Positions 1 through 64,000 of a DNA stretch of 64,000 nucleotides are shown here, piece by piece. The notes under the pieces are model-generated. The model was not told the DNA's origin and searched no databases. It saw nothing but the letters and a program-made list of their open reading frames with translations. Origin of the DNA: Arthrobacter sp. Leaf137 (lineage in GTDB: Bacteria; Actinomycetota; Actinomycetes; Actinomycetales; Micrococcaceae); assembly GCF_001423525.1 (NCBI RefSeq), contig NZ_LMOI01000002.1, positions 151,110 to 215,109 of the forward strand, given 5' to 3'. A program made the position numbers and the translations under genes. Position 1 is the stretch's first letter, and the number at the start of each line of letters is the position of its first letter.

Positions 1-2541
1 ACGGAAAATGTGGTGCAGCTCTTTGGGGACGAGGGTGTCCACGTAGTAGCCGGCGATATCCAGGTCCGTCTTGGCGAGCGTCATCTCCACGTTGGAGAGC
101 ACGGAGCGGAAGAAGTGCCACTGCCCGATCATCTCCACCAGCTGCTCCGAGTTACCGGCTTCGCGGGCGGCTTTGAGGCCTGACCCCACGCCGAACCAGC
201 CCGGGACGATCTGCCGGGACTGGGTCCAGCCGAAGACCCACGGGATGGCGCGCAGCCCGCCAAGGCCCGCACCGGAATCGGGGCGCTTGGACGGTCGGGA
301 GCCGATGTTCAGCGAGCCGAGCTGCTCCACCGGGGTGGACGCCATGAAGTACGCCGGCAGGTCCGGGTGGTCGATCAGGCTGCGGTACCGCTCGAAGGCG
401 GCGTCGGAAATGGTTTCCATTACGTGCGCGTAGCGTTCGCGCTGGTCGTCGGAGGTCCGGGGGTCGCGGTGCAGCGCCGAGCCCTGGAGCACGGCGGCCA
501 GCGAAAGCTCCAGGTTTTCGCGGGCAAGCTCAGGCAGCGAGTACTTGTCGGAGATGACCTCGCCCTGCTCGGTGAACTTGATTTCGCCTTCCAGGACGCC
601 GTTGGGCTGGGCCAGGATGGCATCGTAGGTGGGCCCGCCGCCGCGCCCTACGGATCCGCCGCGGCCGTGGAACAGGCGGACGCGGACGCCGTGCTTTGCG
701 GCGATGTCACGCAGCTTGCGCTGGGTCTTGTGGATTTCCCACTGGCTGGTCATCACGCCGGATTCCTTGTTGGAGTCCGAGTAGCCCAGCATGACTTCCT
801 GGACGTCCCCGCGCAGCCGCACCAGTTCGCGGTAGGAGGGGTCGGAGAGGAGCTGGTCGATGATCTCGGCGGAGGCGCGGAGTTCCTCCACGGTTTCCAG
901 CAGCGGAGCGAAGCCCAGCTTGGCGTAGGGCTTCTCGCCGAAGAGGTTGACCAGGCCGGCCTCGCGGGCAATGACGGCGGCGGCCAGGACGTCATCCGCG
1001 CCGCGGGTCATGGAGATGATGTAGGTCTCGATGACGTCCGGGCCGTACATGCGCAGGGCCCGGCGGATCTCCCGGAAGACGTCGTACGTGCCGTCAGCGG
1101 CGCCGTCGAGCTTGATCGGGTGGCCGGACAGCGGGCGGCGGGAAGCGAGCTCGGAACCCAGCACCTCGAAGCGTTCCTTGCGGCTCAGTTCGGCGTAGTG
1201 CAGCCCGGGGCCGCCGATGCGGTCCATGAGCTGCCCGACGGCATCGTGGTGGTGGTCAGCGTGCTCACGGATGTCGAGGGTGGCCAGGTGCAGGCCGAAG
1301 GACGCGATGGCGCGGCGGACCCGGGCCAGGGCGCCGTCTGCAGCCAGCGACGCCGAGTGGTTGCGGAGCGACAGCTCCAGCAGGTCGAGGTCTGCCAGGA
1401 GCTCGTCCGTGCTGCTGTAGTCGCGGCCGTGCTCGTGGTTCGAGTTCGCTACGACGCGCTTGCCGGTGTTGATCAGCTTGGCCTTGATGCAGGTCAGCTT
1501 CAGCCGGTAGGGCTCCTGGGCATTCAGTTCCAGGACACGCTTGTCCAGGCCGGGCAGCTTCTTCAGGTCGGCGTCAATGGAGTCCAGCAGCACCTGGTCC
1601 GCGCCGGCGAGCGCCGTGGAATTGGAGAGGATGGAGATCAGCTCATCGATCATGCCGATGCTGATGCGGATGGCGTTCTGGTTCTGGATCTGGAGGATCT
1701 CGCGGGTTACAGCTGCCGTCACGTTGGGGTTGCCGTCACGGTCACCGCCGATCCAGGAGCCGAACTTCACCGGCGCGTCCTGCGCGGCCAGGGTAACGCC
1801 GTGCTCGCTGAGGAGTTCGGACAGCTCGGACAGCATTTCAGGCATGGCGTCGGTGAGGATGCCGCCCAGGTAGTAGATGGCGTTCCGGGCCTCGTCCACG
1901 GGTGTGGGCCGGACCTGCCGGAGTTCGTCGGTCTGCCACATCTGGTCGATGATTTCGGCCAGCTGGCGGTCCTGGCGGCGGCGCGCAGTGGTGCCCTCGG
2001 TGGTGGGCTGGGCCAGGACGTCGGAGAGCTTGCGGATCTTGTCCAGCACCGAGCGGCGGGAGGCCTCGGTGGGGTGCGCCGTGAAGATGGGGCGGACGTC
2101 GAGTCCGTTGACCACCTCCTGCAGCACCTCGGGTCCGGCCTGGCCGGCGATCTCGGCTACCGTCTTGGCGAGCCAGCCGTCCTTCTCTGCGCGGGTGCGC
2201 AGGCCGCGGACACGGTGGACCTGTTCGGCGGCGTTGGCCAGGTGGAAATAGAACGCGAAGGCGCGCACCAGGTCCGTTGCCTGCTCAATCGGCAGGGAGC
2301 CCAGCAGTTCGCGGACCTGGGCGACGACGTCGTGCGCGCTCCACGGGCCCGTGGCGTCTGCGCCGCCACGGGCAGCCTCCTTGGATTCCTTGGTGAGGAG
2401 GCGGACCTGCTCTACGAGGTCAAGGAGTTCGGGCCCGTGCTGGCGGACCAGGGATTCTCCCAGCAGGGTGGAGACCCGGCGGACATCTGCCCTCAGTTCG
2501 GAGGCAAGATCGGATTCGGGGTGTGCTGCAGTGTGAGCCAT
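1..2541 (-). CDS. ppc: Phosphoenolpyruvate carboxylase (3' part cut by window edge)
   Basis: Cytosolic anaplerotic enzyme that carboxylates PEP to oxaloacetate. 847 codons are visible and the frame is still open at base 1. The family is usually about 900-950 residues, so the C-terminal end lies outside. Seen: FTAHPTEA at residues 153-160 with the catalytic His157, [23 protein letters not shown], the glycine loop [13 protein letters not shown] near residue 624, and [12 protein letters not shown]. The ATG at 2541 opens [12 protein letters not shown], with only a weak Shine-Dalgarno. The gene is monocistronic as far as can be seen. Long open frames on the opposite strand here are codon-bias shadows. 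Confidence 0.97.
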
Positions 2542-2664
2542 GGAAGCAATCTTTCGAGGGTTTCGGACTTGGCTCGTACACTGCGCTGGATACTGTGAGC
2601 CACGTTACTAGCAGAAGATGCTACCCCTTTGGCACGGCGAAGGCAGAATGTGTCTCAGACTGTG

Positions 2665-3351
2665 TCACCCTCCCCGCGCCACCTTGAAGTTGAAATCCGG
2701 GGTGCCCAGGGCCCCGAAGAGGCGCAGCCACAGCGGAAGCACCATCTCCGCCCCGCGGGCGGACGTGATATCGCCAAGGTCGATGATGTCCCGGTGGCCC
2801 AGCGCCTGCAGCAGCCCTGTAACTTGGACTTTGGCCTGGCTGTCATCGCCTAAGACGAACACGGAATGGTCGCCGTCCGCCAGCCGTCCCGGGTCAACCA
2901 TCAGTCCTGCATTCATGGTGTTGAGGGTCTTGACCACCCTCGCGTCCGGGAAGGCCCGTTGGATCCGTTCCCCCAGGCTTTCGGTGTTGACCGGGTTCAG
3001 GACCGGCGGCATTCCCTGCGAAAAGTCGAGCGGGTTGGAAACGTCCAGCAGGACCTTCCCGGCCAGGTTGGCACCCCCGGCGGCAGCAAGGGCCGCGAGC
3101 GACGCAGCACCATTGGTGGCATTGACCACCATTTCGCCTTCTTCCGCTGCTGCGCCGAACGTCTCCAGCCGGATGCTTTGGTGCGCCGCCTGCCACTCGT
3201 TGAATGGCTGCCCGCCCATGGGGCCAGGCTCAGTACGGCGGGCAGTCTCCGCAGGATCCCTGGTTCCCATCACCACTTCATGCCCCAGGGAGCTGAAGGC
3301 TGCGGCGAGCGTCCGGCCCACAGTGCCGGTTCCAAAGACTGCGATCTTCAT
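2665..3351 (-). CDS. NADPH-dependent F420 reductase-type oxidoreductase
   Basis: 228-residue Rossmann protein of the F420-dependent NADP reductase family (NAD(P)-binding, 6-phosphogluconate dehydrogenase-like fold). It begins MKIAVFGTGTVGRTLAAA, with the dinucleotide loop GTGTVG at residues 7-12. The central KVLLDVSNPLDFS and VVKTLNTMNAGLM segments are typical of the family. The start at 3351 is chosen because AGGAGAAATC precedes it directly; an upstream in-frame start adds 13 unconserved residues. The natural substrate is unknown: homologues often act on F420 or an unidentified hydride acceptor. It shares a divergent intergenic region with the DUF1684 gene. Confidence 0.8.
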   Translation of the reverse strand: MKIAVFGTGTVGRTLAAAFSSLGHEVVMGTRDPAETARRTEPGPMGGQPFNEWQAAHQSIRLETFGAAAEEGEMVVNATNGAASLAALAAAGGANLAGKVLLDVSNPLDFSQGMPPVLNPVNTESLGERIQRAFPDARVVKTLNTMNAGLMVDPGRLADGDHSVFVLGDDSQAKVQVTGLLQALGHRDIIDLGDITSARGAEMVLPLWLRLFGALGTPDFNFKVARGG

Positions 3352-3500
3352 GATTTCTCCTGCTCGCCGGATCCGTGCCTCTTGATTCACGAGCGTACCT
3401 TCGCTGGCTGGCGCCGCAAGGGCAGGCAGCCGCTGCGGATGCCCCGGAATGAACCGGGGCAGGTGCCGGTTGTAGCGGGCAGACGAGATTGGAAGGAATC

Positions 3501-4391
3501 ATGAGCACCACCACACCCGCAGGGACCACCGCGCCAGCCGCCAAACTCGAGCGCTGGCAGCGTTTCCGCGCCAACCGGGACAAGGCCCTGGCGGCCGGCC
3601 ACGGCTGGCTCACGCTCACCTCCTTTCAATGGCTGGAGGACTCCCCTGCCGCCGTCGAACTCGTTCCCGGTATGTGGTCCACGCAGGGTAACGGGTCCGC
3701 GGAAGGCGCCGGCACAAGGGAACGCACGACGGCGGTACTCACCGCAGTGCCTTCCGACGGGCTAACGCTGGTGGAGACGGGCGAAACGGTGGACGGCACC
3801 ATCACCGCGGTCCTCGCCGATGAGGAATCCCTGACGTGGGTGCAGTTCGGCGGCCCCGCCGGTGACCGGACGGTGGTGGAACTGGCCATGCGCGGAGGGC
3901 GGTATGCGATCCGCACCCGGGACGCTGAGTCGCCGGTGTTCACCGAATTCGACGGCGTGCCCACTTACCCCTACAACCCGGAGTGGGAAGTGACGGCCCG
4001 CTTCGAGCCGTACCCTGCCCCGGTTGATGTCCCAATCAGCACCGCCAACCCCCTGGTGGACGGCGTGCACCGGACCGTGGGCGAGGTGGTGTTCCGGCTT
4101 CCCGGCAGTCCCCACGAGTTCCGGCTGCAGGCCGAGGAGGAGAAGCTCGGGGCATTGACGGTCACGTTCCATGACGAGACGAACGGCTATACGACAGATG
4201 AGTGGCGGAAGGTCTCGGCGCCCCGGCCCCGGCCGAATCCGGACGGCAGCTTCACGGTGGTCCTCGATTTCAACCGGGCCATCAACTATCCCAGCGCCTT
4301 CACGCCCTACGGCACCTGCCCCATGCCGGTCCGGAACAACAGCCTGGACATCCGGGTGGAGGCGGGCGAGAAGGAGCCGTACCCGGCGTAG
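3501..4391 (+). CDS. DUF1684 family protein
   Basis: 296-residue cytosolic protein. The C-terminal signature (DFNRAINYPSAFTPYGTCPMP, split here as DFNRAINYPSAF and TPYGTCPMPVRNNSL) and the central FTEFDGVPTYPYNPEW match DUF1684, a family common in actinobacteria and of unknown biochemical role. There is no signal peptide or membrane segment. Start at 3501, preceded by GGAAGGAATC; an ATG four codons upstream is possible. It is convergent with the acyl-CoA dehydrogenase gene, 54 bp away, with no clear terminator. Confidence 0.8.
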   Translation: MSTTTPAGTTAPAAKLERWQRFRANRDKALAAGHGWLTLTSFQWLEDSPAAVELVPGMWSTQGNGSAEGAGTRERTTAVLTAVPSDGLTLVETGETVDGTITAVLADEESLTWVQFGGPAGDRTVVELAMRGGRYAIRTRDAESPVFTEFDGVPTYPYNPEWEVTARFEPYPAPVDVPISTANPLVDGVHRTVGEVVFRLPGSPHEFRLQAEEEKLGALTVTFHDETNGYTTDEWRKVSAPRPRPNPDGSFTVVLDFNRAINYPSAFTPYGTCPMPVRNNSLDIRVEAGEKEPYPA

Positions 4392-4445
4392 GGTTTCGCC
4401 AGGGTCAACCACAGGGCCCACCCTCGCCCCCACCCGGGGCCGGGC

Positions 4446-5678
4446 TCAGGCGATCGCTGAGATCCCGGTGATGGCCCGCCCCACAATGAGGGTGTTGATC
4501 TCGTAGGACCCTTCATAGGTGTAGATGGCCTCGGCGTCGGCGAAGATCTTGGCCATCCGGTATTCGGTAACAATGCCGTTCCCGCCCAGGATGGAGCGGC
4601 CCAGCGCCACGGTTTCCCGCATCCGGGCGCTGGCGTAGGACTTGGCCAGCGCCACCTGGGCCATGTCCGCCGAGCCTTCCTCCTGCAGCCTGGCCAGCTG
4701 GACCAGCATCCCCATGCTGGCCACGGCGTTGCCCAGCATGGTCACCAGCTGCTGCTGGATCAGCTGGAAGTGGGCCAGCGGCCGGCCGAACTGCCGGCGC
4801 TCCACGGCGTACTGCCGTGCGACGTCGAACGCCGCCAGCTGCTGCCCCACGGCCTGCCAGGCCACCATGATCCGTGAACTGCGCAGGAGCTCCTTGGTGT
4901 CGTCGAAGCTGCTGACCGGCGTGAACCGGTCGGCCTCGGCCACCCTGACGTCCTTGAAAACGATGTCCGCGTTCTGCACCGTGCGCAGCGCGATCTTGTT
5001 CTCGATCCGGCTGCGGGTGATGCCCGGCAGTGTGGCGTCCACGATGAAACCCCGCACCGACCCGGCAGGGTTGTCCGACCCGGCCGTTTCGTCGCGCGCC
5101 CACACGAGCATGTAGTCACAGAACGTCCCGTTGCCGATCCACCGCTTGGCTCCATTAAGCACCCAGGCGTCACCGCCGTCGTCGTCCTCCCCTGTGGCGG
5201 AGGAGATCCGCCGTGCCGTGGTTTCCATGCCGCCGGCTACGTCGGAGCCATGCAGCGGCTCTGTGAGGGCGAACGCGCCGGTGATGCGGAGGTCCGAGGC
5301 GTCGGCGAGGAGCCGTTCCTTCTGGGCCGCCGATCCGAAGGCGTGCAGGGACTGGACGAACAGGTCATGGTGGACCAGGAAGAACGTGGCGATCGAGGTG
5401 TCCACCCGGGTCATTTCGGCAATCACCAGCCCCGCGAACAGGTGGCTGTAGCCGCGCTGGGAGGGGGTGCTCAGCTCCAGGGCGGCGAGCTTGGGCAGGA
5501 TATGGGCGGGGAACTCGGCACTGTTCCACCAGTCCCCGGCGTGCGGGGCGATCTCGGCGGCGAGGAAGTCCCGGAGTTCGGCGAGCTTGTTCCGTTCCGC
5601 CTGGCTGAGCAGGGATTCGACAGCGAAGAAGTCTGCGTCCGGAAGCCCTGCGGCGGCCGAACGCCCGGCGGCGCTCAT
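4446..5678 (-). CDS. Acyl-CoA dehydrogenase, glutaryl-CoA dehydrogenase-like
   Basis: 410-residue FAD flavoenzyme that introduces an alpha,beta double bond into acyl-CoA. Domains in order: N-terminal helical domain, the middle beta domain with [15 protein letters not shown] and [15 protein letters not shown], and the C-terminal helical domain with [19 protein letters not shown]. The proposed catalytic base is Glu389 in [20 protein letters not shown], a placement and motif close to glutaryl-CoA dehydrogenases. The substrate is not certain: without the decarboxylating residues confirmed it could be a short or branched-chain acyl-CoA enzyme. Its ATG overlaps the stop of the upstream SDR gene by 4 bp, so the two are translationally coupled. 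Confidence 0.88.
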
Positions 5679-6478
5679 TTGGGCCCCATCCGGATGGCGC
5701 CGTCAAGGCGGATGGTCTCGCCGTTCAGCATGGCGTTGTCCACGATGTGCAGCACCAGGTTGGCGTACTCGCCGGGCCTGCCCAGCCTGGACGGGTGCGG
5801 TACCTGCGCCCCCAGCGAGTCCTGGGCTTCCTGCGGCAGGCCCGCCATCATGGGCGTTTCGAAGATGCCGGGCGCGATGGTGACCACCCGGACCAGCGAG
5901 CGCGCCAGTTCACGGGCGACGGGCAGCGTCATGGCCGCTACCGCACCCTTGGACGCGGCATAGGCGGGTTGCCCGATCTGCCCTTCGAAGGCGGCCACGG
6001 AGGCGGTGTTGATGATGACGCCCCGCTCGGGACCGCCCAGTTCCGTGCTGGCCGGCTCCGTGGCCACCATTGCCTCGGCGGCCAGGCGCAGCACATTGAA
6101 GGTCCCGATCAGGTTCACCTGGACCACCCGGTTGAACGCTTCGAGCGGCAGCACGCCGTCGCGGCCCAAAACCTTTCCGGGGGTGGCGATGCCCGCACAG
6201 TTCACCACGATCCGCAGCGGCCCCAGCCCGGCGGCGGTCGCGACGGCGGCGCGCACCTCAGCCTCGCTGGTCACGTCCGCGGGGGCGAAGACTGCGGACT
6301 GGCCGGATGCGTGCGTTTCCGCTGACGCGTTCAGTTCCTGCGCCAGCTCCGCGCCGGCCGAGGACGGGAGGTCCACCAGCACCACCGACGCTCCGGCCTG
6401 GAACAGCGCCCGGGCCGTGGCAGCCCCCAGGCCCGACGCACCTCCGGTGATCAGTGCTGCACTGCCTCTGACATCCAT
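5675..6478 (-). CDS. SDR-family 3-hydroxyacyl-CoA dehydrogenase-like protein
   Basis: 267-residue classical short-chain dehydrogenase. Seen: cofactor loop TGGASGLG at residues 11-18, acidic VDLPS after beta-2 (favouring NAD), VNCAGIA, catalytic Ser160, Tyr173 and Lys177 (YAASK). The sequence resembles type 2 3-hydroxyacyl-CoA dehydrogenases (HSD10-like). Its operon partner is an acyl-CoA dehydrogenase, which supports a role in acyl-CoA degradation, for example of branched-chain or short acyl-CoAs. It is first in the operon, preceded by an inverted repeat at 6528-6547. Confidence 0.85.
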
Positions 6479-6527
6479 GCATCCTCCTTGATGTGGCCCC
6501 CGAAAGCGCAGGCGGACCGCGACGTAT

Positions 6528-6547
6528 CAGTTAGTCAATGTTAACTG
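6528..6547. promoter_or_regulatory. Inverted repeat, candidate operator of the SDR/acyl-CoA dehydrogenase operon
   Basis: CAGTTA-N8-TAACTG, exact 6-bp arms, 50 bp upstream of the SDR start and in an AT-richer patch of the intergenic region. Size and symmetry fit a TetR-type operator. No regulator gene is adjacent. Confidence 0.4.
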
Positions 6548-6617
6548 AAATGCCGCCGCACTGCACGCTCCGGACTTCCCGGGTCCGGACAATCAGCGCA
6601 GGGACCGGCAGCATGGC

Positions 6618-6623
6618 TAGGCT
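6618..6623 (+). promoter_or_regulatory. -10 box TAGGCT, probable leaderless promoter
   Basis: TAGGCT lies 6 nt before the ATG at 6630, the spacing expected if transcription starts at the A of the start codon. No Shine-Dalgarno is present. This supports both the start choice and leaderless translation. Confidence 0.5.
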
Positions 6624-6629
6624 GGGCCC

Positions 6630-7847
6630 ATGACGTCCAGTGATGCCTCCACGCCCGCCTGGCAGCAGCGCGCCAACCATGCAGCACAGTCCGTCACCGC
6701 ACTGTTCGGCCGCAGGCTGCTGTTCCTGCCGAATACGCACCTGGCGGCAGTGACCTGGCAGGGCGGCCGGCATGCGCACGGCTGGCGCGGGAAGCTGCGC
6801 ACCCTCGCCGAAGGTACGGCGCTGCTCAACCCCTGGCACTACTGGTGGCAGGCACACTACGTCGACTGCCTGGTGGACACCGGCCGGCGGGAACTGGGAA
6901 GCGGCGCCACCCCGGCGGCCCGGTTCAACGGGCCCGCCAGTCCGAGCGCCGGTCACCTGGCATCCCGGCTGGTGACGGGCATCCGGCTGCGGAACGCCTT
7001 CACCGTGGTCAACAACTACTATGACGACATGGCGTGGCTGGCCCTTGCCACCCACCGTCTCGACCGTCTCGCCGAAGAGACCCGGCGGCCGGGACGCGGC
7101 CGCAACGCGCGCGTCCGCCGCTCCCTGACCCTGCAGTTTGATGCCGCCGGAACCGACGACCTGGGCGGCGGCGTGTTCTGGAGCAAGAAGCGGGACTTCA
7201 AGAACACGCCTGCCAACGGCCCTGTGGCGCTGTACTACGCCCGCACCGGCGAGCCCGCCAAGGCGCAGGCGCTGATCGACTGGCTGGACGCCACACTGTT
7301 CGACGCGGATCAGCACCTGTACCTCGATGGCGCGCGCGCCGGCACGGCAGGGGAAGTGCTGGTGGAGCGCACCGTATACACCTACAACCAGGGGCCGGTC
7401 CTGGGCGCGCTGCTCGAACTGGGCGGAGACGCAAACCTCGCCAGGGCGGCCTCGGTGGTGGACGGGGTGGAGCGGATGCTGACCGTCACCGCCCCCACGG
7501 CAGGACAGGGCAGCGTGCTCCGCTGCGAAGGAACAGGCGACGGCGGCCTTTTCACCGGCATCCTGTGCCGGTACCTGGCGCTGGCCGCAAGGGACACCCG
7601 GCTCCCCGTAGGGACCCGCCGCACCGCAGCCCGGCTTGTCACCGACACGGCACAGGCATTCTGGAACGGCCGCCGCGCCGTGGAGAGTGGCGAACCATCC
7701 CGGGCGGTGCCGGACGCAAGCGTCTTTTCCCTGCACGCCAACACGCCCGCCGCCCACACCTACCCGGCGGGCGCCGCCGTCGAACTTTCCACCCAGCTGC
7801 AGGCCTGGATGGCTATCGAGGCCGCTGCGCTGCTCACCGCGCCCTAG
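6630..7847 (+). CDS. Glycoside hydrolase family 76 protein
   Basis: 405-residue (alpha/alpha)6-barrel protein. The hallmark Asp pair of GH76 alpha-1,6-mannanases is seen at residues 132-133 in NNYYDDMAW. NPWHYWWQAHYVDCLVD, VFWSKKRDFKNTPANGP and TYNQGPVLGALLELGG are also family-like. Unlike secreted GH76 enzymes there is no signal peptide or membrane anchor, so it should be cytoplasmic and may act on imported mannooligosaccharides or an internal glycan. Monocistronic, with a leaderless-type promoter. Confidence 0.8.
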   Translation: MTSSDASTPAWQQRANHAAQSVTALFGRRLLFLPNTHLAAVTWQGGRHAHGWRGKLRTLAEGTALLNPWHYWWQAHYVDCLVDTGRRELGSGATPAARFNGPASPSAGHLASRLVTGIRLRNAFTVVNNYYDDMAWLALATHRLDRLAEETRRPGRGRNARVRRSLTLQFDAAGTDDLGGGVFWSKKRDFKNTPANGPVALYYARTGEPAKAQALIDWLDATLFDADQHLYLDGARAGTAGEVLVERTVYTYNQGPVLGALLELGGDANLARAASVVDGVERMLTVTAPTAGQGSVLRCEGTGDGGLFTGILCRYLALAARDTRLPVGTRRTAARLVTDTAQAFWNGRRAVESGEPSRAVPDASVFSLHANTPAAHTYPAGAAVELSTQLQAWMAIEAAALLTAP

Positions 7848-7893
7848 AATTAAGTCACGCCACACTTCCGTAATTATTGTGATGCTGGTCACC

Positions 7894-7935
7894 TTAAGCG
7901 CTTTCCCTGTAGCTGCTTAGGATTGCCTACCCTAC
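7894..7935 (+). promoter_or_regulatory. fbp operon promoter with DtxR/IdeR-like iron box
   Basis: TTAAGC (7894-7899), an 18-bp spacer and TAGGAT (7918-7923) form a plausible promoter. The -10 is covered by TTAGGATTGCCTACCCTAC at 7917-7935, which matches the actinobacterial iron-box consensus TTAGGTTAGGCTAACCTAA at 14 of 19 positions (my own comparison). Overlap with the -10 would let Fe-loaded DtxR/IdeR block transcription. Confidence 0.65.
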
Positions 7936-8017
7936 AGTTTTGCGGGGGCCCTTCCCCAAGGCCCACACGGACCGGCACCACCGGTCCCCCTGACATTTCC
8001 CAGAAAGCAGCTCCTCA

Positions 8018-9076
8018 ATGAAGATCCGCAACCGCGCCCTGGCCGGCATCTCCCTTGCCGCGTCCGCTGTCCTCGGCCTGACTGCCTGTGGCGGCAGCAC
8101 CACTCCTGCAGCTACGTCCTCCGCATCCGGCAGCGCCGCCGGGGCATCAGGCGAAATCACCGTGTACAACGCCCAGCACGAAAGCCTCACCAAGGAATGG
8201 GTTGACGCCTTCACGGCTGAGACCGGCATCAAGGTGACCATGCGCCAGGGGTCGGACACCGAGCTGTCCAACCAGATCATCCAGGAGGGACAGGCCTCCC
8301 CCGCCGATGTCTTCCTCACGGAGAACTCCCCGGCCATGACGCAGGTGGAAAACGCCGACCTGTTCGCCGATGTGGACAAGACCACCCTGGAGCAGGTCCC
8401 CACGGAATTCCAGCCCTCCACGGGCAAGTGGACCGGCATCGCGGCCCGCTCCACCGTCCTGGTCTACGACAAGGCCAAGATCTCCGAGGACCAGCTCCCC
8501 AAATCGATGCTTGACCTGGCCAAGCCGGAATGGAAGGGCAAGTGGGCCGCTTCCCCCACCGGCGCGGACTTCCAGGCCATCGTCTCGGCACTGCTGGAAC
8601 TCAAGGGCGAGGACGCCACCGAGGAATGGCTGCAGGGCATGAAGGAGAACTTCAAGGCCTACAAGGGCAACAGCACCGCCATGAAGGCCGTCAACGCCGG
8701 TGAAGTGGATGCCGCCCTGATCTACCACTACTACTACTACGGCGACCAGGCGAAGACCGGCGAGAACTCCAAGAACGTCACGCCGTACTACTTCAAGAAC
8801 CAGGACCCTGGCGCGTTCCTGTCCGTTTCCGGCGGCGGCGTGCTGAAGTCGTCCAAGAACGCTGCGGCTGCGCAGGAGTTCCTGAAGTTCGTCACCGGGA
8901 AGAAGGGCCAGGAGGTCCTGAAGAACGGCACGTCCTTCGAGTACGCCATCGCCTCCGACGTTCCCGCCAACGACAAGCTGGTCCCCATCAAGGACCTGCA
9001 GGCCCCCGCGGTGGACGCCGCGAAGCTCAACTCCGAGAAGGTCACCGACCTGATGACCAAGGCAGGACTCCTCTAA
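8018..9076 (+). CDS. fbpA: Ferric iron ABC transporter substrate-binding lipoprotein
   Basis: 352-residue extracytoplasmic binding protein. The signal peptide ends in lipobox LTAC with lipidated Cys24. The mature part is a class II periplasmic-binding fold close to FbpA/FutA ferric-binding proteins. The tyrosine-rich HYYYYGDQ segment supplies the usual Fe(III)-ligating Tyr pair, and DPGAFLSVSGGGVLK follows. It is the first gene of a three-gene operon with permease and ATPase. The promoter carries a DtxR/IdeR-like box, so expression is probably induced by low iron. Confidence 0.92.
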   Translation: MKIRNRALAGISLAASAVLGLTACGGSTTPAATSSASGSAAGASGEITVYNAQHESLTKEWVDAFTAETGIKVTMRQGSDTELSNQIIQEGQASPADVFLTENSPAMTQVENADLFADVDKTTLEQVPTEFQPSTGKWTGIAARSTVLVYDKAKISEDQLPKSMLDLAKPEWKGKWAASPTGADFQAIVSALLELKGEDATEEWLQGMKENFKAYKGNSTAMKAVNAGEVDAALIYHYYYYGDQAKTGENSKNVTPYYFKNQDPGAFLSVSGGGVLKSSKNAAAAQEFLKFVTGKKGQEVLKNGTSFEYAIASDVPANDKLVPIKDLQAPAVDAAKLNSEKVTDLMTKAGLL

Positions 9077-9080
9077 TTCC

Positions 9081-10673
9081 GTGACCACCGATCTATCGGC
9101 TCCCCCTTCGGGCGGGAGCACGACGACGGCGGGCCGGGGCAAGCGCCCCCGCCCGCCTTTCGGCGTTTCAGCAGTGTCCATCGTGGCGGTGCTGATCGCC
9201 CTGTTCTCCCTCGTTCCCCTGGGGTACGTGGCCTACATGACGGTGGCAACCGGATGGGACACCGCCGTCGGGCTGATCTTCCGGCCGCGCGTGATGGAGC
9301 TGCTGCTGAACACGCTGTTGCTGACCATCATCACGGTTCCACTGTGCCTGCTGCTGGGGGTGGCCGGCGCCTGGCTCGTGGAGCGCACCAGCCTTCGCGG
9401 CCACCGGATCTGGGCGGTGCTCCTGGCAGCACCGCTGGCCATCCCGGCGTTCGTCAACAGCTACGCCTGGGTCTCGGCGGTGCCCTCGATGGGCGGGCTG
9501 TGGTCCGGCGTCCTGATCGCCACGCTCTCCTATTTCCCCCTGGTCTACATTCCGGCAGCGGCGTCCCTGAGCCGGCTGGACCCGGCCATCGAACAGTCCG
9601 CCGCTGCCCTGGGCCTGGGGAACTGGGCCACCTTCTTCCGGGTGGTGCTCCCCCAGCTCCGCATCGCGATGACCGGCGGCGCGCTGCTGGTTTCACTGCA
9701 CCTGCTGGCCGAATACGGCGCCTTCGCGATGATCCGGTTCGATACCTTCACCACCGCGATCATGGTGCAGTACCAGTCCACCTTCAACGGCGCCGCCGGA
9801 AACATGCTGGCCAGTGTCCTGGTGTTCTTCTGCCTGCTCCTGCTCGTGGCCGAAGTCCGGAGCCGCGGCACCGCCCGGTACGCCCGGATCGGGCCGGGCG
9901 CCCAGGCCCGGGCACTGCGGCTGCCCCTGCACGTTTACCAGCTGCCGTCCCAGCTGTTCCTCCTGGCCCTGACGGCACTGGCTTTGGGACTTCCGCTGTT
10001 CTTCGTCCTGCGCTGGACCGCACTCGGCGGGGCCCCGTCGTGGGCTGCCGACGAGTTCCTCCCCGCCCTCCTGGCCACCCTGGGCTACGGCCTGGCCGGC
10101 GCGGCCGCCACCATCGTGGTCGCCTTCCCCATGGCCTACCTTGCGGTCCGGCATCCCGGTTGGTTCAGCAAGTCCCTTGAGCTGTCCAACTACATCACCA
10201 GCTCCCTGCCTGGCATCGTGGTGGGCCTGGCCTTCGTGACTGTCAGCATCCGGCTGGTTCCGGGCGTGTACCAGACCGCCGGCGTGCTGGTGGCCGCCTA
10301 CGTGCTGCTGTTCCTGCCGCGCGCCCTGGTCAGCCTCCGCGCAGGCCTGGCCCAGGCGCCCAAGGAACTGGACGAGGCCGCGCAGTCCCTGGGCAAGCCG
10401 CCGCTGGCGTCGTTCATCCGGGTAACCCTCCGGCTCACGGCACCCGCGGCCGCCGGCGGTGCAGCCCTGGTGTTCCTGGCCATCGCCAATGAGCTGACGG
10501 CCACGCTGCTCCTGTCACCCAACGGCACCCGCACCCTCGCCACCGAATTCTGGAGCAAGAGCAGCGAGATCGACTACGCCGGCGCCGCCCCCTACGCGCT
10601 GCTGATGATCCTGCTCTCCGCACCGATGACCTACCTCCTCTTCCAACAGTCCAAGAAAGTAGCCGGACAGTGA
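9081..10673 (+). CDS. fbpB: Ferric iron ABC transporter permease (fused, two-domain)
   Basis: 530-residue inner-membrane protein with two tandem BPD_transp_1 permease domains of about six membrane helices each, the usual FbpB arrangement. Each half carries an EAA-type coupling loop: EQSAAALGLGNWATFFRVV and LDEAAQSLGKPPLASFIRVT. GTG start four bases after the fbpA stop. The N-terminal 30 residues are cytosolic and basic/Pro-rich. It forms the channel through which Fe(III) passes. Confidence 0.92.
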   Translation: MTTDLSAPPSGGSTTTAGRGKRPRPPFGVSAVSIVAVLIALFSLVPLGYVAYMTVATGWDTAVGLIFRPRVMELLLNTLLLTIITVPLCLLLGVAGAWLVERTSLRGHRIWAVLLAAPLAIPAFVNSYAWVSAVPSMGGLWSGVLIATLSYFPLVYIPAAASLSRLDPAIEQSAAALGLGNWATFFRVVLPQLRIAMTGGALLVSLHLLAEYGAFAMIRFDTFTTAIMVQYQSTFNGAAGNMLASVLVFFCLLLLVAEVRSRGTARYARIGPGAQARALRLPLHVYQLPSQLFLLALTALALGLPLFFVLRWTALGGAPSWAADEFLPALLATLGYGLAGAAATIVVAFPMAYLAVRHPGWFSKSLELSNYITSSLPGIVVGLAFVTVSIRLVPGVYQTAGVLVAAYVLLFLPRALVSLRAGLAQAPKELDEAAQSLGKPPLASFIRVTLRLTAPAAAGGAALVFLAIANELTATLLLSPNGTRTLATEFWSKSSEIDYAGAAPYALLMILLSAPMTYLLFQQSKKVAGQ

Positions 10674-11863
10674 CAGCACCATCCACATCGAGGTTGCCGG
10701 AGCCCCGGGTCTCCCCGTCGGTGGCGGCCAGCACCAACCCGCACCTGCAGATCACCGGTGTCACCAAGAACTTCGGCCCGCAGGAGGTCCTGAAGGGCGT
10801 CAACCTGGCGGTGTCCAAGGGCGGCACCACCGCCATTGTGGGCCCCTCCGGATCCGGCAAGACCACGCTGCTGCGGCTCATTGCCGGGTTTGAGCACCCG
10901 CTGGCCGGCCGCATCGCCCTGAACGGCAACACCGTGGCCGGCGACGGCGTCTGGGTCCCGGCCCACAAGCGCCACATCGGCTACGTGGCGCAGGACGGCG
11001 CCCTCTTCCCGCACCTCACGGTGGGGCAGAACATAGCCTTTGGACTGGACACCGCCAAACTGTCCGGCGGCCGCCGCGCCGTGGCGGGCCGCGTCAGCGA
11101 CCTCCTGGAGATGGTGTCGCTGGATCCGGCCATGGCCAAGCGCCGGCCCCACCAGCTCTCCGGCGGCCAGCAGCAGCGCGTCGCCCTGGCCCGGGCGCTG
11201 GCCCGCGAACCGGAACTGATGCTGCTGGACGAACCGTTCTCCGCGCTCGACGCCGGTCTGCGCGTCGCCACCCGCCGGGCGGTGGCAAAGGTCCTGGCCG
11301 AGGCCGGGGTCACCACCATCCTGGTCACGCACGACCAGGCCGAAGCACTGTCCTTCGCGGACCAGGTGGCCGTCATGCGCGGCGGAAAGCTGGCCCAGAT
11401 CGGCAACCCGTTCGTGGTGTACACCCGCCCTGCGGACCGGGCCACCGCGGAGTTCCTGGGGGATGCCGTCATCCTGGACGCCTGGATGGAGGGTTCGCTG
11501 GCCACGTGCTCGCTGGGCGGCATCCCCGTCCGCCGGCCCCCGGCCCAGGGCCCTGTCCAGCTCATGCTCCGGCCTGAGCAGATCCGGATCGCCGAGGACG
11601 GCGACATCCGCGGCGTGGTGGTGGACACGGACTACTTCGGCCCGGAAACCACCGTCCGGCTGAAGCTGGCCGTGCCGCCCGAACTGGCCGGGCGCCCCGA
11701 CCACCGCTATCCCGGCGGCGGCGAAATCATCACCATCCGCCACTGGAATGCCTCCATCGCCCGGCCGGGCATGGAACTCTGCCTCCGCGTCGTGGGCGAA
11801 GGCGTGGCGTTTCCCGCCGAGCAGGGCCCGGCAGCAGGCGGCGCTGCCCCCGTGACGTCCTAG
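10670..11863 (+). CDS. fbpC: Ferric iron ABC transporter ATP-binding protein
   Basis: 397-residue ATPase of the CUT1/FbpC/PotA type. Walker A GPSGSGKTT (58-66), signature LSGGQQQR (163-170), Walker B LMLLDE (183-188), H-loop VTHDQAEA, then a C-terminal TOBE-like domain. Starts with a GTG overlapping the fbpB stop by 4 bp (GTGA). The TAG stop overlaps the stop of the convergent GH32 gene within CTAG, so no terminator separates the two. Confidence 0.93.
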   Translation: MTAPSTSRLPEPRVSPSVAASTNPHLQITGVTKNFGPQEVLKGVNLAVSKGGTTAIVGPSGSGKTTLLRLIAGFEHPLAGRIALNGNTVAGDGVWVPAHKRHIGYVAQDGALFPHLTVGQNIAFGLDTAKLSGGRRAVAGRVSDLLEMVSLDPAMAKRRPHQLSGGQQQRVALARALAREPELMLLDEPFSALDAGLRVATRRAVAKVLAEAGVTTILVTHDQAEALSFADQVAVMRGGKLAQIGNPFVVYTRPADRATAEFLGDAVILDAWMEGSLATCSLGGIPVRRPPAQGPVQLMLRPEQIRIAEDGDIRGVVVDTDYFGPETTVRLKLAVPPELAGRPDHRYPGGGEIITIRHWNASIARPGMELCLRVVGEGVAFPAEQGPAAGGAAPVTS

Positions 11864-13854
11864 CGGATCGAGGCCAGCGGCGTGACGGCGCCCTTCCGCA
11901 GGGTCACGTCGCCGCCGTCCGCCGCGAGCCGGACCTCTTTGGCGCCAGCCGGCGGGAACACCAGGGACGTCAGCGTCTGCCGGCCCCTGTCCGCAAAAAC
12001 CTCTACAGATGACCGGTCCACGTACACGGCCAGGCGCACCGTGTCACCGCCTGAGCCCGCCGCGGACGCAGCCCCTGGCGAACCGCCGCCTGCGGTCCGG
12101 ACCTGGCTGTACGCCCCGTCCACCCCGGTGTCGGCGGTGGCGAGAGCATCCCCGTCGCGGGCCACGAACGCCTGGCCTGCCCTGAAGTCGTAGCCCACGG
12201 TGGCGTAGGTCTTGCCGGCGCTTTGCAGGAGGATCCGGGCTTCCCCCGCTCCGTTGGCGGGCCTTTCCAGCTCAATGTCCACCTTGAAGGCACCGCTCTC
12301 CGGTACCGGCAGTGCCTTCCCGCCGGCCAGGTTCCCTGCCGGCACCTCGCTGGCCTCCCCCTCCAGCGACCGCAGCGCGGGGGTGGGTGCCGAGACCAAT
12401 GCCGGGCGGCCGCCGTCGGAATTCAAACGGATGTCCCGCACCACGGACGCCGCACCGAACCAGCCGTCAGTGGGCAGGTTCCGGGCGTAGGCCCAGTTGT
12501 TCATCCAGCCGATGGCATGCCGGGAGGCCTTGCGCTGGCCGTCCGTCAGGCGGGGATCGTCCCAGGTGACGGCGGCGTAGAAGTCCGCGCCGTCGTCGAG
12601 CCACTGGTGGCCCCCCTCCGGCGTGAAGGCCTCACCGTCAAAGCTGCCGGTCCAGTACGCCAGGCCGGTGGTGCGGCCTTCCTCTGCCCCGTTGGCGCCG
12701 GCGGCGAGGACCCAGGTGCGTTTGGCGGGGTCGCCGTCCACGTCCATCTGGAACAAATCCGGGCATTCCAGGATGCCCATCCCGTCCTGCTCGAACGCGG
12801 AAACGTAGGTCCACTTCTTCAGGTCCGGCGAGGTGTAGAAGCCGATCTTGTGGCCCTCGGCGAGCAGCATGAGCCACTGGCTGTTCGCGTCGTCCCAGAC
12901 GATCCGCGGGTCGCGCCAGTGCTCGGCGCCGGGGTTGTCCATGACGGGATTGCCGTCGTAGCTCTTGAAGCTGTAACCGTTGTCCGTTGAGTAGAACAGC
13001 GACTGGCGCTGCACGCCGGCATCCTGCTGCGTGAGGACGGCGATTACGGCGCCCCGGCCGAACCCTGCGGTCCCCTCTGCGTCCACCACCGCGGAGCCTG
13101 TCTCGATGTCGCCCAGTCCGTTGCGGAACTTCCCGATGGCCACGCCCTCGTTCTTCCAGTGCACCAGGTCGGTGCTGGTGGCGTGGAACCACTCGGTGCC
13201 GTTCCCTTCCGGGTAGTCGGCGTTGTAGAGGTAGTAGTAGTGCCAGAGCCCGTCCTTGAGGAACGGCCGCTGGGGGTCGTTCATCCAGCGCTGGTCCGGG
13301 GTGAGGTGGTAGGCGGGCCGGTAGCCGGGATCCTTCGCCGGGGCCGCCAGCGCGGCGGCGGCCGGCGCGGGGAAAGCCCTGCCGTTGCCCAGGTCCGCGA
13401 GGAGGGCATCGCGGGCCTCCGTGCTGATGCAGTCCGGCAGCGGGACACCGCCGGCATCTCCGGACACCGTGTCCGACGCACTGCTCCGCAGGTAGACCTG
13501 GCCCTCCACCCGTGCCGCGGCCAGCCAGCCCGTCCCGCACTCGATGCTCCGGACATCATCGGCGCCGTCCGCCGGGACCTCCTCCCCCCGCTCGAACAGC
13601 GTCCGGTCATTGCCCTTGAGCCACAGCGAGGCGTACCTGCCGGACCGGTCTTTTGACGCTTCCTGGGCGGCCGCCACCCCGCCCAGGACCCGCCCGGCCG
13701 TAGCCTCCGGACCGGTCCGCGCCTGCCCGGCCAGGACCAGGGAAAGAACCACCACGACGACGGTCGCCACCGCCACCGCGGCCCACAGGAAGGGGCGGCG
13801 CTTCAGCGCCGTGGCGAGCGCAGTGAGGGTGGTGCGGGGGGATTTTGGGGGCAT
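11860..13854 (-). CDS. Membrane-anchored GH32 fructan/sucrose hydrolase
   Basis: About 664 residues. One N-terminal membrane segment after a basic stretch (WAAVAVATVVVVVLSLVLAG) should anchor the enzyme outside the cell. The catalytic GH32 motifs are all present: WMNDPQ (nucleophile Asp), WRDPRI (RDP) and ECPDLF (EC, acid/base Glu). The C-terminal beta-sandwich has the SSVEVFAD strand typical of GH32. Likely substrates are levan, inulin or sucrose. An in-frame GTG at 13911 would add 19 residues, but neither start has a strong Shine-Dalgarno. An insert of about 150 residues between the anchor and catalytic domain has no recognised match. Confidence 0.88.
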   Translation of the reverse strand: MPPKSPRTTLTALATALKRRPFLWAAVAVATVVVVVLSLVLAGQARTGPEATAGRVLGGVAAAQEASKDRSGRYASLWLKGNDRTLFERGEEVPADGADDVRSIECGTGWLAAARVEGQVYLRSSASDTVSGDAGGVPLPDCISTEARDALLADLGNGRAFPAPAAAALAAPAKDPGYRPAYHLTPDQRWMNDPQRPFLKDGLWHYYYLYNADYPEGNGTEWFHATSTDLVHWKNEGVAIGKFRNGLGDIETGSAVVDAEGTAGFGRGAVIAVLTQQDAGVQRQSLFYSTDNGYSFKSYDGNPVMDNPGAEHWRDPRIVWDDANSQWLMLLAEGHKIGFYTSPDLKKWTYVSAFEQDGMGILECPDLFQMDVDGDPAKRTWVLAAGANGAEEGRTTGLAYWTGSFDGEAFTPEGGHQWLDDGADFYAAVTWDDPRLTDGQRKASRHAIGWMNNWAYARNLPTDGWFGAASVVRDIRLNSDGGRPALVSAPTPALRSLEGEASEVPAGNLAGGKALPVPESGAFKVDIELERPANGAGEARILLQSAGKTYATVGYDFRAGQAFVARDGDALATADTGVDGAYSQVRTAGGGSPGAASAAGSGGDTVRLAVYVDRSSVEVFADRGRQTLTSLVFPPAGAKEVRLAADGGDVTLRKGAVTPLASIR

Positions 13855-14036
13855 GGCTTCAATCCGTCGCTGAACGCGCAAGTGCCGTCCCCCGGGGTCG
13901 GGGAACGGCACCAGCGCAAGTTAGCCATCAAATTTACCGGTTCGCTGCCCAGAACCCAACTGCGCAGCCATCGCCGCACGTCAGTGGCGTATCGTTTTGG
14001 CACCAGCGCAGCCAAGGACATGGATCTGCGGCCCGC

Positions 14037-14645
14037 TTAGGGCTGCGGAGCGTCGCCGGGGCGCTTCTTCTGCGGGTACGGTGCCTCGCCGCGGGCCAGC
14101 ATGTCGACGAAACCCGCGATCTTCCGCTCGCGGGTGGCGGCCTGCTTCACCGAGTTGGTCCGGTAGATCAGAGCAAAACGGTTCGTCCTGGTCAGGACAT
14201 CGAACATCGCCTGCGCCGCCGGAACCGCGGCAATGGCGGCGGCTAGGTCCTCGGGAACTTCAGCCGTGGCCTGCCCGCCGTAGGCCTTGTCCCAGCGGCC
14301 ATCCGCTTTGGCAGACTCCACAGCCTCCCTGCCGGCCTCGGTCATCCTGCCCGCTTCCTCCAACCGGGCAATGTGGCCAACATTCCGCGCCGACCAGGGG
14401 CTCCGCGGACCCCGCCGGGTCATGCGCTGGAAGGAAGTTTCGTCGTCGCGCCGCCTTCCCTGCCCGTCGATCCAGCCAAAGCACAGGGCCTCGTCCAGCG
14501 CCGCGGCGTAGTCGAGTTCCGTCACCGTGCCGCCCTTCTTATGCAGCACCAGCCAGACCCCCGGACTGCTCCGGTGATTCTCCTCAAGCCAGGCGCGCCA
14601 AGCAGCCGCATCAGGCACCAGCAGTTCGTCGAGTTCAACAGCCAT
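14037..14645 (-). CDS. YdeI/OmpD-associated family protein
   Basis: 202-residue cytosolic protein. AALDEALCFGWIDGQ followed by a QRMTRRGPRSPWSARN stretch, and a C-terminal helical YRTNSVKQAATRERKIAGFVDMLARG segment, match the YdeI/OmdA (bacteriocin-protection) family. The molecular function is not established. Start 14645 is favoured over an upstream in-frame start because CACAAT lies 6 nt before the ATG (leaderless pattern) and the extra 28 residues are low-quality. Confidence 0.75.
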   Translation of the reverse strand: MAVELDELLVPDAAAWRAWLEENHRSSPGVWLVLHKKGGTVTELDYAAALDEALCFGWIDGQGRRRDDETSFQRMTRRGPRSPWSARNVGHIARLEEAGRMTEAGREAVESAKADGRWDKAYGGQATAEVPEDLAAAIAAVPAAQAMFDVLTRTNRFALIYRTNSVKQAATRERKIAGFVDMLARGEAPYPQKKRPGDAPQP

Positions 14646-14791
14646 GGCCCTATTGTGCCCCTGCCCTCCGACATCACAAGGTCGGGACCACCACGGATGC
14701 ACCAGCCAAACAGTCACGTCCGCCGGCACGGCCCAGGCGGCCCTGTGCCATCATGGGCGTATAGCCCCGATTCCGAGCTTAAGGACTCCCA

Positions 14792-15526
14792 ATGCTCCGC
14801 GTCCGCCCCCTGCACTTCACCTCCCGCATCGACGACTGGGAACGGTTCCTCACCGCGTTGGGACTGGTCCTGACCGAAGGGGACGGCGGCTTCCGCGTCT
14901 TCGACTCCGCGGCCGGGCGGCTGGCCGTACACAGCGTCCCGGAGGGAGATCCGCTGGACGGCACCACCACCCTTGCGGTGGAAGTGGGCGATCTTGCGGA
15001 ATTCGCACGGCGCACCAACGAGTCCGCAGCGGAGGACGGCACCACACCCGCCGAACTGGTCACCGTGGACCACGGTGACGCCTGCCGGATCACCGGGCCG
15101 GACGGTTTCAGCTTCCTCGCGGACCTTGCCGGGAACGGAGCCCCGGGCGCCGACGCCGATCAGGCGCTGGCCGTCGTCGCAGTGTGGTTCACCCAGGACG
15201 CCGACGGCGCCGCCCGGACGTTGCGCCACGTCGGCGCCCGCCCGCGGCCCGTGCCGGATGACGACGAAACCGCAGACTTCACCGCCAAGAACGGCGGAGT
15301 CCTGATGGTCCGGCCGGCCTCCGGCCCATCCCGCTCAGGGCTGGGTTTCGAGTACGACGGCGGCCTGGAACCGGTGCGGGAACGGCTCGCCTCCGCAGGG
15401 TTCCAGGTGGGCGTGACGGAGGAAGCGTTCGGCAGCACACTGCACGTGGCCAACCCGGACGCCACCGTGTTCGCCGCCAGCGTGCCCGCCACGGTGTGGA
15501 TCTCCGAGCGCCGCCCCATGGGGTAG
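14792..15526 (+). CDS. VOC/glyoxalase-fold protein
   Basis: 244 residues forming two vicinal-oxygen-chelate type halves (about 1-115 and 125-240). Beginnings such as RPLHFTSRIDDWERFLTALG and ITGPDGFSFLADL are typical of glyoxalase/bleomycin-resistance folds. No complete metal-ligand set can be assigned by eye, so enzymatic activity is uncertain. The Shine-Dalgarno AAGGAC lies 7 nt upstream of the ATG. It ends 9 bp before the NUDIX gene, whose -10 box overlaps this stop codon. Confidence 0.65.
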   Translation: MLRVRPLHFTSRIDDWERFLTALGLVLTEGDGGFRVFDSAAGRLAVHSVPEGDPLDGTTTLAVEVGDLAEFARRTNESAAEDGTTPAELVTVDHGDACRITGPDGFSFLADLAGNGAPGADADQALAVVAVWFTQDADGAARTLRHVGARPRPVPDDDETADFTAKNGGVLMVRPASGPSRSGLGFEYDGGLEPVRERLASAGFQVGVTEEAFGSTLHVANPDATVFAASVPATVWISERRPMG

Positions 15527-15529
15527 AAC
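15524..15529 (+). promoter_or_regulatory. -10 box TAGAAC overlapping the VOC stop codon
   Basis: TAGAAC ends 6 nt before the ATG at 15536, with no Shine-Dalgarno in between. It looks like a leaderless promoter whose first three bases are the stop codon of the preceding gene. Confidence 0.45.
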
Positions 15530-15535
15530 TTAACC

Positions 15536-16075
15536 ATGAACGTGCGCACCCCTGACCCGAATCCCGGCTGGCTCTCCGAAGAAGACCTTTTTGAGGCGCG
15601 GGGCCGGCTGCCCATGGTTTATGTGGAAGCGGTCCCGGTCAGGCTGGACCCGCTGGGTTACGTCAACGAAGTGGGCACGCTGCTGCAGGCCGACGATGAC
15701 GGCACCATGGTCCGGTCCCTGGTGTCCGGCCGGGTGATCTACCGTGAAACCATCCGCGCCGCACTGCTGCGCCACATGGAAAAGGACCTGGGCCCCCTGG
15801 CGTTCCCGCAGCTGCCCATCAGCCCGGTGCCGTTCACCGTGGCCGAATACTTCCCGGCGCCGTCCCAGACCGGTTTCACCGATGAGCGGCAACACGCCGT
15901 GTCCCTGGCCTACGTCATCCCGGTCACCGGCGAATGCGAACCCCGCCAGGACGCCCTGGAACTGACCTGGATGACCCCTGACGAAGTCCTCAGCCCGGGT
16001 GTCCAGCTCGAGTTCAGCGGCGGCCGCGGCGGCCTCATCCGGCAGGCACTGGCTTTCGCGGGCGTCGGCTCCTGA
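15536..16075 (+). CDS. NUDIX-fold protein (DUF4916 type) with degenerate Nudix box
   Basis: 179-residue protein resembling the actinobacterial DUF4916 NUDIX group. The Nudix-like helix runs from GRVIYRETIRAALLRHMEK: the first Gly, the first Glu and the Arg are kept, but the Glu of the REU triplet is His and one of the following EE pair is Lys. Mg-dependent pyrophosphohydrolase activity is therefore doubtful and it may be a binding or regulatory module. C-terminal YVIPVTGECEPRQDALELTW fits the fold. Confidence 0.7.
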   Translation: MNVRTPDPNPGWLSEEDLFEARGRLPMVYVEAVPVRLDPLGYVNEVGTLLQADDDGTMVRSLVSGRVIYRETIRAALLRHMEKDLGPLAFPQLPISPVPFTVAEYFPAPSQTGFTDERQHAVSLAYVIPVTGECEPRQDALELTWMTPDEVLSPGVQLEFSGGRGGLIRQALAFAGVGS

Positions 16076-16162
16076 CATCCCGAGGGGACGTGGGGGTCCC
16101 CGGTTTCAGGCACCCGCCTTTGTAGACTGTAGGGCGGACCGCAAGAGAACTTAAGGACTCCC

Positions 16163-17209
16163 ATGACCGAAACACCGGCCCGGCAACATCGCGGGCAGCA
16201 GGCTGGATCACTGACCACCGGCAGCCACATCCTCCTGCCCGACGGTGAACGGACGGCGGAAATCCACCAGCTGGAGCTGCAACGGGATGACTTTGGCGTG
16301 CCTGCCCTGGTGCTCGCCAGCCTGACCGGCGGGGGAACCCTCCGCATCGCCGCCGGCAGCACGGTCACCCTCGTTGACGCAGCAGACGACGCCGTCACGC
16401 ACCTTCCGCGGGCACTCGCCCCGGAGGGGACAGCACCAGTGCCGGAGGCCACGCGCCCAGCCGATGCCGCGGCAGGCACGGAACCCCGGCAGGAGCAGCC
16501 CGGCGGTGAGTCCGCAGCCAACGCCCAGGTGCCCGCCGTCGTCGTGCCTCCCCTGCCGGCGGCTCCGCCCGCAGCCAACGGGCCCGGCGAAGAGGAGCTT
16601 GCGCTGATCCCCACGCCGGACGGCACCCCCGAATCCGTCGTGGAAGCCGCAGCTGAAGCGCACCCTGATGCCGTGGGCGTCCTGCTGCTGACGGACCGCC
16701 TCTCCAAGGGCGTGAACTTCAAGTCCGGCAGCTGCCTGAAGGACCTCACAGACCTCGCGCACGAACTGTTCGTCACGCTGAAGGACGCGGAGGGCGCGCT
16801 GTCCATCGCAGACCTCCTCACGGTCCTGCCCTACGACGGAAACCCCGGGCGCTGGGCGTCCGTGGAGGCATCCCTGGCGCTGGCCAGCTACATCTGCCGG
16901 CAGGACGGCCAGGACGAACGCGCGGCGGTGTACGAGAAACTCATCCGCACCCCGGAAAGCCAGGAAACGGATCCGTTCAAGGCCCGGATGGCGGCCAAGG
17001 TACGGCAGCGCTCGCTCAACGAGCCCAACCTGTACGACAAGGAAATCTTCCGTTCCATCGACAATTCCAACCATGATGCCGAGCGTGAGTGGCGGCTGCT
17101 GCGGCTGGAGTCACTGCTGTTCCTGCGGGCGCACGGCGGGTCGGAAACCATCGGCATGTCCGAGCTGGAGCGCCGGATCGGCAACGAACTTGAGGCCGTC
17201 CGCGCCTGA
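16163..17209 (+). CDS. Actinobacterial protein of unknown function with two ends and a Pro/Ala linker
   Basis: 348 residues, not recognised. The N-terminal part (about 15-75) is beta-rich with ILLPDGERTAEIHQLELQRDD. Residues about 85-150 form an Ala/Pro/Glu-rich linker. The C-terminal part (about 165-345) is helical and conserved-looking, with KGVNFKSGSCLKDLTDLAHE, NPGRWASVEASLALASYIC and SIDNSNHDAEREWRLLRLES. No signal peptide or membrane segment. AAGGACTCCC precedes the ATG. A TAGACT box at 16123-16128 could be the promoter. Confidence 0.7.
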   Translation: MTETPARQHRGQQAGSLTTGSHILLPDGERTAEIHQLELQRDDFGVPALVLASLTGGGTLRIAAGSTVTLVDAADDAVTHLPRALAPEGTAPVPEATRPADAAAGTEPRQEQPGGESAANAQVPAVVVPPLPAAPPAANGPGEEELALIPTPDGTPESVVEAAAEAHPDAVGVLLLTDRLSKGVNFKSGSCLKDLTDLAHELFVTLKDAEGALSIADLLTVLPYDGNPGRWASVEASLALASYICRQDGQDERAAVYEKLIRTPESQETDPFKARMAAKVRQRSLNEPNLYDKEIFRSIDNSNHDAEREWRLLRLESLLFLRAHGGSETIGMSELERRIGNELEAVRA

Positions 17210-17244
17210 ACAAATTAGCCCTACCCGGGCACAGGACAGAGTTG

Positions 17245-17250
17245 TAGATT
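17245..17250 (+). promoter_or_regulatory. -10 box TAGATT, leaderless promoter
   Basis: TAGATT ends 7 nt before the ATG at 17258, placing the expected transcription start on the start codon. No Shine-Dalgarno is present. Confidence 0.5.
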
Positions 17251-17257
17251 CGGGGCT

Positions 17258-17983
17258 ATGACGAACAATCTCAGCGTAGTGATCAACGCCGATGCGCCGC
17301 AGGTCTGGAACATGCTGCGTGAACCGTCCCGGGTGGCCCAGTGGCATGGCTGGCAGGCCGACGACCTTGACGCCGAAATCAAGGAAATCTACTTTGCCGA
17401 TAATGTGCAGGAAGCAGCGGACCACACCAGCCTGATCGTGCACGGCGGCGACACGTTCGAGCTGCATCCCGTGGCCGGCGGGACCCGGGTCAACGTCACC
17501 CGCGGGGCGCTGGACCACAACTCCGAATGGGCTGCCTGGGACGAGGACATCACCCAGGGGTGGCTCACGTTCCTGCAGCAGCTCCGCTTCGCGCTGGAGC
17601 GCCACCCCAATGGCACGCGGCACACGCTGTTCCTGCAGCTTCCGGGCGGCCCGGGCTCCGCGATTGAAAAGCTCGGGCTCACCGACGTCCCGGCTCCGGG
17701 TGAGGACTACAGCCTCACGTTGGGCACGGGCGAGGAGATCTCCGGAAAGGTCTGGTACCGCAGCAACCACCAGGTGGGGCTCACCGTCCACCACTACGCC
17801 GCGCACGGCGAGGGGCTCCTGGTGGTGACGGACCAGCCGGTTATCGAAGAGCTGCGGCCCGACGGAGGGTCCATGGTGATTGCCTCCACGTACGATCTGG
17901 GGGCGGCGAAGGTGGACGCCATCCGGTCCTCCTGGGATTCGTGGCGGCAGGCCCAGTATCCCGGGTCGGAGCCGGTCAGCTGA
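17258..17983 (+). CDS. SRPBCC (START-like) domain protein
   Basis: 241-residue cytosolic protein. The N-terminal half (about 3-130) has the layout of a START/Bet v1-like ligand-binding fold: LSVVINADAPQVWNMLREPS, WHGWQADDLD and a terminal helix WLTFLQQLRFALERH. The C-terminal half (about 140-235) may be a second related unit (KVWYRSNHQVGLTVHHYA). The ligand is unknown. Monocistronic, with a leaderless-type promoter. Confidence 0.65.
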   Translation: MTNNLSVVINADAPQVWNMLREPSRVAQWHGWQADDLDAEIKEIYFADNVQEAADHTSLIVHGGDTFELHPVAGGTRVNVTRGALDHNSEWAAWDEDITQGWLTFLQQLRFALERHPNGTRHTLFLQLPGGPGSAIEKLGLTDVPAPGEDYSLTLGTGEEISGKVWYRSNHQVGLTVHHYAAHGEGLLVVTDQPVIEELRPDGGSMVIASTYDLGAAKVDAIRSSWDSWRQAQYPGSEPVS

Positions 17984-18064
17984 CAGGGCGCTAGCTGACG
18001 CTCTGGTTGACGGGGATAGGCGTTCGGGCGCCGGGGCGATTACCGGTGATAGGTGTTCGGCTGA

Positions 18065-19432
<1,368 letters not shown>

Positions 19433-19527
19433 GGGCAGTGAGGCGGCCTCCCGCCGTCGAAATCGCTGGAAGGGTGCGGGGACGCCGCTCCGGCCCTGTG
19501 TGTCAGGCGGGTGGGGTCCGGCGGGGC

Positions 19528-20241
19528 CTAGCCGTAACTCGGTTCGCGCTTCTTGACCCAACCGATAACGAGGGTGGTGACAGGGACGAAAAGGAACTCC
19601 ACCAGGGTCTTGTAGAGGAATCCCGCCACCACGTAGTTCAGGAACATGCCGGCATCGGTGATGCCGATGACGGACGCGGCAATGCTGCAGAAGATCAGTG
19701 TGTCCACGAACTCGCCGGCCCCGGAGGACCCCATCAGCCGGACCCACAGCGACTTCTCGCCCGTACGTGCCTTCATCTTCACCAGGATCCACGAGTTGAT
19801 AGTCTGGCCGGCGAGGAATGCCAGGAGCGAGGCCAGCACGATCTGTGGCACGGGGCCCAGTGCCACCTCCAGTGCGGACTGCTTGGCGATGCCGTACCCG
19901 TCGTCGAACCCGGGCAGGGCGATGATCACCCAGTAGCAGAGGGACGCGAAGACGGACAGTGCGAAGGTGGTGAAGATGGCCTTGCGCGCCACCTTGAAGC
20001 CGTACACCTCGCTGATGACGTCACCCAGGATGTAGGCGAGCGGGAACAGGAAGAAGCCGCCGTCCGTCACGATGGGGCCGATCGCCACACCCTTCGATGC
20101 GCCGATGTTTGACAGGATGAGCACCACCGCCATAACGGCCAGCATGATGCCGAAATACGGCGAACCGATCGAGGCGAATTTCGCAGGAGATTCCGGCGAG
20201 GTGGTTCGGGGCGCGGCGTTGTGTCCTGGGGCAGCAGGCAT
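19528..20241 (-). CDS. VUT-family queuosine precursor transporter (YhhQ-like)
   Basis: 237-residue inner-membrane protein with about six to seven helices. YFGIMLAVMAVVLILSNIGA, GGFFLFPLAYILGDVISEVY and the GQTINSWILVKMKARTGEK loop are typical of the YhhQ/VUT family, which imports queuosine precursors. The start at 20241 (MPAAPGHN) is chosen because the upstream extension is unlike the family. Facing tgt supports the role. It is divergent from a TetR gene and may share its operator region. Confidence 0.85.
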   Translation of the reverse strand: MPAAPGHNAAPRTTSPESPAKFASIGSPYFGIMLAVMAVVLILSNIGASKGVAIGPIVTDGGFFLFPLAYILGDVISEVYGFKVARKAIFTTFALSVFASLCYWVIIALPGFDDGYGIAKQSALEVALGPVPQIVLASLLAFLAGQTINSWILVKMKARTGEKSLWVRLMGSSGAGEFVDTLIFCSIAASVIGITDAGMFLNYVVAGFLYKTLVEFLFVPVTTLVIGWVKKREPSYG

Positions 20242-20369
20242 GGAGGAGATCCGTTCAGAGTGGTTCGCTCGGCGGCCGCGGAACCGGGCCGCCGGCTGTA
20301 TTAGCACTGGGGTCAGTCCATTCTCCCACCGCCCCCGTCCAAGGACGTGCGAGGGGGCACAGCAGAAAC

Positions 20370-20416
20370 TGAACACGTTCAAAAGATGTGCCATACTTGT
20401 TCTTGAACACGTTCAA
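20370..20416. promoter_or_regulatory. Paired operators TGAACACGTTCA upstream of the TetR gene
   Basis: The same 12-mer TGAACACGTTCA occurs at 20370-20381 and 20404-20415. Each has TGAAC/GTTCA arms around a 2-bp centre. The centres are 34 bp apart and bracket a CATACT -10 candidate (20392-20397). This is a typical auto-regulated TetR promoter layout. Confidence 0.6.
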
Positions 20417-20431
20417 ATTTGGGGGAATCAG

Positions 20432-21088
20432 TTGGCTGCGAAGAGTGAGCAGACCCGGCAGAAGCTGGCAGAAGTGGCCTTGCGGATGTTCCGGGAAATC
20501 GGCTTCGAGAAGACCACCATGCGTGCCATCGCAGCCGAGGCCGGCGTCTCTGCAGGCAATGCCTACTACTACTTCGAATCCAAGGACAGCCTGGTCCACG
20601 AGCTCTACGTCCAGGTCCAGGCGGAGCACGCCGAGCGCGCGGCCGGAGCGCTGGCCACCACGGGCGGGCTGGCAGAGCGGCTCAAAGCCGTCCTGCACGC
20701 AGGCCTGGACGTCATGGCCCCCTACCACCGGTTCGGCGCGGACTTCGTGGCCACGGCCATCCGCCCTACCTCCCCCGTCAACCCCTTCTCTACGGCATCA
20801 AACCCCGCCCGGGAAGCCTCGCTGGAGATTTTCCGGCAGGCGGTGGACGGTGCCCGGCCAGCGGTCCCCAAAAAGCTGCGCAGCGATCTGCCCGAACTGC
20901 TGTGGCTCTGCTACATGGGGGTCACACTGTTTTGGGTCTACGACACTTCTGACGGGCAGCAGCGCACCAGGCGGCTGGTCGATGGAGCCGCGCCGCTGAT
21001 CGCCCGGGGACTGGGGCTGGCCCGCGTTCCCGGCGTAGGCAAGGTCCTGGACGACGTCCTCAACCTCAGCCGCAGCGTCCGCAGTTAG
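20432..21088 (+). CDS. TetR-family transcriptional regulator
   Basis: 218 residues. The N-terminal helix-turn-helix runs through TTMRAIAAEAGVSAGNAYYYF (split: TTMRAIAAEAGVSA, then GNAYYYFESKDSL). The larger C-terminal ligand domain has no clear assignment. TTG start chosen because GGGGGA lies 5 nt upstream and the HTH begins right after. It is followed at 41 bp by an epimerase-like gene, so it probably autoregulates an operon with 21130-22463. The paired TGAACACGTTCA sites upstream are its likely operators. Confidence 0.88.
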   Translation: MAAKSEQTRQKLAEVALRMFREIGFEKTTMRAIAAEAGVSAGNAYYYFESKDSLVHELYVQVQAEHAERAAGALATTGGLAERLKAVLHAGLDVMAPYHRFGADFVATAIRPTSPVNPFSTASNPAREASLEIFRQAVDGARPAVPKKLRSDLPELLWLCYMGVTLFWVYDTSDGQQRTRRLVDGAAPLIARGLGLARVPGVGKVLDDVLNLSRSVRS

Positions 21089-21129
21089 GCAGGCGGCAAC
21101 ACATCGTGGAAAACCAACAAGGGGGAAAA

Positions 21130-22041
21130 ATGCGCAGCACCAAGACGGTGGTACTCGCCGGCGCTTCGGGTTTCATCGGCAGATACGTCCGGTCGCGTTT
21201 CGAGCAGGACGGCTGGGCCGTGCGGACCATCGGACGCAAGGGAGCGGGAAGTTCCTCGGCAAGCTGGAACGACGACGACGCCCTCACCAGGGTGCTCAAC
21301 GGCGCCGACCTCGTGGTCAACCTCGCCGGACGCTCGGTGTCCTGCCGGTACAGCGCCCGTAACCGTACCTCCATTCTTGAGTCACGGGTCCGGACCACCG
21401 AGGCACTGGGCCGCGCCATCGCCCGGTGCCAGGAACCGCCGTCGACGTGGCTGAACGCCAGCACCGGGACCATCTACCGGGATGCCCGGGACCGGCCGCA
21501 ATCAGAGAACAACGGCGAGCCGGGCACCGGATTCTCCGTGGACGTGGCCCGCGCCTGGGAGACTGCCCTGGATGCTGCGGCCACGCCGGAAACCCGGAAG
21601 ATTCCGCTGCGGATCTCTATTGTCCTCGGCCCGGGCGGCGGGGCGCTGCGGCCGTTCGCCAACCTCGCCAGGCTGGGCCTGGGCGGGCACATGGGCGACG
21701 GCAACCAGAAATTCAGCTGGATCCACGTGGAGGACCTGTACCGGTGCATGCGGTTCCTGCATGCCCGGACGGACATCACCGGCCCGGTCAACGTGGCCTC
21801 GCCGGACGTGGTGAGCAACCACGAGCTGATGCGGCTGGTCCGCCGTGCCTACGGGAAGCGCTTTGGCGTGTCCACTCCTGCCTGGCTCCTGCGCGCGGGC
21901 GCCGTACTGATCCGCACCGAAACGGAACTGGTGCTCAAGAGCAGGTGGGTCCTGCCGCAGAAGCTCCTGTCCGCCGGGTTCATCTACCGCCAGCCGGAAC
22001 TCGGCGGGGCCCTCCAGCAGGTTGCCAAGGGACGGGTGTGA
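21130..22041 (+). CDS. TIGR01777/SDR39U1-type epimerase-like protein
   Basis: 303-residue extended-SDR protein. Rossmann loop GASGFIGRYV near the N-terminus, VVNLAGRSVSCRYSARNR, and a C-terminal VLKSRWVLPQKLLSAGF segment (DUF1731-like) are typical of the TIGR01777 family of unknown substrate. The ATG at 21130 has AAGGGGG upstream. It lies in an apparent operon after a TetR regulator and overlaps the next gene by 4 bp. Confidence 0.85.
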   Translation: MRSTKTVVLAGASGFIGRYVRSRFEQDGWAVRTIGRKGAGSSSASWNDDDALTRVLNGADLVVNLAGRSVSCRYSARNRTSILESRVRTTEALGRAIARCQEPPSTWLNASTGTIYRDARDRPQSENNGEPGTGFSVDVARAWETALDAAATPETRKIPLRISIVLGPGGGALRPFANLARLGLGGHMGDGNQKFSWIHVEDLYRCMRFLHARTDITGPVNVASPDVVSNHELMRLVRRAYGKRFGVSTPAWLLRAGAVLIRTETELVLKSRWVLPQKLLSAGFIYRQPELGGALQQVAKGRV

Positions 22042-22463
22042 GCAGGCCGCGCCACGTGGTCCTGGGTACATCGTCCTTGGCCGCAGGCGCGCTGGTGAGC
22101 CTACTCTGCCTGGCCATCGCCCTCGCTTTCACGAGCGGCAGGGACTGGTTCCTGCCCATGTTCCTGGCGACGCTCGTCTGGGGAGCCGTACCGGCGGCGG
22201 TCCTCGCATTCTGCGCGGGGGCGCCGCTGGGAATCCTGCTCCAGCCTGTGCGGAACCAGTGGCTGCATGTTGCCGCGTTTGGCGGCCTTGGCGCACTCAT
22301 TGGCACGGGTCTCGCCGCTTTGAGGCCATGGTCCGGTTCCAGCGCCGGCTTCATGCTGTCCACGGCATTGATGATGGGCGGCGCCGTGGCCATCGGCCGC
22401 CTGGCTGTTTGGCGGTTGGTCCGCGTGGATCCCGAGGAGCACCAGGCGCCCTTGTCGGCCTGA
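22038..22463 (+). CDS. Small multi-pass membrane protein
   Basis: 141 residues, unrecognised. GTG start overlaps the epimerase stop (GTGTGA), so it is probably translationally coupled. About four hydrophobic helices: HVVLGTSSLAAGALVSLLCL, FLPMFLATLVWGAVPAAVLA, LHVAAFGGLGALIGTGLAAL, and a last one in SAGFMLSTALMMGGAVAIG. It ends in a charged tail. The context (TetR, epimerase) suggests a shared operon but does not give a function. Confidence 0.7.
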   Translation: MSRPRHVVLGTSSLAAGALVSLLCLAIALAFTSGRDWFLPMFLATLVWGAVPAAVLAFCAGAPLGILLQPVRNQWLHVAAFGGLGALIGTGLAALRPWSGSSAGFMLSTALMMGGAVAIGRLAVWRLVRVDPEEHQAPLSA

Positions 22464-22533
22464 ACACGGAAGCCGCGGGTCGCCTGTTCAGCAACACAAG
22501 GCAACGCACGACGCCGGATGGCAGGATGGTGGG

Positions 22534-23391
22534 ATGACTTCCGTTTCCACCGGCGCATCGCCGTCCGCCACCACTCCGGCCGTCGTCCTCACCATCGCAG
22601 GGTCCGAAGCCACCGGTGGTGCCGGGGCACAGGCCGACCTGAAGACCTTCCAGGAACTGGGCGTCTTCGGCATCGCCAACCTGACCTGCATCGTGTCCTT
22701 CGACCCGAAGGACAACTGGAACCATCGCTTCGTCCCGGTGGACCAGCAGGTGATTGCCGACCAGCTGGAGGCGACGGCGGCGGCGTACGGACCGGCGTCG
22801 GGCGCCCCCTCCGTGCTGGACACCGTGAAGATCGGCATGCTCGGCAGCCCGGCAACCATCAGCACGGTGGCCGGTTCCCTGAAGGCTAACGGCTTCGGCA
22901 ACGTGGTGCTGGACCCGGTGCTGATCTGCAAGGGCCAGGAGCCCGGCCACGCCCTGGACACGGACCAGGCCCTGAAGGCCGAAATCCTGCCGCTGGCCAC
23001 CTTCGTGACCCCCAACCACTTCGAGGCAGAATCCCTGAGCGGCCTGGAGATCACCGACGTCGAGTCCCTTAAGGCTGCCGCTGTCCGCATCCACGAACTC
23101 AGCGGCGCGGCGGTCCTGGCCAAGGGCGGGGTTCGGCTGGAAGGCCCTGACGCCGTCGACGTCTTCTTTGACGGCGAAACCCTCGAGGTCCTCAGCGCCC
23201 CGAAGGTGGGCGAGGTGGCCGTATCCGGCGCGGGCTGCTCGCTCGCGGCCGCCGTGACCGCCGAACTGGCCAAGGGCGCCTCCCCGCTGGAGGCGGCGCG
23301 CACAGCCAAGGCCTTCGTGACCGAGGGCATCCGCAACCGCGTGGCCTCCGGGGCACCATTCGATGCCCTGTGGCAGGGCGGCGCCCGCTAG
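22534..23391 (+). CDS. PdxK/ThiD-type kinase (pyridoxal or hydroxymethylpyrimidine kinase)
   Basis: 285-residue ribokinase-fold enzyme. LTIAGSEATGGAGAQADLKT near the start is the substrate-binding region shared by ThiD and the Bacillus-type PdxK. The catalytic loop reads SGAGCSLAAAV, with Cys where ThiD normally has Asp. That Cys variant is characteristic of the B. subtilis-type pyridoxal kinase, so PdxK is favoured over ThiD. A CAGGAT box lies 6 nt before the ATG. Transcription likely ends at the hairpin at 23413-23457. Confidence 0.75.
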   Translation: MTSVSTGASPSATTPAVVLTIAGSEATGGAGAQADLKTFQELGVFGIANLTCIVSFDPKDNWNHRFVPVDQQVIADQLEATAAAYGPASGAPSVLDTVKIGMLGSPATISTVAGSLKANGFGNVVLDPVLICKGQEPGHALDTDQALKAEILPLATFVTPNHFEAESLSGLEITDVESLKAAAVRIHELSGAAVLAKGGVRLEGPDAVDVFFDGETLEVLSAPKVGEVAVSGAGCSLAAAVTAELAKGASPLEAARTAKAFVTEGIRNRVASGAPFDALWQGGAR

Positions 23392-23412
23392 CCAGGCACA
23401 AGACACCGCCAA

Positions 23413-23457
23413 AACGCCTGAACGCTCCTGCACCGGTTGCAGGAGCGTTCAGGCGTT
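23413..23457. terminator. Bidirectional terminator hairpin, 20-bp perfect stem
   Basis: AACGCCTGAACGCTCCTGCA is followed by a 5-nt loop (CCGGT) and its exact reverse complement. It lies between the convergent pdxK-like and poxB genes. There is no long T-run on either side. Confidence 0.8.
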
Positions 23458-23490
23458 AAGCCCCTCGTCTGGTGGGGCGTCCGGATAGGG

Positions 23491-25239
23491 TCAGCGCCGG
23501 GGGATGTTCCGCAGGTTGCTGCGGGCCATGCTGACGGCCTCACCCGCTCCCCTGTTCAGGACCACCTTGGACATGGCCGTGGCAAACCCGATGACCTGCG
23601 ACCCGGAGATCTTGGGCGGAATGGACAGCGCCTTGGGATCGGTGATGAGTTCCACCAGCGACGGCCCCGGGTGCGCGAACGCCTCGCGGTATGCCGCCTC
23701 GATCTGCGCGGGGTCCGTGACGCGGACTGCATGGAAGCCCAGCGCCTGGGCTACGGCGGCGTAGTTGGCGTCCGGCACATCCACCCCGAAATCGGGGAGC
23801 CCGTCCACCAGCATTTCAAGCTTGACCATGCCCAGGGTGGAGTTGTTGAACACCACCACGTTGACGGGCAGCTTGTAGGCGGCCGCGGTGATCAGCTCGC
23901 CGAGCAGCATTGACAGCCCGCCGTCACCGGACACGGAGATGACCTGCCGGCCGGGGTACGCCAGCTGCGCACCGATGGCGTGCGGCAGGGCGTTGGCCAT
24001 GGAGCCGTGCAGGAAGGACCCGATCAGCCGCCGCGTGCCCAGCGGGTTGATGTACCGCGCCGTCCAGACGTTGCACATGCCCGTATCCGCGGTGAAGATC
24101 GCATCCTCTGCAGCTATCTGGTCCAGCAGGGAGGCCGCGTATTCCGGGTGGATGGGCTGCTTCTTTTCCACCTTGCGGGTGTAGGCTCCCACGGCCTTGT
24201 TCATCAGCCGGTCGTGCTTCTTGAGCATCTGGTCCAGGAACCGGCGGCTCTTCTTTGCCTTCACCAGGGGCAGCAGGGCGTGCAGGGTTGGCAGCACGTC
24301 GCCGTGGACTGCGACGTCGACGTCGGTCCGCCGCCCCAGCCGGTGCGCCACCCGGTCCACCTGTGCAGTCCGGGTGTCCGGCAGGAACTGGTCGTACGGA
24401 AAGTCGGTGCCGAGGAGGACCAGGAGGTCGGCGTCCTCGATGCCCTCGGCGGCGGCGCCGTAGCCCAGCAGCCCGGTCATGCCGATATCGAACGGGTTGT
24501 CGTACTGGACAAAGTCCTTGCCGCGGAGGGAGTGGCCGATGGGCGCCTTCGCGAGTTCCGCGAGCGCCATCAGTTCACTGTGGGCACCCTCGACGCCGGC
24601 GCCCGCGAAGATGGCGACCTTGCCGGCGTCGTTGATGGCGTCCGCCAGGGCCTGGACGCTGGCCGGGTCCGGGACGAGGCTGGCGGGACGGAAGGTGGCG
24701 GGCAGCGGCGTCGGCGCGCTGGCTTCGAGCCCGGCGATGTCACCGGGAAGGGTCACGACGGCGACTCCGCCCAGTCCCAGCGCATGCTGGATGGCGCTGT
24801 GCATCACGCGCGGCGCCTGCTCGGCGGTGCTGACCAGTTCCGAGTAGACCGAGCATTCGTTGAAGAGCCGGTCCGGATGGGTTTCCTGGAAGAAGCTGCT
24901 GCCGATCTGCTTGCTGGGGATGTGGGAGGCGATGGCCAGCACCGGGGCGCCGCTGCGGTTGGCATCGTACAGCCCGTTGATCAGGTGCAGGTTGCCGGGG
25001 CCGCAGGAACCGGCGCAGACGGCGAGGCGGCCCGTGAGCTGTGCCTCCGCGGCGGCGGCGAAGGCGGCGGCCTCTTCATGCCGGACGTGGACCCAGTCGA
25101 TGCCGCCCTCGGCCGAACCGCCGGTTTGCCGGACGGCGTCCACAATGGGGTTGAGGCTGTCCCCCACGATCCCATAGATCCGCTGCACGCCGGCAGCCTG
25201 GAGTTGTTCAACGAGCTGGGTGGCAAGTTCCTTGGCCAT
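23491..25239 (-). CDS. poxB: Pyruvate:quinone oxidoreductase (pyruvate oxidase)
   Basis: 582-residue ThDP/FAD enzyme that decarboxylates pyruvate to acetate and CO2, passing electrons to quinone at the membrane. N-terminal Pyr domain with GIVGDSLNPIVDA, catalytic-Glu region HVRHEEAAAFAAAAEA, AGSCGPGNLHLINGLYD; central FAD/DHAP domain; C-terminal PP domain with GDGGLSMLLGELITAA and FNNSTLGMVKLE. The extreme C-terminus could be the lipid-binding tail. Start 25239 (MAKELATQ) is favoured, with GGGAG upstream. Confidence 0.93.
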   Translation of the reverse strand: MAKELATQLVEQLQAAGVQRIYGIVGDSLNPIVDAVRQTGGSAEGGIDWVHVRHEEAAAFAAAAEAQLTGRLAVCAGSCGPGNLHLINGLYDANRSGAPVLAIASHIPSKQIGSSFFQETHPDRLFNECSVYSELVSTAEQAPRVMHSAIQHALGLGGVAVVTLPGDIAGLEASAPTPLPATFRPASLVPDPASVQALADAINDAGKVAIFAGAGVEGAHSELMALAELAKAPIGHSLRGKDFVQYDNPFDIGMTGLLGYGAAAEGIEDADLLVLLGTDFPYDQFLPDTRTAQVDRVAHRLGRRTDVDVAVHGDVLPTLHALLPLVKAKKSRRFLDQMLKKHDRLMNKAVGAYTRKVEKKQPIHPEYAASLLDQIAAEDAIFTADTGMCNVWTARYINPLGTRRLIGSFLHGSMANALPHAIGAQLAYPGRQVISVSGDGGLSMLLGELITAAAYKLPVNVVVFNNSTLGMVKLEMLVDGLPDFGVDVPDANYAAVAQALGFHAVRVTDPAQIEAAYREAFAHPGPSLVELITDPKALSIPPKISGSQVIGFATAMSKVVLNRGAGEAVSMARSNLRNIPRR

Positions 25240-25412
25240 GGGTGCAGACTCCCGCGTTGGTAGTGGTGTGCTGACACGCCCCAATATAGTCCGCGTGGCT
25301 CCACGGTCCCTGTTAAGTGGCGCCGCCCACCCGTGCAGCGCAGTGACGGCCGGATTCCGCTTCAGCGGGCTCTACCCAGCCTTCAGGCCCGGGCCATGGA
25401 GTTCTGCCCGCC

Positions 25413-26045
25413 TCAGTCCGCGGCTGCGGCCACCGCCTGCACAGCGGGGCGGCCTGCTGTTGCGTCCTCCAGCAGGGCGCCGGCCATCAGCGTTGCGGTC
25501 CGCACGATGAACGCCCGACGGCGGGCGGCCCGGTCCCGGCCGCTGCCCGCCAGGAGCGCGTCGATCTGGGGCAGGACCGGCCACCCGTCGCAGAGGGTGA
25601 CCACGGTGATCAGCAGGTCGGCTGCGTCTTCTCGGCCCACACCGGGGAGCACCTCCATCACCTGCCCCACCTTGATGGCGCAGTGGTCCGTGCGGGTAGC
25701 CCTGCTGACGGTTTCCCTGCCCCGCTCCAGCCCTTCCCAGAACACCAGCCGCGGCAGCACGCCGTCCGTGGTGTGCCGGTCGAAGAGCCTGCCGGCGTAG
25801 TCGCCGAAGGCTTCAGGACCGTGGCCCTGGATGGGGACCTCTGTCATGACGCGGATCATTTCGGCGGCGAGGACGGCGTCGAACAGCTCATCCTTCTTGC
25901 CGAAGTACTGGTAGATGCGCTCCTTGTTGACCCCGGCTGCGGAGGCTATGCGGTCCACCCGCGCACCGGCCAGTCCGTTCGCACTGAATTCCTCGGTGGC
26001 AGCCGCCAGCAGCAGCTCCTTGGTGCGTTCGGTGTTCCAGGCCAT
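25413..26045 (-). CDS. TetR-family transcriptional regulator
   Basis: 210 residues. HTH in ARVDRIASAAGVNKERIYQYF. The C-terminal part resembles TetR_C-type domains of small-molecule-sensing regulators. GGAGTC lies directly before the ATG. It is divergent from a 95-residue membrane protein, and the shared region holds two CAAC-N6-GTTG palindromes, one 20 bp upstream of this gene. Autoregulation and control of the membrane protein are likely. Confidence 0.9.
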   Translation of the reverse strand: MAWNTERTKELLLAAATEEFSANGLAGARVDRIASAAGVNKERIYQYFGKKDELFDAVLAAEMIRVMTEVPIQGHGPEAFGDYAGRLFDRHTTDGVLPRLVFWEGLERGRETVSRATRTDHCAIKVGQVMEVLPGVGREDAADLLITVVTLCDGWPVLPQIDALLAGSGRDRAARRRAFIVRTATLMAGALLEDATAGRPAVQAVAAAAD

Positions 26046-26065
26046 GACTCCATTCTACGCAATTC

Positions 26066-26135
26066 CAACCAGGTAGTTGCAATTACTGTCCGGCGCGCAT
26101 ATTCTCGGTTCACAGCAAAAGCAACTAACTAGTTG
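26066..26135. promoter_or_regulatory. Two CAAC-N6-GTTG operators between TetR and membrane-protein genes
   Basis: CAACCAGGTAGTTG (26066-26079) and CAACTAACTAGTTG (26122-26135) share the same arms and spacing, one near each divergent start. The second ends 9 bp before the ATG at 26145 and covers its Shine-Dalgarno edge. Confidence 0.6.
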
Positions 26136-26144
26136 GAGATTTCC

Positions 26145-26432
26145 ATGGAGACCGCTCCCGGCCCCGCCCTTCTGACCCCCGCATCGCCGGCACCGGCTTC
26201 GCCGCCGGCCCTGCCGTCCGTCCATGTCCGGGCTCTCATTACCTGGCTGGCGATTTTCCCGCTGGTGGCCGTCGGCATGATGGCCTCGGCTCCGCTGACC
26301 GAGGGGTGGCACCCGGTATTCAAGGCCCTGGCCCTCACGCTGGTGGTGGTTCCCACGGCCGTCTACCTGGTGGTTCCCCGCATGATGCGGGCGCACGCTT
26401 CCCTGGCCGGGCGCCGCAGCGGGCGCAGCTAG
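26145..26432 (+). CDS. Small two-helix membrane protein
   Basis: 95 residues. Pro/Ala-rich N-terminus, then two membrane helices (ALITWLAIFPLVAVGMMA and FKALALTLVVVPTAVYLVV) joined by a short loop and a basic C-terminus. The pattern recalls DUF2798-like proteins, but I cannot confirm it. GGAG 6 nt upstream supports the ATG at 26145. The probable partner is the divergent TetR gene, with operators on both sides. Confidence 0.7.
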   Translation: METAPGPALLTPASPAPASPPALPSVHVRALITWLAIFPLVAVGMMASAPLTEGWHPVFKALALTLVVVPTAVYLVVPRMMRAHASLAGRRSGRS

Positions 26433-26543
26433 GCGCACCCGGCAGCACCGGACAGCGCACGACGACGGGCCCCTCCCCGGGCAGCCCATGGCACCTCCGC
26501 CTGCCGGCACCGGGGCAAGGACCGCACCGACGCTTAACGGCGA

Positions 26544-26578
26544 CGGCGCCCGTTCCCCTCAGCGGGGAACGGGCGCCG
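26544..26578. terminator. GC-rich hairpin terminator
   Basis: A 15-bp perfect stem (CGGCGCCCGTTCCCC and its complement) with a 5-nt loop, between convergent 26432 and the permease gene end at 26596. No T-run. Confidence 0.65.
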
Positions 26579-26595
26579 GTGCGTCCTGCGGAAGC

Positions 26596-28017
26596 TCAGC
26601 GCTTGGCGGCAGCCAGGCGATCGTCGTCGTCGTCCGCGCTGGCTGCTGTGCCGGCGTCCCAGGCATGGCCCTGCTCCTGGTCCAGGTGCGTCGACTTCTT
26701 GTTCTTGAGCGCGAAGATGTAGACCAGCAGCGATACGCCGATGGCCACGGTGACGTAGGTGAAGAGCAGTTCCACCTGGCCGGCCTTCTGCAGGGCTGCG
26801 CCGATCAGCGGGACGGTGCCGCCGAACATCGAGTTGGCGAGCGCGTAGCCCAGCCCCACGCCGAGGGCCCGGATCGAGGCGGGGAACAGCTCGGCCTTCA
26901 CCAGGGCGTTGATGGAGGTGTAGCCGCCCACGATCAGCAGGCCGCCCATCATCAGCAGGAACGCGACCATCGGGTCCTTGGTGCCGGCGAGCGCGGACAT
27001 CAGCGGCCAGGTGAACAGCACGCCCGTGATGCCGAACCAGAGCAGCAGCGGCTTGCGGCCGATCTTGTCCGAGATAATGCCGTAGACGGGCTGCAGCAGC
27101 ATGAAGATAAACAGGGCCCAGAAGTTGATGACCGAGGTGGTTTCCTTGGGAATGCCGCTGGTGTTGTTCATGAAGCTGAGGATGAAGTTGGTGTACGTGT
27201 AGAACGCCACGGTGCCACCCAGGGTGACGCCGATGCAGATCAGCAGCGCCCTCCAGTGCTTGGTGAAGAGCAGCTTGAGCGTGCCGGGCTGCGCCTCGCC
27301 GGATGCCTTGGCGTTTGCGGCCGCTTCCACCTGGCTGGCGGAGACGGTTTCCTCCATGGAGCGCCGCAGCCACAGGACCACCAGTGCAGCCACGCCGCCG
27401 ATGGCGAACGGAATGCGCCAGCCCCACTCGGTCAGGGCGTCCTTGCCCAGGGCGTTCTGCAGGACCACCAGGACCAGCAGGGCCAGCATCTGGCCGCCGA
27501 TCAGGGTGACGTACTGGAAGCTGGAGAAGAAGCCGCGGCGCTTGGCGGTGGCGGCCTCGGACATGTAGGTGGCACTGGTGCCGTATTCGCCGCCCACGGA
27601 GAAGCCCTGCACCAGGCGCGCCAGGACCAGCAGGACCAGGGCCCAAACGCCGATAACGTCCTTGGTGGGCAGGATGGCGATGAAGAAGGAACCGGCGGAC
27701 ATCATGGTCACGCTCAGCGTCAGGGCGGCTTTCCGGCCCCGGCGGTCGGCGAAACGGCCGAAGAACCAGCTGCCGATGGGCCGCATGAGGAAGGTAACGG
27801 CGAAGACGGCCATGCCTTCGAGGGCGCCCTGCAGCGGGTCCTTGGAATTGAAGAAGTGCGGCTGGAAGTAGGCCAGGAACGCCGTGTAGATGTAGACGTC
27901 GTACCACTCCACCAGGTTTCCGGCGGAGCCCTTGAGGATGTTGCCCACGGCCCGGCGGGTCTGTGCCGCCTCGGACTGGGCCGCCCCCGTCAGCGGCGCT
28001 GCTTGTTCGGTGCTCAT
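26596..28017 (-). CDS. MHS-family MFS permease (alpha-ketoglutarate/dicarboxylate permease-like)
   Basis: 473-residue, 12-helix H+ symporter of the metabolite:H+ symporter family. GNLVEWYDVYIYTAF in helix 1, GRFADRRGRKAAL in the loop 2-3, LARLVQGFSVGGEYGTSATY and EEWGW-like TEWGWRIPFAIGG are diagnostic and closest in feel to KgtP. The substrate is likely an organic acid, not proven. ATG at 28017 (or the adjacent 28020), with AGGAAGG upstream. It is divergent from a two-component system, and the 221-bp gap holds a TTCCTAA/TTAGGAA repeat. Confidence 0.85.
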   Translation of the reverse strand: MSTEQAAPLTGAAQSEAAQTRRAVGNILKGSAGNLVEWYDVYIYTAFLAYFQPHFFNSKDPLQGALEGMAVFAVTFLMRPIGSWFFGRFADRRGRKAALTLSVTMMSAGSFFIAILPTKDVIGVWALVLLVLARLVQGFSVGGEYGTSATYMSEAATAKRRGFFSSFQYVTLIGGQMLALLVLVVLQNALGKDALTEWGWRIPFAIGGVAALVVLWLRRSMEETVSASQVEAAANAKASGEAQPGTLKLLFTKHWRALLICIGVTLGGTVAFYTYTNFILSFMNNTSGIPKETTSVINFWALFIFMLLQPVYGIISDKIGRKPLLLWFGITGVLFTWPLMSALAGTKDPMVAFLLMMGGLLIVGGYTSINALVKAELFPASIRALGVGLGYALANSMFGGTVPLIGAALQKAGQVELLFTYVTVAIGVSLLVYIFALKNKKSTHLDQEQGHAWDAGTAASADDDDDRLAAAKR

Positions 28018-28111
28018 CATGAACCTTCCTTGGTGTGACGGTCTCCCGAAAGCGCGGAGGACCTCCACCAAACTATGGGTGATCCACGGCACAGCCAATG
28101 CGGAAGCGGGT

Positions 28112-28132
28112 TTCCTAACACTTCCTTAGGAA
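28112..28132. promoter_or_regulatory. TTCCTAA-N7-TTAGGAA inverted repeat, candidate response-regulator site
   Basis: Perfect 7-bp arms with a 7-bp spacer in the divergent region between the MHS permease and the OmpR-type regulator. The same stretch also reads as direct repeats TTCCTAACAC / TTCCTTAGGA with a 10-bp period, which suits OmpR-family binding. Confidence 0.5.
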
Positions 28133-28238
28133 TAGGCATTTCCCGGTTCCCAAGCGCCGGTTCCCCGTGAGGCGGTAATCTCCAAAGGCAGACTAGTCCC
28201 CGCACCCGACCCCCGCCCCAACCCCAAGGACAAGGAAC

Positions 28239-28913
28239 ATGGCCATGGAAGTGCTCATCGTCGAGGACGACGACGCCATGGCAGGTGCGCTGGCGGCGGG
28301 TGTTGCGACGGCGGGCCACCGGACCACGAGGGTGGCGCGGGGAGCTGACGCCCTGCTGGTCCACCGGGACTTCGAGGTGATCCTCCTGGACCTCGGGCTG
28401 CCGGACATGGACGGCCTGGACGTCCTCCGCAAGCTCCGCCAGATCACCGACTGCCCCATCCTCATCCTCACCGCCCGCGACGACGAACGCAGCGTGGTGC
28501 TGGGACTTCGCTCCGGCGCCGACGACTACCTGGTCAAACCCGTGAAACTCGTGGAACTGCTGGCACGGATCGAGGCCGTCACCCGGCGGGCCGGACGCCG
28601 CACCGGAAGCGTGCCGGACACCATCGTCCTGGGCGATCTCGACATTGACCTGGGCCGCCGCATCGCATCCAGGGACGGCGCGGTCCTCCCGCTGACGGCC
28701 ACGGAATTCGAACTCCTGTCCCTTCTGGCCCGGCACGCCGGCTCCGTGGTGACCCGGGAGCAGATCCTTGATGCCCTGTGGGGTGATGCTTTCCTCGCTT
28801 CGTCCCGGTCCCTGGATGTGCACCTGACCGGGTTGCGGGCCAAACTGCAGAAACCCGGTTTCATCATCAACGTCCGGGGCGTGGGCTACCGGGTGGAGGC
28901 AGATCCCGCATGA
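28239..28913 (+). CDS. OmpR-family response regulator
   Basis: 224 residues. Receiver domain with acidic Asp10-Asp12, phospho-acceptor Asp51 (LLDLGLPDMDG) and Lys100 (YLVKP). A winged-helix DNA-binding domain follows from about residue 125 (LTATEFELLSLLARHAGSVV, SRSLDVHLTGLRAKL). AAGGAAC precedes the ATG; the second ATG (28245) is also possible. The last 4 bp overlap the histidine kinase start. Likely targets are the adjacent permease and its own operon. Confidence 0.94.
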   Translation: MAMEVLIVEDDDAMAGALAAGVATAGHRTTRVARGADALLVHRDFEVILLDLGLPDMDGLDVLRKLRQITDCPILILTARDDERSVVLGLRSGADDYLVKPVKLVELLARIEAVTRRAGRRTGSVPDTIVLGDLDIDLGRRIASRDGAVLPLTATEFELLSLLARHAGSVVTREQILDALWGDAFLASSRSLDVHLTGLRAKLQKPGFIINVRGVGYRVEADPA

Positions 28914-30352
28914 GGTTGCGGGTCCTTGGCGTCCTCAGCGTGCTGTGCCTGGTGGTGGTGTTCCTGGTGTCCGGGACCATCCTGTCCTCGGCGGCGCGGG
29001 AGCTGACGCAGGAGGTCCAGATCAACCGGGTGGCGTCCCTGAACCGGCTGGCGCAGGTGGCCTTCGATGCGGCCGGCGACGGCGATACCGCGCGGCTCCA
29101 GCGCGAGATGGACACGTACTCCGCCCTCTATGCCGAGGGCATCATGGTCCGGCTGCAGCAGGAGACGCTCAGCTCGGGAGGGCTCAGTGAAGCCCGTGCC
29201 GACGTGCAGGATGCGCTGTCCCTGGCCCGGCTGAACGTCAACGGCACCGCACTGGCACCGCTGGAGCCGCTCGGTTCCGGCCCTCAGGTGATCTTCCGCG
29301 CCTTCGGCAGCGCCAACCAGGTGCTGGGCGGCGTGGCCATGGACGTCAACCTCGATGCCGCCAGGGCGAAGCTGCAGCAGCGCTGGCTTGTGGTGGGGGC
29401 GGCCGCCGTCGCCCTCGCTGCGGTCCTGCTGCTTGCCGCCGCCCGTGTCACCGGGTGGGTGCTGCGTCCCGTCCTGCGGCTGAATTCCGCGGTGACCGAG
29501 CTGGGCCGCACGGGCCGGGCCGGGCGGCTGCCTGAGGACGGTCCGCCGGAGCTGCGCGAACTGAGCCGGTCCTTCACTGCCATGGCGCGGACGGTCAGCG
29601 ACAGCATCGAGTCGCAGCGCCAGTTGATCGCCGATACGTCGCACCAGCTGCGGAACCCCATCGGCGCGCTGCGGCTGCGGCTGGACGTACTCCAGCTTGA
29701 ACTGAAGACCGAACGGGAACACGACGCCGCCGCCAGCGCGGTGGCCGAGCTGGAGCGGGTGGAGGAGATCCTGGACGACGTGTTGAAGCTGGCCGCCGCC
29801 GAGCACCGGGCCAGTGAAGACGCCGTCAGGGCCTTCAACAGCCCGGAGGCCAGGCCCGTTGCTGCGCCGATCGACCCCTACCCCGTCCTGCAGGAGGAAA
29901 TGGAGCGGGCTGCCCCCGCTGCGGGCCGCGCCGGTATGCGGCTGGTCCTCGTTCCCCCGCCGCAGGCCCCCGTCCTGGTGGCGTGCGAGCCGGCCGAGCT
30001 CGCCCAGATGGTGGGCGAACTCGTGGGCAACGCGGTCAAGTACGCCCCGGGAGCCACCGTCACTGCTTCCGTCCGGGCTGAGCTTTCCACGGTCACAGTG
30101 GAAATTTACGACGACGGCCCGGGGCTTTCCGAACAGGACCTCGCCCAGGCGTCCACGAGGTTTTGGCGGGCGCCCCAGCACGCCTCGGTCCGGGGAACAG
30201 GCCTGGGCATGACGATCGTGGGTGAACTGGCGGCGGCCAACGGTGGCCGCCTGGTCCTGGGAACGGCGGCACCGCACGGCCTGTCAGCCCGGCTCGAATT
30301 TCCTGTTCCGGTGCTGGAGGACCGCTCCGAAGGCGGGGATGGACGTGGCTGA
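28910..30352 (+). CDS. Sensor histidine kinase
   Basis: 480-residue membrane kinase. Two membrane helices (about 5-25 and 159-180) bracket an extracytoplasmic sensor of about 130 residues. A HAMP-like linker follows, then the H-box DTSHQLRNPIGAL with His245, an N-box GNAVKYAPG, and G-boxes DDGPGLS and GTGLGMTIV. It is coupled to the response regulator (ATGA overlap) and overlaps the TAXI lipoprotein gene by 14 bp. This suggests that sensing may involve that lipoprotein. Confidence 0.93.
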   Translation: MRLRVLGVLSVLCLVVVFLVSGTILSSAARELTQEVQINRVASLNRLAQVAFDAAGDGDTARLQREMDTYSALYAEGIMVRLQQETLSSGGLSEARADVQDALSLARLNVNGTALAPLEPLGSGPQVIFRAFGSANQVLGGVAMDVNLDAARAKLQQRWLVVGAAAVALAAVLLLAAARVTGWVLRPVLRLNSAVTELGRTGRAGRLPEDGPPELRELSRSFTAMARTVSDSIESQRQLIADTSHQLRNPIGALRLRLDVLQLELKTEREHDAAASAVAELERVEEILDDVLKLAAAEHRASEDAVRAFNSPEARPVAAPIDPYPVLQEEMERAAPAAGRAGMRLVLVPPPQAPVLVACEPAELAQMVGELVGNAVKYAPGATVTASVRAELSTVTVEIYDDGPGLSEQDLAQASTRFWRAPQHASVRGTGLGMTIVGELAAANGGRLVLGTAAPHGLSARLEFPVPVLEDRSEGGDGRG

Positions 30353-31376
30353 GGTCAGGGCGTCCGGCCTTATCGGGGCCGTCCTGCCCAGGCGGTCCCT
30401 CCTGAAAGCCGGGGCAGGCCTGGCAGCAATGGCCCTCGTCCCGTCTGTGCTGTCCGCCTGCAGCGGGAACCGGCCCGGGCTGCTGACCGTGGCGGGCGGG
30501 GAGGCAGGTGGCTTCTACCTTGAGTTCTCCACTCTGCTGGCCGCTTCCCTGGAACGCCACGACATAGCCGGAAAGGCTGTAGCCGTTGCCACCGGCGGCA
30601 GCCTGGACAACCTGGCGCAGTTGCGGGATGGAAGGGCCACGCTTGCCGTGTCCCTGGCCGATGCGGTGGCCGGCCCTGCTGTGGAGCCGGGAACCACGGC
30701 TGCCGAGGGCGCCGCGCCGCTGGCCGCGCTGGGGAAGGTCTACGAAAACTACGTACACTGCGTGGTGCGGAAAGGCAGCGGCATCACTTCACTGTCACAG
30801 CTGTCCGGGCGGACCGTGGCAGTGGGCCAGCCGGGTTCGGGGACGTCGCTCACCACGCCGCGGCTGCTCGCGGCAGCGGGCCTTGGCACCTCGGCGGAGG
30901 CCGGGCCGGCGGCGCAAGGCAGCGTCGCCGTCGTAAGCCTGGGCCTGAACGACGGCCTCGCGGCCCTGAAGGCCGGTACCGTGGACGCCCTGTTCTGGTC
31001 CGGCGGCGTGCCCACGGCCGCCATCTCCGCCGCGCAGCGGGAGGTGCCGCTGGCGCTGCTGGACCTCTCGTCCCTGTTGCCGGAGCTGCGCGCCCGGCAC
31101 GGTGCCCAGTACGACCGCGTGTTCATCCCCGCGGAAAGCTACCCGGGTGTGCCCGCCGTCTGGACGGTGGGGACAGCCAACCTGTTGCTGTGCCGCGCCG
31201 ACCTGGACGCCGGCACCGTCGAGCGGACCGTGCAACTGCTGGTCAACCACGCCGGCGAACTGATTCCACAGTCCAGCCTGGGAGTGCAGTTCCTCAGCCC
31301 GGAAACGCTGATCAACACCGCCGGCATCCCCATGCACCCGGCCGCCGCCGCGGCGTACCGCGCCCTCCACGGCTAG
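30339..31376 (+). CDS. TAXI-family solute-binding lipoprotein
   Basis: 345 residues. The N-terminus has PRRSLLKAGAGLAA (twin-arginine-like) and lipobox LSAC with Cys41, so it is probably a Tat-exported lipoprotein. The mature part resembles TAXI-type TRAP receptors: TVAGGEAGGFYLEFSTLLAA, VATGGSLDNLAQLRDG and GRTVAVGQPGSGTS. No TRAP permease subunits (DctQM) are present in the window. It overlaps the histidine kinase gene. It may therefore serve the kinase as a ligand-presenting subunit or work with a distant permease. Start at 30339, GAAGG upstream. Confidence 0.85.
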   Translation: MDVAEVRASGLIGAVLPRRSLLKAGAGLAAMALVPSVLSACSGNRPGLLTVAGGEAGGFYLEFSTLLAASLERHDIAGKAVAVATGGSLDNLAQLRDGRATLAVSLADAVAGPAVEPGTTAAEGAAPLAALGKVYENYVHCVVRKGSGITSLSQLSGRTVAVGQPGSGTSLTTPRLLAAAGLGTSAEAGPAAQGSVAVVSLGLNDGLAALKAGTVDALFWSGGVPTAAISAAQREVPLALLDLSSLLPELRARHGAQYDRVFIPAESYPGVPAVWTVGTANLLLCRADLDAGTVERTVQLLVNHAGELIPQSSLGVQFLSPETLINTAGIPMHPAAAAAYRALHG

Positions 31377-31378
31377 CA

Positions 31379-31479
31379 ACGCCCGCTCATTTACGGCGGC
31401 TCCCACCCAAACGCCCGCTCACTCTCCCCAGGAAAGTGAGCGCGCGTCGCGGGCAAACCCACCACTGCTGAGCGGGCGT
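31379..31479. repeat. Four-box palindromic repeat, copy A
   Basis: Boxes ACGCCCGCTCAT (31379), ACGCCCGCTCAC (31411), then inverted GTGAGCGCGCGT (31436) and CTGAGCGGGCGT (31468). The spacings 32/25/32 equal those of copy B at 36918-37017 within 1 bp. Boxes 2 and 3 form the central hairpin with GCTCACT/AGTGAGC. It sits in intergenic DNA after the TAXI gene and could also act as a terminator. Confidence 0.75.
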
Positions 31480-31590
31480 TGGATCAGGGCTCCGGGGTCT
31501 TATCCACATACGCGCTTCCGGTGATAGCAGGCCGGACCGCGTCCTTCCTACTGTTTGGGTACACCTGAACAGCAAGCAAAGCGGGGATCT

Positions 31591-32097
31591 GTGGGCAGGA
31601 ATCAGCGCCGGCGGGCGGCACAAACCAAGTCTCAAAGGAACCAGCCTGGAGACCCTTTCAAGGCCGCCATTCCCAGGGTTACTAGCCCGGCACCCGGAAA
31701 TATCCGGGAGTTGGAATCCCTGGCTCCGGCCTTCATCTGTTGGTATGTCCAGCATCCATTCCGCACAGATGTCGAAGAAGTGCTGGCGAGCCTGATTCTC
31801 TTCTTCCGCTTCTACCCCGAAATTGGTGAGAACCGTTCCATCACTGCCCTCAAACCGGCTGAGGTGGCTGAAAGATTGGCCGCCCTCATTATCCATACCG
31901 TCCATGACGGCGTCGTGGCCACCTATTCACTGATGCTTTTCCTGCACTTCCTCCACGATTCCGGCCAGTGGTCCGGTAACCCGGAATCGTATCGGACTGT
32001 GCAGGCCATCCTGTTGGAAATCATCAGTTTGGACATGCGCGCGACACCCAACGGGGCGCCGACGGCTGCCGTCGTCGCGGCTGCCCACGCTGATTAG
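31591..32097 (+). CDS. Hypothetical protein
   Basis: 168 residues, not recognised. A basic N-terminus (MGRNQRRRAAQTKSQRN) precedes a helical body, with LESLAPAFICWYVQHPF, ERLAALIIHTVHDGVVATYS and LMLFLHFLHDSGQWSG. No signal peptide. GTG start with GGGGA 4 nt upstream. Base composition is somewhat less GC-rich than the neighbours. It is convergent with the RamB-like gene: the two stops overlap in TTAG. Confidence 0.6.
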   Translation: MGRNQRRRAAQTKSQRNQPGDPFKAAIPRVTSPAPGNIRELESLAPAFICWYVQHPFRTDVEEVLASLILFFRFYPEIGENRSITALKPAEVAERLAALIIHTVHDGVVATYSLMLFLHFLHDSGQWSGNPESYRTVQAILLEIISLDMRATPNGAPTAAVVAAAHAD

Positions 32098-33605
32098 CTC
32101 CCCGAGTGGGCCTGCAGGAAGCTGTACACCTCGGTCTCGTCGACGCCGGGGAAAGCGCCGGGCGGCATGGCTGCCAGCAGGTGCGAATGGGCCCGCGCAG
32201 AGGGCCAGGCGTTCCCGGCCCACTCCGAAGTCAGGGCTGCCGGCGGACGCTTGCAGCAGTTCGGGTCGGGACAATTGGAAGTGGCCCGGGCTGTCGTCTC
32301 ACGCCCGCGGAACCATTTCACGTGCTGGTAGGGCACCCCGATGCTGAGCGAGAACTCACCCGTGGCCGACCGCTCGGTCCGCGCGGTGCACCAGTACGTA
32401 CCCGACGGCGTGTCCGTGTACTGGCTATAGGCGCTGAACTTGTCCGGAACGTCGAACACGGCACGGGATGTCCAGGCCTTGCACGACGGCTGGCCCTCGA
32501 TGGCGCCGGTGTGGTCCTGGGGGAAGTTCACGCCATCGTTCTCGTAGGCCTTGTAGATGATCCCGCTCTGGTGCGTCTTCTGGAAATGCGTGGTGATACC
32601 CAGGTGCCTGGTGGCCAGGTTGGTGAACCGGTGCGCGGCGGTCTCGTAGGAAACGGCGAACGCATCCCGGATGTCCTCCACCGCGATTTCCTTGGCGGCT
32701 TTGGCGTTTTGCAGAAATTCCACGGTGGCCTGCTCGGGAAGAAGCAGCGCCGCGGCGAAATAGTTGGTCGCCACCCGCTGGGCCAGGAAGTCGCCATAGT
32801 TGCGGGGCGTTTCGTGGCCCAGGACGTAGTGTCCCAGTGCCTGGAGCAGCACGGACCGGGGATCGTGGTCCTGCCGCTGGCTTTGGGTCAGGTAAATTCT
32901 GCGGTTCTTCAAATCGGTCACGGACCGGGTGGAATGCGGCAAATCGCCCACGTGGTACAGGGCGAATCCAAGGTGCGCGGCGATGTCCGCGATGACATGC
33001 TGGCTCAGCGGGCCGGCGGTGTAGCCCACCTCCTTGAGGACCTTCTGCGCTTCGGCCTCGTACTCCGGGAAGTAGTTGCCGCGCTCGCGCATCATGGCAC
33101 GCAGCTCACCGTTGGCGCGCCGGGCTTCTTCCGGGGTGGCCACCTGCTCGTTCATCTTCCGCTCCAGCTCGTGCAGGAGCCCCACCTGGGCCTCGAGTAC
33201 ATCCAGCGGAAGCCGCGAACTGATGCGGATTTTCGGCAGGTTGAGGGACTCGTACAGCGGTCCGCGCTGGTACCGTTCCAGCTCGATTTCCAGGGCTGCC
33301 CGCCGGCTGGGCGGTTCGGCACCCAGGAGCTGGTCGATGCTGACGTTCAGCGCCGCGGCCAGGTGCTGCAGAAGAGTCAGTTTGGGCTCACGCTTGCCGT
33401 TTTCGATCAGGCTGAGCTGACTGGGGGCGGTCCCGACGGCGGCGCTCAGGCCATCGAGCGTGAGCCCGGCTTGTTTACGCAGATGGCGGACGCGGCGGCC
33501 CAGCGCAATGACATCGAGTCCCGCTGCGGCGGCTGACGGCGGCTGGGAAACGTCCCTGTTCCAACTTGAAGGCGGCATTTCTGAAGAATACGTGAAGAAG
33601 TGCAT
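32094..33605 (-). CDS. ramB: RamB-like short-chain fatty acyl transcriptional regulator
   Basis: 503 residues. An XRE-type HTH (about 36-90; [35 protein letters not shown]) is followed by an ImmA/IrrE-like middle region ([19 protein letters not shown]) and a Cys-containing C-terminal domain ([12 protein letters not shown]) of the DUF2083 type. RamB controls acetate and glyoxylate-cycle genes in corynebacteria and mycobacteria. Here it is divergent from aceA, the expected location. The start could also be the ATG at 33578; neither has a strong Shine-Dalgarno. I found no exact RamB consensus site by eye. Confidence 0.85.
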
Positions 33606-33753
33606 TTCTTTCCATAGGTTTCATCTAGAACGGGGGTTGAAAGTGCTGAAAAGTAGTTCACACGGAAAGAAACACCGCACCGGAAAGCCGGTGGGAACCT
33701 CAATGACGCGGTTCCCACCTACCCCATCCGGAGCTCAATCAAGGAGATCAACG

Positions 33754-35070
33754 ATGACTGCAGCATTTGAGCCCACCTCGCAGACGCCCGACCAGCAGGC
33801 CGCCGCACTTGAGCTCGAGTGGTCCGCCAACCCCCGCTGGGAAGGTGTGACCCGGGACTACTCAGCCTCCGACGTCGTCCGCCTCCGCGGCCGCGTCACC
33901 GAAGAGCAGACGCTGGCCCGCCGCGGTGCGGAGAAGCTGTGGAAGCAGCTCACCGAAGAGCACAAGACCGGCGGCTACACCAACGCCCTGGGTGCCCTCA
34001 CCGGCAACCAGGCAGTGCAGCAGGTCAAGGCCGGCCTCCGCGCCATCTACCTTTCCGGTTGGCAGGTGGCCGCCGATGCCAACAATTCCGGCCACACCTA
34101 CCCGGACCAGTCCCTCTACCCGGCCAACTCCGTCCCCACAGTGGTCCGCCGTATCAACAACGCCCTGCTCCGGGCGGACCAGATCGAATTCTCCGAGGGC
34201 ATCCAGACCGTTGAGGACTGGCTGGTCCCGATTGTTGCCGACGCCGAAGCCGGTTTCGGCGGCCCGCTGAACGCCTACGAGCTGATGAAATCCATGATCC
34301 AGGCCGGCGCCTCCGGCGTGCACTGGGAAGACCAGCTCGCCTCCGAGAAGAAATGCGGCCACCTCGGCGGCAAGGTACTCATCCCCACCCAGCAGCACGT
34401 CCGCACCCTCAACGCCGCCCGCCTGGCGGCCGACGTCGCCGGTACCCCCACCGTCGTCATCGCCCGCACTGATGCTGAGGCAGCCACCCTGATCACCTCG
34501 GACGTGGACGAGCGGGACCAGGAGTTCATCACCGGGGAGCGCACCGCCGAGGGCTTCTACAAGGTCCGCAACGGCATCGAACCCTGCATCGCCCGGGCCA
34601 AGGCCTACGCCCCGTACTCCGACCTCATCTGGATGGAGACGGGCACCCCGGACCTGGAACTGGCCCGCAAGTTCGCCGAGTCCGTCAAGGCCGAGTTCCC
34701 GGACCAGATGCTCTCCTACAACTGCTCGCCGTCCTTCAACTGGCGCAAGCACCTGGACGACGCCACCATCGCAAAGTTCCAGCGCGAACTCGGCGCCATG
34801 GGCTTCACGTTCCAGTTCATCACCCTGGCCGGATTCCACGCCCTGAACTACTCGATGTTCGATCTTGCCCACGGCTACGCCCGGGAAGGCATGAGCGCCT
34901 ACGTCGAACTCCAGGAGAAGGAATTCGCCTCCGAATCCCGCGGCTACACCGCAACCAAGCACCAGCGCGAAGTCGGCACCGGCTACTTCGACACCCTCTC
35001 CACCGCGCTCAACCCGAACGCGTCCACCCTCGCATTGGTCGGATCGACCGAAGAGGGCCAGTTCCACTAA
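33754..35070 (+). CDS. aceA: Isocitrate lyase
   Basis: 438 residues. Splits isocitrate into succinate and glyoxylate, the first step of the glyoxylate shunt. The active-site signature [11 protein letters not shown] has catalytic Cys201. Also seen: [12 protein letters not shown]-like [20 protein letters not shown] and [14 protein letters not shown] at 33754 with AAGGAG 9 nt upstream; longer in-frame extensions run into the regulatory region. It is followed by aceB with a stem-loop in between, and controlled in all likelihood by the divergent RamB-like protein. Confidence 0.97.
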
Positions 35071-35089
35071 TACATCCCTCCCCAAGTAA

Positions 35090-35137
35090 GTAGCAGTAGG
35101 TGTCGTTTTGGAGGCTCAAAGCGACACTTACTGCTAC
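35090..35137. repeat. Long stem-loop between aceA and aceB
   Basis: Two 21-nt arms starting GTAGCAGTA and ending TACTGCTAC, with loop GAGGCT. The only two non-Watson-Crick positions are G-U wobbles as RNA, so the whole 21-bp stem can form in the transcript. It could be an attenuator, an mRNA-stability element, or a member of an interspersed repeat family. Confidence 0.7.
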
Positions 35138-35166
35138 CCAGTTGGGACCTTTCAAGGAGAACTCCC

Positions 35167-36819
35167 ATGAACAGCTTCACCGATAGCTTCACCATCAACG
35201 GCATCACCATGACTGCCCAGCCCATATGCCGGCAGGATGAAGTGCTCACGCCGGACGCACTGGCTTTCATCGCCAAGCTGCACCGGGCCACCGCGGAACG
35301 CCGGCAGGAACTGCTTCAGGCACGAAGGACCCGACGCGCCAACATCGCCGCCGGCCAGGATCCGAGGTTCCTGCGGGAGACCGAACACATCCGCAACGAC
35401 GCGTCCTGGCGGGTGGCTCCCCCGGCCCCGGGCCTTGAGGACCGCCGGGTGGAGATCACCGGCCCGGTGGATAAGAAGATGACCATCAACGCCCTGAACT
35501 CCGGCGCCAAGGTCTGGCTGGCGGACATGGAAGACTCCTCCACCCCCACATGGCGGAACGTCATCAAAGGCCAGCTGAACCTCACCGACGCCCTGGAACG
35601 CCGCATCGACTTCACCAGCGAGGAAGGCAAGGAGTACAAGCTCCGCCCGGCCGGTGAACTGCCCACCATCGTGGTCCGCCCCAGGGGCTGGCACCTGCCC
35701 GAAAAGCACATGCTCATCGACGGCACCCCGATCGCGGGCGGCATCGTGGACTTCGGCCTGTTTTTCTTCCACAACGCCCGCCGCCTGCTGGCCCAGGGCA
35801 AGGGCCCGTACTTCTACCTGCCCAAGATCGAAAACCACCTCGAAGCCCGGCTCTGGAACGACATCTTCATCCTGGCCCAGGACCTGCTCGGCATCCCGCA
35901 GGGCACCATCCGCGCCACGGTACTGATCGAAACCATCACCGCAGCCTTCGAAATGGAGGAGATCCTCTACGAACTGCGGGACCACGCCTCGGGCCTGAAC
36001 GCCGGCCGCTGGGACTACATCTTCTCCATCATCAAGAACTTCCGTACCCGCGGCCCCCGCTTCGTCCTCCCGGACCGCGGCCAGGTGACCATGACCGCCC
36101 CGTTCATGCGCTCCTACACCGAGCAGCTGGTCCGGGCCTGCCACAAGCGCGGCGCCATGGCCATCGGCGGCATGGCCGCGGCCGTTCCCAACCGCAAGGA
36201 CCCCGAAGCCAACGCCAACGCCTTCGAGAAGGTCCGGGCGGACAAGACCCGCGAGGCCAGTGACGGCTTCGACGGCTCCTGGGTGGCCCACCCCGATCTG
36301 GTGCCCATCTGCCGTGAAGTGTTCGACGCCGTCCTCGGCGAGCGACCCAACCAGCTCGGCAAGCTCCGCGGGGACGTCACCCCGGACGACCGCGCCCTCA
36401 TCGATGTCGCCTCCCTGCACGGCACCATCACGGAGCAGGGCATCCGCAACAACATCGAAGTGGGCATCCGCTACATCGAGTCCTGGCTCCGCGGCAACGG
36501 CGCCGTGGCCATCCACAACCTGATGGAGGACGCCGCCACCGCGGAGATCTCCCGCTCCCAGCTCTGGCAGTGGATCTACGCCCGGGCCATCACCGACCAC
36601 GGCGAGATCATCACGCACGAATGGGTGGAGGATCTGCTGGACGGCGAATTCGCCCGGCTGGAGCGCTTCGACGGCGACCGCTTCGAGGACGCCCGGGACA
36701 TCTTCGAGGAAGTCACCCTCGCCACGGAGTTCCCGTCCTTCCTCACCCTCCCGGCCTACGCCCGCTACCTCACCGAAGCCCGCGAGAAGGCCACCGTGGA
36801 GGAGCTCGCAGCGGCCTGA
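35167..36819 (+). CDS. aceB: Malate synthase (form A)
   Basis: 550 residues, the usual length for malate synthase A. Condenses glyoxylate with acetyl-CoA to malate. Seen: [66 protein letters not shown] and [17 protein letters not shown] precedes the ATG. It is second gene of the aceA-aceB unit. A GC-rich hairpin at 36846-36900 follows the stop. Confidence 0.96.
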
Positions 36820-36845
36820 CCCGCAGCTGCACAGACTTCCGTCCG

Positions 36846-36900
36846 CCGGGCCGGCACGCCCTTCGCAACAGGCCCCCCGAAATCCGGGGCGCCGGCCCGG
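36846..36900 (+). terminator. GC-rich hairpin after aceB
   Basis: Outer arms CCGGGCCGGC and GCCGGCCCGG are exact complements (36846-36855 and 36891-36900), with an inner CCCCCCG/CCGGGG pair. No T-run follows, so termination is plausible but not certain. Confidence 0.5.
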
Positions 36901-36917
36901 CAACGGAACCCCTTTAC

Positions 36918-37017
36918 ACGCCCGCTCACTTGTTGGGTCATAACGCCGGACGCGCGCTCACTTCCCTCAGAAGAGTGAGCGCGCGTCCTTCGGTTAACCC
37001 ATCACGTGAGCGCGCGT
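36918..37017. repeat. Four-box palindromic repeat, copy B
   Basis: Boxes ACGCCCGCTCAC (36918), ACGCGCGCTCAC (36950), then inverted GTGAGCGCGCGT (36975) and GTGAGCGCGCGT (37006). Spacing 32/25/31 mirrors copy A. It sits between the convergent aceB and MFS genes. Confidence 0.75.
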
Positions 37018-37056
37018 CCCTGGGTGCTGACGGGATGTCCGACGGCGGCCCGCGCC

Positions 37057-38253
37057 TTAGCGGCCCCGCGGCACCTTGCGGACGGAGAGGGTGGTACTGA
37101 CAAAGAAGGTCAGCACCGAGCCGAGGATGACCAGCAGCGCCGGCGTCCACGACTCCGAGGCGTCGTGGACAAAGCCCACCAGCGGCGGGGCAACCGCAGC
37201 GAGGCAGTAGCCCAGGCCCTGCACGGTGGCGGACATCCTGCCGGCCATGGCCTGGTTCCGGGCCAGCCGGATGATGGCGATGAAGATGATGGTGATGCCG
37301 CCGCCCTGGGCGATCCCGCCGCAGGTCGACCACAACCACCACAGCTGCGGCATCAGCAGCAGCCCGGCCGGGACTGCCGTCCACAACACACCCAAGGTGA
37401 CCGCCACCGCCGTCGTACTCATGTATTTGGCGGCGAACGGCACGCCGAGCCCGCCCACGATGGCGAGGATCTGGAAGATCGAGGACGCCGCACCGGCTTC
37501 CGCGGCAGACATGCCCAGCTCATCGTGCAGGTAGCTGGGCAGCCAGGCGGTGACGCCGTAGTAGGAGAAGGCCTGGCCGCCGAAGCCCGCCGTGAGGCCG
37601 AAGGTGATCCAGCCGGTGCCGGCCACCGGCGGGAGCTTGGCTTCGCCGGCGTCCTCGGCAGCGGAGACGATGAACGCGGTCCGCGGCCCCACTGCCAGCG
37701 TCCACACAACGATGGCGGCCACGGCCAGGAGGGCCACCGAGGCCAGGGCGGCACGCCAGCCGGTCCACTCGGCCAGGGGCGCCATGGCCACGGATGTCAG
37801 GAACGAGCCGATGTTCAGGGCAGCGGTGTAGATGCCCATGGCGGTCCCCTGCCGCGAGGGCGAGAAGTCGCGGCGGATGATCAGCGGCACGGCAATGTTG
37901 CCCACCGTGATGGCCAGGCCAATGATAACGGTCCCCGCCACTACCAGGGCGGGTCCGCCGGCGGACCGCACCAGGACTCCCGCCAGGACGCCCAGGATGG
38001 TGAGGCTGACGGCAAACTCGGCGCCGAACTTCCTCGCGGCCAGGGACGCCAGCGGCGAAGCGAGCGAGAAGCAGAGCACGGGAATGCTGGTCAGCAGTCC
38101 CAGCACCACCGGGGAGAAATGCAGTTCTGCCTGCATGGGACCCACCACCGGCGCGACGGCCACGAACGGCCCGCGCAGGTTCAGGGCCAGCAGGCCAATG
38201 CAGGCGAGCAGGATCCAGCTGCCGGGAATTCGGGAAAGCAGCCGGCCGGTCAC
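37057..38253 (-). CDS. MFS transporter, CynX/NimT family
   Basis: 398-residue, 12-helix permease. LLALNLRGPFVAVAPVVGPM in helix 1 and GTAMGIYTAALNIGSF in the middle match the cyanate-permease/NimT branch of MFS. The family exports or imports small anions or nitroimidazoles; the substrate is unknown here. GTG start with no clear Shine-Dalgarno. It faces aceB across repeat copy B. Confidence 0.8.
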   Translation of the reverse strand: MTGRLLSRIPGSWILLACIGLLALNLRGPFVAVAPVVGPMQAELHFSPVVLGLLTSIPVLCFSLASPLASLAARKFGAEFAVSLTILGVLAGVLVRSAGGPALVVAGTVIIGLAITVGNIAVPLIIRRDFSPSRQGTAMGIYTAALNIGSFLTSVAMAPLAEWTGWRAALASVALLAVAAIVVWTLAVGPRTAFIVSAAEDAGEAKLPPVAGTGWITFGLTAGFGGQAFSYYGVTAWLPSYLHDELGMSAAEAGAASSIFQILAIVGGLGVPFAAKYMSTTAVAVTLGVLWTAVPAGLLLMPQLWWLWSTCGGIAQGGGITIIFIAIIRLARNQAMAGRMSATVQGLGYCLAAVAPPLVGFVHDASESWTPALLVILGSVLTFFVSTTLSVRKVPRGR

Positions 38254-38400
38254 GGGGCGGAAAAGGGGAAAGGGAAGTCACTCATCACCTTCATTGCTAT
38301 CACGCCGCGCAGGCCCACAAACTGTGCAAGGCACCGCGTGACGCCCAGGCTTAGGATGAACCTGCCCCCACAAGGACACCGCGAAGGACAGGACACCGCC

Positions 38401-39360
38401 ATGCCGCACCGCCTTGCCATCCTCGACGACTACCAGGACGTGGCCCATGGCTACGCCGACTGGGCGGCCCTGGAAGCAGAAGGGGTCAAAGTTTCCACGT
38501 TCCGCGAACCCTTCGCCTCGCAGGATGCGCTGGTCTCGGCGCTCGCCGGCTCCACCATCGTGATCGCCATGCGGGAACGGACCGCCTTCCCGCGCGAAGT
38601 GTTCGAGAAACTGCCCGCCCTCGAACTGCTGGTGACCACGGGGATGGCCAACGCGTCCATCGACGTCGCCGCAGCCGCGGACCACGGCGTCACGGTCTGC
38701 GGAACACCCGGTTCGCCCGCGGCAGCCCCGGAGCTGACTTGGGCGCTGCTGCTGGCCATCGCACGGCACCTGCCGGCCGAGGAAGCCTCGCTGCGGGCCG
38801 GCTCCTGGCAGAAAACCGTAGGGGTGGAGCTGGTAGGCAAGACCCTGGGCGTGGTGGGGCTGGGCAAGATCGGGCGCCGGATTGCCGGCTACGGCCAAGC
38901 CTTCGGCATGGACGTTGTGGCGTGGAGCCAGAACCTCACAGCCGAAGCCGCGGCGGAGGCCGGGGTGCGGCTGGTATCGAAGGAGGAGCTGTTCCGCGCG
39001 TCCGACATCGCCACCCTCCACCTGCGGCTCTCCCCTCGCTCGGAGAACACCGTGGGTGAGCAGGAGCTGCGGCTGCTGGGCCCCGAAGGCATCCTGGTCA
39101 ACACCGCCCGCGGCCCCCTCGTGGACCAGGAAGCGCTGGTCCGGGCACTGAACGAAGGCTGGATCCGCGGCGCCGCCCTGGACGTTTTCGACCAGGAACC
39201 GCTGCAGGCCGGCCACCCGCTGCTGGCGGCCCCCAACACCGTCCTGTCACCGCACCTCGGCTACGTCACGCAGGAGAGCTACCGGCAGTTCTACGGCGGC
39301 GCCTTCGAGGACGTCACCGCCTGGCTGGCAGGCTCCCCCATCCGCACCATCACCCCCTGA
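38401..39360 (+). CDS. D-2-hydroxyacid dehydrogenase family protein
   Basis: 319 residues. NAD-dependent D-isomer 2-hydroxyacid dehydrogenase. Rossmann loop VVGLGKIGRRIAGYGQAFG, VNTARGPLVDQEAL with the catalytic Arg region, DVFDQEPL and the terminal catalytic HLGYVTQESY (His). The substrate is not determinable. The start MPHRLAILDDYQDVA is chosen because the frame remains open far upstream only as antisense of the MFS gene. A GNAT gene follows after 14 bp. Confidence 0.9.
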   Translation: MPHRLAILDDYQDVAHGYADWAALEAEGVKVSTFREPFASQDALVSALAGSTIVIAMRERTAFPREVFEKLPALELLVTTGMANASIDVAAAADHGVTVCGTPGSPAAAPELTWALLLAIARHLPAEEASLRAGSWQKTVGVELVGKTLGVVGLGKIGRRIAGYGQAFGMDVVAWSQNLTAEAAAEAGVRLVSKEELFRASDIATLHLRLSPRSENTVGEQELRLLGPEGILVNTARGPLVDQEALVRALNEGWIRGAALDVFDQEPLQAGHPLLAAPNTVLSPHLGYVTQESYRQFYGGAFEDVTAWLAGSPIRTITP

Positions 39361-39374
39361 CCCCGGAGTAACCC

Positions 39375-39908
39375 ATGAGCCACACCGTCCGCCGCGCCAC
39401 CATGGCCGACGCCGGCGCGCTGGCTGAGCTGGCGGCCGTCACCTTTCCGCTGGCCTGCCCGCCGTCGTCGTCGCCGGAGGATATCGCGGCGCACCTGGCA
39501 AACACGCTCAGCGAAGACCACTTCCGGGGCTACCTCGCCGATCCGGACATCACCATCCTGGTGCTGGACAGCGGCGACCGGCTTAACGGGTACAGCCTGC
39601 TGGTGGACCGGCCGGCGTCGGACCCGGACGTTGCCTCGGCCCTGACACTCACGCCGTCGGTGGAGCTCAGCAAGTGCTATGTGCATCCCGAACACCACGG
39701 ACTGGGTGCCGCCGCCGAACTGATGCATGCCAGTGTGCAGGCCGCCGGTGCGGCTGGCCGGGCCGGGATCTGGCTGGGCGTCAACAGCCAGAATGCCCGC
39801 GCCATCCGCTTCTACGGGAAGTCCGGGTTCCAGAAGGTGGGCACCAAGTCTTTCCGGCTGGGCAGCACCGTGGAACACGACTTCGTCCTCGAACGCGCCT
39901 TGCCGTAG
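39375..39908 (+). CDS. GNAT-family N-acetyltransferase
   Basis: 177 residues. Motif A-like VELSKCYVHPEHHGLGAAAE (acetyl-CoA loop HHGLGA) and C-terminal LGVNSQNARAIRFYGKSGFQ fit the GNAT fold. The acceptor is unknown. GGAGTAACCC precedes the ATG. It is probably co-transcribed with the dehydrogenase. The stop lies 4 bp from the convergent debranching-enzyme stop. Confidence 0.88.
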   Translation: MSHTVRRATMADAGALAELAAVTFPLACPPSSSPEDIAAHLANTLSEDHFRGYLADPDITILVLDSGDRLNGYSLLVDRPASDPDVASALTLTPSVELSKCYVHPEHHGLGAAAELMHASVQAAGAAGRAGIWLGVNSQNARAIRFYGKSGFQKVGTKSFRLGSTVEHDFVLERALP

Positions 39909-39912
39909 CTGC

Positions 39913-42093
39913 TTACGTGCCGGGCTGGTTCAGGCCGGCATGGTCTGAGGCGGCCTCCGGGCTTCCGGGCGGATACGCCAGCGGCGGGCGCGGCTGGGCC
40001 AGGAGCTTCAGGCCCGGGGGAAGTCCGTCAATGGTGCCGCTGGTGCCGGTGGCGGTGATGGTGACCCGGGAAGAGTCCAGCAGGACGTTTTCGGCCCGGA
40101 AGGTGCCCACGGTGTCCGGGAGGATCGGTGCCAGGTGCACTACCCCGCGGGTAAAGACAGGGTCGAAGCGGAGGAGGATCCGCGCCAGCTGGACAGGCGC
40201 CGCGGCAGCCCACGCCTGCGGCGAACATGCGGTGGGGTACGGCACGGGGCCGGGGAACTCACCGCGGTCGAAGCCACAAAAGAGTTCGGGCAGCCGGTTG
40301 TCGAAGTGTTCGGCTGCTTCGAAGACCCCCAGGGCCACCCGTCTTGCCTCGTCCACGAACCCGTAGCGCATCAGGCCTGTGGCCACCATGGCCGTATCGT
40401 GCGGCCAGACGGACCCGTTGTGGTAGCTGACCGGGTTGTAGGCGCCCATGTCCGAGGCGAGCGTGCGGATGCCCCACCCAGTGAACATTTGCGGGGACAT
40501 CAGGTGCTCCATGACGGACTGCGCCTTGTCCCGGTCCACGATGCCTGAGAAGAGGCAGTGGCCGATGTTGGAGGTCAGGGCGTCCACCGGGCGCTTGTCC
40601 TTGTCCAGCGCGACGGCGAAATAGCCTTTGTCCGGCAGCCAGAACTTTTTGTTGAACTCCTCTTTGAAGGCCGCTGCCTTTTCAGCCCAGTGGTGTTCCA
40701 GTTCCGGGTCCCCGTCCCAGTGCGCCAGCAGGGAGCGGCCCAGATAGGCCGAGTAGACGTAGGCCTGCACTTCGCAGAGGGCGATGGGCGGTTCGGCGAT
40801 GGTCCCGTCGGCGAAGTTGATGCCGTCCCACGAATCTTTCCAGCCCTGGTTGACCAGCCCGTGGTTGTTGGGGCGCAGGTATTCCACGAAACCGTCACCG
40901 TCGCGGTCGCCGTACTTCTCAATCCATTCCAGGGCCCGGTCCGCGTGGCTGAGCAGTGGCTGGATCACGTCCTTGGACAGTCCCCATCGGCTCAGTTCTC
41001 CGAGGACGGCCACGAACAGCGGGGTGGCGTCGGCGGTGCCGTAGTAGGCCGTGCCGCCGAGGGACAATCCGGCGGTGACCCCCAGCCGGACCTCGTGCGG
41101 GATGCGGCCGGGTTCCTCCTCGGAGTCGTTGTCCACCTTCTTGCCCTGGATGCCGGCCAGGGTCTGCAGTGTGCCAAGGGCAAGGTTGGGGTTGACCATC
41201 AGGCTCATGTAGGAGGTCAGCAGCGAGTCCCTGCCGAACAGCGCCATGAACCAGGGCGCCCCGGCGGCGACGGCCGCCCGGTCCGGATGGTGGGGGTCGA
41301 AGATGCGCAGTGCACCCAAGTCGCTTTGGCTGCGGTTGAGCAGGTCCTGGAGGCTGGCGTCTTCGATCCTGATCCGCGGTACGCCTTCTTCCCAGTCCAG
41401 GTGCCGGCGCACGCCTTCGCGGTGGTGCGGCAGTTGCCCCTCGCGGAAGGGCTGGTCCGGTGCTTCGCCGTTGACCAGGGGCACCACGATGATGCTGGTG
41501 GCCCACTTTCCCCGCGCCGGGACGGTGATGCGGAAGCGCAGGCCTTCGGTGCTGACCTCGGCATCCCTGGCGCCAACGGCGGTTCCGCGCTGCTGGCCGT
41601 GCCGCAAGGCCTCGATGATGAGCTTGCCGTCCCTGACGGTCCGGGTGGTGTCGTCGTTCCCCGTGGCGCGGCTGCCCTTGACCTCGAACAGGTCTGCCTG
41701 GTCCGCCTCCACCAGCAGCTCAATTTCGCAGTCCACCGGCTCGGATGCATAGTTTTCCAGCGTGATGTCGTCCTGCATGCCGGGACCGATGTGCCGCACC
41801 TGGCGGACCACCAGCGGGCTGTCGAACCTGCCGCCGGGCCATTTGGCCCGGCCCACGAACGTCGCTTTGAAGGGCTGCGGCCGCTGGGCTGTCAGGGGCT
41901 CACGCAGGGCCCCATTGACGCGGAGCATCCACCGCGAAACGATGCGGGTGTCCTGGAAGAACGCACCGTTCGTGCCGCCGTCGGAGGGGATGTCCCCGCT
42001 TCCGGACGAGATGCAGAAGGAGGATCCTTCCAGGACGGTGACCGATCCGGAATCGGACACGGATGCTTCGTTATCGGCGTTCCAGGCGGTCAT
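39913..42093 (-). CDS. Amylo-alpha-1,6-glucosidase/glycogen-debranching-type GH
   Basis: 726 residues. An N-terminal GDE_N_bis-type beta domain (SFCISSGSGDIPSD, GAFFQDTRIVSRW) is followed by an (alpha/alpha)6 catalytic domain with PWFMALFGRDSLLTSYMSL, DRDGDGFVEYLRPN and SVWPHDTAMVATGLMRYG. It belongs to the unlinked GDE/GH63-like group often found outside glycogen operons. No glycogen genes are near. The partner is the GT4 gene 59 bp upstream on the same strand. ATG at 42093, with GGGGAG upstream. Confidence 0.85.
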   Translation of the reverse strand: MTAWNADNEASVSDSGSVTVLEGSSFCISSGSGDIPSDGGTNGAFFQDTRIVSRWMLRVNGALREPLTAQRPQPFKATFVGRAKWPGGRFDSPLVVRQVRHIGPGMQDDITLENYASEPVDCEIELLVEADQADLFEVKGSRATGNDDTTRTVRDGKLIIEALRHGQQRGTAVGARDAEVSTEGLRFRITVPARGKWATSIIVVPLVNGEAPDQPFREGQLPHHREGVRRHLDWEEGVPRIRIEDASLQDLLNRSQSDLGALRIFDPHHPDRAAVAAGAPWFMALFGRDSLLTSYMSLMVNPNLALGTLQTLAGIQGKKVDNDSEEEPGRIPHEVRLGVTAGLSLGGTAYYGTADATPLFVAVLGELSRWGLSKDVIQPLLSHADRALEWIEKYGDRDGDGFVEYLRPNNHGLVNQGWKDSWDGINFADGTIAEPPIALCEVQAYVYSAYLGRSLLAHWDGDPELEHHWAEKAAAFKEEFNKKFWLPDKGYFAVALDKDKRPVDALTSNIGHCLFSGIVDRDKAQSVMEHLMSPQMFTGWGIRTLASDMGAYNPVSYHNGSVWPHDTAMVATGLMRYGFVDEARRVALGVFEAAEHFDNRLPELFCGFDRGEFPGPVPYPTACSPQAWAAAAPVQLARILLRFDPVFTRGVVHLAPILPDTVGTFRAENVLLDSSRVTITATGTSGTIDGLPPGLKLLAQPRPPLAYPPGSPEAASDHAGLNQPGT

Positions 42094-42152
42094 CAGGGAC
42101 TCCCCTCTCAAGCGACGAGGTGCTGCCCGAAAATCCGGGAAGCACCGTTGCC

Positions 42153-43214
42153 CTATCGATTCTGGTCCACCGGGACGGCATGCGGAACCCCCGCCGGAGG
42201 CCGCCTTTCAATCAGTTCGGCATATAGGCGCAGGTGGTCCGCCACCATCCGCTCTGCACTGAAGCGCCCCTGCACCGCGCTGCGGCACACCGCCCTGTCC
42301 AGGCCTGCGGCGGCCGGAATGAAGTCCGCTAACTGTTCGGTGGCGCCCAGGAAGCCCGTTCGCCCGTGCTCCACAATCTCCTCCGCGGCTCCCACAGCGG
42401 TTCCAACCACCGGCGTTCCGGTGGCGAGGGCCTCGATCATGACCAGGCCGAAGGGCTCGGCCCATTGGATGGGGTTAAGGAATGCCACCGCTTCCCCCAT
42501 CAGGCGGTATTTGGTCGCGTCATCCACCTCCCCCATAAAGTCCTCGTTGGAGCCCAGCATGGGTTCAACCACATCCCGGAAATAGCGCACCTCCTCCGGT
42601 TCCCGCATCTTCACCGCGATCTTCAGGCGCATCCCCACCTCACGGGCGATGCTGATGGCTTCCAGCAGGCCCTTGTCCGGGCAGGACCGGCCCACGAAGC
42701 ACAGGTAACCGCCTCCTCCCGTTCCCACCGGAACCGCCGCGAGGTCCATACCGTGGTGAATCACCCGGGTGACGGGCACGCCGGGAGCATGCGAGGCCTG
42801 GTCCCGGGAGATGGCGATCACCGCCCCTGCCCGGGCTATGGCGCGATAGATGTCGGCCGCCCTGGCATGCAGGGGTCCGTGGATGGTGGTCACCACCGGA
42901 ATCCCTCCGGGCCGGTGCATGTAGAGGGGGCCGGCAAGGGTGTGGTCATGGATGATGTCCACGTCCGCCAGCCCCTCATAGGCCCTGACCACGTGGCTAA
43001 GCTCCGACAGGCTGGTGCCCATGCCCGTATAGTCCGCCGGGCGCATGCCAGGGACAAGGGGCACCGGGCAGGTACTTTCAGTGGGTGCGGCCAGGAGTAC
43101 CTCGTGGCCGCGTGCGGCGAAGCCCCGGGCAAGGGTGTCCACCACCCGTTCCGTCCCGCCGTACGTTGCCGGTGGAACAGGAATCCATGGTCCTGATACC
43201 AAGCCAATCCGCAT
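42153..43214 (-). CDS. Glycosyltransferase family 4
   Basis: 353-residue GT-B enzyme. N-terminal GPWIPVPPATYGGTERVVDT, middle TIHGPLHARAADIY and VIHHGMDLAAVP, C-terminal FVGRSCPDKG and the EX7E-type EPFGLVMIEALATGTPVVG. Nucleotide-sugar dependent and retaining by family. GGGAGGTCAGG precedes the ATG at 43214. It forms a two-gene unit with the debranching-type hydrolase, suggesting synthesis and trimming of one glycan or oligosaccharide. Confidence 0.88.
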   Translation of the reverse strand: MRIGLVSGPWIPVPPATYGGTERVVDTLARGFAARGHEVLLAAPTESTCPVPLVPGMRPADYTGMGTSLSELSHVVRAYEGLADVDIIHDHTLAGPLYMHRPGGIPVVTTIHGPLHARAADIYRAIARAGAVIAISRDQASHAPGVPVTRVIHHGMDLAAVPVGTGGGGYLCFVGRSCPDKGLLEAISIAREVGMRLKIAVKMREPEEVRYFRDVVEPMLGSNEDFMGEVDDATKYRLMGEAVAFLNPIQWAEPFGLVMIEALATGTPVVGTAVGAAEEIVEHGRTGFLGATEQLADFIPAAAGLDRAVCRSAVQGRFSAERMVADHLRLYAELIERRPPAGVPHAVPVDQNR

Positions 43215-43431
43215 CCTGACCTCCCAGGTGAGACGGGCCGGGCTCCCCAGCGGGCCGGGCGCCACCCCGCCGCGGTACGCAATGCCGCAGTGGAATGTTT
43301 GGGTTTCCGCGGTCCATTACTGGGCCTCTGTTCAGACTATTGCGCAGGATGCGGCGGCCCACAAGACCTACCGTGGGGTATCTCACACCCGGGCCCGGAA
43401 TGGCGGCAGAACCGCACCGGTTATGCAGTCC

Positions 43432-44130
43432 ATGAAGATTGAGATCTGGTCCGACGTTGCCTGCCCGTGGTGTTTCATCGGCAAGCGCCGCTTCGAGGCC
43501 GCCCTGGCTGACTTCCCGCACCGCGACGCGGTTGAGGTGCAGTGGCGCAGCTACCAGCTCGATCCCGGCCTCCCCGAGCACTACGACGGCACCGAACTTG
43601 AGTACCTCAGCACCCGCAAGGGCATGGCACCGCAGCAGGTCTCCCAGATGTTCAACCATGTGGCGGAGCAGGCCAGGGGTGAGGGCCTGGAGTACCGGTT
43701 CGACAACGTGGTGGTGGCCAACAGCTTCACTGCGCACCGCCTGATCCACCTGGCCGCCGCGCACGGCCAGCAGGACGCCGCCAAGGAGCGCCTGCTCAGC
43801 GACCACTTCGAGCATGGCAAGGACATCGGCAGCCGGGACTACCTGGCCGCGCTGGGCAGCGACCTCGAAATTCCGGACGCCGAGGTGGAAGCGCTTTTCA
43901 CCACCGACAAGTACGCCGACGACGTCCGCAACGATGTCGAGGAAGGCCGTGCCCTGGGCATCAGCGGGGTGCCGTTCTTTGTCATCGACCGGAAGTTCGG
44001 CCTCTCCGGAGCGCAGCCCACCGAAACCTTCACCGCTGCCCTCAACCAGGCATGGCAGGACGCCAACCCCCTGGTTCTGGTCAACTCCGGCGACGGCGAA
44101 GCCTGCGGCCCGGATGGTTGCAGCGTCTGA
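43432..44130 (+). CDS. DsbA-family oxidoreductase (FrnE-like)
   Basis: 232 residues. Thioredoxin-fold with active site CPWC (Cys11, Cys14) right after the first strand, and cis-Pro loop GISGVPFFVID. The helical insertion LEYLSTRKGMAPQQVSQMF fits 2-hydroxychromene isomerase/DsbA (FrnE) proteins. No signal peptide, so it is a cytosolic disulfide or isomerase enzyme. C-terminal CGPDGC adds a second Cys pair. An ATG three codons upstream (43423) is possible. Confidence 0.88.
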   Translation: MKIEIWSDVACPWCFIGKRRFEAALADFPHRDAVEVQWRSYQLDPGLPEHYDGTELEYLSTRKGMAPQQVSQMFNHVAEQARGEGLEYRFDNVVVANSFTAHRLIHLAAAHGQQDAAKERLLSDHFEHGKDIGSRDYLAALGSDLEIPDAEVEALFTTDKYADDVRNDVEEGRALGISGVPFFVIDRKFGLSGAQPTETFTAALNQAWQDANPLVLVNSGDGEACGPDGCSV

Positions 44131-44160
44131 CCCGGCTGCAGGCGGGGCACTCACCGTTTA

Positions 44161-44183
44161 GTGACACATCGCGGTAAAGTGTC
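44161..44183 (+). promoter_or_regulatory. Leaderless TetR promoter with half-sites GTGACAC and GTGTC
   Basis: TAAAGT (44175-44180) ends 6 nt before the ATG at 44187. GTGACAC at 44161-44167 and GTGTC at 44179-44183 form an imperfect inverted pair spanning the -10, a likely auto-operator. Confidence 0.45.
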
Positions 44184-44186
44184 TGT

Positions 44187-44837
44187 ATGCCCAGGATTTC
44201 AGCGGCCACCAACGCAGCACAACGCGCCGACACCCAACGCCGCATCCTGACGGCCTTCGGCGAACTGCTCTTCTCGCACGGCCTGCCCGGGCTGACCATG
44301 ACCGACGTCGCCCGGCACGCCGGCGTGGGGCGCACGGCCGTGTACAACTACTACGCGGACATCGAAGAGCTGCTGATTTCCTATGCCCTGGAGGAGACGG
44401 AAAAGTTCCTCGCGGAGCTGCGGGAGGCGCTCGGCCGGCTCGACAATCCGGTGGAGCGGCTGGCCCTGTACGTGCGCGCGCAGGTGGAGGACCTCACCCG
44501 GCGCCACCTGCCGCCCGGACCTGCCATGGGCGCGGTGCTCTCGCCGTCGTCCTTTGCCAAACTCGCCGACCATGTAGGCGAGCTGAGCGTGCTCCTGCAG
44601 GGCATTCTGCGTGACGGCATGGACCAGGGCTACCTGCCTGCCGCGGACGTGGGCCAGCAGTCGCAGCTGATCCTGGGAACCCTGTCCTCGAGCGCGGCCA
44701 GGGGCAGCGACGAGCCCGCGGAACTGGAAGCGCGGGTGGCGCGGACCGTGCGGTTCATCCAACTGGGCGCCGGGGCAAGGTTCGACGACGGCGGCCGGCC
44801 CGTCCGGTTGGCACCGCTTCGCGCCGTGGCCGGCTGA
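44187..44837 (+). CDS. TetR-family transcriptional regulator
   Basis: 216 residues. HTH: LTMTDVARHAGVGRTAVYNYY near residue 45. The C-terminal domain is unassigned. No adjacent obvious target on the same strand, so it may control itself or distant genes. The start is fixed by the leaderless -10 spacing. Confidence 0.9.
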   Translation: MPRISAATNAAQRADTQRRILTAFGELLFSHGLPGLTMTDVARHAGVGRTAVYNYYADIEELLISYALEETEKFLAELREALGRLDNPVERLALYVRAQVEDLTRRHLPPGPAMGAVLSPSSFAKLADHVGELSVLLQGILRDGMDQGYLPAADVGQQSQLILGTLSSSAARGSDEPAELEARVARTVRFIQLGAGARFDDGGRPVRLAPLRAVAG

Positions 44838-44903
44838 GTTGCCCCATCACTTCAGGTCCCCACAAGCCGGGTTTAGCAGCCCGGGCTGATATGGCAGCGG
44901 GCG

Positions 44904-45581
44904 TCAGGAGGCGGGGGCTGCCGAGGGCATCACGGGCCACATGTCATCGTCCGCCACCCGCCGGCTTTCCCTGGGGCAGCTCAGCGTGCCGGGAGTCTGG
45001 TCCACCAGTTCCGGCGGCGCAAGTGCCCGGTAATCCTGCGACAGGATGACGTCCACGGTGCCGTCCGTCCGGCTGTCCTGGAAGTAGTCCGATCCCGGCA
45101 GGTTCCGCTGGACACTGAAGGCTGCGGACTGCCCGGCCGCTCCGGAGATCACTGCGGCAACCCCGCGGTAGCTGGGCTCGGTGTTGCCGACCGCGGCCAC
45201 CACGAATTTGCGCGCGAGGAAATCATCCGCCACGGATTTCGCCAGCCCTGGCCTGCTGGTGGAGTTGTAGACGTTCAGGTTGACCTGTTCGTTCGGCGTG
45301 TAGTCGAACGTTGCGGCCGGGCAGGCGCTGACGGTCTTCGCGGCCGGCTCCGCAGAGGGGATGCTGAACCGCCCGTTGATGATGGCAAGAGCCGTGATAA
45401 TGCCCGCTGCGATCAGTCCGATCAGGAGCACCAGGACCACGGCGTGCAGCACCCGGCGCCGTACGCGGGCGGTGTCGTCGGCGTTCCGGCCGGCGTCGAA
45501 CGTGGCCCGCAGCTCCTGCCCGCTGACCACATGATGTCCATGCAGGACGCTGACGTCCTGCGGCTTCTTCTTCCTAGCCAT
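44904..45581 (-). CDS. LytR C-terminal domain membrane protein
   Basis: 225 residues. Basic cytosolic N-terminus (MARKKKPQ), one membrane helix about 46-68 (VVLVLLIGLIAAGIITALAI), then an extracytoplasmic LytR_C domain with VNLNVYNSTSRPGLAKSVAD and VILSQDYRALAPPELV. The family often occurs with cell-envelope LCP proteins. Its start overlaps the 3' end of the upstream gene by 8 bp, so they form a coupled pair. Confidence 0.8.
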   Translation of the reverse strand: MARKKKPQDVSVLHGHHVVSGQELRATFDAGRNADDTARVRRRVLHAVVLVLLIGLIAAGIITALAIINGRFSIPSAEPAAKTVSACPAATFDYTPNEQVNLNVYNSTSRPGLAKSVADDFLARKFVVAAVGNTEPSYRGVAAVISGAAGQSAAFSVQRNLPGSDYFQDSRTDGTVDVILSQDYRALAPPELVDQTPGTLSCPRESRRVADDDMWPVMPSAAPAS

Positions 45582-45876
45582 CTATCACCAGGACCCGGGC
45601 GTGGATCGCGGTGCGCTGGTGCAGGGCAGTCCGGACCGCGCGGTGCAGCCCGTCCTCCAGGTACAGGGTTCCCTGGTATTGCACCACGTGCGGGAACAGG
45701 TCGCCGAAGAATGTGGAGTCCTCCGCCAGCAGCGCTTCCAGGTCCAGGGTGCGCTTGGTGGTTACCAGTTCGTCCAGCCGGACCGGCCGCGGCGGCAGCG
45801 AGGCCCAGTCCTTGGGCGTGCTGTAACCATGGTCGGGGTAAGGGCGGCCCTCGCCCACAGCTTTGAATATCACCAT
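45574..45876 (-). CDS. Conserved actinobacterial protein with ParB-like helix motif
   Basis: 100 residues. YLEDGLHRAVRTALHQR resembles the ParB/sulfiredoxin-like catalytic motif. KAVGEGRPYPDHGYS and LEALLAEDSTFFGDLFPHV look conserved. Such proteins have been labelled VapB-like antitoxins in databases, but no toxin is next door. It is co-transcribed with the LytR_C gene, its stop overlapping by 8 bp. Confidence 0.65.
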   Translation of the reverse strand: MVIFKAVGEGRPYPDHGYSTPKDWASLPPRPVRLDELVTTKRTLDLEALLAEDSTFFGDLFPHVVQYQGTLYLEDGLHRAVRTALHQRTAIHARVLVIDG

Positions 45877-46020
45877 GCCACCCTAGGCATCCTGCCGACG
45901 GCAGCGGAAGTACCCGGCCGTGCCGCCTTAAGGTTGTAGCCAAACGGTGACCATGTCACACGCGGTGACCTTTGCACAGCCGGAGCGGGGAGTTGACCAC
46001 CCAACTGAGACAATGGATCC

Positions 46021-46950
46021 ATGACAGCATCCGAAGCCCCCGCCATGTCCGTGACCGGAACCCGCCTGCCGTCAACCCCGCCGCTGGCCCTCCTGCTGGA
46101 TGTGGACGGGCCGATAGCCAGCCCGGTCACGCGGAACGTCAGGCCGGCCATCATCGGGGACCTTGTGGCCCTTGCCGCCGCCGGCATCCCCGTCATTTTC
46201 AACACCGGCCGTTCGGATGCCTTCATCCGCGAGCAGGTCATGGAGCCGATGCTCGCTGCGGGCATCCCGGACGGCACCGTCATCCATGCGGTCTGCGAGA
46301 AGGGCGCGGTGTGGTTCAGCTATACCGCCGCGGGCCCCGGCCCGGTCCACGTTGACCGCGAGCTGGCCGTCCCTGCCGCGTACGGCGACGATATCCGCCG
46401 CCTGGTGGCCGAGGACTACAGCGCACACATGTTCTTCGACGAAACAAAGCGTGCCATGGTGTCCGTGGAGCAGCACATCGAGGTGCCCAGCGCTGACTAC
46501 CTTGCCGAACAGAAACTCTTTGACGCGGACGCCATGGAGCTGATGGCCCGCCACGGCCTGGGCGTGGTGCGCCTGGACCACCACGCGCCGAATTCCGACG
46601 ACGACGTGGACTACCGCGTGGACCCCACCATTATCTCCACCGACATTGAGTCGGTGCGGCTGGGCAAGGACCTGGGGGCGAGCCGGGCGGTTGAACTGCT
46701 GGCCGCCCAAGGGATCACGCCTGACGCCTGGCGGACGGTGGGTGATTCCCGGACCGATTACGCCATGGCTGACTGGCTGCACCACAACGACCATCCGGTC
46801 AAACATGTGGACGTCCGGCCCGCTGATGGCGTCCCGGAGAAACCGTACGATATCCTGACGGCCACGGACCTGGGACTCTCAGATTCGGTCATCCACGACG
46901 ACGCCGGCGGCGCCTTCCTGCGCAGCTGGCGGGAGGCGCTGGGCGCCTGA
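46021..46950 (+). CDS. HAD-superfamily hydrolase
   Basis: 309 residues. Motif I LLDVDGPIASP (nucleophile Asp27, Asp29), motif II FNTGRSDAF, motif III Lys in RLGKDLGA, and motif IV GDSRTDYAMADWL. The cap between motifs II and III is of the Cof/sucrose-phosphatase type. A sugar-phosphate or trehalose-phosphate substrate is possible but not shown. GACAAT ends 6 nt before the ATG (weak leaderless box). Confidence 0.8.
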   Translation: MTASEAPAMSVTGTRLPSTPPLALLLDVDGPIASPVTRNVRPAIIGDLVALAAAGIPVIFNTGRSDAFIREQVMEPMLAAGIPDGTVIHAVCEKGAVWFSYTAAGPGPVHVDRELAVPAAYGDDIRRLVAEDYSAHMFFDETKRAMVSVEQHIEVPSADYLAEQKLFDADAMELMARHGLGVVRLDHHAPNSDDDVDYRVDPTIISTDIESVRLGKDLGASRAVELLAAQGITPDAWRTVGDSRTDYAMADWLHHNDHPVKHVDVRPADGVPEKPYDILTATDLGLSDSVIHDDAGGAFLRSWREALGA

Positions 46951-47057
46951 CGCCGGATCCTTCCCCGCGGCACCCGGTCCCGGGCGGCCCGCCACATCCC
47001 GCTTGGCGCGGGCATGCCGACGCAAGCGAAACAAGCTGTTTCCCCCGCGCGGCTATC

Positions 47058-48695
47058 ATGCAGGTAGAAAGGCTTACTTTGACCAGCACGGAGACAACCA
47101 TCACAGAAGCACCGGTCCAGGACGAGGTTTACTACGCCGGACAGCCCTCGAGCGAGGAACAGTTCCATTCCGAGGTGACCTCGGCTGAGGCTGAACAGCG
47201 GTTCAGGCTCCGCCCTGACGTGATCCGGCACAAGGGCCGCTACGCCGTCGTCAACGACAACAGGACGCCCTACCAGGCCATGGTGGAGGACCTGCTGTTC
47301 CTGCGCAACGTGCTGGCCAACGCCGGGCTGGCCTACCTTCTGGTGCGCGGCAACAACGACAGGCCCGTCATCGCGCTGGGCTGGCGGGACCGGAAGAAGC
47401 TCCGGGCCGCCCTGGTGGAGGCCTGCCGGGACGAACCTTTCTACTCCATGACCGTGGATGCGAAGAAGAAGACGTCCGTCCTGGTTGCGGACGGCGAACT
47501 CTCCTCCAACCGGCAGGCGCGCATCTTCCGCCTGTACCGGCCCCGTGTGGAACCGGTGGGCGGCTTCGAGTTCGGCGCATCCGCCGGTGTGCAGATCGAG
47601 CTGTGGTCCTTCGAGGGCGAGCAGATCATCCTGCCCATCGAAAACTCGCTGACGCGCCGCACGCTCCTGCGCCAGGACGCGGTCCGCGGAACGGTGGAAC
47701 GCTACGGCCACACCTGGCCCACCATCGAGAACATGTTCGCCGACCATGCCAGCGACATCAGCTTCGACGTTGACCTGGTGTTCTCATGGGTGGACGGCAG
47801 CTCGCCCGAATACATTGCCGCCCGGCGTGCCCAGCAAAAGGATGCCGTCCTGGGCGAAGGCGACGACCACGAGGCCCGGTTCCGGCAGATCGACGAGCTC
47901 AAGTACGCGCTGCGGTCTGTCTACATGTTCGCGCCGTGGATCCGCCGCATCTTCATCGCCACGGACTCCCCCGCCCCGGCCTGGCTGGCAGAGCACCCCT
48001 CGGTGACCATCGTGCGGAGCGAGGAGTTCTTCTCCGATCCCTCGGTGCTGCCCACCCACAACTCCCAGGCCGTCGAGTGCCAACTGCACCACATCGACGG
48101 ACTCTCAGAGCACTTCCTGTACTCCAACGACGACATGTTCTTCGGCCGGCCCGTCAGCCCGGACCTGTTCTTCACCCCCGGCGGCATCACGAAGTTCATT
48201 GAGGCGGAAACCAGGATTGGCCTGGGCGACAACGCTGCGGAACGCAGCGGGTTCGAGAATGCGGCACGGGTCAACCGCAAGTTGCTGTGGAACAGGTTCG
48301 GCCGGATCACCACCCGTCACCTGGAGCACACTGCCGCGCCCCTTCGCCGGAGCCTCATCAAGCAGATGGAGGAGGAGTTTCCGGAGGAGTTCCGGAAGAC
48401 CGCCGCCAGCAGGTTCCGGGCGGCCGACAACATTTCGGTGACCAACTCGTTCTACCACTACTACGCGCTGCTGACCGGACGTGCCGTCACGCAGACCGCG
48501 GCCAAGGTGCGATACGTGGACACCACCATGCGGGCCGGGCTGAACTACCTGCCCAAGCTGCTGTCCAAGCGGAACATGGACTTCTTCTGCCTCAACGACG
48601 GCAGTTTCCCGGAAGTCGCAGCCGATGAACGTGCCGAACTGGTCACGGATTTCCTGGAGAAGTACTACCCCATCAAGGCGCCCTGGGAGAAGTAG
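47058..48695 (+). CDS. Stealth-family exopolysaccharide phosphotransferase
   Basis: 545 residues. Contains the four Stealth conserved regions: CR1 near 237-250 (DVDLVFSWVDGSSPEY), CR2 about 274-365 (RFRQIDELKYALRSVYMFAP, LSEHFLYSNDDMFFG), CR3 following LWNRFGRITTRHLEHTAAP, and CR4 at NMDFFCLNDG near the end. Family members transfer hexose-1-phosphate in capsule or wall polymers (CpsY-like). The first 230 residues are an added domain. A TTG at 47079, after AGAAAGG, is a plausible alternative start. No other polysaccharide genes are adjacent. Confidence 0.88.
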   Translation: MQVERLTLTSTETTITEAPVQDEVYYAGQPSSEEQFHSEVTSAEAEQRFRLRPDVIRHKGRYAVVNDNRTPYQAMVEDLLFLRNVLANAGLAYLLVRGNNDRPVIALGWRDRKKLRAALVEACRDEPFYSMTVDAKKKTSVLVADGELSSNRQARIFRLYRPRVEPVGGFEFGASAGVQIELWSFEGEQIILPIENSLTRRTLLRQDAVRGTVERYGHTWPTIENMFADHASDISFDVDLVFSWVDGSSPEYIAARRAQQKDAVLGEGDDHEARFRQIDELKYALRSVYMFAPWIRRIFIATDSPAPAWLAEHPSVTIVRSEEFFSDPSVLPTHNSQAVECQLHHIDGLSEHFLYSNDDMFFGRPVSPDLFFTPGGITKFIEAETRIGLGDNAAERSGFENAARVNRKLLWNRFGRITTRHLEHTAAPLRRSLIKQMEEEFPEEFRKTAASRFRAADNISVTNSFYHYYALLTGRAVTQTAAKVRYVDTTMRAGLNYLPKLLSKRNMDFFCLNDGSFPEVAADERAELVTDFLEKYYPIKAPWEK

Positions 48696-48700
48696 CACTG

Positions 48701-48728
48701 CAGTGCCACAGCCCGCGCTGTGGCACTG
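48701..48728. terminator. 12-bp perfect hairpin terminator
   Basis: CAGTGCCACAGC, 4-nt loop CCGC, then exact complement. It lies between the convergent Stealth and metallophosphoesterase genes. No T-run. Confidence 0.6.
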
Positions 48729-48751
48729 CCGCGCGGAAAGCCACCGCAAGG

Positions 48752-49681
48752 TCAGCGCCTGGTGTTGGCGCCCGTCCTCGACATGGTGCGCTGCTTCGCG
48801 GTCTCCGGGATGCGTACCCCGGCGGCCTCGAGGCGCCGCGCAGTCTCGTCTGCCGTCACGTACTCGCCCACCGTCGTCGCGCTTCCCATGGGGACCACCG
48901 AGTGGACAATCGTGTGTTCGTAAACGTGCACCAGGTTGAATGCCTGGCCGCTGTCCTGGCCACGAGTGCCGCCGACCGGAACGTTGAGGTCCTGGGTGTA
49001 GCAGCTGGCGGAGGCCACCGACACCGGGATCCCGGCGAAGGTGGCAGTGGTGGAATAGTGAAGGTGCCCCGCCAGGATGGTCCGTACATCTGAATTCCGG
49101 ACCACCGCAGCCAGCGACCCCTGGTCACGCAGTTCCACCAGCACCGACAAGTCCAGGACCGACGGCACGGGCGGATGGTGCAGCGCAAGGATGGTGCCGT
49201 CCGGCGCGGGCGTCTCAAGTTCCCTCGCCAGCCACTCCAGCTGGGACTCGCTCAGCTCCCCGTGGTGGTACCCCGGAACAGTGGTGTCCATGGTGATCAC
49301 GCGCAGGCCGTTGATGAAGTAGCTGTTGTCCACCGGAGCGTCATCGCGGGGCTGGTCCAGCAGGCCCTCACGGAAGTTGGCACGGTTGTCATGGTTTCCC
49401 ATGGCCCAGATGACCTCGGCACCGAGTTCATCGCAGGCGGGATCGACAATCGCGCGAAGCTTGGCATAAGCGCCAGGCTCGCCCTTATCGGCAAGATCGC
49501 CGGTAAAAATGACGGCCTCCGGCCTCGCCCCGGACGCCTTGACCTCTTCAAAGAGCTGAGTAAGGCGGGCTTCGCTGTCAACGACGCCGTACAGGGGTTC
49601 CGGACCTCCCAACAAATGGGGATCGCTCAGGTGGAGTAGGAAGTGGCGTGGCCGGGGATGTTCGGCCTCGATGTGCTCCAT
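48752..49681 (-). CDS. Calcineurin-like metallophosphoesterase (CpdA/Icc-like)
   Basis: 309 residues. The dinuclear metal site is complete: LSDPHLLG (Asp20, His22), [25 protein letters not shown] and LAGHLHYS. Closest in motif layout to cyclic-nucleotide phosphodiesterases of class III. cAMP as substrate is inferred from the family. It lies alone on this strand, divergent from nothing close; the 164-bp gap to the next gene is AT-rich. Confidence 0.85.
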
Positions 49682-49845
49682 TGCTACCTCTGTGGTCGGT
49701 GGGAAACGGCGCTTCCCTTGTACCCCTCAGTAATATTTATCCAATCAGACATTTGGCAAACTTTGGGCAAATCGCCGGAGCTGATGTGGAAAAAGCTAAA
49801 AGAACTGCGCTTTCTGCAGGGCAAATTCGGGAAACAGCCTACATT

Positions 49846-50358
49846 TCAGCCGAGTGCTTTTTCAATCGCGTCGATGACCTCCGCCGAATCCGGCTCCACG
49901 GTGGGTGCGAAGCGCGCCACCACATCGCCGTCGCGGTTCACCAGGAACTTCTCGAAGTTCCACTTCACCAGTCCCGGAAGGATCCCCGTCTTGAACTTGG
50001 TCAGCTCGGCGTAAAGCGGGTGCTGGTTCTTGCCGCGCACATCGGCCTTGGTGGTCAGCGGGAAGGAGACACCGAAGTTGCGCTCGCAGAACTCTGCGAT
50101 CTCGCTGTCACTGCCCGGTTCCTGGCCTGCGAACTGATTGCAGGGGACGCCGAGGATCTCGAATCCCCGGTCGCGGAATTTGCCGTACAGGGCCTCCAGG
50201 CCCGCGTACTGCTGTGTGAAACCACAGTTCGAGGCAACGTTGACTACAAGAACCACGTTCCCCTTGAACCGGGCGAACTCGGTGCTGGTGCCATCATTCA
50301 GGGTCAGGTGAATTGGGTACAGGGGTGCCACGCGTTGCGTCCTCAGGTAGTTGTCCAT
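49846..50358 (-). CDS. Glutathione peroxidase-family thiol peroxidase
   Basis: 170 residues. NVASNCGFTQQYAGLEALY carries the peroxidatic Cys45 (Cys, not Sec). A second Cys73 in GVPCNQFAGQEPG, the Gln in that loop, and Trp in VKWNFEKFLV complete the usual triad. Non-selenium GPx proteins of this kind generally use thioredoxin; actinobacteria lack glutathione. Start M at 50358 (MDNYLRTQ) is chosen over one nine codons upstream, with weak Shine-Dalgarno at both. Confidence 0.93.
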   Translation of the reverse strand: MDNYLRTQRVAPLYPIHLTLNDGTSTEFARFKGNVVLVVNVASNCGFTQQYAGLEALYGKFRDRGFEILGVPCNQFAGQEPGSDSEIAEFCERNFGVSFPLTTKADVRGKNQHPLYAELTKFKTGILPGLVKWNFEKFLVNRDGDVVARFAPTVEPDSAEVIDAIEKALG

Positions 50359-50459
50359 GCCGGTGCTTCGTTGCCAACTGCCCACGGTACTGGTCGCGGC
50401 TGCGTGTTTCCTGTACGTCCGGGGCTATTGGTCCGGTCCATGCCCCGAGGAGGCCCGGG

Positions 50460-51950
50460 CTAGGGCGCCGTTGCAGGCAATTTGGCGGAGGGCAGCGGCG
50501 TTGGGGTCGGCGCGACAGTGGGGGTCACAGTGGCGGTGGAGGTCGGCACCGGGCTGGGCGTCGCGGACGACGGCGGAGGTGCAGTCGGCGTCAGGGCAGA
50601 CGACGTCGGTGTGGGAGTAGGAGTGGGCGCCAGTGTGGGGACCGGCGCCGGAGGCGGTGTGGGACTTGGCACGGGCGTAGCAGTGGGCGTCGGGCTCGGC
50701 GACGGAGCGGGTGAAGGCGTGGGCGTTGGTGTTGGCGTAGGCGTCGGTGTTGGCGTAGGTGTCGGAGTGGGCCTGGGCGTTTGCGTCGGGCTGGGCGTTT
50801 GCGTCGGGACAGGTGAGGGCGAAGGCGTCGGCGTCGGGCTGGGCGTTTGCGTCGGGACAGGTGAGGGCGAAGGCGTCGGCGTCGGGCTGGGCGTCGCTGC
50901 CGGCGGCGTCGGCGTAGGTGTAGGCGACGGTACCTGAGGCGCCCCCGGGGGCGGCAGGACTGTCCCTGTGGGTCCTGGCGTTACCGACGGGAAAGGAGAC
51001 GGAGACGCCGTGGTGGGAGGCGTCGTCGTCGCCGCGGTTCCCTCCTGGCCGGCCGACGGATCCGGTCCCACCCCCAAAGGTATGGTCCACACCGTGGCCC
51101 CCGGCGAAGTTCCGGTGCCAGGTGCATAGGACACCATGGGTTCGGGGGCGGGTCCTCCCAGTGCGCGAAGCGTCATCAGGCTCCAGCCCCGGGGGCTGAC
51201 GTAGCGGCCGTCCATGATCGTTTCGAAGTGCAGGTGGCACCCGGTGGACCACCCGGTGGTGCCCACCCGTGCGATGGCCTGGCCAACCTGCACCTTGTCT
51301 CCCGCCCGTGCTGCAATCGACTCGAGGTGGTTGTACGTGGTGATGAGGCCGTTGCCGTGGTCGATTTCCACCCGGTTGCCACCGCCCCAAGGATGCCAGC
51401 CGGCAGCCCGAACCACGCCGGAATCGGCTGCGTAAACGGTGGTGCCGCACGGCGCCGCGTAGTCCTGGCCAAGGTGGAAATCCCCTGCCGTCCCCGTCAG
51501 CGGACTGGTACGGAACCCGAAAGGAGAGCTGGCATTCAGGAGGGCCAGCGGTGCCATCAGGAAACCTGCCGGCGGCCTGCCGATACCGGACAGTTCCATG
51601 GACACCGTGGATTGTGAGCCAGCTCCCGGGCTACCCACTTGGGGACGCGGAAAAGCTACGGCGGCCCCGGGATCCGTAAGGATTGCCGGGGACAGCAGGC
51701 CGGGACCAACCCGGCCGGACGCCTGGGCTCCCTGGGCAGCTGCAGCGGGAATACGGAAGCCGTTCTCCGCACCCGTTAACGACTTATCCGCCCCGGGTGC
51801 AGCGGCGGTCCGGACGGCCTCGGCTGAACCTGGCCACAGGCCGGTGGACGAAGCACTGAGGTTGACCAGACCGAAGGCCACCGCCAAAGCACCGGTGGCC
51901 ACCAGCGTTCGCGCGGCCGGATGGCTGAAGCGCCGGGCATATCCGCCCAT
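50460..51950 (-). CDS. M23-family cell-wall peptidase with long Pro/Thr/Ser tail
   Basis: 496 residues. Signal-anchor near 11-32, linker, then an M23 (LytM) metallopeptidase domain with His159 and Asp163 (HLGQDYAA), YNHLES and HLHFE (His239, His241) as zinc/catalytic set. From about residue 305 the protein is almost wholly Pro/Thr/Ser/Val, a wall-spanning or glycosylated spacer. Two full 16-residue repeats ([16 protein letters not shown] type) come from a 48-bp DNA repeat. ATG at 51950 has GGGGAA upstream; 52025 is an alternative. Confidence 0.88.
50783..50894 (-). repeat. 48-bp tandem repeat in the M23 gene
   Basis: Two full 48-bp units starting at 50783 and 50831 and a third partial one from 50879. 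Translated on the minus strand each unit gives 16 Pro/Thr/Ser-rich residues. Copy number is likely to vary between strains. Confidence 0.8.
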
Positions 51951-52188
51951 ACCGGTTCCCCAATGCTTGCCAATTGACTGGCTCCAGAAGGTAGCCACCC
52001 GCGCTTTCTTGACGGTACATCTCATGGGACCATACGGGCGGACCGGTGTGAACCCCTAACAACACATTGCGGGGATCATGTGGAAAACCACAGGCTGGAC
52101 TGGCGTGGAGCAACCAAGCCCTGGTCCCCGATCTGCCGTACATGGCAAAGTTCCTCCCACCCACCCGCAAACCGGGCAACAATGGGAT

Positions 52189-53109
52189 ATGCGGAGCTTA
52201 CTTCGGAAGTGGCAAGGCGAAATCAGGAAGACGTTCACCGGAAGGTCGGATGCCCCTCCGGACTGGGCCGTTCGGCTTGAGGAGGGGAACGATGCCGGAT
52301 ACCACCACCCCGGTTCAGCCGTGTGGGCAGTCCACGGCTCCATGTCCCCTATCGTGGCGGGAATCCGGACACTCCTGATGCAGTCCCTCCACCCGGGGGC
52401 ACTGGCGGGTGTCCACGAGCACTCGAACTTCCGGGAGGATCCGCTGGGCCGCCTTGCCCACACGATCCGCTGGATCTTCACGGTCACATATGGTTCACGG
52501 GAAGCCGCCGAAGATGCCTCGGGCAGGGTCCGCCGCCTGCATGCCCCCGTGCACGGGATCTATGACGGCAACGACGGCCAAGCCCACAACTACAGTGCAA
52601 ACGATCCCCACCTGGCCGGCTGGATCCACATCGCCTTTACGGACGCCTTCCTGGCCTCCCACAAAATCTGGGGTGGGCCTGTCCCGGGAGGCCCAGACGC
52701 TTACGTCCGTGAGTGGGCCCAGGCCGGCAGGCTGATGGGCGTCGACCGGCCGCCGCTGACGGAGGCTGACATGCGGGCCGAACTGGACCGCTGGTATGAA
52801 AGCGGCCAGCTGCGCGCGGACCATCGGGTCGCCGAGACGGTGGAGTTCATCCGAAAGGCTCCCCTGCACCCGATGCTGCGGCCTGGCTATCGTGTTCTCT
52901 TCGCCGGCGCCGTGTACAGCCTCGAGCCCCGGTACCGGGCAATGCTGGGGCTCTCTGTCCCGCGGCTGGGCCCCTTCCCGCTGCCGGTGCGGCTCGCGAC
53001 CAAAGCAGTCCTCGGCGTCGTACGCCTCACGCTTGGACCCCGTGGACCGAGTGAGATTGCGGCGCGGGCACGTTTGCTCCGGCTGGGGATGGCAGCACCG
53101 GACGCCTGA
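52189..53109 (+). CDS. MpaB/DUF2236-family oxygenase-like protein
   Basis: 306 residues from the chosen ATG. The signature LHPGALAGVHEHSNFREDP, with GRLAHTIRWIFTVTYGS and YSANDPHLAGWIHIAFTDAF, is typical of MpaB/latex-clearing-protein-like (DUF2236) heme proteins. Substrate unknown. A longer frame begins at 52078, but those 37 residues look non-conserved and AACAAT lies 5 nt upstream of 52189, suggesting a leaderless start. Divergent from the M23 gene. Confidence 0.8.
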   Translation: MRSLLRKWQGEIRKTFTGRSDAPPDWAVRLEEGNDAGYHHPGSAVWAVHGSMSPIVAGIRTLLMQSLHPGALAGVHEHSNFREDPLGRLAHTIRWIFTVTYGSREAAEDASGRVRRLHAPVHGIYDGNDGQAHNYSANDPHLAGWIHIAFTDAFLASHKIWGGPVPGGPDAYVREWAQAGRLMGVDRPPLTEADMRAELDRWYESGQLRADHRVAETVEFIRKAPLHPMLRPGYRVLFAGAVYSLEPRYRAMLGLSVPRLGPFPLPVRLATKAVLGVVRLTLGPRGPSEIAARARLLRLGMAAPDA

Positions 53110-53152
53110 ACACAGCGCCCTCCAGGGTGCCCGTATTCTAGCCAGAACATGC

Positions 53153-53184
53153 AAAAACCCGGCCCCACACTGTGGGACCGGGTT
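53153..53184 (-). terminator. Intrinsic terminator of the tRNA-Ser gene
   Basis: On the minus strand AACCCGGTCCCACA pairs with TGTGGGGCCGGGTT (one mismatch) and is followed by TTT. It begins 6 bp after the tRNA CCA. Confidence 0.8.
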
Positions 53185-53190
53185 CCTGGT

Positions 53191-53278
53191 TGGCGGAGAA
53201 TGGGGGATTTGAACCCCCGAGGGCGTTAACCCAACACGCGTTCCAGGCGTGCGCCATAGGCCGCTAGGCGAATTCTCC
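53191..53278 (-). tRNA. tRNA-Ser (GGA)
   Basis: 88 nt including encoded CCA. Acceptor GGAGAAT/ATTCTCC with discriminator G; anticodon stem CACGC/GCGTG around loop CTGGAAC (anticodon GGA, reads UCC); a long variable arm as in class II tRNAs; T-arm GGGGGTTCAAATCCCCC. The upstream minus-strand TAGTAT at 53302-53307 is a candidate -10 box. Confidence 0.95.
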
Positions 53279-53693
53279 AGCTGCTCTTGAATCAAAAGCA
53301 GATACTAGATTACCTGAAGATTCGCCCATCGCCCAATTGGGCCGTTTTCAGCGTTACGTCGGCGCTTGGACGGCCGCTCCGCGGAGGCCTGCACAGGGTT
53401 CCATGCGCCCGGCTGCCCAGCCACCCCAAAGGGCCAGCAACAGAAATGGGCGCCCCCAACGCGCCCATTCCACCGGACACCGTTGAGCTGCCGGGTCCGG
53501 CCCGTTCAGCCAGGCCACGCAGCTCACAACCTTGAGATTGCCCCAATCGGTGTACATACCAATGATCGCGGCTGCCGGCGGGATTAGCAATGAAAATGCG
53601 CCCCTTTGTGCCCGCTGTTCCATCATTGGACAGGCGGGGCGGACGGAAGATGCCACGGACCGCCGCCGATTCGAGTCGGGCCCGATGTTCGGG
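53279..53693. other. 415-bp intergenic stretch without a supported gene
   Basis: Apart from the candidate tRNA promoter near 53302, I see no conserved protein. Minus-strand open frames here run into the SRP RNA gene, lack a Shine-Dalgarno and match nothing I recognise. The 3' end holds the likely SRP RNA promoter. Confidence 0.6.
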
Positions 53694-53699
53694 TAAAGT
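53670..53699 (+). promoter_or_regulatory. Promoter of the SRP RNA gene
   Basis: TTCGAG (53670-53675), 18-bp spacer and TAAAGT (53694-53699), with the RNA 5' end expected about 7 nt downstream. Confidence 0.55.
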
Positions 53700-53706
53700 A
53701 TCTGAC

Positions 53707-53794
53707 GGCCCCTCATGTGGCGTCATCCTGTTGAACTCCCCCAGGACCGGAAGGTAGCAAGGGTAGACGGGCTCTGGCGGGTGCATGGGGGGTC
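53707..53794 (+). ncRNA. ffs: Small bacterial signal recognition particle RNA (4.5S-type)
   Basis: The conserved Ffh-binding domain is present: CAGGACCGGAAGGTAGCA with the GGAA tetraloop, followed by the AGGGTAGACGGGCTCTGG partner strand. The 5' GGCCCCTCATG and 3' CATGGGGGGTC ends pair to close the hairpin. The location immediately upstream of dnaX is typical for actinobacteria. It guides secretory proteins to the membrane with Ffh and FtsY. Confidence 0.93.
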
Positions 53795-53838
53795 TTTACT
53801 ATTCCCCCACAGGGCGGCAGGATGTCGGCCCGGATTGG

Positions 53839-53844
53839 TAGGGT
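53839..53844 (+). promoter_or_regulatory. -10 box TAGGGT of dnaX, leaderless
   Basis: TAGGGT ends 7 nt before the GTG at 53852, supporting this start over an ATG ten codons upstream. Confidence 0.5.
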
Positions 53845-53851
53845 TTTTCCT

Positions 53852-56800
53852 GTGACAGTTACTACCGCTCTCTACCGCAGATACCGTCCCGATTCCTTCG
53901 CAGACGTTATCGGGCAGGAGCATGTCACCGGACCACTGATGACGGCTTTGCGCAAAAACCGCGTCAACCATGCCTACCTGTTTTCCGGCCCAAGAGGCTG
54001 CGGCAAAACCACCTCCGCCCGCATCCTGGCCCGCTGCCTGAACTGCGCCGAGGGGCCAACCGACACTCCCTGCGGCGTGTGCGCCAGCTGTGTTGAACTG
54101 GCCCGCGGCGGCTCCGGCTCCCTCGATGTCATCGAGATTGATGCCGCCAGCCATGGCGGTGTGGATGATGCACGCGATCTCCGGGAACGCGCCACCTACG
54201 CCCCAGTCCGCGACCGCTACAAGATCTTCATCATCGACGAAGCGCACATGGTCACCTCGGCCGGCTTCAACGCCTTACTGAAAATCGTCGAAGAGCCGCC
54301 GGAACACATCAAGTTCATCTTCGCCACCACGGAACCGGACAAGGTCATTGGCACCATCCGCTCCCGCACGCACCACTACCCTTTCCGGCTGGTTCCGCCC
54401 GAGCCGCTGATGGCCTACCTGGAGCTGCTGTGCAACCAGGAGAACGTCCCGGTGGCCCCCGGCGTCCTGTCCCTGGTCATCCGCGCCGGCGGCGGGTCCG
54501 TCCGTGACTCCCTGTCCGTCCTGGACCAGCTCATGGCAGGCGCAGGGCCGAACGGGCTCGACTACGAGCTCGCCGTTGCGCTGCTCGGCTACACGCACGC
54601 CTCGCTTCTGGACGATGTGGTGGAGGCCGTTGCTGCCTCGGACGCAGCCACCGTTTTCCGCGCGGTGGACCGCGTCATCCAAACCGGGCACGACCCGCGG
54701 CGCTTCGTTGAGGACCTGCTGGAGCGTTTCCGCGACCTGATCATCGTCCAGGCGATGCCGGAAAGCGCCCAGGTCATCCTGCGCGGAATGCCGGCGGACC
54801 AAATCGCCCGGCTGCAGAACCAGGCACACAACCTTGGCGCCGCGGAGTTGTCCCGTGCTGCCGATGTCACCAACACGGCGCTGACCGAGATGACAGGTGC
54901 CACGTCTCCGCGGCTGCACCTGGAACTGCTCTGCGCCCGGATCCTGCTGCCAAGTTCCGAACAGAATGAACGCGGCATTGCTGCGCGCATCGACCGCGTC
55001 GAGCGGCGTCTGAACTACTCCGGGAACGACGCCGGTGCTGCCGCAGGCCAGGGTGCCAGCGCCACGTTGGGTGCCGGATCGGTGCCACCAGCCCCGGCGG
55101 TTGCCCCGATTTCGGTGGCACCACTGGCTGAAACTGCCGGCGCCACCGGTGGCCAGGCTCCCGAGTTCCACGCTCCCGCCGCCCAGTCCCCCTCTTCCCA
55201 GGGCGCAGCTGGCCGTGCTCCCGCTGAGCAGGCTCACACGGGCCAGGGCCAGGCACCGCAGGCCCCTCCAGTGCAGGACCCTGCGGCCGGGACTCCGGAG
55301 CAGGCTCCTACGGCCCCCATCCCGTCGGCCCAGCCGCAGGCTGGTCCGGATGCGCCTTCCCTCCCTGCAACAGGGGAATCTTCGCCCCGGACAACTCAAG
55401 GTGCTCCGGGTGCAGGGACCGCTGATGGCCGCCCGCCGCTGACGGCCCCGCGCGTGAGCACCAACGACTGGCCCGTGGATCAGCCTGGCAACGAGCGCCA
55501 ACCGGGCGGCAGCCCCTCTCCGGTCCAGCCCGCTGCGGGCCGACCGGCGCCCGCGTCCGGACCTGCCGCTGCGGTGCAGGGTCCACAGGGCGCTCCGGAG
55601 CAGGCTCGGCCCGCTTCGTCGTCTCCAACGCAGGACGCATCCGCCCCGGCAGGCTCAGCACACACGTCGCACGGTCGCGGTGACGCCACTGCCGGCACTG
55701 CCAGCGCTGGCAGTGCCGGACAGAACGCGCCACGCGTTACTGCGGCCCCTGGCGGCCCCGCAGGCATGGGCGACGTTGAAGTCCTTCGCCGTGCGTGGCC
55801 AGACGTGCTGCAGACCCTGTCCAAAATCAAGCGCAGCACCTGGGCCCTTGTAGAACCGAACGCCCAGGTCAGCGCCTTCGATGGCAGCGTCCTCACGCTG
55901 GCTTTCGCAACCTCCGGTCTCGCCGGTGCCTTCGGGCGGGCGGATCACTCAGACAACCTCCGCCAGGCGATCCACAAAACAGTGGGCATCGACTGCCAGA
56001 TCAATGCAGTGGCGGCCGGCGCAGGCCAAGCGAGCGCTGAGCCAAACCCAAAAGCACCCGCCAGCCAGGTAGCTACGGCCAACCAGGTGGCTACGGCCAG
56101 TCAGGTGACTACGGCCAGCTCAGCTGACGTTGCCTGGGGCCTTGCCCCGGCGCCCACGGCAGCACCGGCCCCGACCCCGACCCCGGCACCTGCGCCTGCG
56201 CCTGCCGATGCCGGCGGACGTCCCGGGCACAACGCGCCATCGCCGCAGCCAACCCGCACCGGTTCCTCCGCCGTGGCCGCAGGGACCGGCGCAGCGCAGG
56301 CGGCCGAACATGCGGAAGACCCCAAGCCGCCGGCGTCGCAGGACCAGGCACAGGGTGCGCGGGCCGATGTCCCGGCGCCCGGCAGCCACGCTCCTGGCAG
56401 CCACGCCCTTGGCAACTCCGGCGCTGCCGGTAACGCCAGCGGGCCCGCACCGTCCGGTGCCGGCACATCCGGCAGCGCCCCGGCGCGTTCTGCCGTCAAC
56501 AGTCCAGACGGCTCCGCCGCGCCTTCGGGTAGCAGCGCTGCCGCCGGAGGGGACCCCTACGCGACCCTTGCCGGCGACTACTCCTACTCAGACGACGATT
56601 GGGGACCACCGAGGGACGAGGACGCTCCCCCGCTGGAGGAAGAACCTCCCATGGACTGGGCTCCCTCGCCCGCGAAGGGAAGCAAACAGGCGGCAGCCTC
56701 GGCCCCTGTGTCCGCCGAGACACCCGGGCCCTCACCGGCGCCCGCGTCCTCACCGGCATCAGCTCCGTCTCCCATTGGGGAAGCCCCGCAGCGGCCTTCG

Positions 56801-57472
56801 GGCACAGGAGACGGCGCCCACGACCCCTGGACCCGGGCTGTGGAACAGGCCCCCGGCGTCTGGGTTGTGGGGACGGAAAGCAACGTGGGAGCCGGTTCCG
56901 TGGCGGGCGGAGCCAGCGCGGAACCCGACAACCCGTCCCGGCCAGCAGGTGTCACGGCTGTGACCAGCACCCCGCACTACGAGCCCGCCACCGCCCAGGT
57001 CCCGCCGTCCCTCCCTGTTACTCCGGCGGCCGGACCCGCCCGCACCACCATGCCACCGGCGGCACCAGCGGGGGCGGCACCACCGGCAGCAGCACCGCCG
57101 GCAACGGCACCGCCAGCACCGGCCAGCCCACAACCGCAACAGGCCCGCGAGTACGCCATGGCGTCTTCCGCACCGGCATCAGCACCTTCGCCAGCCCTTG
57201 CAACCGCCCCGGCCACTGCCACGGCCGCGGCGACACGGCAAAGCCTCTACCAAAGGCTGTCCAACAGCCCGGAAGCCGAAGCCGGACGGGCCAAGGCTCC
57301 CGCACGGGCGGCAGCGGCGGCGGCCACTTATGTGCAGGACATTCCCAGCGCGGACGACGAAACCATCGAGGAGTCCGGCGTCTTCGGACGCGCTGCGGTG
57401 GAGCGTATTCTGGGCGGAAAGCTGATCGAAGAACGCTCGCCGGACGGCAGCCCCATAGCCCCGCGCTACTGA
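53852..57472 (+). CDS. dnaX: DNA polymerase III subunit gamma/tau
   Basis: 1206-residue clamp-loader ATPase. Walker A GPRGCGKTT (46-54), zinc Cys65/74/77/80, Walker B DEAH (129-132). Domain III ends near residue 370. About 370-600 and 700-1130 are Ala/Pro/Gln/Gly-rich disordered stretches, flanking a short folded piece (VEVLRRAWPDVLQTLSKIK) that resembles the tau C-terminal region. This is much longer than the 600-700 residues of E. coli DnaX. The GTG start is supported by leaderless -10 spacing. recR follows 73 bp downstream. Confidence 0.95.
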   Translation: MTVTTALYRRYRPDSFADVIGQEHVTGPLMTALRKNRVNHAYLFSGPRGCGKTTSARILARCLNCAEGPTDTPCGVCASCVELARGGSGSLDVIEIDAASHGGVDDARDLRERATYAPVRDRYKIFIIDEAHMVTSAGFNALLKIVEEPPEHIKFIFATTEPDKVIGTIRSRTHHYPFRLVPPEPLMAYLELLCNQENVPVAPGVLSLVIRAGGGSVRDSLSVLDQLMAGAGPNGLDYELAVALLGYTHASLLDDVVEAVAASDAATVFRAVDRVIQTGHDPRRFVEDLLERFRDLIIVQAMPESAQVILRGMPADQIARLQNQAHNLGAAELSRAADVTNTALTEMTGATSPRLHLELLCARILLPSSEQNERGIAARIDRVERRLNYSGNDAGAAAGQGASATLGAGSVPPAPAVAPISVAPLAETAGATGGQAPEFHAPAAQSPSSQGAAGRAPAEQAHTGQGQAPQAPPVQDPAAGTPEQAPTAPIPSAQPQAGPDAPSLPATGESSPRTTQGAPGAGTADGRPPLTAPRVSTNDWPVDQPGNERQPGGSPSPVQPAAGRPAPASGPAAAVQGPQGAPEQARPASSSPTQDASAPAGSAHTSHGRGDATAGTASAGSAGQNAPRVTAAPGGPAGMGDVEVLRRAWPDVLQTLSKIKRSTWALVEPNAQVSAFDGSVLTLAFATSGLAGAFGRADHSDNLRQAIHKTVGIDCQINAVAAGAGQASAEPNPKAPASQVATANQVATASQVTTASSADVAWGLAPAPTAAPAPTPTPAPAPAPADAGGRPGHNAPSPQPTRTGSSAVAAGTGAAQAAEHAEDPKPPASQDQAQGARADVPAPGSHAPGSHALGNSGAAGNASGPAPSGAGTSGSAPARSAVNSPDGSAAPSGSSAAAGGDPYATLAGDYSYSDDDWGPPRDEDAPPLEEEPPMDWAPSPAKGSKQAAASAPVSAETPGPSPAPASSPASAPSPIGEAPQRPSGTGDGAHDPWTRAVEQAPGVWVVGTESNVGAGSVAGGASAEPDNPSRPAGVTAVTSTPHYEPATAQVPPSLPVTPAAGPARTTMPPAAPAGAAPPAAAPPATAPPAPASPQPQQAREYAMASSAPASAPSPALATAPATATAAATRQSLYQRLSNSPEAEAGRAKAPARAAAAAATYVQDIPSADDETIEESGVFGRAAVERILGGKLIEERSPDGSPIAPRY
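56066..56119 (+). repeat. 18-bp tandem repeat within dnaX
   Basis: Three units of CAGGTNGCTACGGCCAR-type sequence at 56066, 56084 and 56102, encoding QVATAN/QVATAS/QVTTAS. Confidence 0.8.
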
Positions 57473-57545
57473 CGGCCGCCGGTCCGTCACGGGGGCGGCT
57501 GCGCCATGACCTGCAAAACAACCAAACCAAGCTAAAGAGGGAATT

Positions 57546-58145
57546 GTGTACGAAGGTGCGGTCCAGGAGCTTATCGACGAGCTCGGACGCCTTCCGGGAG
57601 TCGGTCCCAAGTCGGCGCAGCGGCTGGCTTTCCACATCCTTGAAGCAGATCCACAGGATATGAAGCGGCTGGTGGAAGCCATCACCACGGTCAAGGACCG
57701 GGTCAAGTTCTGCACGGTCTGCGGCAACGTCACGGAACAGGAGCTCTGCAACATCTGCCGGGACCCGCGCCGCGATCCTGCCATCATCTGCGTGGTGGAG
57801 GAGTCCAAGGATGTCCTGGCGGTGGAGCGTACGCGCTCGTTCCGCGGGCGGTATCACGTGCTGGGCGGAGCCATCAATCCGATTGCCGGCGTCGGCCCGG
57901 AACAGCTGCGCATCCGTGAGCTGCTCACCAGGCTGAACGACGGCGCCATCCAGGAAATCATCATCGCCACCGACCCCAACCTGGAAGGCGAGGCTACGGC
58001 CACCTACCTGGCGCGGATGCTCAAGACCATCGGGATTGCTGTCACCAGGTTGGCCTCCGGGCTGCCCGTTGGCGGCGACCTGGAGTATGCGGACGAGGTC
58101 ACGCTGGGCCGCGCGTTCGAAGGCCGGCGGAACGCCCTGAGCTGA
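57546..58145 (+). CDS. recR: Recombination mediator protein RecR
   Basis: 199 residues, the exact usual length. Loads RecA with RecF/RecO at gaps. N-terminal HhH region ([18 protein letters not shown]), zinc finger Cys56/59/68/71, Toprim domain from about residue 79 ([15 protein letters not shown]), and a C-terminal [17 protein letters not shown] segment. GTG start with AGAGGGAA upstream. Conserved dnaX-recR order. Confidence 0.97.
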
Positions 58146-58201
58146 CCCAGGCATCAGGGCCGGAACCCCGGGTTCCAGCCAGCGCAGAGCGCCAGTCCCT
58201 G

Positions 58202-59326
58202 TCAGGCAGGCGGATGACGGCGGGACGCCGCCACGTGCGCGCCACCCAGCAGGGCACCGGTCAAGCCAGCCTGCAGCAGGAGGCCAGCCGCTGCGAGGGG
58301 CGTCCGCGGCGAATCCATGCTCCTCGGTTCCCCGTTGACGCACGGAACCCTGGGGCCGTCGGCCGCGGCCTGCAGTTCCGCCGAAAGCCAGCCGGGCAGC
58401 TCCTGCCCTGCCCCCGGTGCACCGGCCAGCATCGTCAACACCACAATGGGGCTCACAGCCGGCAGCCACATGATCCGCTCCGTGTGGTAACCCTCAACAG
58501 TTCCGGCCGGGACCTGCGAGCACTCGTAGGCAACGGGAGTCCCGTCTGCTGCCCGGTGCACGTTCAGGGCCACCGTAACCGGTTCTTCGGAGCGGACGGC
58601 AGGCACCAGCAGGGCACCGGCAACCAGGGTCCCCGCCACGATGAACAGGCCCAGCGCCCAACCCACCACCCTCGCCAGGCCAGGGCGACCCACCAGGGCG
58701 GACACCGCAACACCCATGGCACCGAACAGGGTCCCTTCCACGGCCGCCAGTCCTGACGCGGTGACGGCAACGGATCCTGGACCACCGGCAGCCGCTGCCT
58801 GAATGAGGAGACTGACCAGGACCAACACTGCGAACACCAGGCCCTGCAGGGCCGTGACAAGCACGGCGGGAAGAAACCCCCCATAAGGCTCCCCGGTCGA
58901 GGCTCGCCGCAGCTGGCAAGCCATGCCCCAGTGCATCCCCACCAGCGCCGCCGCAGCCGGAAGCAGCGAGGACGCAAGTACGTAAATCAGCAACGCAGCA
59001 GGAACCGAGCCGGACTGTTCGCCTTCCGCGGCGGCCGACACCCACACCAGGCCTGCGGCGACGGCCCACGTCGCACACGCCGCGCCCACCGCAACGGCCC
59101 AAAAGCGAAGCGAAGCAACACTCACCCGCCACGCCACGACTGCCCCTGGCACCGCCGCCCGGAACCCCGGACCGGCCGTACGCCCGCCGTCGTCGGCGTC
59201 ATCGGCATTATCCCGTGCACCTGGGGATCCGGCAGGATCCGTGCCCGGCTGGCCAGCGTCCCGGCCGATCGGCTCAAAGAATGGCTCCGGCGCGGGATTT
59301 CCGGAAGGTTGCCGCTGATCGGGCAT
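58202..59326 (-). CDS. ABC exporter membrane subunit, diverged paralogue of the neighbouring permease
   Basis: 374 residues with about 6-8 hydrophobic segments after a Pro/Asp-rich cytosolic N-terminus. No family is recognised directly, but the extracytoplasmic part matches the permease upstream. YHTERIMWLPAVSPIVVL parallels MHTERVAWTLAMNPFVVV, and a PCVNG...TPLAAAGLLLQ stretch parallels PCANG...TPLWPLGLGLQ. A Cys precedes the HTER in both. It is third in the ABC operon. Start 59326 is favoured over a TTG at 59407. Confidence 0.7.
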   Translation of the reverse strand: MPDQRQPSGNPAPEPFFEPIGRDAGQPGTDPAGSPGARDNADDADDGGRTAGPGFRAAVPGAVVAWRVSVASLRFWAVAVGAACATWAVAAGLVWVSAAAEGEQSGSVPAALLIYVLASSLLPAAAALVGMHWGMACQLRRASTGEPYGGFLPAVLVTALQGLVFAVLVLVSLLIQAAAAGGPGSVAVTASGLAAVEGTLFGAMGVAVSALVGRPGLARVVGWALGLFIVAGTLVAGALLVPAVRSEEPVTVALNVHRAADGTPVAYECSQVPAGTVEGYHTERIMWLPAVSPIVVLTMLAGAPGAGQELPGWLSAELQAAADGPRVPCVNGEPRSMDSPRTPLAAAGLLLQAGLTGALLGGAHVAASRRHPPA

Positions 59327-59501
59327 GTCGGGTCCGCCTTCCCTGGACAGGCCCCAGCCCCGGAAGCGACCGGCGGTTGCCGGCCAATTGAGTTTGCGCT
59401 GGTTCAATCGTGGGATACCGGCTCCGGGCTGTCCAGATCCCGACGGGCCGAACCTCGAAACGTCCCTCCCGGCGGCGTCAGGTTCAGCCCCGCCGGCAGG
59501 C

Positions 59502-60635
59502 TCAGGCGATGCGGGTCCCGCGGGGCAGCTTGCGGACGGGCGTCCGGAGCGAACGCCAGCCGAGCCACATCAGGAGCCCGGACAGCACGAGCTGGAGACC
59601 GAGGCCCAGCGGCCACAGCGGGGTCTTTTGTCCCAAGTATGTGGGCTGGACCTTGCCGTTGGCGCACGGCGTGGTCCCCTCCGGCCCGGCCATGGCCTGG
59701 CGGGCTGCCTGGCTGATGCCTTCGATCGCACCGATGGACGTGAAGTTCTGCCGCGCCGTCCTGTCCGGATACGGAATAGCGTCCGCCACCACTACGAAGG
59801 GATTCATGGCAAGCGTCCAGGCCACCCGCTCGGTATGCATGGCGGACTGTTCCCGAAGGGGTCCGGCACAGGTGTAGCCGGCGTCCATGGGCTCTGACTG
59901 CAGCGGCGCGTAGGCACGGTACTGCGGGTTGTTGGCCAGCGCCGTGCCCTGGGTCAGCCCGGTGCCCAGCCCAAAGGAGATAAGGGTGCCCACCACCAGG
60001 CCGGCCACCGCCAGGTAGGTCACCACAATGGAAAACAGCGGGCGCCCGGCCAGTGCGGAAATCCCGACGCCAATGGCGCACACAATGCCCACCTCAACGG
60101 CCAGCATCACCAGCGATACCAGTATGTACGCGGGAGTCAGGCCGCCCAGGGCCACGCCAATTACCAGGAAAGGGGTACTGGCCACCAGGAACGCCAGGGC
60201 AGCAGCCCAGGCCGCGACAAACTTGCCCCAAAGGATCTGGCCCGGTTCCAGCAGCGTGACTTGGAGGATAGCCAAGGTACCGCCCGCCCGGTCACCGTTC
60301 ACCGCGTTGGCAGACAGTGCCGGCGCCACCAGCAGCGCGAACAGCAGGACGAACGCCAGCACCACTTCAAAAATCAGAGACCCCGGGCCGGTGGATCCTG
60401 CTCCGGATACGTCACCGAAGTCGCGCTGGAAGGCATTCGAGGCGCTCCAGCTTGCCCACGTCAGCCAGGTCACCAGTCCGGTCAGGGCGAACCAGATGGC
60501 CAGCATGATGTACCAGCCGCGGGACCGGAGCCGCTGTTTCAGCTCCAGGGCCACCACATGCCCGATCCCCGCCATGTAGGGGCCGGGCGCTCCGCGGTGG
60601 GCAGATCCTTCCCGGTTTTCCGTCATGCTGCTCAT
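59502..60635 (-). CDS. ABC transporter permease (ABC-2 type)
   Basis: 377 residues, six-helix ABC-2 permease: a helix after GWYIMLAIWFALTG, FEVVLAFVLLFALLVAPALS, then the EGDRAGGT-like NGDRAGGTLAILQVTLL loop. A large extracytoplasmic loop near 245-330 contains HTERVAW and PCANG motifs, shared with the third gene. Its start overlaps the ATPase stop by 4 bp. Export substrate unknown. Confidence 0.85.
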   Translation of the reverse strand: MSSMTENREGSAHRGAPGPYMAGIGHVVALELKQRLRSRGWYIMLAIWFALTGLVTWLTWASWSASNAFQRDFGDVSGAGSTGPGSLIFEVVLAFVLLFALLVAPALSANAVNGDRAGGTLAILQVTLLEPGQILWGKFVAAWAAALAFLVASTPFLVIGVALGGLTPAYILVSLVMLAVEVGIVCAIGVGISALAGRPLFSIVVTYLAVAGLVVGTLISFGLGTGLTQGTALANNPQYRAYAPLQSEPMDAGYTCAGPLREQSAMHTERVAWTLAMNPFVVVADAIPYPDRTARQNFTSIGAIEGISQAARQAMAGPEGTTPCANGKVQPTYLGQKTPLWPLGLGLQLVLSGLLMWLGWRSLRTPVRKLPRGTRIA

Positions 60636-61591
60636 CGCCGTTCCCCCTCGAGGTTCATGTAGGTCTCCTCCAACGCGCCGACGGCCGGGGCAAAGGAACG
60701 GATTCCGACGCCGGCGAGCACCAGGTCGCGCAGGAGCCGCTCCGCCCCGACCTCGTTGTGCAGAACGAGGCTGACGCCCGGCCGGCGGCCTTCCTCCCGG
60801 CGGAATTCGAGCCCCAGCCGCGCCAGTTCCGCGGCGAGCGCAGTTGTATCGGCCGCCGTAATCGCATAACGGCGGCCAGCGGCGGCCGCCTCCTCGGTGG
60901 TTTGCTGCCGGACGGTGCGTCCGTTGTTGACGAACACCGCACCGTCCGCGATCTCATCCAGTTCGCTGAGGACGTGCGAGGACACCACAACGGCTTTTCC
61001 TTCGGCGGCGAGTTGCCGGAGCGTGGTCCGCAGCTCAACGCGGGAACCCGGGTCCAGGCCTGAAGCTGGCTCGTCCAGGAGCAGCACCGATGGATCGTGG
61101 ATGAGCGCGCGCGCAAGGCTCAGCCGCTGCTGCTGCCCCCGGGACAGGACCCGGGCGGGCTGGTCGGCGAGGCCTGTCAGCCGGACACGCTCCAGCATCT
61201 CCGTGACCCGCGGAGCGATCCCGGACGCGGGTAGCCGGTAGAACCTGGCCATCTGGGTCAGGATCTCCCGGGCAGTCAGCGATTCCCACACTCCCAGGGT
61301 GTCCGGCATCCAGCCCAGCCGGCTCCGGACCTCCGCGCGGTTCCGGACGGGGTCCAGGCCGCCAACAGTGATGGTGCCCTGGTCCGGGGCCAGCAGCGAG
61401 GCAAGCATGAGCAGCAGGGTGGTCTTTCCTGCACCATTGGGGCCGATGAGTGCCGTAACCTTGCCCGCCGGGGCGTGGAAGTCCATATGGTCCACCGCGC
61501 GGACAGTGCCGAAGCTGCGGCTCACCCCCTGGGCCGTGATTCCGCCGTCGGGAACCTGCTGCCCGCCGGGCTGTTCCGAAATTATTGCCAT
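60632..61591 (-). CDS. ABC transporter ATP-binding protein
   Basis: 319 residues. Walker A GPNGAGKTT (50-58), Walker B LLLDEP (about 170-175), H-loop SSHVLSE. The signature is LSRGQ (149-153) where LSGGQ is usual. DrrA/CcmA-type exporter ATPase. First gene of a minus-strand operon with two membrane subunits, inserted between recR and lysC. Confidence 0.92.
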   Translation of the reverse strand: MAIISEQPGGQQVPDGGITAQGVSRSFGTVRAVDHMDFHAPAGKVTALIGPNGAGKTTLLLMLASLLAPDQGTITVGGLDPVRNRAEVRSRLGWMPDTLGVWESLTAREILTQMARFYRLPASGIAPRVTEMLERVRLTGLADQPARVLSRGQQQRLSLARALIHDPSVLLLDEPASGLDPGSRVELRTTLRQLAAEGKAVVVSSHVLSELDEIADGAVFVNNGRTVRQQTTEEAAAAGRRYAITAADTTALAAELARLGLEFRREEGRRPGVSLVLHNEVGAERLLRDLVLAGVGIRSFAPAVGALEETYMNLEGERR

Positions 61592-61797
61592 CGTGTGCGC
61601 ACCTGTCCCCCACAGTATTGCTGCGTGCTGATCCTCCGAGCGTACGCCAGCGGATATGGCCGGGATGTCGTCCTCCGTGCTGAGATTCGGTCACAATTCA
61701 GCGGCGCGGTACGGGCGGCGATAAACTGTCGGAGGATGCCGGGCCGCCCCGCTGCCTGGCTTCCGAAAATCCCATTGATCCGATGAAGGTATGCGCC

Positions 61798-63156
61798 ATG
61801 AGTACGCCCACTACCGAAGTGCACAACGCGACGCAGCCGCAGGGCCTGCAGGCCGGCGGTGCGGTAACCAAACAACTCATCGTGCAGAAGTTCGGCGGGT
61901 CCTCCGTGGCGGACGCTGACGGCATTAAGCGTGTGGCCGCCAGGGTGGTAAACGCCCAGCAGGCCGGCAACGAGGTTGTTGTGGTGGTCTCCGCCATGGG
62001 CGACACCACCGACGAACTCCTGGACCTCGCCGCCCAGGTCACCGATTCCGCCCCTGCCCGCGAAATGGACATGCTGCTCTCCGCCGGCGAACGTATCTCA
62101 ATGGCCCTGCTGGCCATGGCCATCAACAAACTCGGCGCGTCCGCGCAGTCCTTTACCGGGTCGCAGGCCGGCATGATCACCGATGGCATCCACGGCAAGG
62201 CCCGCATCATCGACGTGGACCCCCACCGCATCCGCACCGCGCTGGACAAGGAAAACATCGCCATTGTGGCCGGTTTCCAGGGCATGAGCCGGAGCACCAA
62301 CGAAATCACCACCCTGGGCCGGGGCGGGTCGGACACCACCGCGGTGGCCCTGGCTGCTGCACTGGAAGCTGACGTCTGCGAGATCTACACGGATGTGGAC
62401 GGCATCTACACGGCCGATCCCCGGGTTGTCCCGTCTGCCCAGAAGATCGACACCATTTCCAGCGAGGAGATGCTGGAGCTTGCAGCGTCCGGCGCCAAGA
62501 TCCTGCATCTCCGGTGCGTCGAGTATGCCCGCCGATTCGGCGTGCCCCTTCACGTTCGTTCCTCATTCAGCCAGCACGAAGGCACCTGGGTCATCCCCAG
62601 CGCCGAAGACAAGATCACCACTCAAGAGGGAGTTGCCTTGGAGCAGCCAATCATCTCCGGCGTTGCGCACGACCGCTCGGAAGCCAAGGTCACCGTTGTG
62701 GGCGTTCCGGACATCCCGGGCAAGGCCGCCGCTATTTTCCAGGTCATCGCCGATGCCCATTCCAACATCGACATGATCGTCCAGAACGTGTCTACCCACG
62801 GAACCGGCAAGACCGACATTTCGTTCACGCTTCCCATCGTTGAGGGCGCCGATGCCCTTGCGGCCCTGCACGCCGCGCAGGACAAGATCGGCTTCGAAAC
62901 CATCGAATACAACGAGCAGATCGGCAAGCTCTCCCTGATCGGCGCCGGCATGCGGTCCCACCCGGGCGTCTCGGCCACCTTCTTCAAGGCGCTGTCCGAC
63001 GCCGGCATCAACATCAACATGATTTCCACATCGGAAATCAGGATCTCCGTAGTCACCCATGCAGACCTGCTGGACGAGGCTGTGCGCGTCATCCACAATG
63101 CGTTCGAGCTGGACAGCGACAACGAAGCCACCGTGTATGGCGGCACCGGCCGCTGA
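61798..63156 (+). CDS. lysC: Aspartate kinase
   Basis: 452 residues. First step of the aspartate family pathway (lysine, threonine, methionine, diaminopimelate). Kinase domain starts with KFGGSSV (31-37), then [20 protein letters not shown] and [12 protein letters not shown]. Two ACT domains follow from about residue 285 ([18 protein letters not shown]). Their sequence closely parallels C. glutamicum LysC, so feedback inhibition is likely. Start 61798 has GAAGG 8 nt upstream; 61783 is an alternative. The gene carries a nested start at 62638. Confidence 0.96.
62624..62640 (+). promoter_or_regulatory. Internal ribosome binding site and TTG start for the aspartokinase beta subunit
   Basis: AAGAGGGAG (62624-62632) lies 5 nt before an in-frame TTG (62638), codon 281 of lysC. 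The product, [18 protein letters not shown]..., of 172 residues would be the ACT-domain beta subunit. In C. glutamicum the beta subunit begins at the equivalent place. Confidence 0.75.
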
Positions 63157-63177
63157 CAGCCGCAGGCAGACAAAAAG

Positions 63178-63220
63178 CCGGGCCGCTTTCCATGATTCAT
63201 GGAAAGCGGCCCGGTTTTTT
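63178..63220. terminator. Strong bidirectional intrinsic terminator
   Basis: CCGGGCCGCTTTCCATG pairs with CATGGAAAGCGGCCCGG around a 3-nt loop, with TTTTTT after it and AAAAA (63172-63176) before it. It ends lysC transcription and the opposing small gene. Confidence 0.93.
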
Positions 63221-63257
63221 CATGCTGTGCGGCTTGGGACCTGAATGCCGGAAGGGT

Positions 63258-63473
63258 TCAGCTTTCCCGTTCCAGGTCTTCCCGCCGGACGGCGTAGTGG
63301 TGGCCTGTTGAGTCGGTTTCCACCACGAAGTGCGCAAGGTCCTCCTCGGAGGCCTGCTCGAAATCGTCGTGCCTGTGGATCACCGGAGTATCGGCATCAA
63401 GCCGGGTCGCTGGACCGAAGAAGAAGCGGAGCCGGTCCGTCATGCTCATGAATCCGCTGAGTACGTGTGCCAC
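63258..63473 (-). CDS. Small acidic protein of unknown function
   Basis: 71 residues, unrecognised. Sequence DDFEQASEEDLAHFVVETDS, HHYAVRREDLERES suggests a compact beta/helix protein with a charged end. GTG start with a GGGGGTGG stretch upstream. A later ATG (63449 or 63443) is possible. Faces lysC across the terminator. Confidence 0.55.
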   Translation of the reverse strand: MAHVLSGFMSMTDRLRFFFGPATRLDADTPVIHRHDDFEQASEEDLAHFVVETDSTGHHYAVRREDLERES

Positions 63474-63632
63474 TGTTTTCCACCCCCTTCCCCGGTGCGA
63501 GGAAATGAGCCATTGGCTCCACCCGGGAGCCGGTGCCCCTCATTTTACGCCGGGGACGGGCAAAAAGCTCCGGGATACCGGCGTTCCGGCGGGAAGCAGC
63601 GGCCGGTCAGTTGGACGGGGGCCGCGGGCCGA

Positions 63633-63875
63633 TCAGCGCAGGGATTTGTCGCCCGGGTCCTTCGGCACCACGTAGGTGCTTCCGTCCGGCCGGGTGATGG
63701 TCTCCCATTGCTGGCTTTCGGCCTGGCGCTGTTCAAGGAGCCGGCGGTTTTCCTCGGTCATGGCGTGTCCGAGGGCGGAACGGTTGGCCGGCCCGAAGAC
63801 TGCCCGCAATTTGCCGGTGGCCCGCATGAACCGCTGGGAAGCATTGCCCCTGTCTTCAGTGTTGCGCCTGGCCAT
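63633..63875 (-). CDS. Small basic protein of unknown function
   Basis: 80 residues. Basic N-terminal half (MARRNTEDRGNASQRFMRAT) and a WETITRPDGSTYVVPKDP end. No match recognised. GGAAGGAAAG precedes the ATG at 63875. It may belong to a unit with the gene below. Confidence 0.6.
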   Translation of the reverse strand: MARRNTEDRGNASQRFMRATGKLRAVFGPANRSALGHAMTEENRRLLEQRQAESQQWETITRPDGSTYVVPKDPGDKSLR

Positions 63876-63923
63876 GAACTTTCCTTCCATCTGACATCCT
63901 GCCTACCGAAAGTGTACGCTAAT

Positions 63924-63939
63924 TATTAGTGCACTAATA
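63924..63939. promoter_or_regulatory. Perfect 16-bp palindrome, candidate operator
   Basis: TATTAGTGCACTAATA equals its own reverse complement. It ends 12 bp before the ATG of the truncated last gene and overlaps an AT-rich promoter-like stretch. Confidence 0.6.
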
Positions 63940-63951
63940 GTTGGAGGACCG

Positions 63952-64000
63952 ATGACCACCGCAGCCGCCCCGGACGCCCGCGAAGACGACCTGCTCCTGG
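63952..64000 (+). CDS. Start of a gene cut by the right edge
   Basis: GGAGGACCG precedes an ATG and the frame MTTAAAPDAREDDLLL runs to the window end (16 codons). The palindrome just upstream is typical of an autoregulated MarR-type gene, but nothing in the visible protein settles it. Confidence 0.5.
   Translation, partial: MTTAAAPDAREDDLLL

What the first reader, a model, noticed from the sequence alone, without database searches (positions are those of the whole stretch)
26596..31376. Two-component system, TAXI lipoprotein and divergent MHS permease form one candidate sensing/uptake module
The sensor kinase gene overlaps a lipoprotein of the TAXI TRAP receptor type, yet no TRAP permease is present in the window. 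A TTCCTAA-N7-TTAGGAA repeat sits between the response regulator and the divergent MHS permease. The binding protein may present a carboxylate to the kinase, which then induces the permease.
Basis: inference. Interest (0 to 1): 0.6.

Follow-up and report, generated by a model that had tools for sequence, protein, structure and literature searches.

The report
Binding-protein-assisted sensor controlling a permease
A nutrient-binding lipoprotein of a family that normally feeds an importer appears here, and in many other actinobacteria, to serve instead as the sensing part of a two-component switch for a neighbouring, unrelated importer.

Summary
In detail: MHS-type permease (-), OmpR-type regulator, kinase, TAXI lipoprotein (+), exact TTCCTAA-N7-TTAGGAA at 28112-28132. 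The genome shows one TAXI gene and no TRAP permease. (1) The conserved site is a 10-bp-period direct repeat, TTCCTAACAC|TTCCTTAGG; the palindrome is complete in 10 of 73 regions. It lies upstream of the permease in 73 of 86 loci, following that gene when gene order changes, and is missing in 20 of 20 loci with the permease but no two-component genes. (2) TAXI is tied to the kinase: both occur in the same 40 of 197 family genomes, while 20 of 49 permease genomes lack both. On a tree, 79 kinase-linked and 28 TRAP-linked TAXI are parted by one branch (SH-aLRT 99). Partner importers vary: MHS, Nramp-like, TRAP, TctA, glutamate-type ABC, AAHS. In Streptomyces-type genomes the arrangement matches published GluR-GluK/gluABCD. 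One genome fuses kinase and TAXI. Ligand and physical contact are untested; a C4-C5 dicarboxylate is a weak best guess.

The parts
26596..28020 (-). MHS-type (metabolite:H+ symporter) MFS permease; nearest models PRK10406 (KgtP-like, name recalled) and TIGR00883, both below cut-off
28072..28098 (-). conserved block downstream of the site, read towards the permease (TTGG..TGTG-N7-TCAC..CATA); probable promoter (inferred)
   Evidence: the sigma-70 consensus scan found none
28079..28093 (-). TGTG-N7-TCAC, CRP/GlxR-like element (likeness recalled)
   Evidence: 58 of 73 regions, offset 17-19 nt in 55 of 58; shuffled 0.2%
28112..28130 (+). direct repeat TTCCTAACAC|TTCCTTAGG, proposed operator of the regulator (in this genome a palindrome extends to 28132)
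28239..28913 (+). OmpR-type response regulator
28910..30352 (+). sensor histidine kinase; N-terminal part modelled with a PAS/Cache-like extracytoplasmic fold
30339..31376 (+). TAXI-family binding protein with Tat-like (RRSLLK) and lipobox (LSAC) signal, both seen by eye
   Evidence: relatives

Best explanation
A binding-protein-assisted two-component switch. The membrane-tethered TAXI lipoprotein binds an organic acid outside the cell and, loaded, acts on the extracytoplasmic PAS/Cache-like domain of the adjacent kinase. The kinase phosphorylates the OmpR-type regulator, which binds TTCCTAACAC|TTCCTTAGG upstream of the MHS-type permease and turns on uptake of the same or a related acid. A CRP/GlxR-like element just downstream probably adds carbon-source control. 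The unit resembles GluR-GluK of Streptomyces, with the glutamate ABC importer replaced by an MHS-type permease. Likelihood by step: the site belongs to this two-component system and governs the permease 0.9; TAXI is a signalling partner of the kinase 0.8; activation rather than repression 0.7; ligand a C4-C5 dicarboxylate without amino group, such as 2-oxoglutarate, 0.4. All steps are inferred from sequence comparison; none is shown.
For: Kinase and TAXI occur in the same 40 of 197 family genomes, among them 6 of 12 of the window's genus. Of 43 kinase matches over 110 bits in 33 genomes chosen for a TAXI locus, 41 have TAXI close by. Site in 73 of 86 distinct permease+kinase+TAXI loci, in one orientation, 39-216 bases upstream of the permease; in 9 loci where the permease is not divergent from the regulator it stays with the permease, about 1.5-2.1 kb from the regulator start; reversed-motif control 4 sites in the same 1.45 Mb. 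No such site in 20 of 20 permease loci without the two-component genes. One mismatch-free site in the own genome. Sensor and transport TAXI are parted by one branch. Kinase::TAXI open frame in one genome. Lipobox in 80 of 89 MHS-linked TAXI. Of 88 MHS-linked TAXI, the Tyr (82) and Ser (86) of the VcGluP site are kept and its Gln is Leu or Met in 88 (residue roles from passages of PMC11574862).
Against: A review reports that GluK itself binds glutamate (PMC9739842), so TAXI may not be the primary receptor. The fusion is one genome, TAXI may still start inside the frame, and the model of it says nothing reliable on contact (pTM 0.45). The Gln is also absent in 33 of 40 TRAP-linked TAXI and in all 14 glutamate-ABC-linked ones, so the ligand guess is weak. 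The site is missing in 2 of 66 divergent loci and in 11 of 20 others: 8 Streptomyces-type (L150-L155, L188, L189), L072, L190 and L223. Consensus promoter scan found none. Nramp-like partners do not fit a simple carboxylate story. Two of 43 kinases have no TAXI match nearby. 19 of 145 kinase-linked TAXI have no identified transporter.
Confidence: 0.74

Rival explanations
1. The kinase senses the ligand by its own PAS/Cache-like domain, as reported for GluK. TAXI is only an accessory that concentrates or buffers ligand, or holds the kinase off.
For: Review statement that GluK binds glutamate (PMC9739842); the sensor domain model resembles domains of CitA and DcuS, two of them solved with citrate.
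Against: Kinase and TAXI have the same distribution in 197 genomes; among crystal structures WalK ranks first (Z 12.8), which leaves a role other than ligand binding open; fused frame in one genome.
Confidence: 0.17
2. TAXI is the substrate-delivering subunit of the MHS-type permease, a binding-protein-dependent MFS importer.
For: Constant neighbourhood in many permease loci.
Against: 20 of 49 genomes with the permease lack TAXI and kinase; kinase-linked TAXI also lie near Nramp-like, TctA, ABC and TRAP genes.
Confidence: 0.04
3. TAXI is a leftover of a lost TRAP transporter without present function.
For: No TRAP permease found in the genome.
Against: Open and conserved in many genera, co-inherited with the kinase, on its own side of a branch.
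Confidence: 0.02

Closest known systems
GluR-GluK / gluABCD of Streptomyces coelicolor (Li 2017; not held, known from passages of PMC9739842 and PMC10345050)
   Same: OmpR-type regulator and kinase divergent from the uptake genes they control.
   Different: Here the transporter is an MHS-type permease and TAXI is a Tat-like lipoprotein; the passages read do not mention a TAXI gene. The S. coelicolor sequences themselves were not compared.
BctC-BctDE of Bordetella (PMC5812351, passages)
   Same: A carboxylate-binding protein needed for induction through a two-component system, with two-hybrid contact
   Different: BctC is a TctC protein and also serves its own transporter
DctB-DctS-DctR of Bacillus subtilis (PMC6978683, passages)
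   Same: Accessory C4-dicarboxylate receptor working with a kinase and a secondary transporter of another kind
   Different: There the transporter DctA takes part in sensing; here kinase and TAXI occur with quite different transporters. The family of DctB is recalled only
TAXI-TRAP transporters, e.g. VcGluP (PMC11574862, outline and passages)
   Same: Same protein family; Tyr and Ser of the binding site kept
   Different: No TRAP permease; Gln of the glutamate site is Leu

Membership tests
TAXI proteins (TIGR02122) | sequence model over cut-off | tested here: met
   165.1 bits, cut-off 84.35
TAXI-TRAP transporter | fused DctQM permease partner | tested here: not met
   none found in the genome
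GluR-GluK system | OmpR-type regulator plus kinase divergent from an uptake gene | tested here: met
GluR-GluK system | gluABCD ABC importer as target | tested here: not met
   MHS-type permease in this place
GluR-GluK system | orthology with SCO5778/SCO5779 | not tested
   sequences not at hand; the best kinase matches in f26/g64 genomes lie at TAXI loci
GluR-GluK system | glutamate as ligand | not testable with these tools
   needs a binding assay
MHS family (TIGR00883) | model over cut-off | tested here: not met
   404.4 bits, cut-off 443.45, nearly full length; 'MHS-type' is used here for nearest kin
PAS/Cache (PDC) sensor domains | fold | tested here: inconclusive
   model pLDDT 85.1; WalK Z 12.8 (127 aligned, 3.0 A), DcuS Z 10.7, CitA Z 9.4-10.1; Foldseek best E 1.3e-3, none at 1e-3 or less; long helices in the model can raise Z
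Binding-protein-assisted kinases (BctC/BctE type) | physical contact of loaded binding protein with kinase | not testable with these tools
   the fusion model gives no reliable placement

The most novel reading that the evidence does not exclude
Actinomycetes hold a distinct branch of TAXI proteins dedicated to signalling: a TAXI-kinase-regulator cassette that is paired with at least six unrelated importer types (MHS-type, Nramp-like, TRAP with its own second TAXI, TctA, glutamate-type ABC, AAHS-like), the published GluR-GluK system being one case whose TAXI partner is not mentioned in the passages read.
Probability: 0.62. Interest if true: 0.76.

Novelty: new variant of a known kind. Interest (0 to 1): 0.63.

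Why it matters
Binding proteins that act on kinases are known, but a review passage counts only about ten characterised examples (PMC9602780), and another calls TAXI-TRAP transporters a neglected group, always with fused DctQM permeases (PMC5812351). A TAXI branch parted from its transporter and kept with a kinase would give a clean system in which sensing can be studied apart from transport. It offers candidate inputs for uncharacterised actinobacterial two-component systems, and makes testable whether glutamate sensing by GluK needs a partner.

Tried and rejected
Palindrome as the operator: rejected, since its outer bases vary. The same motif as operator in Streptomyces-type, TRAP-linked and glutamate-linked loci: not found in the regions printed; that script stopped with an error in its last group, so L072, L186, L187 and L191 were not printed, and L201 gave no region (L072 has a 5-mismatch site beside its permease). 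Contact surface from the fused protein: no usable result (no coordinates are laid in the box). Glutamate or not as ligand from the Gln column: undecided. Literature on TAXI with kinases: by titles and abstract starts, the listings show no paper on this cassette; others (20 of 29; 10 of 14; 12 of 1,606) listed a part only, and the library holds only part of the literature.

Errors of mine: one search translated the permease out of frame (P0001 unused); the 96-aa ORF at 26144 was searched out of frame, so its lack of a family means nothing. One search counted some genomes twice (93 loci, 79 with site) because of a slip in removing copies; one search replaces it (86 loci, 11 copies removed, 73 with site). 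L182 is not in that count because its kinase fell under the threshold; it has a 4-mismatch site by its permease. The window itself is not among the 86. In some searches, four loci (L038, L066, L072, L123) were dropped because the regulator's start motif was not recognised; 93 regions were given, 84 distinct. Automatic labels: 2 of 107 tree rows were relabelled by gene order (L193, L225 at 9224), 3 changes before and 1 after; 3 rows labelled none were left out.

Limits: loci were chosen for TAXI similarity, so 145 kinase-linked of 189 distinct TAXI (labels before correction) is no census; partner means a transporter gene within 7 kb, not always the next gene (the AAHS-like gene of L187 is about 5 kb off). 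The sets of genomes, and kinase-TAXI neighbours, were compared by eye. Output was cut.
Full report
What is there. The stretch holds an MHS-type permease (26596-28020, minus), and on the plus strand an OmpR-type regulator (28239-28913), a histidine kinase (28910-30352) and a TAXI binding protein (30339-31376); the last three overlap, so they are taken as one operon. The TAXI protein carries a Tat-like motif and a lipobox, seen by eye. The exact TTCCTAA-N7-TTAGGAA is at 28112-28132. In the whole genome one TAXI is found and no TRAP permease: TIGR02123 does not match, and the only DctM match is a GntP permease.

TAXI belongs to the kinase. In 197 genomes of the family, TAXI at 219 bits or more and the kinase at E 1e-40 or less occur in the same 40 genomes, 6 of 12 in the window's own genus. 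The permease at E 1e-140 or less occurs in 49, of which 20 lack both. None of these 40 genomes is among the 42 with a TRAP fused permease over the cut-off. In 33 genomes chosen because they hold a TAXI locus, 43 kinase matches exceed 110 bits; 39 lie within about 4 kb of a TAXI match, 2 more have TAXI by tblastn (L254, L255) and 2 have none (L256, L257); one genome (G302) gave no kinase match at E 1e-25. This is one genome, and TAXI could still start within the frame.

A branch of its own. Of 205 TAXI frames, 189 distinct, rules on distance labelled 145 kinase-linked, 40 TRAP-linked and 4 neither. A tree of 110 representatives puts TRAP-linked ones in one group with SH-aLRT 99; with two rows relabelled by gene order and three unlabelled rows left out, 79 sensor and 28 transport rows need one change. 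Among 71 sensor rows with a known partner the tree needs 8 changes between 6 transporter types. Partners within 7 kb of the 145: MHS-type 89, Nramp-like 13, TRAP 11, glutamate-type ABC 11, AAHS-like 1, TctA 1, none identified 19, and a further TctA in L254. Family checks of examples: Nramp, TctA and SBP_bac_3 over cut-off in Pfam, TRAP_fused over cut-off, AAHS (TIGR00895) 218.6 bits, under its cut-off of 418.55.

The operator. Of 84 distinct upstream regions 73 hold the site with at most 4 of 19 mismatches; bases 1-19 average 1.82 bits, the two outer palindrome bases 0.75; the full palindrome is in 10 of 73, while the two 7-base halves at 10-base period agree in 6 of 7 positions in 58 of 73. 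Direct repeats of this sort suit OmpR-type regulators (general knowledge). TGTG-N7-TCAC follows in 58 of 73 (54 of 63 MHS-type, 4 of 10 Nramp-like), in 55 of 58 at an offset of 17-19. The own genome has CRP-type regulators, best match 68.6 bits. In 86 distinct loci with permease, kinase and TAXI the site is present in 73: 64 of 66 divergent and 9 of 20 others, always in one orientation and upstream of the permease, although in those 9 the regulator start is about 1.5-2.1 kb away; the reversed motif gives 4 sites in the same DNA. In L125, where permease and regulator are about 2 kb apart, the site is beside the permease. In all 20 family genomes with the permease but without kinase and TAXI, the permease locus lacks it (best 6 or more mismatches). 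The own genome has one copy without mismatch; two further hits with 2 and 3 mismatches are fewer than the reversed-pattern control gives.

The sensor. The N-terminal 192 residues of the kinase model well (pLDDT 85.1) and resemble extracytoplasmic domains of WalK, DcuS and CitA (Z 12.8, 10.7 and up to 10.1), though Foldseek has no match at E 1e-3 or less. So the kinase might bind a ligand itself or be driven by a partner.

The pocket. Against VcGluP (PMC11574862, passages; columns placed by way of the alignment with the Thermus protein 1us4), MHS-linked TAXI keep the Tyr (82 of 88) and Ser (86 of 88) and have Leu or Met in place of Gln (88 of 88); 33 of 40 TRAP-linked TAXI lack that Gln too. 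With a KgtP-like nearest transporter model and glyoxylate-cycle genes next door, a dicarboxylate without amino group is a possible but weak guess.

Known relatives. The order TAXI, kinase, regulator, then divergent glutamate-type ABC genes in L210-L213, L215, L216 and L218 fits GluR-GluK/gluABCD of S. coelicolor as two reviews describe it. The original paper was not held, so its own account of the neighbourhood was not seen. Working models are BctC-BctE and DctB-DctS.

Verdict. The finding is real. It most likely works like a binding-protein-assisted two-component system and is a variant of a known kind; the new points are the signalling branch of TAXI, its varied importers, and a corrected, well-supported operator.

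Noticed in passing
window 32094-36819: HTH/IrrE-type regulator (RamB model 53.9 bits, far under its cut-off of 700), isocitrate lyase and a long frame taken by eye for malate synthase lie beside TAXI; the same trio is near TAXI in many related loci.
   Followed up: partly
L062-L071, L142, L144, L186: The importer next to the sensory cassette is Nramp-like (metal transporter family), hard to fit with a carboxylate signal.
   Followed up: partly
L073, L192, L200, L202, L208, L221, L224, L225, L226: Two or more TAXI genes in one locus: one beside the kinase, others beside the TRAP permease.
   Followed up: yes
L194, L199, L201, L210-L218, L227: TAXI near glutamate-type ABC genes mostly lack a lipobox (1 of 11 has one) and, in those printed, show a hydrophobic N-terminal stretch, perhaps another way of staying at the membrane.
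   Followed up: partly
window 28079-28093: CRP/GlxR-like TGTG-N7-TCAC at near-fixed distance from the operator in most relatives.
   Followed up: partly
window 31555-32097: Small ORF downstream of TAXI; residues from 31591 on have no Pfam or NCBIfam match at E 0.001.
   Followed up: no
L187: Cassette with an AAHS-like MFS gene and, by eye, an amidohydrolase-like gene upstream.
   Followed up: no
Arthrobacter sp. StoSoilB13, NZ_AP024649.1, 778673-779647: A 1 Mb plasmid record holds a TAXI relative at 52% identity, unannotated in the table; its neighbourhood was not looked at.
   Followed up: no
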